Assembly: GCA_946406115.1 (NCBI GenBank)
Contig: OX291544.1
Span: forward strand, 9,796,001 to 9,860,000
Source: Apoda limacodes
Lineage: Eukaryota; Arthropoda; Insecta; Lepidoptera; Limacodidae
DNA: 64,000 nt
Direction of reading: 5' to 3'
Numbering within the stretch: position 1 is the first letter of the stretch; each line of letters begins with the position of its first letter. Below, in pieces: positions 1-64,000 of the stretch. The position numbers were made by a program, and so were the translations under genes. The notes beneath the pieces are model-generated. The model was not told the origin of the DNA. It made no database searches and saw only the letters and a list, made by a program, of their open reading frames with translations.

Positions 1-743
1 GTTTTACTCTCAGTAGTTTTCTATAAGTTGTTGTAGATCTATCTTTCCTCGTTTACTCAAAAGCTTAACCAACCAAAATTAGATTTAATTGTATCTCAGC
101 TTTTGTTGATCGTAATATAATAGATTGACGTGCTCTTTGTCGTTGAATTATAGGCCACAAGTGTAGAGTAGCCAAGAGAAGCCATACGTTATACGCACAA
201 CCTAAACAATCATTTTATTAAGTCAGTCATCGAAGGTGTCTAGACGTAGCAGTTGTGAGGTGCCGTGCGTGGTGAGACGGTAGACGAGCGGACCCAACGA
301 GCCTATGTTATTTCATATGGCTAGTAGGATGCTGTCCAACCAGTCTTACATGTTGCCGCGGCGGCGAAATGACGTTGTCAAATTTATCAAGGGCTATGAC
401 TAACTGTATGAATTAAATGAATGTTTCGGTTTTGTATATAGTTGCTATTTATAGAAAACATTTCTCCAACTCACATTTATAGTTTACATCATTTTTTTTT
501 TATATTTAATATTACATATTAGCAGGTTTTGCTTATTTAAGGCTACGTAAATTAGGAGTTCAAAAAATCATATCGTCAAAATGTATAGATGATGTAAATC
601 CGATAATAAATCCGATATCTAATACTGGAAGAATCTGGAACCTCAGTGAGTTTGGTACGAAACAACTAACTCTACTATCTTATGGCATGGTATTTGATGA
701 TAAACTGCCTGAAACTAGCTTATTAGCTTTTCTGATCTCCTAG
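1..743 (+). other. intron sequence upstream of the RhoGAP exons
   Basis: No exon could be assigned here. The stretch ends in a pyrimidine-rich acceptor with AG at 742-743 that leads into the first recognisable exon. Because the first visible exon begins inside the C2-to-RhoGAP linker, the gene must continue to the left of the window. A GC-richer patch at about 235-370 was read in all plus frames and is broken by stops within about 20 codons, so it is not called as coding. Confidence 0.55.
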
Positions 744-3700
744 ATGGAGCCACGCGGCACGTTGTACATGCGGTTAAGGCACACGGAGCCAGTGGAGTTG
801 TTCCGCCGTCGACCTGCGGCGCCACGACCTGGTGGCACCGGCGTCTTTGGCGTTGAGCTCGACACGTTGATCGGTCGTGAACCACGTGCGCCACACGCCC
901 CGCCCGTGCCGCTCATCGTGAGACGTTGTGTCGACGAGATCGAGAGGAGGGGGCTAGACATTATCGGTATATCGGAAAATTTTATAATTTTAGTATCCCA
1001 ATATGCTGTTCAGAAACTAGCTGGATAAGTAACTAGCTCGTTCGGTTGATGAAAAAACCAGTCATGTGCGAGTCGAATTCAATATGGCGCCGCCTTAGCG
1101 AAATGGAGCTATTGCATTTTGTCTACATGTAGTATTATAGCACATTAAGCGCAAAATTTAAAGTAGTTTGAAAGTAGCAAGTGTTTTTTTTCAGTCCTTA
1201 ATAGAATCCGGTCCTTTTGTGTGCAAAGACCTCAGTCACAAAAAAAAATCTCAAACTACATCTAATCGTTGGTACAGGTTTATACCGATTATGTGGATCG
1301 GCGAGCAAGAAACGCATACTACGGGAGGCTTTCGAGAGGAACGCACGGGGCGTAGAGCTGACCCCAGATTCAGTTCCTGACATCAATGTAATCACAGGCC
1401 TGCTCAAAGATTACCTCAGGGAGCTACCGCAGCCACTGTTCAGTCGTTGTCTCTATCAGATGACCTTAGATGCTCTAGGTTAGTATAAAATAAAAAACAA
1501 AACAGAGGCTGTTAATGGGTTTGTCATATTAAGAAGTTTTATATTGGTTCATTGCTGCTTAGCCAAGTCCCAAGACTTACTTTTCTATTCCTTTTTAGGA
1601 GTATGTCTACCAGATGATAAAGAAGGCAATGCTCGTCTGATGGCTTCGATTGTGGAATGCCTCCCCCGAGCGGCTCGTGCCACTCTTGTTTTTCTTCTTG
1701 ACCATTTGGCTTTGGTGGTGGCGGCACAAGACAGAAACAAGATGTCTCCGCAGCACCTTGCAGTTGCACTAGCCCCGCCTTTGATGCTGCAGTCTCAACC
1801 ACCTACGGAGCTGGACTATCAAAGACCTATCCATGTGCTGCAGTGTCTTCTTCAGATTTGGCCTGCTCCTAAGCGTTCAGGTAATGTAGTCACTCGTGCC
1901 CATATAAGAATCTGTAAATAAGTTAGTGTTTTGTGTCGTTGCTATCGGGGCCGCGCCTAGGTGCCAAACGCAACCTGTTTTTTGTTTTTGGCAACACTAC
2001 CTTTGTGGTTGTCATTAGTCTGTGCAATTAAAATAACCTAGTGCTTTGTACCAGTTACATTGAAGTAAGGACAAACTTGTGGACTCAAGGTAGTTAACTT
2101 ATATTTATATACCTTTAATTTATGTTACATCTTGTCCCTACCTTTTATTTCCTTTCTCAGTTTAGGCTATAATTTAGGACTCCCTTAGGTCCCCTTAGAA
2201 GGCAGAGGACAGACAGAGGTTGTCCATTTAGGTACAACAACAACTATTGAGGTAAATAAACTTGTTCCTTTAATTTAGGGTTTAATTGTACCTGTCATCT
2301 TTGACAAAATAGTTAGATATCTGAGTTTAGCGAGTTCTCTATAAATTACGTAGGAGAACAAGGAGTAGGAGATGAAGGGGAGCAATCTAATTCCAATTAT
2401 CTGTACGCATGCATAGCAAGCAATGTTTAACTTAAAATACAAAAAACAAGCAACACTAACTTTTGTTAACTTAATCGTTTTTTTTCTTTTAGTCCTTTTA
2501 GTATCACATGAATTTGAAAAAATATTTAAATTATTTTAAAATTTAAATAATGTTATTTTACTATTATTTAAATAAAATGCAACAATTAAATCAATTTAGA
2601 CCATGATTTAAATATAAGAAAACTTGCAGATGTAGCATGCGTAAATGCTGAGTTTGTTTATCAGAGAAAATATGCATAATCTTTGCAGTGCCTTAACGCA
2701 TGTTTCTTTGTAGACAGTTCGGCGCGGCGAGCCAGCAACCGGGCTGCGTGGAAACAGAGCCAGTGCGTCGCCAGCGGCCTCACTCACGCAAGGTACATTT
2801 TATTCCAATTGAGTTCCCATGAAAGGTACATTTTAATCTACTCGATGTACCTTATTTTTTTTTGCTAGCTCTATAGATATTTTGGACATCTTTCCATAAA
2901 AAATGATGTTCATAGATAAAGCCTATCGGGGACTTTCTTGGTTGTGTGGAAATAAGTGCATAGTTATACGTTATGCGCCTACCTACGTTTCTACGTATCC
3001 CCAACCACAATTAACTCGTAAAAATAAATTTATCAACTTCCTAATAATACTTTCTTTTTCAAAAAACGATATTAGTTTGTGTTTTCTGACATATACAAAC
3101 AATACGTACATTACAAACATTATGTATGTTTTTAAGAGTGAAAACCTGAATGAAAGTGAAAAAATGAAATTCAAGAAGAGTGAATACTATCTTGAGTAAA
3201 AAAAGAAAATACATTTGTTCAGGCCGAGCTCCGCCCTCAGTCAGTCCATATCGGCCTCCAGTGGCAGCATCAGCAGCATCTCCGCCAGCTCTATCGGGTC
3301 GGCCCGCACCCGACCGATCGCCGCCCGCACATGCTCTCTCATCAGTCAGGGCCGGCCCATATCGTCCGCAGTCGCCTCTGCGCGGGCCACTGCCCGCTCC
3401 TCCTCGCTCACGACAGGTGACCTCAATACTTTCAGGTATTATGTCCTGCAGCGTCCAATCGTCATCCGCACATGCTTACTCATCAATCAAAGCCGGCCCA
3501 TATTAACCGCAGTCGCCTCCGCGCAACATTACTCCTTACAGGTGACTTCATACTTTCTGGAACTTTTTCTTGCAGCGTCAGAGTTCGCAACGCACAAATG
3601 TCAGTCCTTGCTCATATTATAGTTAAAGCATGGTTAAATTATGCCCTTAATATTAAGAGAACCACTGCCTATTAAGACTTGGTCTGAATAGGCAACCGCA

Positions 3701-4358
3701 ATATTTCCAGGAATTATATTCTGCAAAACCTGACTGCTCACCAGCTGCATTTGTTTCCTGCGGGCGGTCTATATTGCCCAAACCGAACATATCCGCAGAG
3801 ATTGCGTGATAATTTCATTGATGGTAACTTTAAAGTAAGTATGTTTCCAGCTAATCCTCTTTTAAAAACTGATTTTAATCTGTATAGGTGACAGTATCCT
3901 CCCCCGGTTCGCCCAGCAGTAGTTCCGGCAGTCACAGCCCAGCGGACACTATCAAGCACGGTGGCTCTGTGTCTTCAATACTGAGGCAGCCGGAGCGCGC
4001 GATCTCCCCTCGCATCTCACCTCGGAATTCACCGCGCGCTTCACCTCGGGACTCGCCGCGGTCAACGCCGCGAGATAATATGGGGACTCCAAGAGACAAT
4101 ATGGGTACTCCGCGGGATACGGGGTCCCGTGAGTCTCCACGGTCGGCGATCCCTGGGACATCGGCCGGACTAGCTGTGACTTTGAACAGTAATATCGGCA
4201 GCGGGAGTGGGATTATGTTGGGTAATGCTAGCAGCAGTGGCGCTCTAAGCCCGCGATATAACTCTAACAACCCATTCCTGCAGCAGTACGACGCTGAAGA
4301 AGAGGCTGAGGCCTGGAGGACCGCCGACATTTTCTCCCCGCCATCTACGCACACATAG
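744..4358 (+). CDS. RhoGAP100F: RhoGAP100F / SYD-1-like Rho GTPase-activating protein, C-terminal exons (5' part outside window)
   Basis: Six exons join without a stop: 744-966, 1278-1478, 1599-1880, 2718-2792, 3223-3416 and 3888-4358 (TAG stop). Intron phases are 1,1,1,1,0 and all borders are GT-AG. About 480 residues are encoded here. The first exon holds the end of the C2 region ([15 protein letters not shown]). Exons 1-3 form the RhoGAP domain, with the arginine-finger context GLYRLCGS, then [14 protein letters not shown] and [17 protein letters not shown]. The last exons are low-complexity Ser/Pro/Arg sequence with repeated SPR and NMGTPRD units. By homology the product is the SYD-1/RhoGAP100F family (PDZ, C2, RhoGAP), a presynaptic assembly protein; the finger Arg suggests active GAP chemistry on Rho-family GTPases. 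The acceptor at 2716-2717 rather than 2712-2713 is chosen because only it keeps phase into the last exon. Family call is from recognised sequence, not a search. Confidence 0.88.
3425..3740 (+). repeat. decayed tandem duplicate of the penultimate RhoGAP exon inside the next intron
   Basis: The 3' half of exon 3223-3416 with its donor and following intron bases reappears at about 3455-3560: the stretch from CCGCACATGCT through the GCCGGCCCATAT and CCGCAGTCGCCT blocks to CAGGTGAC and TCA...ACTTTC is shared in the same order. The duplicate has TAT-TAA where the exon has TAT-CGT, so the parental reading frame is closed. Shorter echoes of the post-donor block (TTTC-GGAA/TATT-TTCTGCAG type) recur near 3551-3585 and 3696-3725. 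This explains the spurious long ORFs that run through the donor in this intron. Confidence 0.7.
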
Positions 4359-5050
4359 TGCTCATAGCGAATTGAGATTTTCTAGTCAATTTTTTTAAAG
4401 AATCGAATGTGTGCTACGATTCCACTGTATATTATGTTGATGAGCGTGGGTGCGTTCGTATATTGATTGTTATATAAAGCGAGTAATGTATATTGTGAGA
4501 TTGTATACTGACGCGCGAGGCTCGCGTCGCCGGCTACGCGCGCTCCGCCCCGTAGTCGCTATAGTGTTTATCATATTATATTGTACATTGTATATAGTAT
4601 ACTTATATGTAGGTACACTCCAATTTTGTACCGTAGGGCGGAGAGCGGGAGCTGCAGCGCTACACATCATCCCACATATCAGAGGCTTGTGTACACGTGC
4701 GACACGCTATCGGACCCCGATCATATATAGCATTAGGGTACATTCAAATATATAAAGTTCCGAATATAATGATCACTTTTAATGTCACATAGATATATTA
4801 AACTAAGAGATAAAAGGTGATTTAAGATGTTTCAGAAATTTATTACAAACCCTACCATCTGGACTAGAAGATATCAATAGCAATTTAAAAACTGCTATTA
4901 GTTTATCGTTATTAGATATGATATATATAAATTTAGTTTAAAAACACCTCATGTAATCAGATTAAATGATTTTCAAAAAAAAATATAAATAAATTGCTTT
5001 GAGCAAGACGCTCTGCTTCTGAGATCAGAGTAGCTTTTTGAAGCATCTTA
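4359..5050 (+). other. probable 3' UTR of the RhoGAP100F-like gene
   Basis: This stretch directly follows the TAG stop. It contains no supported exon; the 101-codon open frame at 4450-4755 has no recognisable protein content. It holds TGTATATA at 4589-4596, which fits the Pumilio element UGUANAUA, with near matches nearby (TGTATATT about 4424). Such elements are common in neuronal 3' UTRs, but an AT-rich sequence gives them by chance. The real 3' end could lie further downstream. Confidence 0.45.
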
Positions 5051-5100
5051 AATAAAGTCTGAAATCTTATTCAATAAATTTAGTCCTCCCAGTGTCGGTA
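5051..5100 (+). terminator. candidate polyadenylation signals
   Basis: Two AATAAA hexamers lie at 5051-5056 and 5073-5078, followed within about 25 bases by a G/T-rich stretch (GTGTCGGTAGGGGG, 5092-5105) of the kind expected downstream of a cleavage site. They are the first pair with a suitable downstream element after the stop codon. Other AATAAA motifs occur further right, so this is a candidate only. Confidence 0.35.
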
Positions 5101-5109
5101 GGGGGCACA

Positions 5110-8100
5110 AGTCTATACCTAGAGAACGTATCATAGTGCAGACGTGTGAACTGTCTTGAGACTGAGGCCATATCAGAGTAGCAGTAGGCATCTAGGTACT
5201 AGAATGAGCGATTAGTTAAACTGCGGTTAACCTAGAATTTCTACCTAAACTACTGTTCACAACACTATCTGAACTAAAGTAATCCTAGTTCTCTTCTATA
5301 ATCTCTTGTAATCTAAATTTTGATAAATATAGCATAAGTAATGTATTGTTTACTAGTCGCTGATTCTATAGATGAACGGAATCTTTAAATATTGTTAGAT
5401 CGGTCGCAATCTCAAGATCAGAGATTCGATACTTAAATTTCTATTGATTTGCGGGCTAAACTATTTAATGTCCCTCAAGTTTTTGAAACTCGAAAGTAGT
5501 TTCTCAGCTCTGATAGAGCGTCTGCTAGACATACTCGTAATAACAGGGCTATAAATTGACCAATGACAGCACTGATTGATTTCTCACTGCCATGATTGGT
5601 CCTTTTTTGATAGGGATCATAATAGTGTACACTTGTTTATATGTCTTTCAGAGGCTATAAAGTTACTAGTTACTTTTGAGCAACACTTCAAGACGGGTTT
5701 TTTTACCAAATATTTTAGCTGTTTACAAATTTTTAGTATAGCACAAATAATATGACTGAAATGGAACACAAACAAATGTTTTTGATATGAACTTTACTTT
5801 TTCTGTTCCTCTTTTGTAAACGATATTAGTATCTATAACGCTAGTGTATGTATGACCTCGCCACTAAATGTATATTTATCAATTAAAAAAGGATTCATTT
5901 AATACTTAACTATTTCCCGGTAGACTTTTAAAGGTAATATTACTGTAGGCAGTTTGTCAGGCATTTATATCTCATCATTTATATCAATACAAAAACTGTT
6001 GTTTATGTTACGGTAAATATCAAAATTTGTATTTAGGAGTATTGTACTTGAAATTTGTTTTCAGGGTACTGTACTTGTAATTTATTCCTCCTAAGCGCAT
6101 CGAGCTCAACATTTTGTACTTAGCGCATTGAACTTGTTGTTACTGCACAGCGTAGTAAAAATGTTAGGTACACAGATACTGAAATGAGACGGCATTGTTT
6201 TAATTTTCTTCCTTAACCTTTATTTATTTATTTCCTGTTTGGGTCGACTACTAAGCCCAAGGAACTGATAAAGGTAATGGTTTTCCACAAAGCTACCGCC
6301 GATACTTGACCTTTGTAGCCCTGAGGGGAAAGGAGCCTTAATCATTTTTTTAGGTATTCAGTGGTAAACCTAACTTTTAAAAATTTTAAACCAACCGAAG
6401 GCCTCTTAACATATTTAACATGCCTTAACTAATCTCTCGGAAGGAGCTTCAAAACTATGCTACTAATAATATCCAATCCATATAAAAATAAAAAATCCAA
6501 AGACAGACTACTAATAAATAAAGGTTTCCTAAAAAAAGAAACTTCCCAGGTTTTAGCAGGCAATATGTGCTATAATTGATCCTAGGTAATTGCAGTAACA
6601 TGACTTTATTATACAGTATATAGTTCTTTATCGTGAAGGTAAACAATTAGGACAATACTACCCTGGTGATGTTGTTACATAAATTGTTATCGATACAATT
6701 ACGAGTGATTAAAACCATAAGGGGTAATGAAAGTATCATAAAGATCTTGCACATTTTTGCGTATGCTAATGAAAATGGAATGTTAAAAAATACCTTGGTT
6801 TAAATTTTTGGGCAATTGCATTGTTAAAAAATTAGCTCGGTAGAAAGTACCGCATGAGCAACTTCTCTTGAGTTTTTTTTTTAATTTGAGAATTAATAAT
6901 ATAATGAATAAATTTGAGAATTAAAAAAGTAATATTGCGTCTTTAAAAAAAAAACAGTTTTTTCGCGATAAAAAACAAACCGCTGGACTGATTTTGCTCA
7001 AACTCTTTTCAGATCTAAGTCATGACGTGGCGTATCGATTGATATGGTCAAAGTAATTTTGACCATTAGTTCATAAGATATCGAGGGGCAAAAAAAGCTA
7101 GCATACCTACATACATTCACACACATTCACATTACTCTAAAAATGATGGCAAACGATTCTCAAAACAGCAAATTTAGCGATTTCGATTTTCAGACCTATT
7201 ATTATAATTTCCCTCAAGAGAAGTTAAAAAGTCTTAGATTTAGTTAATACAGGGCCCTATATACATATTTTTATTCAAGATAACGAAGAAACTATAGGTG
7301 TTTTCATTTAAGTTAAGTTTTGGTGGTGTTGTAGATAACGTTATTTACCTACTTATTCAAATTGTGCAGAAAAATATTTTGATAATTTTGCGAAATTTAT
7401 TACTGTGTAGATAGACAATTATGCTTAGTTTATAAAATATTGCTACAACTACTAGAAACTAGCTTCTATATTTTAGAAAATAACAAAAAATCTTAGTCCA
7501 TTAATATAAAACAAAATATCCTATACTGTTTATAAAAATCATATACAAAGCTTTTGGACAGTGGGGACAATTTGAGAAAAATATAATAGACTACATTTTA
7601 AAGATTTTCCAAAAACCGATTAAAATTGACTTATAAAGCACGAAAAAATAAAAAGAATCTTTAGTAAATAAAAAAAATTGATGGAAATATTTTACTATAC
7701 ATGATTTAATAATATTTACACTTTCATAATGATGTCTAATAGTTTGAATGGGTAATGTTGATGTATTAGGAAGTGTCTCTACTGCCCTTAGCTTAGTGAT
7801 TTAAACGTGGTAGAGTATCTGTTGGTGGTAGGTAACAAAGGGTAACTTGAAGTGTAGCTCGACAGTCTTTAGCCGTTAGTAGTGAATAGTAACTACGGCG
7901 GGCGCATGGCTATGGTTGGGTTCGTCGCGGTGACAATCCTGAGAGATTAGGTACACTTCTTTTTTTACACAATTGTATATCTGCACGTTTTTTAACTGCT
8001 ATATGTACAGTGCTAAGTTCGTATGCGTGGTTAAGCTGGACTTTTTATGTTTCGACTTTTGATTTGGTTTTTTTTTCCTATGTCAGATTTTTTACAAATA

Positions 8101-11100
8101 TTTTTCCTTAAAAAAAAAATTATATTTTATATATATTTCATATTTAGATATATGAAATATATATGAAATAGAATTCGTTAGCTATCCATATATAAAGATT
8201 GATATATGTATCAATATTTATGAAATCGACCTTATTATATCTCTACTAGTATTGAAGAAATGCAATTTTCATTTTAAATTTCAAACTTCGTAGTTTTAGT
8301 AATTAAGTCTACAGTTCACACAATTTAACTACTTATTTTTTTTGCTTTGTATATTCTAAGGCGTCCTTGTTCAAATAAAAGATGTAATTATTTATTTAAA
8401 TATGTAGGTATTCGTTTGTGCGAACCAAAATTTACAATGAGAAAGCTTCAATATAATACTGAAATTGCTTGCAAAAATGTGTTATCCTATATTTTAATGT
8501 AAATGAATATGGAATAATCAGAACTGTAACGGAAATACATAATTTGAAAATTTGCTTGCATAATCAATTTATATCGCCGACTAGACTCTAAAAAATAGCT
8601 AAAGTATTACCCTCACCAATTTTTTATTTCACCAATGAAATTTTTTTTGTCCCGATATGCACACTGTGCAGTTTTGACTCTTAAGTACTATATACTTTAT
8701 TGTACAAAATGTGCTTGTTTCCAACTATTTATTTCGGTTTATTCAATGTCTTTCTTGCTTAAGTTACAGTGCAGGTGACAATAATATTCATTGCTTCGTT
8801 GAAAAATAAATCATATGTAAAATATAATAAAAAGAACAATTTCTCTGTATGTGCGAATGTGCTGTTAGTTATGCGTTGAATCTTGTATGCGTAAAATCTC
8901 ACCTTTTTGCAATAAGATGTAATCCTTATATTCATCTTAATTAATTTGTAAAGATTATATATCTATTATTGATCATAAATTAAGTTGATAAATTTATAGA
9001 TCCAGATAGATTAAATTATATACAAAATTTCTATTGTAAAAGTAAACCATAGGTAGTTGTGTCATTTATTGTGATATAGATTTTTGTTGATTGTCTTTTA
9101 GAAATAGTTACCTATTTGTTGTTGATGGATTTTAGGTTAGGCGAAGATACAGGATGTAGTCAAATGCAACGGTTATTAATAAATCTAAAGACAAATAATG
9201 TTTTGAATATAAAGAAACAGTAAAAAGAATGATTAAAATTGATATTATCCGTGGTTTAAAGCGTTTTTGGGCTTAAATTCCACGCGAATAATATTGTGTA
9301 CTGTATAAGTGGAAATAAAATCAGCAAAACAGATATGTATATATTTTTAATTTATGAGTAAAAGGTATAGTCCGGGCAAAGCGTATACTCTTATTTTCCG
9401 GATATAGCTGAACATGTATAGGTACTATGTGGACTAGCTAACCGAAAGCTGTGGAAAAGAATGGCCATGATTGAGGAAAAGTATCGTAAATATTATTGAT
9501 AGCAAATTTTACTGAAAGGAAAAATTTCTTATTTTCTTAAACAAGTAAAACTTCATTCAAAGATTTTCCGAAATCTCACCTGTCTTAATCAGGAACTGAA
9601 CGTGTAAAATATGGAAAAAACCAACCTGTTTTTGATGATATTGGTCGTAAGAGACAATAATAAGGATCAATTTCTTTTAAATGACTTAATATCTTAAAAA
9701 AAATATAAAAAAGACCTATAATTAGTTATTACTAATTTAAAGCAATCAAACAATACCTATAATATTTAATTAATATAATATTTATTACTTATCGGGTGGT
9801 AAATATTTATTTATCTTTCTTGATCATTTTAATTGAAGATATACTATGATATTTTTAAGAAATTGATCCATACGAATGACACTTGCGACTGATGTCATAA
9901 AATTATTAATTAATATATAAAGTTTAAAATTATGTTCCTCGTATCTGCCTGTACCACAGGCAGTTTACTTAGATAGATAGATAGATTTTTGGTAATCGTT
10001 TGCAGATGGCTACATCAGGTTATGTCACAAAAGAAATAATAGACCTCTTTCACTGTGTTGTATAAAGTGGAGGGTCTCTCAAGCTAGCCACCGCTGTATG
10101 TTTGCGTTGCGGGGCCTCTGGCCTCTCGAATATCAGTATTCCGAAAATTTTGGTAAAACGTAGCGTTAATACGTGTAATAACGCCGCTCGTATCTGTACC
10201 GGGTGGCTTGAACACAGACGAAAATAAATAATACGACGTTAATTTATACAGTTTTTTTTATTTACTCCCTACCTCGTAGTTCAGTTGAGGCTACGTGCTG
10301 TACATAGGGCGTGGGATGATTCCTGCACATGACAAACATTTATGTAATTCTCAATCGGTTTTATTTTTTGTATGTTAATCTAGTACATGGTTAATTTGTG
10401 CTTCGAATTTACTTTAAATCTGTTTAGCCAGAAAAGCATAATTAAGTAGCAATGATCCGATGAATTAATATTAGGTGTTTGAACCTATTGAATTTTTACT
10501 TTGTTTTTTTTTTAAGTTCACGAAGTATTCACCCACTATTTCAGTATTTACTCTTGTCTAGCGTAGTGGAAACTTACAATAAAGCCTTTTGTATAAGTCG
10601 ACTGAACGAAAAGAAAAAAAACTTTTTAAACTATGTTCACAAACTTAAGTACAATTTTGTGAGTGGTGCCTTCGAGGCCTAATAAACAGAAATCTATCAA
10701 TATTATGGATGTGTCTAGATCAACGCGGCTACACAAAATATGAAGTTATGTATGGTTTGTGCATACATTTCATAAATTTCTTTAAATTGCTTTTTTTTTA
10801 CTTGAAAATAGTTTATAAACAGATTTAATGACTTTTGATGGTTTAGTTACGATTTAATGCATATAGGTAACGTTAAAAGAATTCACAAATGGCCTCTAGC
10901 CCAAGTTTCATTGGTCTTGGGGCGTTTTGACAAAAATCAATAAAAAGTTTTGATTAGTTTTTGCGTACTAGGTAGGTAAAATTAGAATAAGTAGTTAAAT
11001 TTAATGTTGAAATGATTTACTTATGAATTTAGCAAAATTTTAAATGACTTGAACAATATAACTAGTTTTAATGATTCTTGACTAAGGTAATACTAGGATG

Positions 11101-11480
11101 AAAATTCAAATAATTTAAAATATTGTTAAACTGATTACTGTTTTGAATAGTTTTTTACGACGCAGTGATTCTAAAAACCCAAACTTAAATAATTTTACTT
11201 ATTTCTGTCACTATCAGTTCTGGTACACATACATACCAAAACTTGGTTGCCGGCTATTTGTTTAATTAATATTGAGTTCTTATGAAACGATGCATCTCCT
11301 AAAGCATTTTATTTATTTTTGACTAAATTCGTAACGTACATATTTTATTACATTTAGTAAGATTTAACAGTTTAGTTCTTATTAAATGATCATAAGTATA
11401 GGAGGTAGATATAAACATGTCGCTACATGATTGAAACGGCAAGGTAGGTTAGGGGGGTCAGTCTGCGCGGGGCGGGAACA
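5110..11480. other. non-coding AT-rich sequence
   Basis: No exon, RNA gene or clear transposon was recognised. Open frames are short and composition-driven. Local structures include a 15 bp inverted repeat (8129-8143 with 8150-8164), a GATA tract near 9973-9986, and a slightly GC-richer patch near 10,060-10,210. The stretch may partly be a long 3' UTR or introns of an unseen gene. Confidence 0.5.
8129..8164. repeat. 15 bp AT-rich inverted repeat (hairpin)
   Basis: Arm 8129-8143 is the exact reverse complement of 8150-8164, with loop TTAGAT. It lies within a longer run of TATA and ATATAT sequence, so chance or microsatellite turnover is a sufficient explanation. Confidence 0.6.
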
Positions 11481-11489
11481 AGTGCAACA

Positions 11490-12960
11490 AAAAACTGTGG
11501 GTGTAAATTTCAATGTTCAGAAAAATTCACTGTGGAGGAACATGAGCAAATTTGTGGAACTTGGAGTCTAGACTACGCAGACAGAAGGATTTTATTCTTG
11601 CAAACGTAAAAGCATACGAACCAATGAGAATTTAAGTCGCCGCTTAGAGAAGAAGAAAGACGATGCGATCATATACTTAAAAAAAATCTAGCAATTCAAA
11701 AAGTGTGTGAAAATTTTTTCAAAGTGACGCTCTGTATTTCTAATGGTCTTATTAATAAGGCATTTACTTCTGTTAACCAATAAGGCAGTTTTGGAGGTCA
11801 AGAACGACGTGGCAACATGAGGCTTATAATAAAATAAGTCAGGTTGACGAAGACTATGTAAAAAAACATAAAGAGAGTTTTCCTACTGTTGAATCTTATT
11901 ATTGCAGAAAAACATCATCAAAACTTTATTTAGAATGTGGTCGTTCTATTTCCAAAATGTACGAATTGTATGTGGAGAAGTGCTAGGAAGATTACAAAGA
12001 GCCAGTGTCAATAAATGTGTATAGAAAAATTTTTTGTACACATTTCTATCTTGATTTTCACAAACCTAAACAAGACCAATGTCTACTTTGCAACAAGTAC
12101 AAAACAGCAAAAAACGAAAATTCACCGGATTTAGACACATAAGAACAGAAATATGTAAAACATATTGAGCTAAGAGTCAGAGCCAGGCAGCTAAAGAAGC
12201 AGACAAGAAACGTGCTAATGAAGATGAAAGTTTTAATTCTATTACAATTGATCTACAAAAAATACTTCATATGCCAAGTAGTCAGGTGTCTCTACTTTAC
12301 TATATACGTAAACTGAATGTATATAACGCAACGATATATAAAAGTAAGTCACCAAACGACGGTTACTGCTTTTTATGGACAGAATTAGATGGTCAAAAAG
12401 AAAGAAATGAAGTAGCAACAGCTCTATATTTCTGGGTTAAACGTTTGCCAGAAACTATGACTGAAATTTCAATTTTTTCTGATACCTGCACTGCCCAAAA
12501 TAGTAAATTTGGTTTGTCTTTTATTGCTTTTGGTGCAAATAATAAATCTGCAGGTTATTGAGTAGAAATATTTAGAATCTAACCATAGCCATATGGAAGT
12601 AGACAGCATGCATAGTGTAATTGAGCACCAAATGAGCAAAATGTCTATTTTCTCTATAACAGATTTGTGCAATTTGATCAAATTGGCAAGATCTAACCGA
12701 AAATTAAAAAAAGGCAGTGTGCCGAAAAAGCCATATGAACCCGTATTAATGAATCACACAGATCTGCTAGACTTAAAAGGTTTAGCTAATAATCTCATGT
12801 TAAACAAGAAGGTAAGATGTGATGGTGATGTGATTCAGTGGCTTTAGGTTCGAAAATATAGTAAGTATAGGTACGATTACACATCTAAATTTAAAGAATT
12901 AAATGTGCTGGAAAATGTGAAGCAAAAGAAAAGTCCTAGGAAGCGCAAACCAAATGATAC
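11490..12960 (+). pseudogene. decayed transposase-like gene (zinc-ribbon plus D-T-C-x2-Q-N family)
   Basis: Fragments of one protein follow each other in the right order but are split by stops and shifts. A Cys-rich start lies near 11,493 (CGCKFQCSEKF, then YADRRIL). Next, at about 11,860-12,140, come SFPTVESYYCRKTSSKLYLE, SISKMYELYVEKC, a TAG at 11984-11986, FCTHFYLDFHKPKQDQCLLC (a C-x2-C pair) and a stop at 12140-12142. At 12,271-12,561 there is VSLLYYIRKLNVYNATIY and then FSDTCTAQNSKFG. At 12,593-12,847 there is MEVDSMHSVIEHQMSK. I recognise this from many multicopy uncharacterised insect proteins that behave as mobile or domesticated transposon genes, possibly the DUF7869 group, but I cannot give a named superfamily. 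The D/N/H/D pattern suggests an RNase H-like nuclease core. At least three stops make this copy non-functional. Confidence 0.6.
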
Positions 12961-14084
12961 TCCAAAAAATTCGCGCTCCTTTTGTTGGGGGTGCTTACTG
13001 TGTTTCGCCATTGTCAATTAACATAGCCAGAGCGTCCATCGCTGCATTTAACGCAGCTATCGAGGCCATTGCGGTCGGGCAAAATACGTTGGCCGCTCTA
13101 CTGCACGGCCTACAGCAGCTTACCTACCTCCTGGACCAAGAATTCAATTCAATCTAAGAATTGTAAACTTACGGGGGCGTGCAGAATACACCCTAAATTA
13201 AGAAAAAAATAGTAATATACCCTCCTTTCAGGTCAAGATTGTACGTCTCACAATTTTAAAATACCACCCCAGGGATTGAAGATCGACTTTTTGAAGCTGA
13301 AGATCTGGCTGGAACGACTATGCAGGCATTCAGAAAATAGTTCTAGAGCAATCAACTCGTCTTCCACTAATCTAGTTTTAATTGTCAATAAAATCTTAGT
13401 ACCTAAGTAAAATTAAACCAACGTTAAATTTGTATAATCGTAGAGTCAGTGTTGAGCGACTACGGGACTTCAGCTAAGTTACCATTATGAATTGTAGAAA
13501 ATAACTATCATATTATTGCATCTACTATTATAAATTATATTGAATAGCTTTTATTCTTTTGGTCTAATTATTATATATTGTGGAGAATAAATATCATTTC
13601 TCGTGAAATGTTTGTTTACTGAAAACACCTAGATTTATCTTTTTCTTTCTTTAATTTTTTTTTGTGTTAGCGTTAATTTAATATTTGATTATACGATTTA
13701 CCTGTTCTTTAGAGTAGTGTGAAGATTGGGGATAGTGGTTCTGATTGGCAGCTCTTCCTTTGTTCCACTATCATTAGGCAAAAACCCCTAGCAATTAGAG
13801 AAGAGCCTTTGTTGAGGGTCACCCTATCGGATGACTAGCAATAAAGAAAAAAATAAAAAAGTTTCTAGTTTTCTTTTCTAAAAAAGTAGCTTTCGTTTAA
13901 TAATTGGTTTTCTGTTCACCTATCCTTACTACGTATCTGAACTTATACAAGGTACATCTACCTTTTAAACTCAACTATTCAGTCTGTTCTTGTTAGAAAC
14001 GACGTCAGGCTTTTATATCAAAGACTTACAGAAGGGGTAACCTATATATTATAGAAAGTAAATGGTTAGATACACGTTAGATAT
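12961..14084. other. non-coding stretch downstream of the transposase-like remnant
   Basis: The open frame at 12,954-13,157 (Ala/Leu-rich, ending LDQEFNSI) could be a further transposon remnant but has no motif I recognise. AATAAA at 13,585-13,592 and flanking AT-rich sequence are unremarkable. Nothing else is supported. Confidence 0.35.
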
Positions 14085-14590
14085 ACGTGGGATTCTTAGA
14101 GCAACTCCTTGATTATACTAAAGAAGTTTGTTGTAGCAAGCTATATCAGCAGCTATGGTTCGTTCTTAGCCTTTGTCGTTCTCCATATCTTCTACTGTCA
14201 CTGTTCAAAGTTTCAGCTCAATTGGATGTTTCGTTGCAGCAGGATTAAGTAACAAACCTAATAGTTATTCCCGCGGGAAATTTATTAATATTTAATTTCT
14301 GGGATAAAAACAGTCCTTCTCCGGGATTCAAACTATCTCCATAGCAATTTTCATCTAAATCGGTTCAGCGGTTCCCGATCCATCCATTGGGTGCTGAAGC
14401 GTGATTAAGTAAACAATCAAACATGCAAACTTTCGCATTCATCATATTAATGGGATAGCTGGTAATTAATGAATTTTGCCAGCGGCTCCGTCCGTCTTAA
14501 CTTTGGTAATCGGCGTGTAAATTTTTAATAGACTCCTTCATTATACTAATGAAGTTTGCTAAAGCAAGCTTTGGTTATAGTTTTTCTAGT
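14085..14590 (-). mobile_element. Helitron-like non-autonomous repeats, two nested pieces
   Basis: Read on the minus strand this shows the block order shared by the Helitron-type repeats at 23.2 and 40.3 kb: a start-like segment with TATTAATATGATGAATGCGAAAG, ACCGATTTAGATGAAA, GGAGATAGTTTGAATCC, then CCCGCGGGAATAACTA, CATCCAATTGAGCTGAAACT and the terminal GACGGACGGAGCCGCTGGCAAA. The order is interrupted: a terminal segment (about 14,475-14,590) precedes a second body, so two pieces are joined. Lepidopteran genomes carry thousands of such elements; assignment to Helitron rather than an RTE-derived SINE is an inference. Confidence 0.55.
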
Positions 14591-15620
14591 TAAGTATACA
14601 CAAAAACAAAACCTTTGTTTGTTGTTGTCAGTTCATATTGTCACAACCAAGGGGCTTGACCTAAACGCCTTTTTGTACATCTACCTCCACATTGAACTAT
14701 AATGTACCTACTCACTTATCGGGGTACTACATTACATTATATCTCAGTGTATTGCAGGTAAGTGATACAGACAGAATGATTTAAGGTACTTTTCGATTCA
14801 TTACGTGCGCCGCAACACTCACTTAGGCACTTATCGCGATAGTCGAATCCCAGGCGTGCTAAATACTATGAACGTGGGCGACATAAAAAATAACAGAAGA
14901 AGAATAAATCAACCCATCCTTTGATTTTGTGAACATCCTATACATATACGCAAAAAAGAACCCTTGGTAACAGAATTGCTTTTGAAAACACAATCGGCTG
15001 CGCGAAGCTCTCCTTGTCAACTAGAAATTACTTATTGGTTAATCCGAATTGATATTGGAGAATATCAAGTCTAACTGGTCAATTTAATGAGTATAGGATT
15101 GCAATAATAATTAATAGTTTCCGCTTTGTTTATGTTAAATTCATACAGATTATTTTCATTATCTATGAGTTATTTGTAAAGCTGCCTTTCATATAAGGCA
15201 GCCATTTTTAGTTGTTTATTGTGACAGGAACTCACAAAAACATTAAATTATTTACGCTACTTGCGTAGTTTTCGCCAGTAAAATTGTTATCTAAAGCGCA
15301 TTTGTACTCTTACTAATAATTATACGTCAGTTTGGGACTAATATTTATCTTTCATGTATTTTTTAGACTCCATATGAGCGTAAAATAATTAAAATATGCC
15401 TGTTAGTGAGGGCCGGAGGGTAGTCGCGATAGAATTTACACATGCGTTTTAATTTTATTGCCGATTTTCCGTTGTTCATGGAATACATCATAATAAAATG
15501 ATTAGTATTACAAAAGTAGTCATTGTCTGTTATAAAACAAGTTTCAACTAATTTATAAACATTTTTTTGAAAAATAATTTGAAAACTAGCTAATGTGCTT
15601 CTGCTGTGGTTTTTCGTAGG

Positions 15621-15656
15621 GTCGTAAGCTTGTTTGCCACCTTGGTGGTATTAAAA
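15621..15656 (+). mobile_element. short 3' tail of a Jockey-type LINE
   Basis: The stretch GTCGTAAGC...TTGCCACCTTGGTGGTAT followed by A-rich sequence matches the terminal segment of the minus-strand Jockey-type fragment beginning at 26,324 and the piece at 53,240. Only the tail is present. Confidence 0.5.
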
Positions 15657-16440
15657 ATATTTATACATTTTATATAAACAACAATTGCAAAGCAACTCAC
15701 CACAGAATCAAGTTGTGTATGGAAGAAATAAAATCGCATATCGACCTTGTGACACAGATGTGCGTGGAATTATGAACCCTAAAGTGATTAACATTTTCAG
15801 ACTGCAACTGCCGTAGGTATATTAAACATTAAAGTTTGCTTTGCTGTTATGTCGAAAAAGTCAGTCGTTGAATGAATAAATTTTACGCAAAGGAATTTCA
15901 AAATGAATGACCCGAACCTAAATGGAGCTCGGCTTTCAATAAAACTCGTCTAAAAATAAAATAAATCGAAATTAAAATTGAGAGACTTTAAGGAAAATAC
16001 TTTTTGATTATTTCTACCAAATTTAAATTAACTTTATTGCGTCTTTTTCCGAGTTTCTCGTTTTCAACGTATTTTAAAGTAAAATTTTTAATATTCTTAG
16101 CCAATCTCTGATGCTGTGATTCTAAGACGTATCATATGTAATTGTGTTTAATTCATGCATGAATTCCTTTCTATTAGCTGCAACATAAAATCAATGATGA
16201 TAATATACCGCAATTGAATATTTTGGTAATACTGTGGGGCATACTATTCCTTTAACTATGATGACAAGCGCTTCAGCGTGCTGGTGGGCGCGGGGGTCCT
16301 TACGGTCAAGAGTTTAAACACAACTCAATGGAGTGGCCTAACTTTTGTCACAGAGATAGTTAAGCTAGAGATAGAAAATAATACTTATTATCTCGATTAA
16401 GGTAAAATATTAAAAATTCGCATATTAAAAGGTCGCACAG

Positions 16441-16790
16441 CGCGCTATGCTCGGAGTGTCTCTAAGGGATCGAATCCGAAATGCGGACATCCGGAAGAGA
16501 ACCAAAGTTACCCATATAGCTCGCAGAATTAGCAAGCTGAAGTGGCTTCTTCGGAACTTCTCACTTCTGTCGGAGGACCGATGGCCGATGGAGCAGACGT
16601 GTCCTAGAGTGGAGACCGCGTATGGGAAGGCGAAGCGTGGGACGCCCTCCAGCCCGGTGGACCGACGACCTTAAAAAGGTGGCTGGTGGTGGCTGGATGC
16701 GGAAGGCAGAGGACCGGGAGAAATGGCGCGTCATAGAGGCGCGTCATAGCAGTGGACTAATATAAGCTGATATGATGATGATAATGATTA
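16441..16790 (+). mobile_element. RTE-clade LINE, 3' terminal fragment
   Basis: The fragment encodes the C-terminal end of an RTE reverse transcriptase ORF in broken frames: MLGVSLRDRIRNADIRKRTK, then ARRISKLKW, further on remnants of the GKRSVGRPPxRWTDDL segment, then CAGTGGACTAATATAAGCTG followed by the ATGATGATGATAATGAT tail. The same segment recurs at 52.4 and 54.7-55.0 kb. The GHIARRTDGRW segment is disrupted by an indel near 16,550, so the copy is dead. Confidence 0.8.
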
Positions 16791-16979
16791 AAAATTAAGT
16801 GATCTGGCTGACAAAAGAGCAACACACTACTCCATTACGCAACGAAGCAACTGGGTAATATTATTTTAGAAACCGAGTTACCGGAAAATATAAATAAGTA
16901 ATTAGGATACCTATTTACCCCGAACCAGAATTCCAATGGGAAAAGTTTCGATTGCGTATTTGAACCGCGAGGAACATAT

Positions 16980-17032
16980 CTCGTAGCGAGGCCTACGCGT
17001 CGTAGCAATCACTGCGCTACGTGCTCTACGAG
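16980..17032. repeat. cluster of CGTAG/CTACG inverted repeats
   Basis: CTCGTAG at 16980-16986 pairs with CTACGAG at 17026-17032, and CGTAGCG at 16982-16988 alternatively pairs with CGCTACG at 17015-17021; a third CTACG/CGTAG pair sits in the middle. The cluster is GC-rich against an AT-rich background and looks like the end of an unidentified repeat. Confidence 0.4.
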
Positions 17033-18300
17033 CTCCTCAGGATATTTAAAAGTTAGTTACAATTATAAACAACGTTGCCAGAAATTTGCTAAACAATTTT
17101 GAGGTTTGTTCTATACCCATTTATTTTGAATATGTTTAGACTTTAGGCAGAATTAGACTTAGTCCTGTTTTTTTACTGTTTGAGCTAACAGAATGCAGAA
17201 TGCTCTCATATTGGAACTTAGGCATGTAAAATCTTCAAACAAATGTTAAAAATATCACTAAATATTTCCATATAAGGAAATATGAGTAGTTACGCAATAT
17301 TTTCTAATCGTTATATTTAACAATTTTTTTTACTTGTTATAAATGGCATGTATATTATACACTAACGAACAAAAATAACTAGTCACTTATATTGTTGACA
17401 ATATTACCTAAACAACTCATGATAGAGCCATGCCAAAGAAGCCAAAGCGACATTGAAGCATATTGGAACCTCTAGGCAATAACTGAGTTCCGTGTGGGTG
17501 AAGCCGCAGCAGAGAATAAAGAATAATACTGTTGCGGTTTTAGTTGTAGGCACATAAATTCAGAAATCCATTTGGATTTCTACCCAGCTATTATGCCCAA
17601 TTATTTGCAAAAATGCCCAACATTCTATATTTAAAAAATCAACTTAATTCAACCCAGCAAAGTGATTTTGCCCGTAAACAAAGTTGCTCGTTAAAAAAAA
17701 AAAACTATTCACAAAATAATATAATGTATAAACTAAAGTCAAGCTTGGGCGAAGACGTCTAATAATAAAATAAATCAGAATTGAATCTGAAAGACGTAGA
17801 AAGATGCTTTTAAGATTATTTTTTATAAACTTAGTTGTAAATTTAATTAACCGCAAAGTTTTCTTTTCATTGTATCTATTTACTCTAAGATTAAGACTCA
17901 TTTATCAATTTCAGTTAGAAATAGTTATAAAATAAAGTAAAAATAATAAAAGATTGTATGTTTGCTGTATGAAATAATGGAGAACAATTAATCATATTTC
18001 CTCTTTACATATTACACATTTGTTTCTCTTGTTTCCACTATATTAGATTCACGATTTAGTTTTACATAAAGTTGGTCAAAATGGTTGATAATTGGCATTT
18101 TAAGGGTTCGATACCTCAAAAGTTTAAATAAGTATGAAATAATAAAACTTACGGTTACTTAATGTTGTAAAAAAATCAAGTATTAGTCAACTCAATAAAA
18201 AAATACGGATAAAAAAATGGAAATAAGGCTATTTTTGTCGCATATTATTGCAATATAATATAATTCAAAAATAAATCAAAACCTATGGGGTACTACTTAA
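17033..18300. other. non-coding AT-rich sequence
   Basis: Only short open frames are present and no recognisable coding or repeat content. The 85-codon minus-strand frame at 17,644-17,901 is low-complexity and unsupported. Confidence 0.4.
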
Positions 18301-18905
18301 TGTGAGGACCTCGATACCTTATAAAATTTAGTTATACACATATTACATACATCATGTTATATTCAAGTAAATGTATCAAATATAAGTCGGTTTAAAAGCC
18401 AACATCATATGCAGCAGGTATAAAACTTAGGCTACCCTAAAGACCCCTGTAGCTTCACCTGGCAAGTGTTGCAGTCATTCAAAGCTATTTTTTGTAGAAA
18501 ATTCCAAAAACTGGCGTCGGCCCAGTGTAATACCCAGACTCGGGTGAGTTGACGTGAGAAACGCGGTTTTGGCGAGTAAAATGTGAGAAGTGTGAGCGAG
18601 ATGTGGGACGTGCTGTTTCCGTCCTTGTTGCTCTTACAGAACGCTGCTCGCAGACGGAGCGATCTCCGGCGACAAATGGAGATAACTAGAAAAGATTGAA
18701 GGGGTATGTGGCGTTGGCTTGATGGCGAAAGCAATAAAGCCGAAATCACTAAACGACGTGAAGCGGCCTGAAGATGCGCAGCGCGACGTTGGGTTCTCTG
18801 CGCGGCGAAGTGCGGCATCTCGTGTCACTATGAGCAACCAGACGCGACGCGACATGAAGCGGCTTGACGATCCAACGTCGCGTCTCGGTCTGAGCCGACC
18901 CTAAT
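18301..18905 (+). mobile_element. solo LTR related to the gypsy element at the right end of the window
   Basis: It begins TGTGAGGACC and matches, block by block, the reverse complement of the LTR ending at 58,160. Shared blocks include ACATCATGTT, TATTCAAGT, ATAAGTCGGTT, CCAACATCATA, GCAGCAGGTATAAAAC, AAGACCCCTGTAGCTTCA, TGTTGCAGTCATT and TATTTTTTGTAGAA. A TATA box lies at 18419-18425 and a GCAATAAAG polyadenylation motif near 18,730. The middle (about 18,520-18,700) is clearly different from the other copy. No internal gag or pol sequence lies on either side. The right boundary is approximate and no clean target-site duplication was found. Confidence 0.75.
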
Positions 18906-19000
18906 GGGAGAAAAAGATGGGTGGTGTGATGAAAAATTTAAAATATTACATAAGTTTATACGTATAAACAATATATTTACATACATACTTATAATAATAA

Positions 19001-19027
19001 TAAATATATATATATATATATATATAC
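19001..19027. repeat. (TA)n microsatellite at a LINE 3' end
   Basis: A run of alternating T and A follows a short ATA repeat. It lies about 60 bases outside the 3' end of the minus-strand LINE fragment that begins near 19,085. Confidence 0.8.
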
Positions 19028-19084
19028 ATATACGGAAACATACGAACAGTCAGTTAGGATTGACCTGTTGTTGATGACAGATGA

Positions 19085-19790
19085 GTGTTAATCAGTTTCT
19101 TAAAAACACTTAGTGATTGTGCCTTTCTTATGGATGTAGGGAGAGAATTCCACAATTGAATAAGCTTGTACCGTAAAGGACTTGTTGTAGAAATAAGAGG
19201 AATGTGCTGGGATTGTAAGCAAATACTTCGACGAAGATCGTAATGAGCTGTGATACTTAAAAAGATCCTTCAGGTAAACTGGAGTTGATAGATTGAACAA
19301 TACAGAGTAGAGAATAGAAAGAATGTGAGCATTCCTGCGAGAACGGATACGGAAGCCATTTGAGTCGAGAACGATAGATATCTCTCAATAGAGATATGGT
19401 CATATTTTCGCTAACCAAATATAAACCTTATACTGAGATTTCGAAAGCGTACAAGCTTGTCTAGCTGCTCTTTAGTGAAAATAGGAAGCTACAGTGATTG
19501 TGCCAAAAAAAAATAGTTTAAATCGGAAGTAAGTTTTTTAGATTACGAAGTGAGGCAACTGCTGGGTAAATCTTTTTACTAACTTCCTTAATTTGTGGAG
19601 TCCATGGAAATGCAGAGGTTCTTAACAGTACCGCTGTAGGGTATTTCTATTATGTCAAAGTAGATTAGGGGTAGTTTGTCCTAGTTAATTAGTGTAAGAA
19701 ATAGTGCACTATCAAAGATAATAGTGTGCGTTTTGAGAGGGTCAACTTTAGGGCCAAAAGATTAAGTCCACTCAAGTATTAAGGGATTTT
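19085..19790 (-). mobile_element. decayed non-LTR retrotransposon, 3' end of RT ORF (Jockey/CR1-type)
   Basis: The best-preserved part, 19,100-19,300 on the minus strand, encodes FNLSTPVYLKDLFKYHSSLR, then SSKYLLTIPAHSSYFYNKSF and TVQA, with the expected LWN-LP-IRK continuation damaged. Upstream (to the right) the frame is repeatedly interrupted, but fragments of the region after the RT palm remain, for example a segment resembling FGPKVDPLKT near 19,740-19,760. This is the standard C-terminal tail of insect Jockey/CR1-like RT proteins. Many stops and shifts show it is old. Confidence 0.65.
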
Positions 19791-19859
19791 ATGATGAAAG
19801 AACTATGTACATATAATAAGTTTTTAAGGAATCCTCAGTGTGCGAGCCATACTCGCACT

Positions 19860-22800
19860 TCACCGGTTTGTTTATTGGTTTAGTTATTAACCTAATCATT
19901 ATTTTATGAATAAATACAAGTAGGTAAAAACTCTAAACAACCCATTGACAGACTCAAAAACACAAAAAAAAACATCAAAATAGGTTTAGCTGCCAGGTAA
20001 GAGTTCAGCAATAAACGCACTACGTACAAAATAATTATATACGAAAAATAATTAAAAGTAAGACTAGTAAATTTATAAATTTTAAAATAAATTATTAATA
20101 AAGTAAAACTTTTTGATAGTTACATTTATCAAAGAAGCAAAGTTATTCTTTGACATATTCTTCACTTAAAACTCTCTTCTCATTATTTCAAAACTAATTT
20201 TAAAGTTTTATTGTAAAACAAGCAAACCGTGCTACCTACTTTCCTCTTTCCTCGCAGATTGCACAAGTTTTATCCACAGACTTGTTTACTTCGCGAAACT
20301 TCCATTAGAGCTTCCATAAATGCTAGGGTAAAGCATTTATTTATAATTGCAATTATTACCTCGATGGTGGCAATCAGCTAACAATCAGCGAAAATATCGG
20401 GTAACATTCACACAATAAGTTCCGCGTTAAAATTGCACCGTTGAACTGACGATGTGTTTTTCTAGTGATTGGTACACACCTAAGAGGACACACTTCGCGG
20501 CGCCTCGCAGCGGGCTTCATACAAATGAATTTCTCAATTATTTTTGACACTTGCTGATCAAACACAACGAAATTTTAAAGACATGTTCTAGTTATAAATA
20601 CCTAGGTCTGCAGTGTGCCAGTTTTCTTTCAAATTTTATAGTTCAAAAGTTATACAGGATTCTAGTTTCTCATACAAATGGGTTTAAAAAGATTTCTAGT
20701 TAATAGAACGTTTTACAAGATTTTGGGAAAACCACAGACCTAGATATTCGACTTGGGATTATGACTAAGAAATAAAATAACGGTCCATATTAGCAATATC
20801 AGAACGCTAATTGTATAATTTAGTATTGTTGCATTAGATATGACCTGAGCTAAAAAGATTAGAAATGCCTGATTCAGATAACAAAAACCTATTTCTAACA
20901 TTATTTATCGAAAAAACAATATTTTGTATTATTTTCTAGAAGTTTAGGTACGACGACATAATTTTTGTTGCAAAATGATGTTTTTAGTTGATACCCTTTC
21001 TGTTAATGTTATTTATAACGCTGTCCGTAAATTGAAATTGATAAGACTGGTATCAGATATCGGTTCTTAGCGGAAAGGGCGCACCGCAATCTCCGGGTTC
21101 TCATAAAACCTCACAAGGAATTATATTACTCAAAAAATCATTTACTAGTAATATAAAGTTTTTTGTCAGTCTAAGACAGCTATCTAAAGCTATCTTTTAA
21201 ATGTTTTCTGTCGAATAAAAGTTACCAGTTAATCAACGACCACCTTCAGCATGGTTATAAACGTGAAACTATCGTCAGATTGCCAATTTACGCAGCAACT
21301 TTCGTTTCTTTCAAGTTATAATAGAAGGTGAATATTTAAAAACTTACCTTTCATAAATACAAAAAAAAAATATGTGAAAACTTAATATTTGTCTGAAAAA
21401 CATAATCAAAATTATTCATACCAGAATCACACGTGAAATTTTCATGCAAAGTGAGTTAACACGTGAGTTGATTGCAAGCGAAGCGAAGCGAGTATAAATT
21501 ATTCATGTCCCCCGTGCGTGTTCATATTCATTATCACGACAAACTTCATATCGCTCGCAATCATCCGTTCAATAATTCATCTAGAGAAGACAAATTTACG
21601 ATATTTGCAAAATAAAGCCTTACCTGAAAACACACCTAGAACGTATAGCGAACTGGTACATAGGTCTACTAATATATTCTAATTTTCATTTAAACCTTAG
21701 TAGTAATGCTTGTATTATGTGTGTGTATATAAATAATTAAATAAATATTGATGTGTTCTATTCCTAATAGTTTATGTATCATTATTGGGTGTGATCTAAT
21801 TGTTGTGACGTGTCTTGCCTATCATTCTTATCAATATTGGACACCATAGGTCTCCATTTGATAACAAACTGATCTCTCTTCCTACTCTAATCTGATAATT
21901 TAAAAATAACAGGTGCCTCATCCATCATTCAATTATAGCAAACGTCAGTGACGTCATACAGTATGTATTCTACTCGAGGTTGTTATTGATCAGTTTTGCG
22001 ATACTAGGATTTCCAAGATTACGTCTTAAGCTCTTAGGTCTTTGAGCATGCTGGTGGAAGTTTTTTTTTTGACTTCCCAATCTTTATTTCAAATGTGTTG
22101 TGTATTAATCTGGCTTTTAACCTACAGATAGATAGATTTCTAGCAAAAACTTTTGACATTGTATTTTATTGGCTCTTTAATATACTTTATAACTGTAGTT
22201 TTATATTAAGCTGGTTTCATAAACTTGAGAGCTCCTGAAATCTATCTGAAACGTAGGTCTTATCTTCTTTTATCCCATTCTTATGTTTGTGGTCGCAACA
22301 CTTGAAAATTAGTCAACGGATTGACTTGTTTTTACACAATTTTGCATTCGTGAATAAGATTATTTTAATATACTTTTATTTCGAAGTTCCCACGAGAATA
22401 GGCATTTCACGTTTAAATATAAAACAATTATATATGATTAGAATATGTAGCTTTATTTACTTACCTAATCATTAATATCAGCATAAGCCACGGGGAAGCA
22501 TGATGCGGCCTGGACTTAGCTTATATAAAGATCAAAGAGGTGCAGTGGTATTTGTGTATCGAGTTAAATTCTAGGTTCAATTTCCAATATTTCTTTCATT
22601 TTGACTTCTTAAAAGGGATGATTACATTTTAATTTAAAAAATTTGGTAGATACTGTGTGATCTTCAAATTCAACAATTGTGGGTTTCTTGGCTAGTTAAC
22701 TAAATCCTTCATCTACAAAAGTTTCGTCTATCACAATTCCGGACGATAATTTAAACGAATGCCTGAGGCTGACAGAGGGTTCTCAGACGCGTCAAGCTTC

Positions 22801-23188
22801 ATCTTGTTACAGTGATGTATAAAATGAACTCTTATCACTACACTATTTGTATGTGACTTACAAAATGTACAAAAGTTGTGACAGAGTGTATGAGAGCTTT
22901 TGTCATAGTGACATTGATGTGGTGTTTGATATAGGACACTCATACACGCACTGTAGATACACATACACATATAATTCATAAATTATTGTAGATATAAAAA
23001 TATATTGATCCACTTTTATTGTATCTATACTTTTACTTTTAAGGATATTACAGTTACTGTCAAATCAATAAAATAATGTTATTGTTTATGACTAAAGACG
23101 CCAATAGGCGAAATATATCCGTAATATTTAATTTTTTTAATGTTTTTTATTTCATAAATGATACAAATAATGTTAAAATGAATAAAAT
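19860..23188. other. non-coding AT-rich sequence
   Basis: No exon or RNA gene is supported. A GC-richer patch near 20,460-20,525 and a TATAAAT at 21,494 are noted but have no supporting context. The minus-strand frame at 22,731-22,979 has no recognisable content. Confidence 0.4.
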
Positions 23189-23479
23189 TTATACTACTAA
23201 TATTATAAATCTGAAAGTTTGTATGTCTGGATGGATGTTTGTTTCTCAATACGCTTTAACCACAGGACGCATCGGGAAATTTGGCATACATATAGGTTAA
23301 GTCTTGGAATAGCATATAGGCTACTTTTTATCTCGAAAAATTCAAAAGTTCCCGCGGGAATAACTAGAACAGAGTTTAAAAAACAATAGATGTAGCTATA
23401 GCAAACTTCATTAGTATAATTATGGATTTCCACGCCGATAACCGAATTCAGGGTGGACGGAGCCACTGGCAAAGTCTAG
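23189..23479 (+). mobile_element. Helitron-like non-autonomous element
   Basis: It starts with TACTACTAATATTATAAAT, continues with GAAAGTTTGTATGTCTGGAT, contains GTTCCCGCGGGAATAACTAG and ends GGACGGAGCCACTGGCAAAGT-CTAG-T. The TC/TA-ACTAATATTATAAA start and CTAG end fit lepidopteran Helitrons. Family members in this window lie at 14.1, 40.3 and 51.7 kb. Confidence 0.6.
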
Positions 23480-26317
23480 TTAACAATAATTTCGATTGAT
23501 TAAAGTATAAAAGAAATTTGTTATGTTTGATTATGAGCAAATACCCAAATATAACACAATAAATCAGCAGGAAAATATTTAATAAACTCTGATCAAACAT
23601 TAACGTGAAGTCTTTAATAAATCTCATGTTGAAAATCCCAAATCACAAAATAATAGCTGGTATATAATGAGTTTGAAACAAATTCAACTTCACTGAAACT
23701 AAAACCTTCTCGTATTTTACAATTCGATTAGTTTGCACAAATTGATGTTTGGATAAATGTAATTACTTTTTATATTTACAATTAATTACGAAAATATTCA
23801 ACCTTGTACGTTAAATGTTAAACGTACGTTTTTTAATAACATTTAACAACTTTCGAATTTAATGTAAAGTTGAGTTAATATGATTGATTGAGAGTTTTCA
23901 ATTACTAACGTAAAAGCCCAAACCGTTTTTGGTTCACACCTGTGCTCTTTATTAAATTGAACAGAGTTACTCATATAAAGAAAATAATATAAAATTAATT
24001 ATTTGGGTATGTCACCTGAATGTGTTTCTAAATGAAATAGAATTCATATTTAAAACTCATAGTAAGTAAATTTAATTTTAACAAATTTTATAAATCCAAT
24101 ATGATCTTTGGGTACTCTACTCCAACAGCCTTTGTGTACCAAATATAATTAAATCTGTGAGAGCACTTTTAAAAATGCCTTATAAAGGTCAAAGGCTAAC
24201 TTATGTTATTCATATATAAAAGCATGGTAGCATAATTTTTTTTTATTTAAGGAATGCATAAAAAAAAGCAATAACCTTAGTAAAGCATGTATAAGAGATG
24301 TCCTTCAACTTCAGAAGAGTCACCAGTATTTCATATACTATTATTATTCAAGTTGGCTATTTGTATGCAGATGTAGTACCTACGTAATGGAATTCAGCAC
24401 TCAGCTGGACTCCTTTTTATGAAAATTGATTCCATAGTGTTTTCAGTAGGTAAGCATAATGCATTATTATCTTTTTTAATATTTTCCTAATTTACTACTG
24501 CTATCTTTTGAGCACTAAACAAGTTACTAATTACTAATTATTTAATCTTTTTTTATTTGTTTTAAATTAGGTCGAGGTAAATATAATTTATTAATAAAGA
24601 AACAATTAATGAATAGCTCGAAGAAATTTATTTTTATTAAAACATTAATTTTATATTCGAGTACATTAAAATACAATGAAAAGAATAAAAATTAGTAGTT
24701 AGCAGCAAGCAAGTTATAAAATATTTTATAATATCCGATAATATTGGGTAAAATAAAATTCTATAAAAATAAACTCGACGTAATGTGCTTGTGAACCAAT
24801 TTGGTTCAAATCCATTTTCTTTTCTTTTTCAGGTTTTTAAAACACCCAATTCATAAATTTGATGCTTTTATTCAATTTTATGCAGCATTTGACAACAGGT
24901 AAGATTAAATGATCCTTCTAGGTTGTAATTATCTTAAGGGTGGAGATGCAACCCTCGGTAGCATCTCTCTCAACAGAAGAGACACTTAACCTACTGTAAC
25001 ACCCTTGGCAAGTTTGTCGAGTTGCTTTAATTAATTGTACTCACGAAGCGACGACGACGTGGAGTTTGCTATTTTTAAATTTAACTTGTATGTATTTGTT
25101 TATTAAAGTCAGTTTTTAACTGGATAAACAAATTAAGATATTAATACAAATATAATTAAAATTATATTACGATATAGCACAAACAACGAAAACTTGTTTC
25201 TTGTATAGGAGTCCCCATGTTTAATTTACTTTTTTAAACTTTTTATTATTTGATAGATAATCCGCTATTATAACACGTTATGTAAAAATTTTAGGCTTTT
25301 ACATACTTCGATCTCAAACATAGAGCCCTTTAACGGTCGGACAGACAGGCAGCGTAGGATTAGAATTAGGGATTCGTTGGAACGCTTTGGGTACGGAACT
25401 CTTAAAATAAAGAAAAAACTATAATGGACCAGAACAAATAAAGATTAAAACAAAAAGATTTTAAACTTTGAAAATTAAAAAAAATAGGACTGTTTGAGTA
25501 AGTTCTAGCACCGATACAGTAAAGGTTTTTAGACTATTAACCAAATCGTAGTATAAGAAATTTTACGCAGACAGAAGAGTAAAATCGACGTAACAAAATA
25601 AAAAAAATAAACAAAATTAGAAAAAATTTGCCAAAAATACATACTCAAACTTACACGTACGTTGATAGGGTTTCGTAATTGGTAATTTTCTTTTCATTTC
25701 TCATTGCATATGTTCAAAAAGTGTACTCAGCTATAACTTTGGTAGTATAATACATCTCTCAAAGATCTTAAATTACAAGTATTAGGTACAACATAAACTG
25801 GAGGCGACGACGTGTGCACTATTGTGGCGTAATATGTGTGTAAATAAATTAGGCCATTTTTAACTAACAGGCCATTTAGGTACAATTTAAATTTTTACAC
25901 GTAGCATATAGTATTCAGTGTGTGTTTATCTTTAAAGAAAAAAAATAAAGAACTCTCTTTAAAATGCGGTGACTAAGCACACCCTATTTTCGAAGCAAGC
26001 CCAACACTTCAGTTCTCGCTGTTCCTAAGGTTCGGTTAAGTTTAAAAAAAACTTAGAGACGCTAAATCTTTAATCTATTCACTCAAATCCTATTATGAAT
26101 ATTAAGTACGAACCTTTTGAAAGTTCGCACAAAATTTATATTAAATTGAAAGCCGTAAGTACCTACTGTTCGAGTATCAATACTTCAGACGAGCTCTGGA
26201 AAGTTTTCGATAGGAATAGATTTTCTGCTTCCATTTGAAGAGAACGTAATAATTTAATTTTACTAATGTTTTTGGATCATAAAGCAATAATTTAAGTTTT
26301 TTTTTTGTCTCATCAAA
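23480..26317. other. non-coding AT-rich sequence with a family-B repeat fragment
   Basis: No coding content was recognised. At about 25,320-25,410 there is a degenerate piece of the family-B repeat seen complete at 39.5 and 49.5 kb (CGGACAGACAGGCAGCG, then TTTGGGTACGGAACTCTTA). Confidence 0.45.
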
Positions 26318-26323
26318 ATGTAG

Positions 26324-27115
26324 TTTTTTTTTTATACCACTAAGGTGGCAAGCATGCTTACGGCCCACCTGATGGTAAGCCGTCATCGTAGCCTATAGAC
26401 GCTTGCAACACCAGGGGTACAACTCGCGCGTTGGTGACCATTCATAAATCTAATAATTTCTTTCTTGATTAATCCCATACTGTAGTCCATAGAGAACCCT
26501 TGGCAGGGAGCTCATTCCATAACCCGAGCCTTCGCGGAGGAAGTTTCTCTGAAACCGCACTGTACGCGACCATTTCGGTTTTAAAGTGTGAGAATGAATT
26601 CTCTGCCGATGGCGAGCAGTGTGATGGTAGAAAAAAGCCGTGGGCATCATTTAAAAAAAATCCTCAGAACACATTCCATTGTACAAGCGGTAGAACACAC
26701 ACAGGGAGGCAAGGTCTCTCCTCAGACTTAAAGACTCGATTCGATACGGCAAGTGGGTTTGGGATCGTCGACAATTCTCACAGCCTGTCGTTGAACCGAT
26801 TCAAATGGGCCTGGCTGGTATCCGGGTGTACCTGCCCAGCGATGGCAGCAGTACTCCATATGTGGAACTGAACATCACTGGAGATGTTAACGCCAAGGAT
26901 CCCAATGCTCTTGGAGTTTGAGAGAGGAGATTTCTGGAATTGTGGGACCACAGTAAATGGGGTTGTCTTAGCGGTTAACGCGCAGACTTGTGTCTTTGTA
27001 GGGTTGAATCGGACCAAATTTTCCCGTTCCCAGTCAGAGACCTTGCAAACAGTGGTCTCGATTTGAGAAACAAGTTTTCCACTCCTTCAGAGTCTCGCCC
27101 ATGGCTGCATCAGCC
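26324..27115 (-). mobile_element. Jockey-clade LINE, 3' fragment
   Basis: On the minus strand, 27,017-26,778 encodes VRFNPTKTQVCALTAKTTPF, then SIGILGVNISSDVQFHIWS, the region after the RT palm of Jockey-type RT. Further on, 26,650-26,450 encodes AFFYHHTARHRQRIHSHTLK and RTVRFQRNFL, the conserved C-terminus. The 3' UTR (GCTTACCATCAGGTGGGCCG, then TTGCCACCTTAGTGGTAT) is followed by a poly(A) tail, seen as T-run 26,324-26,333 on the plus strand. Internal deletions and stops separate the segments. The copy is 5'-truncated, as is usual for target-primed insertion. Confidence 0.82.
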
Positions 27116-27410
27116 TCAGTGTACTAGTAATACAAAAAAAAAGTCAAGTAGACTACGGCGGTCCCCAGGCATAACACCTCGCCTGGCAGGAGATCTCCTC
27201 TGTGCCACCACTCCATATATTCACAAACAACGAAGTTATGCGGGAACGTTCATAAAAAATATTGTGACGAATTGAGAACTTCCTCCTTTTTTTAAGGTTG
27301 GTTAAAAGCAACACCCTTATAAGATCATTTACGTCTCTGTTCATCCAATCGTAGTTTTTATTTTTATTTTTGGATGTTATTGAAAGTTGCAATACTTAGA
27401 AGTACAAGGA
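27116..27410. other. non-coding spacer before the tandem array
   Basis: It contains a short GC-richer block at 27,160-27,210 and a segment GACGAATTGAGAACTTCCTCC with T-rich end that resembles a common lepidopteran repeat terminus. No gene is seen. Confidence 0.35.
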
Positions 27411-28753
27411 TAGTAACATTATGATACAAGTAAGGTAGGCTGCTCATTACAGACGAGGTTGTGGGTCCGAAGGCGAGGCCGTAATTCAGCCGTGTGTCTA
27501 TTTAGTAAAGTTCACGAATGCTATACGACTGTTCTAAACAAAGAAAAATTAATCCATCCACACATTTTATGAAAAACCTCTTTGAACATTAAAATTTCTT
27601 TCAAGGTAAAATAAATTATCTTCCTTTTGTGAAATTTTCCTTAAGCTTTGAGAACTCTCCAGAGACAAAAGACTGCGGGTGCTCTAGCAGTCTTCGTCTC
27701 ATGAGAGCAAGTGCCCTCGAATGAGCGAGAACATACCGACGGAAACATAAACGTTGGCGTCAAAAACTCACAACAAAACTTTGTGACAGAAAAAAGTTTT
27801 TCCATGGATAATATTATCATTTCTAGATTTGGAAACTATTGGTTTGTAAATTCAGTTCTAAAGGAGTTACGCAAAATATATTGTCTAAAGTAAAAGTGTT
27901 TTAATTAAATTACATCTAAGTACTTATGTGTTCCAAATAAGTAGTATATTTATATCCTACTAGCTAATTACTGCTGACTCTTGTACTTTACGCCTAGTGG
28001 ACTATTGATAAAATCGGCTAAATGTGAGTCGAACTGGCGCACGAAGGGTTCCTTACCATTATATATAAAAAACACATAAACTATAAAAAAATTTACCTAA
28101 AATAATAAAAAAAATTGACCCCAATTTTCCCTCTCTTAGGGAAGATTTTTCAAAAACAGTGAAATATATCAATCTTTATTTTGAACCTCAAGCCAAATAC
28201 CAATATTTATACATTCGGAACCCAGAACCGAGTAATTATAACTCATAACACCTACGTAAAATTTGTCTGTAATATCGATATTCATTTACTAAAATTTTAC
28301 AAAAAAATAATCCATTTGCTTATAGCCACACTGAAAAAAAAGATTTGCTAACAATAGCACAAATTTTATCTATTGGTAGGATAAATGGGGGACTGCTAAA
28401 CTAAATTGCTAATAGTAGATATAGTGTTGAGTTATGTGCAGCAAATTTAATTATAACAAAAGTGTGGTTATTACTTGGTAAATTTCGAATAGCTAAACCA
28501 GTTTTGTTTTCCTTTTTTTTCAGTGCATTAATATTTCCGACGAGTGAATATTCGTATGATATGAATCTAAAGTTCACGTGTGTTAAAGCTTTAATATAGT
28601 AAGTTATAGTGCAGCCAGAATATACAACTAAACTTTTAGATATTAACCAGACCTATAATCTTGTTATAGAAACCAGATATAAATTTTAATAACACGATTT
28701 GTTCAGGGCTGACGCTTGATCAATGGCCGGATATTAAGAGAATACATTTCGCG

Positions 28754-28818
28754 GCGCCCGCGCGAATTTTACATTTTTGCTAAAATGTAGCTGTCCCTAT
28801 AGCACACGACGCGGGCGC
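28754..28818. repeat. nested GC/AT inverted repeat in each array unit (copy 1 shown)
   Basis: Outer arms GCGCCCGCG (28754-28762) and CGCGGGCGC (28810-28818) are exact reverse complements. Inside lies a second perfect hairpin, TACATTTT (28770-28777), loop TGCT, AAAATGTA (28782-28789). The structure is present in all four units, at offsets of about 2761 bases. It stands out as the GC-richest part of the unit. Confidence 0.75.
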
Positions 28819-29734
28819 GAGACCCCCTTTCCCCGCACCGCGCGCCTTATTCTGGTATGATTTTGTCGGATAGCTGGAACGTCAGTATTTGATAGACCTA
28901 AACATAGGCTTCTGTACTAATTATTTACTAATTTCATAAGTATAATTCACTATAAACAACAACATATTCATTTGAGCGTCATTATTTAGAAAATTCCATG
29001 TGTAAAAGCGTTTCCTACAACTTGTAATGTTTGTGATGATTTGAAACAAAACCCAAAGGCCAAGTTTGAGTCAGACTCGCACTCAGAGGGTTCTGGTCCC
29101 ATTAAAATTACCCCTAAGAGAGCGTAAATTAGGGTGAAATTTTTTATGGAACCCCGTTATTTGTGTTAGTGTTCCGTCATTTTTGTAGGTAAGACCACAA
29201 ACAGTGAAAGACCTTTTTTCACGCGGCCAAAGTCGCGGAAAAATGCTAGTTCCGTATGAATATTAAAAAGTTCCTAGGCGCCATCGTGGTATAAATAACT
29301 TAAAAATTATATAAGAAAAACATCTGATAGTAATGTATGTATAAAATGTTTAGAACTAAAAGAAAAGTCTCGCTCACAAAACGATACGTCTGAAGAGAGA
29401 TTGTGGCCGATATTGCGCTAGTTTGTGTACGAAAACTTTTCTGACTCAGTGTCAAACATAGAAACTACAGTCACCATAAATAAATGCTGTTAATTGAAGC
29501 AACAGTAGCGACAGCCATGTGCCAAGCTATGTGGTTTTCATTCCTGCAAAGAAAGACCGAGAGGCCATAAAAAAACTACTGGATCTAAAGCATAGCGCAG
29601 CACGGCATCCTGACGCGGTCATGGAGGCCACATTGCTCTGTAATCTAAAGACTTGAAATTTTGCACTGCGGTTTCTGTTATACTGTAGGCGAGCACTAGG
29701 AAAGATTTTGCAAAATCGATCAGCTTAAGGGATG

Positions 29735-30146
29735 TCTATACTAATATATAAAGCTGAAGAGTTTGTTTGTTTGAACGCGCTAATCTCAAGAACTACTGGT
29801 CCGATCTGAAAAATTCTTCCAGTGTTAGATAGCTCATTTATCGAGGAAGGCTATAGGCTATATATCATCACGCTAAGACCAAAAGGAGCGGAGCACCAAT
29901 GAAGAATGTTTCATAATCGGGTTTTTGTTTTCCTTTTAAGAGCTTCCGCTGCGTGCGCTGCGTAAACAGTTAAAGTTTTGCAAAAATCATGTACCACAGA
30001 ATTGTTCCCCTTTAAAAGTTCTAAAAAAAAGTCCGCGACTGCATATGTGTATATTTTTAGGTTGGCTCTATAATTGAGAAGTTGCCGTCAGAACCCTACG
30101 CCAATAATAAAAATTTAGGGCGGGCGAAGCCGCTGCCAAAAGCTAG
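29735..30146 (+). mobile_element. non-autonomous Helitron, array copy 1
   Basis: It starts TCTATACTAATATATAAAG and ends GCCAAAAG-CTAG followed by T. A bulged hairpin (GGCGGGC-GAA-GCCGC) lies just before the 3' end. The interior carries CGGTCCGATCTGAAAA-type and GGCTATAGGCTATAT blocks familiar from lepidopteran Helitrons. There is no Rep/helicase ORF. Termini and 3' hairpin fit the Helitron signature. Confidence 0.75.
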
Positions 30147-32495
30147 TATAATATAATACGGGAGTTTGATATAGTAACATTATGATACAAGTGAGGTAGG
30201 CTGCTCATTACAGACGAGGTTGTGGGTCCGAAGGCGATGCCGTAATTCAGCCGTGTGTCTATTTAGTAAAGTTCACGAATGCTATACGACTGTTCTAAAC
30301 AAAGAAAAATTAATCCATCCACACATTTTATGAAAAACCTCTTTGAACATTAAAATTTCTTTCAAGGTAAAATAAATTATCTTCCTTTTGTGAAATTTTC
30401 CTTAAGCTTTGAGAACTCTCCAGAGACAAAAGACTGCGGGTGCTCTAGCAGTCTTCGTCTCATGAGAGCAAGTGCCCTCGAATGAGCGAGAACATACCGA
30501 CGGAAACATAAACGTTGGCGTCAAAAACTCACAACAAAACTTTGTGACAGAAAAAAGTTTTTCCATGGATAATATTATCATTTCTAGATTTGGAAACTAT
30601 TGGTTTGTAAATTCAGTTCTAAAGGAGTTACGCAAAATATATTGTCTAAAGTAAAAGTGTTTTAATTAAATTACATCTAAGTACTTATGTGTTCCAAATA
30701 AGTAGTATATTTATATCCTACTAGCTAATTACTGCTGACTCTTGTACTTTACGCCTAGTGGACTATTGATAAAATCGGCCAAATGTGAGTCGAACTGGCG
30801 CACGAAGGGTTCCTTACCATTATATATAAAAAACACATAAACTATAAAAAAATTTACCTAAAATAATAAAAAAAATTGACCCCAATTTTCCCTCTCTTAG
30901 GGAAGATTTTTCAAAAACAGTGAAATATATCAATCTTTATTTTGAACCTCAAGCCAAATACCAATATTTATACATTCGGAACCCAGAACCGAGTAATTAT
31001 AACTCATAACACCTACGTAAAATTTGTCTGTAATATCGATATTCATTTACTAAAATTTTACAAAAAAATAATCCATTTGCTTATAGCCACACTGAAAAAA
31101 AAGATTAGCTAACAATAGCACAAATTTTATCTATTGGTAGGATAAATGGGGGACTGCTAAACTAAATTGCTAATAGTAAATATAGTGTTGAGTTATGTGC
31201 AGCAAATTTAATTATAACAAAAGTGTGGTTATTACTTGGTAAATTTCGAATAGCTAAACCAGTTTTGTTTTCCTTTTTTTTCAGTGCATTAATATTTCCG
31301 ACGAGTGAATATTCGTATGATATGAATCTAAAGTTCACGTGTGTTAAAGCTTTAATATAGTAAGTTATAGTGCAGCCAGAATATACAACTAAACTTTTAG
31401 ATATTAACCAGACCTATAATCTTGTTATAGAAACCAGATATAAATTTTAATAACACGATTTGTTCAGGGCTGACGCTTGATCAATGGCCGGATATTAAGA
31501 GAATACATTTCGCGGCGCCCGCGCGAATTTTACATTTTTGCTAAAATGTAGCTGTCCCTATAGCACACGACGCGGGCGCGAGACCCCCTTTCCCCGCACC
31601 GCGCGCCTTATTCTGGTATGATTTTGTCGGATAGCTGGAACGTCAGTATTTGATAGACCTAAACATAGGCTTCTGTACTAATTATTTACTAATTTCATAA
31701 GTATAATTCACTATAAACAACAACATATTCATTTGAGCGTCATTATTTAGAAAATTCCATGTGTAAAAGCGTTTCCTACAACTTGTAATGTTTGTGATGA
31801 TTTAAAACAAAACCCAAAGGCCAAGTTTGAGTCAGACTCGCACTCAGAGGGTTCTGGTCCCATTAAAATTACCCCTAAGAGAGCGTAAATTAGGGTGAAA
31901 TTTTTTATGGAACCCCGTTATTTGTGTTAGTGTTCCGTCATTTTTGTAGGTAAGACCACAAACAGTGAAAGACCTTTTTTCACGCGGCCAAAGTCGCGGA
32001 AAAATGCTAGTTCCGTATGAATATTAAAAAGTTCCTAGGCGCCATCGTGGTATAAATAACTTAAAAATTATATAAGAAAAACATCTGATAGTAATGTATG
32101 TATAAAATGTTTAGAACTAAAAGAAAAGTCTCGCTCACAAAACGATACGTCTGAAGAGAGATTGTGGCCGATATTGCGCTAGTTTGTGTACGAAAACTTT
32201 TCTGACTCAGTGTCAAACATAGAAACTACAGTCACCATAAATAAATGCTGTTAATTGAAGCAACAGTAGCGACAGCCATGTGCCAAGCTATGTGGTTTTC
32301 ATTCCTGCAAAGAAAGACCGAGAGGCCATAAAAAAACTACTGGATCTAAAGCATAGCGCAGCACGGCATCCTGACGCGGTCATGGAGGCCACATTGCTCT
32401 GTAATCTAAAGACTTGAAATTTTGCACTGCGGTTTCTGTTATACTGTAGGCGAGCACTAGGAAAGATTTTGCAAAATCGATCAGCTTAAGGGATG

Positions 32496-32907
32496 TCTAT
32501 ACTAATATATAAAGCTGAAGAGTTTGTTTGTTTGAACGCGCTAATCTCAAGAACTACTGGTCCGATCTGAAAAATTCTTCCAGTGTTAGATAGCTCATTT
32601 ATCGAGGAAGGCTATAGGCTATATATCATCACGCTAAGACCAAAAGGAGCGGAGCACCAATGAAGAATGTTTCATAATCGGGTTTTTGTTTTCCTTTTAA
32701 GAGCTTCCGCTGCGTGCGCTGCGTAAACAGTTAAAGTTTTGCAAAAATCATGTACCACAGAATTGTTCCCCTTTAAAAGTTCTAAAAAAAAGTCCGCGAC
32801 TGCATATGTGTATATTTTTAGGTTGGCTCTATAATTGAGAAGTTGCCGTCAGAACCCTACGCCAATAATAAAAATTTAGGGCGGGCGAAGCCGCTGCCAA
32901 AAGCTAG
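32496..32907 (+). mobile_element. non-autonomous Helitron, array copy 2
   Basis: Same 412 bp element, same offset inside the unit, with the TC start and CTAG end intact. Confidence 0.75.
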
Positions 32908-35260
32908 TATAATATAATACGGGAGTTTGATATAGTAACATTATGATACAAGTGAGGTAGGCTGCTCATTACAGACGAGGTTGTGGGTCCGAAGGCGATG
33001 CCGTAATTCAGCCGTGTGTCTATTTAGTAAAGTTCACGAATGCTATACGACTGTTCTAAACAAAGAAAAATTAATCCATCCACACATTTTATGAAAAACC
33101 TCTTTGAACATTAAAATTTCTTTCAAGGTAAAATAAATTATCTTCCTTTTGTGAAATTTTCCTTAAGCTTTGAGAACTCTCCAGAGACAAAAGACTGCGG
33201 GTGCTCTAGCAGTCTTCGTCTCATGAGAGCAAGTGCCCTCGAATGAGCGAGAACATACCGACGGAAACATAAACGTTGGCGTCAAAAACTCACAACAAAA
33301 CTTTGTGACAGAAAAAAGTTTTTCCATGGATAATATTATCATTTCTAGATTTGGAAACTATTGGTTTGTAAATTCAGTTCTAAAGGAGTTACGCAAAATA
33401 TATTGTCTAAAGTAAAAGTGTTTTAATTAAATTACATCTAAGTACTTATGTGTTCCAAATAAGTAGTATATTTATATCCTACTAGCTAATTACTGCTGAC
33501 TCTTGTACTTTACGCCTAGTGGACTATTGATAAAATCGGCCAAATGTGAGTCGAACTGGCGCACGAAGGGTTCCTTACCATTATATATAAAAAACACATA
33601 AACTATAAAAAAAATTACCTAAAATAATAAAAAAAATTGATTGACCCCAATTTTCCCTCTCTTAGGGAAGATTTTTCAAAAACAGTGAAATATATCAATC
33701 TTTATTTTGAACCTCAAGCCAAATACCAATATTTATACATTCGGAACCCAGAACCGAGTAATTATAACTCATAACACCTACGTAAAATTTGTCTGTAATA
33801 TCGATATTCATTTACTAAAATTTTACAAAAAAATAATCCATTTGCTTATAGCCACACTGAAAAAAAAGATTAGCTAACAATAGCACAAATTTTATCTATT
33901 GGTAGGATAAATGGGGGACTGCTAAACTAAATTGCTAATAGTAAATATAGTGTTGAGTTATGTGCAGCAAATTTAATTATAACAAAAGTGTGGTTATTAC
34001 TTGGTAAATTTCGAATAGCTAAACCAGTTTTGTTTTCCTTTTTTTTCAGTGCATTAATATTTCCGACGAGTGAATATTCGTATGATATGAATCTAAAGTT
34101 CACGTGTGTTAAAGCTTTAATATAGTAAGTTATAGTGCAGCCAGAATATACAACTAAACTTTTAGATATTAACCAGACCTATAATCTTGTTATAGAAACC
34201 AGATATAAATTTTAATAACACGATTTGTTCAGGGCTGACGCTTGATCAATGGCCGGATATTAAGAGAATACATTTCGCGGCGCCCGCGCGAATTTTACAT
34301 TTTTGCTAAAATGTAGCTGTCCCTATAGCACACGACGCGGGCGCGAGACCCCCTTTCCCCGCACCGCGCGCCTTATTCTGGTATGATTTTGTCGGATAGC
34401 TGGAACGTCAGTATTTGATAGACCTAAACATAGGCTTCTGTACTAATTATTTACTAATTTCATAAGTATAATTCACTATAAACAACAACATATTCATTTG
34501 AGCGTCATTATTTAGAAAATTCCAAGTGTAAAAGCGTTTCCTACAACTTGTAATGTTTGTGATGATTTGAAACAAAACCCAAAGGCCAAGTTTGAGTCAG
34601 ACTCGCACTCAGAGGGTTCTGGTCCCATTAAAATTACCCCTAAGAGAGCGTAAATTAGGGTGAATTTTTTTATGGAACCCCGTTATTTGTGTTAGTGTTC
34701 CGTCATTTTTGTAGGTAAGACCACAAACAGTGAAAGACCTTTTTTCACGCGGCCAAAGTCGCGGAAAAATGCTAGTTCCGTATGAATATTAAAAAGTTCC
34801 TAGGCGCCATCGTGGTATAAATAACTTAAAAATTATATAAGAAAAACATCTGATAGTAATGTATGTATAAAATGTTTAGAACTAAAAGAAAAGTCTCGCT
34901 CACAAAACGATACGTCTGAAGAGAGATTGTGGCCGATATTGCGCTAGTTTGTGTACGAAAACTTTTCTGACTCAGTGTCAAACATAGAAACTACAGTCAC
35001 CATAAATAAATGCTGTTAATTGAAGCAACAGTAGCGACAGCCATGTGCCAAGCTATGTGGTTTTCATTCCTGCAAAGAAAGACCGAGAGGCCATAAAAAA
35101 ACTACTGGATCTAAAGCATAGCGCAGCACGGCATCCTGACGCGGTCATGGAGGCCACATTGCTCTGTAATCTAAAGACTTGAAATTTTGCACTGCGGTTT
35201 CTGTTATACTGTAGGCGAGCACTAGGAAAGATTTTGCAAAATCGATCAGCTTAAGGGATG

Positions 35261-35672
35261 TCTATACTAATATATAAAGCTGAAGAGTTTGTTTGTTTGA
35301 ACGCGCTAATCTCAAGAACTACTGGTCCGATCTGAAAAATTCTTCCAGTGTTAGATAGCTCATTTATCGAGGAAGGCTATAGGCTATATATCATCACGCT
35401 AAGACCAAAAGGAGCGGAGCACCAATGAAGAATGTTTCATAATCGGGTTTTTGTTTTCCTTTTAAGAGCTTCCGCTGCGTGCGCTGCGTAAACAGTTAAA
35501 GTTTTGCAAAAATCATGTACCACAGAATTGTTCCCCTTTAAAAGTTCTAAAAAAAAGTCCGCGACTGCATATGTGTATATTTTTAGGTTGGCTCTATAAT
35601 TGAGAAGTTGCCGTCAGAACCCTACGCCAATAATAAAAATTTAGGGCGGGCGAAGCCGCTGCCAAAAGCTAG
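35261..35672 (+). mobile_element. non-autonomous Helitron, array copy 3
   Basis: Same element; its offset is shifted by 4 bases because of the TTGA insertion earlier in this unit. Confidence 0.75.
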
Positions 35673-38020
35673 TATAATATAATACGGGAGTTTGATATAG
35701 TAACATTATGATACAAGTGAGGTAGGCTGCTCATTACAGACGAGGTTGTGGGTCCGAAGGCGATGCCGTAATTCAGCCGTGTGTCTATTTAGTAAAGTTC
35801 ACGAATGCTATACGACTGTTCTAAACAAAGAAAAATTAATCCATCCACACATTTTATGAAAAACCTCTTTGAACATTAAAATTTCTTTCAAGGTAAAATA
35901 AATTATCTTCCTTTTGTGAAATTTTCCTTAAGCTTTGAGAACTCTCCAGAGACAAAAGACTGCGGGTGCTCTAGCAGTCTTCGTCTCATGAGAGCAAGTG
36001 CCCTCGAATGAGCGAGAACATACCGACGGAAACATAAACGTTGGCGTCAAAAACTCACAACAAAACTTTGTGACAGAAAAAAGTTTTTCCATGGATAATA
36101 TTATCATTTCTAGATTTGGAAACTATTGGTTTGTAAATTCAGTTCTAAAGGAGTTACGCAAAATATATTGTCTAAAGTAAAAGTGTTTTAATTAAATTAC
36201 ATCTAAGTACTTATGTGTTCCAAATAAGTAGTATATTTATATCCTACTAGCTAATTACTGCTGACTCTTGTACTTTACGCCTAGTGGACTATTGATAAAA
36301 TCGGCCAAATGTGAGTCGAACTGGCGCACGAAGGGTTCCTTACCATTATATATAAAAAACACATAAACTATAAAAAAATTTACCTAAAATAATAAAAAAA
36401 ATTGACCCCAATTTTCCCTCTCTTAGGGAAGATTTTTCAAAAACAGTGAAATATATCAATCTTTATTTTGAACCTCAAGCCAAATACCAATATTTATACA
36501 TTCGGAACCCAGAACCGAGTAATTATAACTCATAACACCTACGTAAAATTTGTCTGTAATATCGATATTCATTTACTAAAATTTTACAAAAAAATAATCC
36601 ATTTGCTTATAGCCACACTGAAAAAAAAGATTAGCTAACAATAGCACAAATTTTATCTATTGGTAGGATAAATGGGGGACTGCTAAACTAAATTGCTAAT
36701 AGTAAATATAGTGTTGAGTTATGTGCAGCAAATTTAATTATAACAAAAGTGTGGTTATTACTTGGTAAATTTCGAATAGCTAAACCAGTTTTGTTTTCCT
36801 TTTTTTTCAGTGCATTAATATTTCCGACGAGTGAATATTCGTATGATATGAATCTAAAGTTCACGTGTGTTAAAGCTTTAATATAGTAAGTTATAGTGCA
36901 GCCAGAATATACAACTAAACTTTTAGATATTAACCAGACCTATAATCTTGTTATAGAAACCAGATATAAATTTTAATAACACGATTTGTTCAGGGCTGAC
37001 GCTTGATCAATGGCCGGATATTAAGAGAATACATTTCGCGGCGCCCGCGCGAATTTTACATTTTTGCTAAAATGTAGCTGTCCCTATAGCACACGACGCG
37101 GGCGCGAGACCCCCTTTCCCCGCACCGCGCGCCTTATTCTGGTATGATTTTGTCGGATAGCTGGAACGTCAGTATTTGATAGACCTAAACATAGGCTTCT
37201 GTACTAATTATTTACTAATTTCATAAGTATAATTCACTATAAACAACAACATATTCATTTGAGCGTCATTATTTAGAAAATTCCATGTGTAAAAGCGTTT
37301 CCTACAACTTGTAATGTTTGTGATGATTTGAAACAAAACCCAAAGGCCAAGTTTGAGTCAGACTCGCACTCAGAGGGTTCTGGTCCCATTAAAATTACCC
37401 CTAAGAGAGCGTAAATTAGGGTGAAATTTTTTATGGAACACCGTTATTTGTGTTAGTGTTCTGTCATTTTGTAGGTAAGACCACAAACAGTGAAAGACCT
37501 TTTTTCACGCGGCCAAAGTCGCGGAAAAATGCTAGTTCCGTATGAATATTAAAAAGTTCCTAGGCGCCATCGTGGTATAAATAACTTAAAAATTATATAA
37601 GAAAAACATCTGATAGTAATGTATGTATAAAATGTTTAGAACTAAAAGAAATGTCTCGCTCACAAAACGATACGTCTGAAGAGAGATTGTGGCCGATATT
37701 GCGCTAGTTTGTGTACGAAAACTTTTCTGACTCAGTGTCAAACATAGAAACTACAGTCACCATAAATAAATGCTGTTAATTGAAGCAACAGTAGCGACAG
37801 CCATGTGCCAAGCTATGTGGTTTTCATTCCTGCAAAGAAAGACCGAGAGGCCATAAAAAAACTACTGGATCTAAAGCATAGCGCAGCACGGCATCCTGAC
37901 GCGGTCATGGAGGCCACATTGCTCTGTAATCTAAAGACTTGAAATTTTGCACAGCGGTTTCTGTTATACTGTAGGCGAGCACTAGGAAAGATTTTGCAAA
38001 ATCGATCAGCTTAAGGGATG

Positions 38021-38432
38021 TCTATACTAATATATAAAGCTGAAGAGTTTGTTTGTTTGAACGCGCTAATCTCAAGAACTACTGGTCCGATCTGAAAAAT
38101 TCTTCCAGTGTTAGATAGCTCATTTATCGAGGAAGGCTATAGGCTATGTATCATCACGCTAAGACCAAAAGGAGCGGAGCACCAATGAAGAATGTTTCAT
38201 AATCGGGTTTTTGTTTTCCTTTTAAGAGCTTCCGCTGCGTGCGCTGCGTAAACAGTTAAAGTTTTGCAAAAATCATGTACCACAGAATTGTTCCCCTTTA
38301 AAAGTTCTAAAAAAAAGTCCGCGACTGCATATGTGTATATTTTTAGGTTGGCTCTATAATTGAGAAGTTGCCGTCAGAACCCTACGCCAATAATAAAAAT
38401 TTAGGGCGGGCGAAGCCGCTGCCAAAAGCTAG
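38021..38432 (+). mobile_element. non-autonomous Helitron, array copy 4
   Basis: Same element with one A-to-G change near 38,148; TC start and CTAG end intact. The sequence after it departs from the array after GGGAGTTTG. Confidence 0.75.
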
Positions 38433-38454
38433 TATAATATAATATGGGAGTTTG

Positions 38455-39510
38455 TATGGAAATTCGTTATTTTTGAAGCTACATGCATGAAAACATGCAT
38501 ACAAATTGTAAATACCAATTTACCAGCTTTAAGCTCAAAATTAAGAATGATTGAAAATAAATTTCACTGTTTTTGGAAAATTATTTCCATCAAATTCTAT
38601 TAGGTTATATGGTTTTACCTATTAATCAATAAAACGTATTTCGTAATTTACTAACTACCTATCTAATTAATACATTGTCTGCAGGATGTGAACAAGAACA
38701 CGTTTTATGGTTATTAGCTTTAAAATAGGGCCCCAATAAAACGAGGTGTTGGTTCACAGTAAGACCAGAGATCAAATCACACTTTATGGATGGTTTAACA
38801 AAGGACTTATATGTGATCAAACGATATTCATTCTTTAATAATAATTATAAATATGTCATCATAAAATATGTAAATTAAACCTATAGATATAAAGATAAGT
38901 TCAATTTACCTATAAGTACATGGATTTTAATTTCTACATTATTAGCAAATGTAGCCCGAGGGAAGATATAACTGGCTATACCAGTCTATTAAATAAGCAA
39001 CGCAGACGTCTTGAGCAGATAAGACATCTGTTTATAATATACGCTGTTATATTACTTTGAAGTTTGAAAGGAAAAAAAATAAAGGAATTTACCTAGCAGG
39101 GTAACGCATACAGCACATTTAATAGTACCTATATAAAATAGTGAACTTAATAATATGTTTTACAGGAAAATTAAAATTTACGGATCTTAGAACATACTGT
39201 CACGACTCTTATCCCTGATAGGATAGTCAGAGATATCTATCAGGTAAATTATAGCGACGATATATTCATTAACAAACTTCAATTATCTCGCATTACAGCA
39301 AAAAAAACAATAATTTTTCAGAACATACTTACACTACAGATACATTTGGTGATATGTAAAATTTTTAATTTAATTTCATTTGTTCCATTTTTTGCCTTAG
39401 AAATTAAGAATATATTACAAGTCATTAATTTGATGCCAAAACAGCGGGATTAAAATACAGCATCAAGAGGCATTCGAGACAAGTTTTACACAATACACAT
39501 ATCTTTATCT
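38455..39510. other. non-coding AT-rich sequence right of the array
   Basis: The stretch contains a small ATGCATGAAAACATGCAT inverted repeat near 38,482-38,499. No gene or clear element is seen. Confidence 0.4.
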
Positions 39511-39911
39511 ATAAAAACGGCAAAAAAATCACGTTTGTTGTATGGGAGCCCCCCTTAAAGATTTGTTTTATTTTAATTTAATTATTTATTTTTAAACTGA
39601 ATATATAACTAAATATTCTGTGAATATTTCAAGCGTCTCCTTTTTGCGGTTATTAATATCGAGTAACAACGAGCGAAAAAATCACGTTTGTTTTATTAGA
39701 GCCACCTTAGATATTTATTTTATTCTGTTCTTTAGTATTTGTTGTTATACGGTTATATTATAGCAGCAACACCGCATGTATATCGTCTGTGAAAATTTCA
39801 ACTGTCTGACTATCACTGTTCATGAGATACAGCCTGGTGACAGACGGACAGACGGACGGACAGCGAAGTCTGCCCTGAATAGTTTTGTAACCATTGGGTA
39901 TGGAACCCTAA
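39511..39911 (+). repeat. interspersed repeat family B, right part
   Basis: Blocks in order are AAAAAAATCACGTTTGTTGT, ATGGGAGCCCCC, GTGAAAATTTCAACTGTCTG, TTCATGAGATACAGCCTGGT, GACGGACGGACAGCGAAGTC and a terminal TATGGAACCCTAA. The same blocks occur in inverse order at 49,521-49,920, and fragments at 25.3 kb and in the array units. It is a very common lepidopteran repeat whose class I cannot assign. Confidence 0.7.
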
Positions 39912-40306
39912 TTTCCACGTCTCATAATCATAATAATGGGATCATTTTCTCAACACTTTTATACAAATAGAATTTAGAATTAATTCGAATCAAAAAGTGC
40001 CATTACCTTTTATTAAGTAGAAGTTATTAATTCTGTCGTCGGTGTAGGCGTAAAAGACCTTTTTTATAAAATTAAATGTAAGTAATAAGGTAATAAAAGG
40101 TCCCATTGGCCCTGGCGATACAAAGGAAGTGTAAAAAATATTTTTTTTAACAGTTTTTTATTTCTTCGGTTTTTTTGTTATTACTTAACATTCGTTGTAT
40201 TTATTTAAAACAAAAAACAAAATTAAAATTTTTTGATGAATTAAATCTACTATTTTTGTTGAAGACAATAATGGGCAGGTGTGAGTCGTATTAGGGTTCC
40301 TTTACA

Positions 40307-40692
40307 TCCCACTAATATTATAAATGCGAAAATTTGGATGTGTGTTACTCAATCATCCTTCAACCACTGGATGGATTGGGGTGATGAAATAACTTGTCGC
40401 ACTTCGGGAATAACTAAAGCGTTTGCTTCTCAATCCTTCTACAACGGAGTATCCAATTGAGCTGAAACTTTGAACAGAGATAGTTGAAGATACGGAGGAC
40501 ATAGGATTTTTACCCAGAAAATTTAAAAGTTCCCGTGGCAGTAACTATTAATGAATTCCACTTGAACGAACTATAGCTGAAGCCATAGCTTGCTATACGA
40601 AACTTCTTTAGTTTAATCAAGGAATAGCCTTAAGAATTCCATGCCGATTAGCAAATTTAGGGGAAGCGGGCGGAGCAGCTGGCAAAAGCTAG
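40307..40692 (+). mobile_element. Helitron-like non-autonomous element
   Basis: It starts TCCCACTAATATTATAAATG, has GCGAAAATTTGGATGTGTG, CCAATTGAGCTGAAACTTTG and GTTCCCGTGGCAGTAACTA, and ends GGGCGGAGCAGCTGGCAAAAG-CTAG-T. The TC start and CTAG end fit Helitrons. Confidence 0.62.
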
Positions 40693-42210
40693 TTATTAAT
40701 AAGTGGTTGTTGTCGGAAAAAGGATGTATGTATTTAGTTTTTTTTACTTATTTATTATTTAATCCATTGCCAAAATAAAGTAAATGCACTTAACAGCTTC
40801 ATTCCTATGCTTTATTTCTTTCCCCCATGCACATTTGGACAATCAGGCCTAATATTGCTGTCTCGTTTTCACACACCATTAAAGAACTGAATGCATTTTA
40901 ATAAGGAACTTTTCTTATATACGCGCGCCTTACCGTTTGCCTAATCTATTTTATGTGATTAACTGTACAAACATTTTAAGGATTTATTTTTAATACATTA
41001 TTTTATGCATGATTTTACTGAAAGTGTTATTTATATTAATTGTGAACAATAGCGGAATCCCGTGGAGTGCTCAGTTATCCTGCTGGAACTATTCAATTCT
41101 GCAGGATACCTATCATTATTTTACAGCTACATTATTTTTGATGTTAAAAGTGATCTTAATAGAAGATACTATTGAAACTTTATAAAATACAGTCCGTTAA
41201 TCAAAGAAATCGGTTACTATAGCTAAAATTTAAATTAATAATCCGTTAAATTTTGATAAAATTATAAATTAAAGTTCTGTTAAATTATTGTTTAGTACTT
41301 TTTCACAAAGAATTAAATTATAAAAATAATTTTAAAGATTCAACTTAATATTTTCTTTAAGTTATAATATCAAATGATTTTTGCTAGGCGAAGAAAATCA
41401 TCGTTCGTGTAAAGTATAGCTTTAACCTGCAGTTTATTTCCTTCATATTTTAATACTTTCGAATAGCTACACTTCAAACCAAGTTACGTCGCCTGTATGT
41501 CTGACCTCGTTCTTATATGTCACGTTCACTTCGAGACCGCTCTTGTGAGATGGCAATTGAAGAAAATTTTTTATGAGCCCGCAAAGCTTTTGTTTATGCA
41601 GCAAAAAAAAAGCACAAACACTACCACAAAAGATAAAATAAAATAGAGATATTATTGACATTAGATTTGGGTCACAAACACTTTCTTAAATTTCTATGTG
41701 AAATACAGAAAAACGGCTGAAATCAGAATGTACCTCAGAAAATGCTCTTCTCTCAGGTATTATCAGTAATCGTACTTAGCTGTAAGAATAAAAATTTCAT
41801 AGGGTACACCTGCACTAGATTTATTAAAAAAAGACACATCATATAAACGTTACGATTCGAATACATATGCAACATTGCAAAAAATTGTTAATCGTGACAT
41901 TACATTGTTGGAAAATAGAAGCAACAGAGACCTTGGTCTATTTTTTATAAAGAGGGCCAGCTTCCTGTTATCAATATAATTTTTACAGTAGGATGGCACT
42001 TCTGCCAGCTGGTTAAACGCACTGCGAATGTAATAACTGTTTTATAAATTTAAATATAGAAGGTTGGATTGTCATTACTAAAATTTTTGATGGGACTGAC
42101 TGTGGCTCGACGAACATGGTTTTCAAACCTTGGCGAATGAGATTATTTGTAATACCTAAAGTGGGTGTTCGAAAAAGGATTATTTGTAATTTGTGAATTA
42201 ACACACATAT
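40693..42210. other. non-coding sequence
   Basis: The region is AT-rich with only short open frames. The minus-strand frame at 42,013-42,204 lies beyond the Penelope-like remnant and could be its 3' trailer, but it has no motif. Confidence 0.35.
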
Positions 42211-42214
42211 AGAC

Positions 42215-42770
42215 TTTCAGATTAGATAGATTTACCCCGTCTTCGCGATTAAATTTTTTATTGATTTGTTTCACTTCTGGCACCAAACTTGCTGTATATC
42301 GGCGTGCTGTATTTAGGTTTGTGTAATTCTATCCAATGGTTAGGTCCAGACTGTAGCAGATGTTGAGCAATTCAGACGTTTTAGTATCACAATTTTTGCC
42401 TGCGCGAATGTGTTTATTTACCCGACACGAAATGGTTCTTTTCGATTGTCATATGCAACATAAGCCACAATTGCAGTCAATTTTATAAAAACCGGGCTTC
42501 TCAAAAGAAAAACATCTTTTGGCAAACGCAAATATTGTACAATTTTTTCTGAAAACAAACACGGTTTTTATCGAATATGTAATCAATAAGTTACCAATAC
42601 AAAATTGGTCACTCCTTTGCTTTTCGGTAAAAATGCGGATTGCCTATCTACTGTATGTTATCGACGATCCTTTGTTCGTGAAGGTTTCATAGATTTTATG
42701 TGGTAATCGTTTTTCTGCAGTACATTGTCCGTTTTAGCACACTATCAATAACGTAAAGATGGCGCTAATA
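42215..42770 (-). pseudogene. Penelope-like retroelement remnant with GIY-YIG endonuclease end
   Basis: Minus-strand fragments in shifting frames appear in family order: a segment ending TYSIKTVFVFRKNC, then FEKPGFYKIDCNCGLCC (the Cys-rich start of the Penelope GIY-YIG region), KRTISCRVNKHIRAGKN, HWIELHKPK and finally KKFNREDGVNLSNL, the conserved C-terminus. The YIGQT motif itself is destroyed. No RT palm was recognised to the right. The order and spacing make Penelope much more likely than a host GIY-YIG protein. Confidence 0.6.
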
Positions 42771-43555
42771 TCGGGAACTTAACAAATCTAATGGTGATAC
42801 GCCCGAAACATATTGGTAAACATATTGACAACAATCGTGAAAATTTAAAAATTTCATAATTTCATAATTTATTAGTTCATAATTCATATATAATTCAAGT
42901 TAACTTATGGACTACTTAGTTAGCCAAAACTTAATGTTAGAATATGATATAAGACTTTACATAAACCGTTTAAGTAAATAAGTTATTTACATTGTTACAT
43001 AAAGGTTAGGTAGTTAATAAGTTTTAGGGTTTACAAAATAAGTAAATGACCACTAGCATCCAAACTAGGCGGAGCCTGTGTTTTGGACACCAGTATCTTC
43101 CAGAGACATTAGGTATGTAGTCTTTGGTTAGTAGGTAACAACAAGAATGCAATATAAAGTTTTCTTACATTACTGTGCATAACATGAGGGTAGGATTCTA
43201 GGACCAATGTGAATGTACACTTTGTGCTAATGTGTAATATGACTCATGCCCACCATAGTAGGTACTGTGCCACTACACAATACGCGAGCACCTTATCGTG
43301 TGTTGTAAACTAGTTATTAGATGTATTGTGGCTACTAAAACTAAGGACTTAAGGAGGTGTTATGATTTTTAATTACTTTACTAATATTTTATACGAATTT
43401 TTAAGAGATTTTGTTGCAGTATATTATTATATTCTTAAATAAATTTCTATTTATACGAAAGGGATATTATTATTATGTATGTGCCTACTTGTGTTTATTC
43501 ATTATGTTTATTGAGGTGTTAATACAAGATATGTCCAAGTTATAGTGCTTACGTG

Positions 43556-43557
<2 letters not shown>

Positions 43558-43627
<70 letters not shown>

Positions 43628-43652
43628 TTTGTGTGTGTGAGAGAGTGCGTGC

Positions 43653-43695
<43 letters not shown>

Positions 43696-43725
43696 TGACT
43701 GTGTCAGTGTGTGTGTATTAATGGT
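43558..43725. repeat. (GT)n microsatellite with interruptions
   Basis: About 170 bases of nearly pure GT dinucleotides, with a short interruption at 43,623-43,662 (GTTTGTTTG, GAGAGAGTGCGTGCG). It lies immediately outside the stop codon end of the minus-strand LINE. Open frames made of Cys-Val repeats across it are artefacts. Confidence 0.95.
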
Positions 43726-43737
43726 GTATGGCGGGTA

Positions 43738-46565
43738 TCATGATTGAACTGATAGGAGATTTTCAGTTTCATCGTAGTTTTTCGTTTTGAGCCATACTGT
43801 TAGGATCTTTTTGCATTTTAAGTAGGTAAGGGGATAAATGTTAATAATTTTGTTTAGCTTGTTGAAAAGTACAGGACCTAGGTAGGTTTGGAATTTGCGG
43901 ATGAAATTCGTCTTAAAATATATTGTTGGACAGACTTTATCTTTTCGACGAGAAGTGGTTAGTTTATGAGAGAAGGAAAGTTTAGACTGTTGAGTAGTGA
44001 CCGTGTTTCTGATAAAAAGTTGCATTATTGTTAAAAAATCACAGTTTTTGTATAGTTCAGCGGTGGAATAGCGAAATGGCTTGAATGTCATAACTTTGAG
44101 TAAGGCTCTTTGCGCTCGCTCCAACTTTATTAAATGCGACTTCCGTGCTCCACCCCATGAGATGATACAATATGTGAATACAGATTGCGCTAGTGCATAA
44201 TAAATGCTTTTCAGTAGTTTATAATTTGCAATATGGCGTAGTGTCTTAAAAACATATATGAGTCTTCTTGTTCTCTGCGATAGTAAATTTATTTGAGGTA
44301 TCCACGACAACGTTTCATCCAGTAAAACGCTAAGATATTTAATTATTGTGGATTTATTTAGGGTACTGCAATTACAATTATGATTATGTATATCGTAGTT
44401 TTGACATGTATGGACCTGTATTTTTAAGTTTTGTTCGTCAAGACTTATCCGTTTAGTAGTTTTGAAAGTTATATATTGCGTTTTAGGCAAGTTTAAAGTC
44501 ACAAAGTTCAGATGAAGCCAATAAACTACTTTTCTCACACCCTGTTCGGCTAGATATCTGGCTTCTTGCCACGAGGAGCCATGAAAAATGAGAGCAGTGT
44601 CGTCAGCAAACGAAATAATTTTGCAGTTAGTCAAACTAAAGTTACACAATTCATTAATATATAGCAAGAACAGACTTGGACCAAGAACACTACCTTGAGG
44701 TACCCCATAAGAGACTGTAGCATCTGCACTGTAGTATTCGCCTATCTTCACTCTTTGTGCGCGATTACTGAGATAGTCTTTAAATAGTGCATGTGCATTC
44801 CCCCTAATGCCAACTTTTTCCAATTTATCAAGAAGAAGGTGGATAGGGACCGTGTCAAATGCCTTAGCTAGGTCGAGAAATACTGCCATACATTTTTCTT
44901 TTGCGTCTAGTCGCGTAGCAACGTATTCAGTTAGAGTTGAGACTGCTTCGCTGGTCGATCTTTGAGCTCTAAAACCAAACTGGTTTGGTGATAGAATGTT
45001 TTCTTTTTCTAGATAAGTCACAAGCCTTCTATTAATAATCTTTTCTAGAATTTTGGAGAGTGCTGTTAAAATGGAAAAAGGACGATAGTTGTTGACACAA
45101 TCCCTGTCCCCAGCCTTGTGAATGGGATAGATAATTGCTATTTTAAACACTTGGGGAAAAACACCTGCATTTATACACAAGTTAGTGATATGTGTTAGTT
45201 TGGGTACTATAACGTGTTTGGCCATTTTCAAAACCTTAGTGGAAATATTGTCCCACCCCGTTGCACAGTCATTTTTGAGGTTGATGATTAGACTTTCAAC
45301 TTCCTGCTCCGTTGTTTCAAACATAACCATAGAATTTGGAGGACACTGCGGTTGTGAAGTAAAGTCACTGTCATGGACGCTTGGATATTCTGAGGAATTA
45401 ATCTTGTCTGCTAGGTCTTTACCCACATTTGCAAAGAAGTTGTTAACGTGTTCAACAGCAATTTCAGGGGTATCTCTAACTTTTAGTAGATCTGTTTGTA
45501 AGTTTTTCTTTGTGTTCATGTTAGTTACGTTTTTTATTATTTTCCAGGTGTTTCTCGGATTGTTAGAGTTTTTTGCAAGTTCATCTTGTTGTATTCTCTT
45601 TTGAGTCTTCTTAACAAGTTATTACAATAGTTTTTGTAACGGTTGTATGTGGTATTAAGTATAATATTATAAGGTTCTTTTTTACATTTTAGGTGCATTC
45701 GTACTAATACAGGTGTTATCCAAGGCTTTATACATCGAAACTTTTTAGGTATTGAGACATCAAGAATGTGTTTCTGGATTATACTTGACAGGGAATTAAC
45801 AAGTTTGTGAGCCGTCCAATTTGGATCATCTGAAGTGGTAATACAATCAAGATCACTATTCATAAACGATCGCATGGTAGTTAACTTTCCTAAATGTATA
45901 TGTTTGATTATGATTGATTTTATAATGCATGTGGATACTAGTAAGAACAGCTGAGTGATCTGTTAGAGGTGATTGTAGTACCATGGTTGTTGCGGGGAGT
46001 TTTGCTTTAATCATTGCATTGTCTAGACCATTATTACCTCTGGTGGGAATGTCATGACCAGGTAAAATACCATGGCTAGCCAAATATTTAGATAATCTGT
46101 AGACTTACCATCGTCAGTTCCCTGTTTTACATCAATATTAATGTCACCCATTATCACTATGTTATTGATTTTTTTGTAGATGTTTAAGGTTTTATTTAAG
46201 GAATTAATGAACTTGTCTTTATTCTTATATGAAGGTGATTTGTATATACCTAGTATGACCATGTCAGTATTTATTTCAATAACAAGGCAAGTAGCTTCAT
46301 CTATTGGTTGTTCTTTTATCTTACAATTTAGGCCTTGTTAAGTATATACTACAACACCATCATTTTGGTTATAGTCATTTTGTGAGTAGTTTATGTTGTA
46401 GCCAGATAGTGAAGGAAAGTTAGTCGTTTTCTGGTTCCACGTCTCTGTTAGTATATAGATTTCACAGTCGAATCCTATTCTTGTTAAGAGGACCTCAAAA
46501 TCTGAGATATTTTTAGAGATACTTCTTATATTTTGAGTCATAATTTTGAGGTGTTGATTATGCAT
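43738..46565 (-). pseudogene. LINE ORF2: APE-type endonuclease and reverse transcriptase, lightly damaged
   Basis: The intact 593-codon part (45,519-43,738) holds the RT. NNYRPFSILTALSKILEK lies near residue 145, LDLAKAFDTV at 205-214, GVPQGSVLGPSLFLLYINE from 262 and the catalytic FADD at 294-297, followed by the usual C-terminal helical tail. To the right, the endonuclease is recognisable in pieces: KIMTQNIRSISKNISDFE and TETWN (46,565-46,338), VIMGDINIDV (near 46,150) and SPLTDHSAVL (near 45,965). The pieces are separated by a stop at 46,338-46,340 and by frame changes near 46,080, 45,865 and 45,600. All catalytic RT residues are present, but the copy as read cannot make a full ORF2 protein. 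It would reverse-transcribe LINE RNA by target priming. Confidence 0.85.
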
Positions 46566-46935
46566 ATTATGTTTTGATAGAATTTTTTTACATGATTCGG
46601 GCTCACAAGAATATGATTCTCCTGCAGTTATTTTATCTATGTTGTCAGTTAAGGTTTTATTATTTAGATAATCGAATTTTATAGTTTATGACATGACATA
46701 TATCAGATTGACAGTATGTATATATTATTTGTTTGTTTGTGAATTGAATTTGTACATGTATGCATGTGTGTAAGTGTGGTTTGTAAGTGTAGGTAGAATG
46801 TTTGATAAAAATGGGTACCATTTTTGTGTCTATGTTTGATTTTTAATAGTTATAAGCTGTTGTGTTGTAATTTATGTGACCTGATTTGTAGTAGGTTTGT
46901 AAAATATTCTTTAAACTCACTTTAGTTAAAAATAG

Positions 46936-47833
46936 TCATATCTTACTTCTAAGGGTAGCTATTTGTTGCTCATCCTTAACTTCAATATATTCTGATTTCT
47001 CCGTTTTCCTGAGATAAACTTTTCAATTGTTAGTCCAACAGTACTTGTACTCTTTGGTTTTTGCTAAGTCTCGTGCCAAAAAGAACAGTCTTCGTCCTTT
47101 ATTGGTGAGAGCCTCCGATATGTAAATAGGTTTATCTTGTCCTGCTAGTCCGATGGTAGTAGAGTTTAGCCGGTTGGAGGGATTCTCTTTATTATATACT
47201 TTCGCACTTTTAATTACACTATTTTTTATAAAATTTCTAGTAAACTCTGCAACAATAGTCTTGCTTCCTTTAACATTAATTGCAAATACTTCTTTAATGT
47301 CATTTCTATCAATATTAACTTTGACAGCTGCACAACTTTTTTTCACAAGGTTGGAAAGTTCTTCTTGGTTTTCGGTTACTGTTGCAATTGGCAAATTTCT
47401 TATTTCTATTGTAGATTTCGTTCCATCTCCTCTACTTTCATTGATAGGGTGGTTATTTATTATATAGTTGCTCTTTGCGTTCTGTTTCTAGTATGTCAAC
47501 TTTTTTTTGAATAGCTTCATATTGACTATTTAGGAATTCAAGGGATTTTTCAATTTCTTTATTAGAGTATTTTATTTGCGAGTTTTGTTTCTTTATAATG
47601 GCGACGTCAGACGCTAGCTTATTAAGAATAGCGTTTTGTTTTTCCTTCCATTCATTCAGTAGGGATTTTATGTCTTCCGAAGAGTCATCACAATCATTAG
47701 GATCTCTGCGTCGCTTGCTGCGCTGGGCAACCATCAGAAGTGCCGAGTCATCAAACTCAACATTAGTAATTTCTGTTTCTGACATAGTTTGTGGTAAGGT
47801 GCTGTTCGGTGGAGATCTTGTTACTTTTGGCAT
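46936..47833 (-). pseudogene. LINE ORF1, coiled-coil plus baculovirus-FP-like nucleic-acid-binding protein
   Basis: The first part (47,833-47,453) begins MPKVTRSPPNSTLPQ and contains a Lys/Arg-rich patch (RSKRRRDPND) and a long heptad-like coiled coil (EKQNAILNKLASDVAIIKKQ and onward). A 1-base shift near 47,455 leads into STIEIRNLPIATVTENQEEL, through VAEFTRNFIKNSVIKSAK, to FFLARDLAKTKEYKYCWTNN, after which a TGA (47,023-47,025) stands where a Gly is usual before KVYLRK; the frame then stays open to TGA at 46,936-46,938. This C-terminal pattern is shared by CR1/Zenon ORF1 proteins and baculovirus FP protein. The expected role is RNA binding in the LINE ribonucleoprotein. Confidence 0.75.
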
Positions 47834-48050
47834 TTTTCAAGTTCGCAGTTTAAGTGGTTATCAGTACTAACGTGCCAGAACGGCTTGGTCTCTTTGCACG
47901 AGTTGCTAGGAGTGGTACGAGGGTCTTATTAAACTGGTGGTTCTGGGTAATGGAGGTACAGTGGAGACGTCTTATCGCTACCGCGGTCCAAGTGAAGGGC
48001 GCAATACATTGAATACTAAGAACTAGCAGGTCATAAAGCACGATGCATCA

Positions 48051-49520
48051 CTCGGAAGTAAATGCAATTCCATCGGTAAGTTACTTCCCTCCATGAACAA
48101 TGTTCTTATACACTTTCACCGAAATTAATACGTGTTCCTTTCGTAAAAAGAAATTTCCATTTTGGGAGAATAGTACCTATTCTCAATGGTCTCAATAAAT
48201 CAATTTAACGATAAGACTTTTTCAATTACAAATGGCGCTGATCTCCTTTGAAATATTAAATTTTTATCATCGGCTTAAATTCAATTACTATAATAACAAC
48301 ATTGTAAGACCTTAGAACTTTATCATATTCTTTAGATACTTGAGGCAATGTATTAATAAATCCATTTATAAGAGTAATAAAGAACCATTTAGGTATTTAA
48401 CTGACTTAAAATTCTTTACCTATACGAGTATCAAGGCAGACTTAGTAACAGCATATGTCTGAAATTTTATCAATCAACATAAACAGTAACATGCAAAAAA
48501 ACTTTTATTGGATAAGAAAAGAAAACTTGCGTTTGCTGAAACGTTACACAAAAACTTACAAAAATGTTTCCGTATAAGTGTTACACACAATGTTTTTTAT
48601 CACATTTGCGAGTAAATCAATGAATAAACTTACTTAAACACAATTGAAATGGCGGGAATAGAAGTAGAGAAACCAACGCTTCCGCCAGATGATATTCAGA
48701 GAATTTATTAAATAGAAAGTTTTCGCTGAAGTTTAAACTTGTAGTGTGTAGTTTATGTTTTAAAATGATATAGTCATTACTGCCCGCCAGTGCTATAAAC
48801 GCGCGCTGTGCTTTGTGAAAAGTAAAAATTCCAAATGAAAAGCCCGGGGGAGTAACTAAGGACTGAGCACCCGCTTTGCCTGCACGTGATAAATTAAAAA
48901 TAAAATTGTTAATTATCACCGTTCAGGCCTCCTATAATAATCAAAAATTGCCCATAGGTTTATTCTTATTATGTGTATACCGCACTAGTTTAAGTGATTT
49001 CAAATAGGTTTCGGAAATCAAAGGTAACTATTCATAGTCATAAAAATAATTTTACAGGTCGATAATACATTAAATTGTATTATATAAGAATATACATATA
49101 TTCTATTAAATATAAGAAATACCTTAGTTCTAAAAGAATCACTTGATAGACTTTTAAACCTTGTTGATTGATACTTCAAGAACACTTATGTAAATGCTTA
49201 AGAGAGTTGTTGAGGATTTTTATGGCGTTCGCAAAGCCTTTGTATCTCAAGTGGTCTTGAAACTCTTGAAAATCTCAGCCATGAAATTTTAAAGTCAACA
49301 ACACTTGTTCATAGAAAATCTAGTGGCTGTTACGAAATACTACTTTTATATAGTATTATATTGTTAACATGTGATTTAAGATAATTTCTCAATATAAAAG
49401 CTTCCTTGGAGTTCTTGGAAATCCCTTAAATACTTCAAAGGGAGATTGTTGACGTATCAATCATATTAAGCTAGGTTTATGATAGGTGACTTTGGGAAAC
49501 AAACTACAATTTACTTCTTT
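48051..49520. other. non-coding AT-rich sequence
   Basis: No exon or element was recognised. The minus-strand frame at 48,617-48,919 has no motif. Confidence 0.4.
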
Positions 49521-49920
49521 TTTAGGGTTCCATATCCAAAGGCTAAAAAACGGGACCCTATTACTAAGACTTCGCTGTCACCCGGCTGTATCTCATGAAC
49601 CGTAATAGTTAGACAGTTCAAATTTTTACAGATGATGTATTTCTGTTGCCGCTATAACAATGTATAAAAATAAATATTAAGGGAGCTCCCATACAAAAAA
49701 CGTGATTTTTTTGCTCGATATTAATAACGGGAATATTTAGACGCTTAACAGATTCACAGAATATATTTACTATATATTTACTTTAAAAATAAATAATTAA
49801 CATAAAAGAAATATTTAACGGGGGCTCCCAAACACCAAACGTGAGTTTTTTGCTGATTGTATAGATAATGGTACTGAACCCTTATTGCGCAATTCCGACT
49901 CGCACTTGGCCGGTTTTTTT
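49521..49920 (-). repeat. interspersed repeat family B, nearly complete copy
   Basis: This is the reverse orientation of the copy at 39.5 kb and extends further: it starts TTTAGGGTTCCATATCC on the plus strand, includes ACCCGGCTGTATCTCATGAA and CTCCCATACAAAAAACGTGA, and ends CCGACTCGCACTTGGCCGG plus a T-run. The terminal GGCCAAGTGCGAGTC block also starts the partial copies inside the array units. Confidence 0.7.
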
Positions 49921-52410
49921 TTATTTTGTCAGAAAATATAAATTAAATCAAATTAGTATGATTCCGTGTGTTTAGGTACACTGTATATAGTTATACACCA
50001 GCTACACAAACCTCGCAAAAAATTAAAACGGTTATCGAGGAGGAATGGAACAAACAAAAAATCCATAAACACCCTAACCTTAATGCATGGATTGTATGAA
50101 AATAATATAATAATAACGTAAAGTTTACGAAATGGCGATCCATTAAGATCAACTATAAATTTTGCAGGTTTCGTAATAATATGGTCATTTCGTATAAAAA
50201 CTACGCCGTATCTAAAAGGATTTATGGCTCTTGTGCGGAAATGAACTTTTAAGTTATCTTTAAAGGAATATTTAATCCTTCATAGGAATTACATAAAAGT
50301 TAGTGTTTATTAAAATAATTGTGGTTTTTATGTTTATCTGCATTTTGTTAAATTCGAAATAAAGGTTTGCTATAGCGACGTCTAAAACAAAACTAAACGG
50401 GTGGAAGTGAATATCCGCACAACTTGTGTTTATAGTCCCTATAGACCGAAACGGATTATTTACACAACTAGCAAGAACAAATAGTTAAATGAGACACAAT
50501 TTTAACTCCGTAATTAAGTAAGGTGTGAACACTCAGATCGAGGTGTAAGTTAAAAAATATAAAGAATCTTATGGGCACCTACGCAAGTTGTGCTAATCTT
50601 TGTGTGAAGTTGTGAAGTGTGTGTTTCGCATAACTTGTATCTATTTATTGTCAGATTTTGTTTTTGTCGGACTTTTTCTATGTAGGTACTTGGCAAAAAC
50701 TACGTATTGTTGCATTCCGTGCCAATTCTTAGTGTTATTTTTTACATATTATGATTTTTTCAACTTTCGCTCATAACCCTTTATGTAAGTAACTCTATAA
50801 ATATTGATTAGTTCATATTAAGTAGGTAATATATTTTCTTTCTTCTTTTATGGCTTTCGTTTATTGACCAACAATGTACAAACATTACTTTTATCTATTT
50901 TGTACTGCACATAATCACCAAGCTGTTGCTTCAGAATAGGAAGTGACTCTTACCAGCTGTGACACAGGCTCGACCTAGCAAGGCTGATAATGTTACTATT
51001 TTTACTGTTTATTGTATTATATAATACCTACTATAAGTACTGAAACCATTTAACTAAGGCTTTGTTGTTTCAGTTTGTAATTGTGTGATTTCAAGGAATA
51101 AATTATTTATATTATTATAAATATGACCGAAATGGTTATGTATACAATTAGTGCATATCTTTCTTATTCAGAGTTGATTTCTCACTTTTATTAATCAACT
51201 TAAATTTTAACATTTAAAGACTTGTTTCGATTCCTATTGTAGATTCGTCTTTAAAAATTTGAAATAGGATCAAAATCGAATTTTAACATATTCTAGTATT
51301 TATCCGTAGACAAAATAAACTCTCATTTAAGTTTATGCAGAAATAGCAGCATTTTGGTCCCTGGGGTTCGATGGGCCGGAAAGTTGATATTTACTACGTA
51401 TAGATGCTCTGTTAACCAGAAAAGTTATGATTAAATAAACTTTCGTGATCTTTTACCTTTGCTGATTCGGTATCGAATGAAAACATGTCATGCTAATTAG
51501 AAATTTCACACACTTCTGTTTCGAAAAATTCACGTGGCGCATTATATTTTTAATGCGGACACTTAATAATAAATGTAATCGTACATACCTTTAAAAAAAA
51601 AATTTGTTACAGTTACATGTTTATTTTGTTATTTATGTAGTTTTATGTATTCCCATTTCTTTTTCCTTCATAACGCAATGGAGCATCCAATTGAGCTGAA
51701 ATTATGCACAGCGTAGTTACAGAGATGGAAAAAGACAAAAGACATTTTTATACTAAAACCGAATGTAACATGAACGAACTATAGCTACAGCTAGTTATAG
51801 CAAACTTTATTAGAATCAAGCAGTTGCTGTAGAAATGGCACACCGATTACCTTTTAATCTTTATCATAGGCAGAAAAGTAAACAATAAACCAGCTTTTTT
51901 CACTAAGTAAATGATATTAATAGTAGATTGTTAATATTGGGATGTTATTGATCACTAACACCAGGTAATGCGAGACTGCAAAAAAGACTTAAAAAATCTA
52001 TACGCCATTTTGTAAAATCGTGATACATTTTCAAATAACTATCTCTCTTTTGATAGTTGAGGTAACTGATTTTCTACAGTTGCCTTTGTTTTTATTTTCA
52101 CTGATTTCGTAGTCAAATTTAAATCATCATCACTTAAACTCATAATTTATGTTGGTGTTATGTTTGCAACACTGTTTGCGATCCGCCATTATCTATTTCT
52201 TTTAACTTTTCGCGCGATTGTTATTCTGGCGATTGTTTTTAAAATAACACCAATTTATTGTATAAGCGATTTTATACCAATTAATAAGATTTAATACGCA
52301 CAAAAACAATTCATTTACTTACAAATTATAAAAAGTTACATATTTATTATATTGTTATTTCAAATATTGGTTATAGAAATAAAATACAGACCAGCAACTC
52401 AAAAATTCAC
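49921..52410. other. non-coding sequence with a Helitron-like fragment
   Basis: The region is AT-rich with no gene recognised. At about 51,670-51,852 there is a partial copy of the Helitron-like family (GAGCATCCAATTGAGCTGAA, then AGCAAACTTTATTAGAATCA and CACCGATTACC). Confidence 0.45.
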
Positions 52411-52680
52411 GGACATAGCTCGCAGAATCAGCAAGTTGAAGTGGCATTGGGCTGGCCACGTATGTCGGAGGACTGATGGCCGATATAGCAGACGTGTTCT
52501 AGAGTGAAGAATGTGTATAGGAAGGTGAAGCGTGGCGCCCTCCAGCTCGGTGGACCGACGTCCTTAAAAGGGTGGCCAGTGTTAACTGGGAGTGGATGGC
52601 AGAGGACTTAGACTGAAAGAAATGGCGCGTTATAGAGGTGGCTTATGTCCAGCAGTGGACTAATATGAGCTGTTATGAAG
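52411..52680 (+). mobile_element. RTE-clade LINE, 3' fragment
   Basis: It encodes remnants of AHRISKLKWHWAGHV and the following RRTDGRx segment, with a frame break, then GTCCAGCAGTGGACTAATAT near the end. It is diverged from the copy at 54-55 kb and lacks a clean TGATGA tail. The match runs parallel to 16,500-16,770. Confidence 0.75.
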
Positions 52681-53237
52681 AACACAAAAAGTGATTAGGG
52701 GGAATATGTATTTTCCATTTCCGCTTAGCTAGTAGAATAAAAAAAAAAATGTTGCTGAATTGTATTTACAACCCGCATTTCGAAATATATACTAAGTAGA
52801 TAAATAGTCATAATTTAAAATGTATTAGGTACCTACCTACCAATAAAATGGAAAGCTACTGTTCTTTGAAACAGCGAAATTGAAATTTCCATTTTGATAA
52901 AATAATTTAACGATCTGAATAAATGAAATCAAACGAGATAATCTTATTTAATTAAGAATGGTCTACCGAAATATTGAAATTCAATCATCGGTAATAAACT
53001 TATTTCAATAATTAATTTTCAGGGACTATTAAACTTTATAATATTCATAATAGGAATTGATCAAGTAGGTATCTGAAGCTACATTATTCACTTGCCATGT
53101 GCATATACCTATAAAGTTAAAACATAGCATTTTTAGGTTTTCGTCGCTATATAGCAAAAAAAAAGCTTTATAGTTTCGCCATTTTTGTTAATCTTTTTGA
53201 CACGGTCTTGAATTAACACCTTTTCATCGATGCTGAA

Positions 53238-53310
53238 TTTTTTATACCACCATGTTGGCGAACATGTTTACGGCTCTCCAGATTTTAAGCGTTCATCGTA
53301 GCGTAGGAAC
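53238..53310 (-). mobile_element. 3' tail of a Jockey-type LINE
   Basis: TTTTTTATACCACCATGTTGG, then CATGTTTACGGCTC and TTCATCGTAGCG, matches the 3' end segment of the Jockey-type fragment at 26,330-26,400. Only this tail is present. Confidence 0.5.
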
Positions 53311-53849
53311 TCAAAAGTAGGTCTTTGTACTTTTCGAGTTTTTCACTGCAGGGTGACAAAGTGGTGTTTTACCTATGGCTGTAGTCAATAAAGGAAAGTC
53401 TAGTTTCGTTTTTTTGGTCATTAATTACAGTAGGTAGGTGCTGTGTCTTATAAACAAAAAGTACCTACATAAATATATCTAAATATTTCTGATAACCCTG
53501 AAAGATGATTAATGAAGCGAAAGAAGTGTGCCAGAATAATAGCAATTGGAAAAAAGGCGTGATGTTATGTGTGTATGCAAAGATAAAAATTGTGTTTTAA
53601 ATTGACACAGACTTCACGGCAGAAGGGGCTAAACAAGCACGACTGTGGTTTAGAAACATGATAAAATAGCGAGAGCGCAAGCGCCTAAATAGGGTCCATC
53701 CATACTCGGTAAACACTCTGCTTTTCATCAGAAATTCTTCTGCTTTCAGAATATTAGGAAAGTAAATAAAAACCTAATAAGTTAAGCATAGTAGTTTTAT
53801 TAAAACATAAATCAACAATATAGAAAGATATCTATTAAGAGTTAACAAA

Positions 53850-55045
53850 GTTAGATTCCAATATTTTTTAGCCTATCTCATGAAAGATTCCACTACTTTT
53901 TTAGCCTCTTCTCTAATGAAATTAGGTGTTAAATACATATATGAGATTATACAGAAGTCAGAAGAGTATAATCGGCCCCTTTGCTTAGCGTTTGTGGACT
54001 ATGAGAAAGCCTTCGATTCGGTGGAAACATGGGCAGTGCTACAGGCTCTACAGAGACGCCGTATTTATCATCAGTATATCGAGGTGCTAAAATGCTTGTA
54101 CGATAATGCCACCATGTCAGTCCGTCTCCAGGATCAGAACTCGAAATCGATCCAACTGCAGAGAGGTGTGAGACAGGAAGATGTCATATCTCCGAAACTG
54201 TTCACGAATGCGTTGGAAGATGTCTTTAGGCTTCTGGACTGGGATGGGCTTGGCATCAATGTTAATAGCGAGTACATTACCCACCTTCGGTTTGCCGACG
54301 ATAGCACAATGCTCGAAAGCCTTAGTAGAGCTTCCCAACGAGTGGGCCTCAAGATGAACATGGACAAGACAAAAATAATGTCGAATGGTCATGTAGCACC
54401 CACTCCAATAACTGTTGGGATCTCTACACTCGAAGTTGTTGACGAAGACGTATACCTAGGACAAACTGTTCGATTAGGTAGGTCCAATTTCGAGAAAGAG
54501 GTTAATCGCAGAATCCAACTCAGTTGGGCAACATTCGTAAAACTGCGTACTATTTTCTCGTCCTTAATACCCCAATGCTTGGAGACAAAAGTCTTAAACC
54601 AGTGTGTGTTGCTAGTGATGACTTACGGCACTGAAATGTGGCCGCTAACTATGGGCCTTATACAAAAGCTCAAGGTCGCTCAGCGGGCGATGGAAAGAGC
54701 TATGCTCGGAGTTTTCCTACGTGATCGAATCAGGAATGAGAAAATCCGTAGGAGAACTAAAGTCGCCGACATAGCTCACCGAATCGCAAAGCTGAAGTGG
54801 CAATAGGCAGGCCACATAGCTCGAAGAACCGATGGCCGATGAGGAAGAAAGTTCTCGAGTGGCGACCACGAACCGGAAAGCGCAGCGTGATACGGCCCCC
54901 CGCTAGATGGACAGATGACCTTGTAAAGGTAGCGGGGAGCCGTTGGTTACTGGCGGCACAGAGTCGCACGCTGTGGAGAAAGTTAGATGAGGCCTATGTC
55001 CAGCAGTGGACGTTAATGGGCTGATATGATGATGATGACATATAT
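53850..55045 (+). pseudogene. RTE-clade LINE reverse transcriptase, 5'-truncated
   Basis: The main open frame (53,880-54,806) holds RT motifs: AFVDYEKAFDSVETW near residues 37-49, QLQRGVRQEDVISPKLF near 92-108 (Glu where the family has Gly) and HLRFADD ending at 141. Directly after FADD about ten residues usual in the family are missing. The tail LGRSNFEKEVNRRIQL and AMERAMLGVFLRDRIRN follows. Two Trp codons have become stops (54,803-54,805 and 54,839-54,841), then one base is lost near 54,850, after which EWRPRTGKRSVIRPPARWTD continues in another frame to QQWTLMG and a stop, followed by the TGATGATGATGA tail. No endonuclease domain is present: 5' truncation. Confidence 0.88.
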
Positions 55046-57594
55046 GAATCTGATATATGGACTGCGCAATAGCCTCAAAGACACAAAGCTAACCTGAGGT
55101 AGGTAGGTACTTTTATACCTACATACTGTCAGACAACTATTGATTGTTTTTAATCCCCATCCATTTCCTAATTTTTATGGAAGAAGCTTTTATTTAAATT
55201 TGTAACAAAAAGTATCGCCATTAATGGCGCCCTGTCTCCGTAATTACAGTCTTTTAATAGAACACTTAAGTTTAAAGGTCCTTAAATATAATAAAGATAA
55301 TGTAGTTACAAAAGTATTAAAGACTTTGTTCTACTTAAGCCTTAATTGTAAGCAATGTTGGTGTCCTAATAAAATAAAAAGAAAAGACCTCTGAGTTCAG
55401 TGGCTAAAAATATTAAACTAAAAAAAAAAATTGTGTGTGTCAGCTCCGACGCACGACTGGAGTTTACTATACATATATAAATATATATTTATTCATTTCA
55501 TATACATTTATTATAACTAATCGACGAAATATTTTACATTAAACTTTTTACAATAGTCAATTTCAGATGTGCACGGGTGCGAGGGACCCTGAGGGTTGGT
55601 TGATTGCCAGAATATTTTGGGCTTCCTTCATTAATTTTTTTTTAATCGGTAAGCTCGCTGTCTCTCGGCTGGAGTTTTTGGAGGTTTAGATTTTTTCCTA
55701 GTAAAAAAATATAAAAAAAAATTAGAAAATTTATAAATGCATAATTATAAAAATTTTAATTAACTTTAAAAAGAAAATTCATAAAAAAAGGTTTTCATAA
55801 ACATTTTTTTAAAATTATTATAATTATTTTTTTATTTAAAATATAATATTATCTCAATAATAAACAAAAATGGTTATAAAAAGATAATTATGTCACAAAA
55901 TCTTTTACGTACAATAATAAATAGTACATGAAAATTATTTAAATAAGCTAAAAAATAACCTTTCAAAGAAAATTTTATAAAAACATTATTATAATGAAAA
56001 AATATTGTCGATTTTTCTGATAATATTATCGAATTATTGACTACAATTGTTAATATTCAAAAATTATTTATAAAATAAATCATAATAACGTGGAAGAATT
56101 TATAGACATCGACAAAAAAATTAATTTTTGGTTAGGTTAGAAATTTTTTATTTTATGTGGATGCGCTCGATAATTATTAAAATATTTAATAAATACAAAT
56201 TGCACATGCTCATAATTATAATACATGAATTGCAACGTACCTTGCAGCCACGTGTTTTTAAGATGTTCCGGCAACATCATCTACACCTCTTTCTGCCATA
56301 GTTATTTGAAAATACCTTCAGTTCACTTTAGCGGAACACAATGATAACGATTAAAACTTCACAATAACAATATTAATTATTGATATTTATAATAAAAACA
56401 GCAATATAAAAATGTCGACACTGATAGAAATAAACAAACCCAATAACATATAGGTATAGTCGCTTTGCAGTATACCCTATGCACATGTCCCTATACCCTA
56501 CACTCACAACCAAATTAGAAAGTTGCGCGACATAGGATGCGCACCAAAAACGTAACGAGGTCATTCATCGATAGATTTTACTCCTCACATTTTTCTCATA
56601 CCGGGCTCCTTATATATGCAAATCGATTCTTAAGGAGTAAACTCCAATAATATTAGGAGTTTAGCGACTTTGTTAAATAAGAAAACAATGGCGAATAATT
56701 TATGAATCGACAGTGTACCTATTAAAATTACTTATTATTTACTTCAAGACAGGATTAAAGATGAAAATGCTAACGTTGATGTAAGGTCCTAAGGCCTTAA
56801 TGAATTGATTGACGCTACTTTGTTTTAAATTACGGACGTAAAGACGCGGAGAGTTGTTTATCGATAACCAATTATTAAACCTACACCTATATTGTATATA
56901 GTGCCTATGATTCCTAAACTAGATTATGGTAATTCCACTTACTGGTTTACAGTCGTGCGTAGACTCTCTCTATCTCTTTCTCTCCCTCTCGTTTCAGCTC
57001 AGCTATGTTGTGTATCTCCCTTGAAAACTCGTACTACCGGAAATTATCCACTCTTTTATCTCGTTTTATTCACCTGGAATTGGTACAAATACAAGTGTAT
57101 ATATTTTGAACACAAAAGACGTTGTCTGCTGCAAAAGAAAAATCTCCCTTTTGGGAAAATAGATAGTCCTTTCCTTGTCTCCAAAGTCGTAATTTCTGTT
57201 CCACGAAGTTTAGGCTTCAGAGATCAGAAAGTAAGACTTGCCCAATGAATGACCGAAGATGGTAAAAGGTCAATCACCCTCAATCCAGAAAGGCCTTTCC
57301 GAAAAGCGCTTTCCTTTTTTACACAAGGACTATCTAGACCAAACTACGTTACAGTCTGAAAATACGACACTTAGAAACAAACAAAAGTTCTCACAAAATT
57401 ACAATAAGTGTCGAATAGTTATTTACGTTAATTAAATTACGGGTTAGGATGGGCTCTCCGAGCCTGGAGTAAATCAGAACTGTCAGGATAAAACGTTAGT
57501 ACACAAATTAAAACAATTGCAATTATGAGTCAGATGAAGATCTAAGATACTTAACTCAAAAGCTGACCACTGCCAACCGTTGCCAAAAATTGAC
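55046..57594. other. non-coding AT-rich sequence
   Basis: Very AT-rich from 55,690 to 56,230 with no gene recognised. The plus-strand frame at 56,892-57,248 has no motif. The part nearest 57,594 may include the outer end of the gypsy LTR, whose boundary is unresolved. Confidence 0.4.
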
Positions 57595-58160
57595 TGTCCC
57601 AACCTTCCCATCTTCTATGCTCTCTTCCTCTTTTCGCGCCATATTTTTCACTGTAGACAACTATACCAGCATACTCTGTAACTCGTTTAAAGTTTAGTAA
57701 CCTCGCCTTTATTGCTCTCGCAATAAAGCCGATGACCCCTCTTCATCCTTCCTCTTTGCTAGCTATCTCGACTCGTCACTCGGATTGGCTCCGCCAGTGC
57801 ACGGTCGTTAGAGTGATAGGGACAACTACAGCACGCTCCGCTACTCACGCTTACGTATCTTCGCGCGTCTTGTTTTTCGCGCCAAGATTGCGTTCCCACG
57901 CAAACTTACCCGAGTCTGACACATGTGTTTCGCATTACTCCGAAAGCGTGGCCGGTTTTTAGAATCTTCTACAAAAAATAACTTTAAATGACTGCAACAA
58001 TTGCTAATTGAAGCTACAGGGGTCTTTTGGGTCGCCTATGTTTTATACCTGCTGCGTATGATGTTGGATTTTTAACCGACTTATTTTTGGAGACTTGAAT
58101 AAAACATGATGTACGTAATAAGTATATAACTGAATTTTATTAGGTATCGGGGTCCTCACA
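57595..58160 (-). mobile_element. 3' LTR of the gypsy element
   Basis: The inner boundary is firm: the element strand reads polypurine tract then TGTGAGGACC, starting at 58,160. A TATAAAA box lies at 58,041-58,047 (minus strand), followed by the CCCTGTAGCTTCA block shared with the solo LTR, and an AATAAA in GCAATAAAG near 57,720. The outer boundary is uncertain; 57,595 is chosen because a GGGACA end there gives TG...CA, but a longer LTR is possible. Confidence 0.75.
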
Positions 58161-58171
58161 TTCCCCTCCTC
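58161..58171 (-). promoter_or_regulatory. polypurine tract priming plus-strand DNA
   Basis: The minus strand reads GAGGAGGGGAA directly before TGTGAGGACC. An uninterrupted purine run abutting the LTR is the standard gypsy plus-strand primer site and fixes the LTR edge. Confidence 0.85.
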
Positions 58172-59374
58172 GCAGATCCGTAAAGTTGTGATAGTAACTT
58201 TATGGGCTCTGCGTAGATCTAACCTACTACAACAAATGTAACTTTCTTATTTAGATGTGAGACGTTCGTACTTTGGTAGAATATTTCCTTATACAGTACG
58301 TGCCTGATTGTGAATTGCCGACGTTGCCTGTGTCGTTTTAATATTACTTGGTTAATGGCGAAATCCTACGTAGAGAACTTGAATAATTAGTATGACCTTA
58401 ATATTGGTGTATAAAATGAAAAACATTACGATCCATTTCACCTATGTACGCGCGGTCTATAACTTTAATGTAGGTATCAAAATACGACGGTTTTCCTAAT
58501 TGTGTGTGGGTCCCTTTTTTCCTAGACGTATTTTTCCTAGACCTTTTTGTATTTTAGTTTCCAAACAATACATTCTGACTAAGTTTTGCACGAATCGTGA
58601 TAGGTTTATTGAATTTAGATTTGATTGTATTTGTTATCATTTTGTTATCGGCTTCGATTTGTTTTTGTTTCCTCATTTCTTTAGTCATGAACTCGTTCGC
58701 TCGGGAATTCATCGCTGTCATAAAACACTGCTATATACATATATACACAAGCTTGCATAAAGTTCTATTTCTAGCTCAATTACAATTATATATAATACAT
58801 TCCAAGCTACACACCTCTTAAATCTAATCTTAGTCTAACATGCTATAAAAGCTTTTACGATGCCCTTACTGAACTACTTTATTATTTACTGTCAAGCGGG
58901 TTATATTTCACGAAGCGGTGGATTCCGTTGCAGTAAATTCAGACTTCATTGAAGTACAGGCTCACCTATTTCTCATTATTTTGTCTCTGTGTGTGAAGAA
59001 ATGTTATCCAGTCCCAAACAGTTTAACTCACTAACTTGTACCCACTGGCCACAGTTACTAAAACCGTGCACTCAGTGTACGTTTTTTTTTCTCTTTTTTT
59101 TTTCTATGCACTCGTGCTCTTTAGTATTATAGCTTGGTACCTTCTAGCCATAATTATCTCAACCCCGTCCTGCCGTGATAGACAGGCCGGTAGCGGCTTC
59201 ACGTAATTATGCTTGAGCGTACTTGTTATAATAACATGTATGTAATTTCCTAGTTCGCGGGGCCCCGTCTAAATACTTTCAAGATTGAGCTATTTGGCCG
59301 AACACATCTCTTCACATAGACAGACACCGCGCTATCTAACACTCATTTTAAAACAATGGTTTAATGGAATAACT
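58172..59374 (-). other. non-coding spacer between pol and the polypurine tract
   Basis: About 1.2 kb with no open frame on the element strand that resembles env or any other protein. Open frames here are on the opposite strand and have no motifs. It could be a decayed third ORF or a genuine long 3' non-coding region. Confidence 0.5.
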
Positions 59375-62300
59375 TTAGTCCTCTTTGATAGTGCCATAAT
59401 ACCTAAATATGTGCCTTACGTTGTAATTTCCTCTTATTTTATTCGTTTTAGGGTCGACAATAGTGTATACATTATTATTGTGTGCGGCGCCGATAACATA
59501 CGGTCCCTCAAACAATAAGGAGAATTTACGCATTAACCCTTTTGCTTTGTTTGATTTTGGGAACGTTTTAATTTTAACTAGGTCTCCTATTTGTAGGGTC
59601 AGTAAATTGTGACGTTTATTGTATGTTGTCTTTCTTTTTTCCGCTGATTTTACGATATTATCACGAGCTATTGATATAATCTGTTCTCGATCTAAGTTCA
59701 TAAAACTGTCTATTCCGTGTTTTCCTAGTATTTTGTCTTCCGGTAACTCTAAGCTCTTTCCGTTGATTACTTCGTACGGAGAAAATCCTGTACTAGAATG
59801 CATCGTGTTATTGTAAGTATTTACTACCTGTGATAGAATATTGACCCAACCTTTGTGATTTTTATTACAATAGGACCTAAACAGTCGGTTCAATTCGCGA
59901 TTTACTCTTTCTACTGAATTCGGTGACGGGTTAAAGACACTGGTATGTGATATTTCTATACCTAGATTCCGAAGTCCTTCTTCCCACACTCGCGAAACGA
60001 ACTGCACCCCATTATCGGTGACTATCCTTTTTATTCTTAATTCAGAATGAAACTTTTTGGTCTGACTTAGAACCGCGCGTCCGGTAGCCTTGCGCAATGG
60101 AAACAATTTTATTAGTTTGCTAAACGCATCTTGCATGACATAGACGTATTGCATGCCAAATTGTCCCTTCACCAATGGACCTAAAATGTCTGCGAAAACT
60201 ATCTCGCCTATTTCTTTTGGTATAACTGGTATGCATGGTCCCGTATAAGTTTTAACCTGTTGTTTCGATTTTTGACATATGTCACATGCTTCTAACACCC
60301 TACCTATAACAGTTTTCATTTTGGGAAAATAGTATCGTTTTCTCATACAGTCAAGCACCTTTTTCCTTCCAAAATGACCTAACTTTTCATGTACGGAAAT
60401 AATTAATTCCTTTTTTAAACTTTCAGGAATCACCAACCGTTTATTTTTACTATTTGCGCTCAAGAAAAATATTATATTGTTTTCCAATCTATAGTTTCCA
60501 CTGTTTGGGCTAACTACGTTTTCTACTATTGGATTTAAAGTTAATCCCCTTTTTATAATACTGCACTCTGGATCTTCGTTCTGTAAGTCCTCTATTTTCT
60601 CTAATCGTTCTAATATGGTTTTCTGGTTCGACGCATGGAATAATAACAACTGTGGACATGGAACTTTATTTTCTTGTTCCGTCCCCTCTAAATAGCGACT
60701 TAATATATCAGCCGTAGTATTCATCCGTCCGCTAACGTGTTCGATTTTATAATTAAATTGGTTTAAAAAATGCACCCACCTGATCATTCGCGCATTTAAA
60801 AATTTCCACGTGTATATGAAACTTAAGCTTTTATGGTCAGTGCGGATTATGACCTTAGCTCCTATTAAATAAGTTTCAAACTTTTTTAAACAATATATAA
60901 TCGCGTAAAATTCTATTTCGCTTACAGACCATCTTTTTTCAGTTTCAGTCAGCGCTTTACTGACAAACCCTAACACCATCGGTTCATTGTTGTCCTCTAA
61001 TTGATACACATACCCCGCTATCGCAATAAGGCTTCCGTCAGTCTGTACGTAAAAATCCTTTCCGGTAATAGGGTGAGATAACATTATCGTATCTAAAAAC
61101 AATCCCTTTACTCGTTCAAAACACTCGTTTTCTACATGGGTCCATTTAAACTGCACGTCCTTTTTTAACAATCTACACAATGGCTTTGTCTCCTCCCCGT
61201 AGCTATCGACAAACTTTCTAAAATAATTCGTGAGCCCTAAAAATGCTCGTAATTGTTTAACTGTCCTAGGGGCTGGGAATTCACGAATAGCCTTTGTTTT
61301 CTCCGGGTCCATTTTTACGCCTTCGGTATTTACGATGTGCCCTAACAACTTTACTTCGGTCTTAATAAACTCACATTTTTCTAAGTTACATGTCATGTTG
61401 GCCTCGCGTTATTTTGATAATACTATGTCTAAGTGTTCTAAATGATCAAAAATGTTTGTCCTCGTATATACCACTATATCGTCTACATATGACACACAAT
61501 AGTCGCTAACTGACGGCCCTAGCACTATGTTCATAGCCCGACTAAAGGAACCTAAAGAGCTTTTCAGACCTTGTGGAAGAACAACATAAACATATGTCGT
61601 TCCCATAAAGGAGAAACCTGTATACTGAACCGAGTCATCACTTAAAGGCACCTGAAAATATGAATTTTTCAGGTCAATCAAACTAATATATTTGACCCCC
61701 TGAAACGACTGAAGTATTTCCGATGTTAGTTGTGGCGTCTCCGTGTCCGCTTCAGTCCTGCGATTAAGCTCACGAGCGTCTAACAATAATCGAACCGATC
61801 CGTCCTTTTTCATTGTATACGTAAGAGGACTACTAAATTGCGTCGCTTGCTTTCTAATAATACCTAAACCTTCCAGTTCGTTCAATTTTTCAGCTATCTT
61901 TGCTCTATGTGAAATTGGTATAGGATATGTTCTTTTAACAAAAGGTGTGTTATCGGTCATTTTTATTTTATGAACATATTTGTTAGTTCTACCTAATTTT
62001 GGTGAAAACGTTTCTTTGTTTTTTAATAGGATAGGTATTAAATATGACCTATATTCGTCCGATAAACCTACCGATTCTATATGCGTCTTAATATTTTGTT
62101 CTAAATTTGCCTCCTCACTGACTTTTGCCTGACTTAGAAAACAATTTAGTAACTCCACATCCAGGTTTCCCCCCTCCTGAAATGTAGTATCAACCTGTAT
62201 TTTTATACCTAACTGTTCCATGTATAGTAATTTTTCCGGCCCACATATTAATCGCGCTTTCATTCTTTCTAGCCAATCATATCCCAGTATTAATGGTTTA

Positions 62301-62740
62301 GGTAATCTATTCATAACTAAGACTGGAGTATCAATTTCAACACCATTCACACTTAACGTTATTAAGATCATATTCGTAATTTTTTCAGACTTAGATCCAA
62401 AAGCGCCTTGTATCTGTACTGAAGGAATTGGTACTGATGGTAATTTAATACCGCTAGATTCTATTTCGTTATACAGATCCCGCGAAATACACGTGACTTG
62501 GCTACCCGAATCGATTAACCCACAAACTTTCCTAACATTAATCTCTGCTTTTAATATTGGTAATTGCGGCAAAGCCATGATCATGTCCACCTCATCGTCG
62601 TCTTCAAATAGTTCACTAAATATTGAGTTCATTTCTGGCGAGCAACACTGCATACACGCTATGCACTTTATACTGCTGTCTTCACATATATAATTTTCAT
62701 CGAATTTTAATTGTGACAGTAAATCAATTATTAAGCTGTC
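59375..62740 (-). pseudogene. pol: gypsy pol: protease, reverse transcriptase, RNase H, integrase (one internal stop)
   Basis: The frame is open from 62,740 to 59,377 except for one TAA at 61,409-61,411 just after HLDIVLSK. Counting from the Met at 62,653, the retropepsin GLIDSGSQ lies at 45-52 and the RT YVDD at about 389-392. After the stop, counting from Met 61,396, RNase H TDGS lies at 119-122 and RTDHKS at 185-190. The integrase zinc finger is H336-x4-H341 with C371-x2-C374, and its catalytic residues are D403, D461 and E496. A GPY/F-like end has FEGPYVIG and VRHIFRYY. A Cys cluster (CIACMQCC) precedes the protease. The protein would process Gag-Pol, copy the RNA and integrate the DNA. 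All catalytic residues are present except for Gly instead of Ala after the TD of RNase H. Confidence 0.92.
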
Positions 62741-62969
62741 TCATTCGTTCCATTCATCCGTGCTTGGATTTCCGAACACACAGTATGCCTAGATCCACAC
62801 AGTTCTTTACCTAGGCCCAAACCTGGCTTCCAACCCATCTTACACATATATTTATACGCATTTATTAATGCATTCGTTCTTTCATCCATTTCGTCACAAA
62901 CTATCGTATTGCCACCCCTTCCTATATTTACATGAGTTGACCGATCGAGGCTATTATCGTCAACTAACG
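62731..62969 (-). CDS. -1 frame segment encoding a G-patch-like domain between gag and protease
   Basis: From the slippery site, the -1 frame stays open for about 80 codons to TAATAA (62,731-62,733 is the first stop). Its middle holds ALINAYKYMCKMGWKPGLGL followed by GK, then LCGSRH. The MGWKPGxGLGK core is the hallmark of the G-patch, an RNA-binding/helicase-activating motif known in splicing factors and in betaretrovirus polyproteins. The segment is followed by the pol frame one base away; a single-base loss near 62,735 would explain the break. The position, after gag and before protease, is unlike betaretroviruses, where the G-patch follows the protease. Core spans 62,788-62,841. Confidence 0.65.
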
Positions 62970-62979
62970 TTAGTTTTTT
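62935..62979 (-). promoter_or_regulatory. programmed -1 ribosomal frameshift signal at the end of gag
   Basis: On the minus strand the gag frame reads ACA AAA AAC TAA: heptamer A AAA AAC (62,979-62,973) in the correct phase, followed at once by the zero-frame stop (62,972-62,970). After a 7-base spacer a stem begins: AGTTGAC (62,965-62,959) pairs perfectly with GTCAACT (62,941-62,935), extended by GAT/ATC across one bulged base, with a 10-base loop. Slippery sequence, spacing and stem all match established -1 signals, and the -1 frame enters a long open segment. Confidence 0.82.
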
Positions 62980-64000
62980 GTACTATTTTCCCCACTGCAA
63001 GATTTTACGTTTTGAATATTTGAATTGGTAGACGGCCTCACATCATTATTAGCCTCATTACTAGATGCAATGAAATCGATTGCCCTGTACTGTTCACGCC
63101 CTGTATACCTATTATTTTGCCTAAAATAGTTCCCGCGCGCACGCCTATTCCCGCGACCTCTGGCTGAAACTCTTCCGCGATACGACGGCCTGGCTTGTAT
63201 CGTGTTCGTCTGTAACCCTATACCTATAGATCTGTCCGCCCTATGAGGCTGATATCCTCGTTTCTGAAACGTCTCAGAACTGTTCCTAGTATACTTTGCC
63301 TGCGGAGCCTTAAGCAGGTTTTCGTTGCGAAAGGTCACATTGCGCTCTATGTCCCTTATAAACCTAATTGCATTCATTATCGTGCTATTGTCATTTCGCG
63401 CGAACCAATGCGTCTGTATATTGGCCGAGAAATGACGCATCACGCAATTAACCAGGTCATCTTCCGTGAAGGGTATAGTAAGATTTTTCCCTACACTAAT
63501 CTGCTTGGAAAAATATTCTTCCATAGTCAAACCCGAGCTGATATTGTAAGAGCTATTAATAAGTTTGTATTTTATTTTTTTCCTGCTCACTTTTGTTCCA
63601 GAATACTTCCAAAAAACTAGCTTCGAAGTCATTAAAATTTCGCCAATTGTGCTGGTAAAGTGATAAAATATCGTATGCCGACCCTTTCAGGCATAGCATA
63701 GCTATGTCAAGACCCGTACCGTCACCTTTAGTCAAGTTTATATATTGTTTTAATTTTTTTATGAAATTTACCGAGTTGTCCGATCCGTTGAAGTTCGGTT
63801 TCTTTGGCGTAGGTTTGAGAATACATATCGTCTGGTTTTGACCCGAAGAACTGCCTACTAACTCCGACCTTGTTTCTGAGCTCGCGAATACTTCATTACT
63901 TAACACTGAAGTTTGGTTACTACCACTGAATTCACTCCGATTGCTATAATTTTCCTGCCTATTCTCTAACTTTTCTAGTCGTTTAAGTATTTCGTCTAAT
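62970..64000 (-). pseudogene. gag: gypsy gag (5' part outside window, one frame break)
   Basis: The frame is open from the window edge to 63,556, including a coiled-coil-like stretch (EILKRLEKLENRQ), KPNFNGSDNSVNFIKKLKQY (start of a capsid-like fold) and ILSLYQHNWRNFNDFEASFL. A run of seven A on the element strand (about 63,566-63,573) shifts the frame; the next frame (from 63,632) continues YKLINSSYNISSGLTMEEYF, then a basic tail rich in Arg/Gly (GRVSARGRGNRRARGNYF) and ends at 62,970. There is no CCHC zinc knuckle; the RG-rich tail probably takes over nucleic-acid binding. The gag frame break is one base in a homopolymer, so an assembly error is possible. Confidence 0.8.

What the first reader, a model, noticed from the sequence alone, without database searches (positions are those of the whole stretch)
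62935..62979. Complete -1 frameshift cassette at the gag terminus of a gypsy element
The heptamer A AAA AAC is in exact zero-frame phase, the stop codon follows immediately, and a 7 bp perfect stem (extended to 10 bp with one bulge) begins 7 bases later. The loop contains GCC/CCTC that could pair with a downstream GGGGTGGC (about 62,910-62,920) to form a pseudoknot. All three parts sit exactly at the point where translation must pass into another frame, so chance is unlikely. Site rules are established knowledge; activity is inferred.
Basis: partly seen in the sequence, partly recalled or inferred. Interest (0 to 1): 0.75.

Follow-up and report, generated by a model that had tools for sequence, protein, structure and literature searches.

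The report
Ribosomal frameshift site in G-patch retrotransposons
A jumping gene in a large eukaryotic genome, probably an insect's, carries the RNA signal that should make some ribosomes slip back one base so that its enzymes are made fused to its coat protein; the signal is of a textbook kind, but in this group of elements the first thing made after the slip is a small G-patch domain, otherwise known from some mammalian retroviruses and plant elements.

Summary
On the minus strand the gag-tail frame ends ACA AAA AAC TAA: A_AAA_AAC is in phase (62979-62973), the stop follows at once, and a 7-bp stem starts 7 nt later (62965-62959 with 62941-62935). The -1 frame encodes a G-patch domain (PF01585), followed in other copies by protease and RT in the same frame. 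Of 33 genomic copies, 29 keep the heptamer in phase and 31 keep the 7-bp stem. The window copy itself is damaged elsewhere.

The strongest evidence lies outside the window. Four other G-patch families in this genome (27-43% protein identity where long alignments exist) have pol at -1 to gag, a heptamer at the junction (TTTAAAC, GGGAAAC, GGGAAAC, noncanonical GGAAAAC), and a predicted H-type pseudoknot in the same layout. Three of them show compensatory changes between families. The window's own pseudoknot is plausible but the weakest.

Minus-one frameshifting at gag/pol is common in animal LTR elements. Less expected is the lineage: a Ty3/gypsy group with a G-patch N-terminal to protease, reached only by the shift. 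Frameshift activity and G-patch function are inferred, not measured.

The parts
62973..62979 (-). slippery heptamer A_AAA_AAC in gag zero-frame phase
   Evidence: direct reading; kept in 29 of 33 genomic copies
62970..62972 (-). gag stop codon TAA directly after the heptamer
62966..62972 (-). 7-nt spacer
62959..62965 (-). stem 1, 5' arm AGTTGAC
   Evidence: core pairs kept in 31 of 33 copies
62935..62941 (-). stem 1, 3' arm GTCAACT
62947..62951 (-). putative stem 2, 5' arm GCCTC (in the loop)
   Evidence: variants
62914..62918 (-). putative stem 2, 3' arm GGGGT
   Evidence: variants
62970..63686 (-). gag tail, zero frame (no significant Pfam match; Arg/Gly-rich by eye)
63556..63999 (-). upstream gag piece in another frame (frame break shared with 2 of 30 other copies readable there)
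62731..62982 (-). -1 frame entered by the shift; G-patch ORF in this copy (83 aa)
62755..62856 (-). G-patch domain PF01585, 29.4 bits against cut-off 22
61409..62740 (-). aspartyl protease and N-terminal RT; in this copy out of frame with the G-patch ORF, a break absent from 31 of 31 other copies readable there
59375..61408 (-). rest of RT, RNase H, integrase (same frame, after an in-frame stop that 15 of 15 other copies readable there lack)
56780..58162 (-). 3' LTR, 1383 bp, 100% identical to the 5' LTR outside the window (L043:982-2364)

Best explanation
It is a programmed -1 ribosomal frameshift signal at the end of gag in a recently active Ty3/gypsy LTR retrotransposon. Most ribosomes read A_AAA_AAC and stop at the next codon, giving Gag. 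A minority pause at an RNA stem, most likely an H-type pseudoknot, 7 nt downstream; both tRNAs slip back one base and translation continues in the -1 frame into G-patch, protease, RT, RNase H and integrase. Shown: positions, phase, frame offset, conservation across copies, and recurrence of heptamer plus predicted pseudoknot in sister families. Inferred: that slippage occurs, its rate, and that the window's own stem 2 forms. Also inferred: the G-patch, carried only on the rarer Gag-Pol, recruits a host DEAH helicase of the DHX15 type into particles, as reported for the G-patch of Mason-Pfizer monkey virus (PMC11459146).
For: Phase, stop, spacer and stem. Heptamer kept in phase in 29 of 33 copies; 9 of 33 copies without a stop in the gag-tail, G-patch-protease and RT pieces at the -1 offset; 7 search rows of this family list an open pol frame of 1202 aa. 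Four further G-patch families in the same genome have pol at -1: B TTTAAAC-TAA, C GGGAAAC-TAT-TAA, D GGAAAAC-TAG, E GGGAAAC 18 nt before the stop. All five representatives give an H-type layout with spacer 5-7 and stem 2 of 5-7 bp; shuffles doing as well: A 12, B 0, C 1, D 1, E 0 of 1000. In a gapless alignment of B, C and D, 6 of 14 pairs have changes on both sides, 0 of 500 shuffles reach that, and sliding the partner lowers it to 0-3. G-patch in A, B, D, E above Pfam's cut-off, and in 28 of 33 related pol proteins at E<=0.01.
Against: No frameshift product was measured. The window's stem 2 is short with two G-U pairs, and its local fold is not unusual. Within family A there is no doubly compensated pair in stem 1. 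Stem 2 is unchanged in 26 of 32 copies scored; L020, L021 and L029 change it and keep pairing, but L018 loses an end pair and L027 and L032 lose it. L022 and L026 carry an extra A that fuses the frames. Family D and two C loci (L088, L093) have GGAAAAC, not a canonical heptamer; one C-like locus (L083) showed no site; in L088 the listed gag ORF ends before the site in another frame. The second E locus, L077, keeps the heptamer but scores only -13.2. B has two further in-phase canonical heptamers just upstream and C one 30 nt from the stop, so the slip codon there is not unique. C's G-patch is below Pfam's cut-off (15.4-16.5 bits against 22). The pseudoknot score and the structure counted were written after I had seen the candidate structures.
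Confidence: 0.9

Rival explanations
1. The frame change is made at the RNA level: polymerase slippage on the A6 run adds an A to some transcripts, so that gag and pol become one frame.
For: The run is a homopolymer, and two genomic copies carry one extra A there, which fuses the frames.
Against: Families B, C, D and E have TTTAAAC, GGGAAAC or GGAAAAC at the junction, without a run of six at that place, yet keep the -1 offset and a downstream pseudoknot that polymerase slippage would not need. B does have a run of A just upstream (AAAAAAT), so this is weaker for B.
Confidence: 0.05
2. Pol is made by termination and re-initiation, or from a separate spliced RNA, and the heptamer is coincidental.
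For: The G-patch frame has an in-frame Met codon about 80 nt after the gag stop; many relatives are listed as proteins starting just before the G-patch, but that is how gene callers work.
Against: A heptamer sits at the gag/pol junction in all five families, canonical in four, with a similar spacer and predicted pseudoknot; the -1 offset with overlap recurs in all five, for which re-initiation has no need.
Confidence: 0.04
3. The frame change is only decay of a dead copy.
For: The window copy is damaged elsewhere: gag and the G-patch/protease boundary change frame and RT has an in-frame stop.
Against: Those lesions are absent from 28 of 30, 31 of 31 and 15 of 15 other copies readable there, whereas the heptamer with its stop is shared by 29 of 33 copies and the -1 offset by four other families.
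Confidence: 0.01

Closest known systems
-1 frameshifting between gag and pol in animal LTR retrotransposons (2003 survey, as cited in the review PMC5009743; passages read, the survey itself not seen)
   Same: pol in the -1 frame, classical heptamer at the junction; 28 of 51 animal elements surveyed had pol at -1
   Different: Here an H-type pseudoknot is predicted in five families, and the first domain after the shift is a G-patch.
Betaretroviruses with a G-patch, e.g. Mason-Pfizer monkey virus (PMC1224870 and PMC11459146, passages read; that gag-pro-pol there needs two -1 shifts with a pseudoknot is recalled)
   Same: G-patch in a frame reached only by -1 frameshifting, made on the longer polyprotein
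   Different: There the G-patch is C-terminal to protease; here it is N-terminal to protease and one shift reaches everything. The element is Ty3/gypsy, with no env ORF of 80 aa or more on its strand before the 3' LTR in this copy.
Plant Ty3/gypsy elements with a G-patch (PMC9289625, passages read)
   Same: G-patch in a Ty3/gypsy element; reported in consensus sequences of seven plant species
   Different: Plants; the passages read give no domain order or frameshift. Relatedness to the present group was not tested.
PEG10 and other Ty3/gypsy-derived genes (PMC5009743, passages read)
   Same: Ty3/gypsy-derived gag/pol junction that uses frameshifting with a pseudoknot
   Different: Domesticated genes, no G-patch mentioned in the passages read

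Membership tests
Canonical -1 programmed frameshift site | X_XXY_YYZ heptamer in zero-frame phase | tested here: met
   also families B, C, E; family D noncanonical
Canonical -1 programmed frameshift site | zero-frame stop close by and overlapping open -1 frame | tested here: met
Canonical -1 programmed frameshift site | spacer of about 5-9 nt (recalled range) and a stem | tested here: met
   7 nt, 7-bp stem
Canonical -1 programmed frameshift site | stimulatory pseudoknot | tested here: inconclusive
   window: 12 of 1000 shuffles as good, weak stem 2; sister families B-E: 0-1 of 1000, covariation in B/C/D
Canonical -1 programmed frameshift site | measured frameshift product | not testable with these tools
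   needs a reporter or proteomics
Ty3/gypsy LTR retrotransposon | PR-RT-RNase H-IN order and LTRs | tested here: met
   LTRs 1383 bp, 100% identical
G-patch domain PF01585 | match above Pfam's curated cut-off | tested here: met
   29.4 bits against 22
Betaretrovirus-type G-patch | G-patch C-terminal to protease (PMC1224870) | tested here: not met
   it lies N-terminal to protease in the window family, in sister families and in relatives
Betaretrovirus-type G-patch | separate pro and pol frames, two shifts (recalled) | tested here: not met
   in 9 of 33 copies G-patch, PR and RT pieces are open in one frame; single ORFs in relatives
Errantivirus (gypsy with env) | env ORF between pol and 3' LTR | tested here: not met
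   no minus-strand ORF of 80 aa or more between 58162 and 59375 in the window copy; other copies not examined there
DHX15-recruiting G-patch | binding of DHX15 and packaging into particles | not testable with these tools
   reported for M-PMV in PMC11459146 (abstract start in listing, passages)

The most novel reading that the evidence does not exclude
A single Ty3/gypsy lineage took up a G-patch once, put it directly behind the gag/pol frameshift, and has kept both since. A pseudoknot-set shift thereby meters a helicase-recruiting domain into particles, convergent with betaretroviruses and with the opposite domain order. The recruited helicase may act on the packaged RNA, possibly including the pseudoknot that controls its own dose.
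Probability: 0.35. Interest if true: 0.72.

Novelty: new variant of a known kind. Interest (0 to 1): 0.5.

Why it matters
The cassette is a new member of a common class. Five diverged families with different heptamers and re-paired stems in one genome make it a good comparative case for which parts of a frameshift signal are kept. The lineage also carries a G-patch in a position that, in the searches, I did not find described for animal Ty3/gypsy elements. If it binds DHX15, helicase recruitment by a frameshift-metered domain arose independently in two retroelement groups, which can be tested directly.

Tried and rejected
Phage collection search with the G-patch ORF: no match. Protein search with the 83-aa G-patch ORF: no candidate. 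IMG/VR with the PR-RT piece gave one locus, L001, a chance match in a contig whose ORFs look like a phage's; with alignment A3, 14 pattern matches and none confirmed. Prokaryote genomes: 26 pattern matches, one weak relative (L044, 25% identity, titled a Chloroflexi MAG), not used. Solved structures: only weak matches, best E 0.028 to SURP and G-patch domain-containing protein 1. Simple fold z-score: not significant. Stem covariation inside the window's family: too little variation. A second frameshift between G-patch and protease, my first idea in the notebook: rejected, since 31 of 31 other copies readable there lack the window's break. Host identity: not settled; the start of one contig held no telomere repeat. 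That it is an insect, perhaps a moth, is inferred from 31 contigs and from two named hits (P0065 Plutella xylostella; P0070 Phthorimaea, RT piece only). The own-genome search with P0065 for further families did not complete. The relatives' search takes only proteins of 0.55-1.75 times the query length (up to about 1270 aa), so relatives with gag and pol fused could not appear; P0003, without a listed G-patch, has what looks by eye like gag sequence and protease in one frame. The second protein query was built from G-patch proteins and only the 7994 candidates sharing most words were scored, so 28 of 33 is not an unbiased frequency. Two notebook entries are superseded: '>=10 copies' open is 9, and the gag lesion is not private (2 of 30 share it).

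Full report
WHAT IS THERE. The region is the minus strand of a Ty3/gypsy element whose 3' LTR lies at 56780-58162 and whose 5' LTR starts about 1 kb beyond the window's end; the LTRs are 1383 bp and 100% identical, so the insertion is recent, and the element spans about 9.6 kb. The gag-tail frame ends AGT ACA AAA AAC TAA. The heptamer A_AAA_AAC (62979-62973) is in zero-frame phase, the stop follows, and the -1 frame is open from 62982. Stem 1 is AGTTGAC/GTCAACT after a 7-nt spacer.

CHANCE. An in-phase canonical heptamer occurs at about 1% of codons in this element's own frames (16 of 1547, the site included) and 0.3% under an order-1 model; the overlap is 4 codons, so 1-4% by chance. The fold of 106 nt is ordinary (z -0.61). 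A score for spacer, stem 1 and stem 2 is matched by 12 of 1000 shuffles and 40 of 2409 other windows. The site alone is therefore good but not overwhelming.

WHAT THE NEXT FRAME ENCODES. The -1 frame encodes a G-patch domain (PF01585, 29.4 bits, cut-off 22), then protease. In this copy the G-patch and protease are in different frames; that break is absent from 31 of 31 other copies readable there. The window copy also has a frame break in gag, shared with 2 of 30 readable others, and an in-frame stop in RT, absent from 15 of 15 readable others. Copies with these pieces open exist. The family therefore needs a single shift, at the heptamer.

COPIES. The genome (800 Mb, 31 contigs) gave 33 matches to the 121-bp site, 14 of them identical including the window; counts are lower bounds. 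All 33 were fetched, the window's own place (L042) among them. The heptamer followed by TAA is kept in 29 of 33. L022 and L026 have one more A, which fuses the frames; L032 has an insertion; L033 has lost it. Nine of 33 have no stop in the gag-tail, G-patch-protease and RT pieces at the -1 offset; the others have stops or indels, the extra A, or pieces not readable in one alignment. The seven core pairs of stem 1 are kept in 31 of 33, one of them by a change to G-U in L029 and L032; L031 and L033 break them. In the outer and inner extensions L015, L016 and L018 share a change that keeps a pair and L020 and L021 each break one. No pair is doubly compensated. Putative stem 2 is unchanged in 26 of 32 copies scored; L020 and L021 turn a G-U pair into a Watson-Crick pair, L029 keeps pairing through two changes, L018 loses an end pair, and L027 and L032 lose the helix.

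SISTER FAMILIES. A protein search of the same genome with P0007 returned 95 matches. Twenty further loci were fetched. Thirteen carry a gag end and a G-patch pol start or parts of them; the other seven (L076, L078-L080, L083-L085) gave no readable junction. Beside the window's family A there are four: B (L081, L082) T_TTA_AAC then TAA; C (L086, L087, L090-L092) G_GGA_AAC TAT TAA; D (L094, one damaged copy) G_GAA_AAC TAG; E (L075, L077) G_GGA_AAC 18 nt before the stop. In each pol is at -1. Of the other C loci, L093 is at -1 with GGAAAAC, L089 has a broken gag, and L088 is damaged so that its listed gag ORF ends before the site in another frame. B has two more in-phase canonical heptamers just upstream, and C one 30 nt from the stop. 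That these are families of one lineage rests on the protein match and the G-patch, which is above Pfam's cut-off in B, D and E and below it in C; they were not placed in the tree. Pol N-terminal identity between A, B, C and E is 27-43% over 326-342 residues; D aligns over short stretches only; the gag tails of B and C are 51% identical over 81 residues, so these families are diverged but not independent in origin. Representatives of all five give the same H-type layout: spacer 5-7, stem 1 of 6-11 bp, loop 1 of 4-8 nt, stem 2 of 5-7 bp, loop 3 of 7-16 nt. Shuffles as good: 12, 0, 1, 1 and 0 of 1000 for A to E; other windows of the same locus as good: 40 of 2409, 0 of 3009, 0 of 2909, 0 of 2909, 8 of 2709. 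The score was defined after inspection, so these numbers are descriptive. The second E copy scores only -13.2 (L077). In C, 10 of 13 loci examined have GGGAAAC, two GGAAAAC, and in one (L083) the pattern was not found; the 12 with a site have the same score. In a gapless MAFFT alignment of B, C and D, 6 of 14 pairs changed on both sides (4 of 7 in stem 1); 0 of 500 shuffles reach this, and sliding the partners by 1-3 columns drops pairing from 83% to 21-48%. Stem 2 pairs in 71% of cells there, since D's own stem 2 lies one register off. With three rows this is modest in depth but clear in direction.

LINEAGE. A search with an alignment of three G-patch-bearing relatives returned 67 proteins, 30 of them (P0037-P0066) close pol proteins from mostly unnamed records, one from Plutella xylostella. 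Among these 30 and the three query proteins, G-patch is matched in 28 of 33 at E<=0.01 and its core is visible by eye in 31 of 33; P0038 and P0059 start later. An RT tree of 64 rows (P0007 and P0045 left out, as were rows with short RT alignments) puts the group on one side of one branch (95/79; 97% of 200 bootstrap trees); a core of 30 rows including the window has 100/99; the nearest rows outside are P0003-P0006 and P0069. I defined the group by hit rank, which coincides with the G-patch label, so clustering was expected; P0005 and P0006 are partial, so absence of a G-patch there is not shown. One origin is the simplest reading.

MECHANISM. Shown: heptamer, phase, offset, conservation, recurrent predicted pseudoknot. 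Inferred: tandem slippage producing Gag-Pol at a minor ratio. Transcript slippage is unlikely because B to E have no run of six at the heptamer, though B has one just upstream. For the G-patch the closest tested case is Mason-Pfizer monkey virus, whose G-patch is reported to recruit the helicase DHX15 into particles and to support genome packaging (PMC11459146; abstract start in the listing, passages). By analogy the domain here would recruit a host DEAH helicase, dosed by the shift. This is inference.

KNOWN OR NEW. A review states that 28 of 51 animal LTR elements surveyed in 2003 have pol at -1, many with classical heptamers (PMC5009743, passages), and that A_AAA_AAC is among the most shifty heptamers on mammalian ribosomes. 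The cassette is thus an ordinary kind. G-patches are described in betaretroviruses, C-terminal to protease (PMC1224870, passages), and in Ty3/gypsy elements of seven plant species (PMC9289625, passages). Searches for G-patch with gypsy, Ty3, LTR retrotransposon, Metaviridae, or transposable element and insect listed no paper whose title or abstract start describes this group; only open-licence papers are held and most listed papers were not opened.

Noticed in passing
window 61409-63600: The window copy has identical LTRs yet three frame lesions (gag, G-patch/protease boundary, RT) that most or all readable other copies lack; assembly error or mobilisation in trans are both possible.
   Followed up: partly
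family C, e.g. L091 and L096-L099: A second G-patch family looks abundant and uniform: 28 rows list an open pol frame of 1211 aa, of which L091, L097, L098 and L099 were checked at the shift site; it may also be recently active.
   Followed up: partly
L022 and L026: Two copies have an extra A in the slippery run, putting gag and pol in one frame at the site; a natural fused state.
   Followed up: no
L094, L088 and L093: GGAAAAC instead of GGGAAAC at the shift site with the predicted pseudoknot kept; either a decayed or a tolerated noncanonical heptamer.
   Followed up: no
G000 C25:17086568, 17089317 and 17092066 (L033 covers the last): Three protease-fragment matches exactly 2749 bases apart: part of this element seems caught in a tandem array.
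   Followed up: no
window 58163-59374: About 1.2 kb between pol and the 3' LTR without a minus-strand ORF of 80 aa or more.
   Followed up: no
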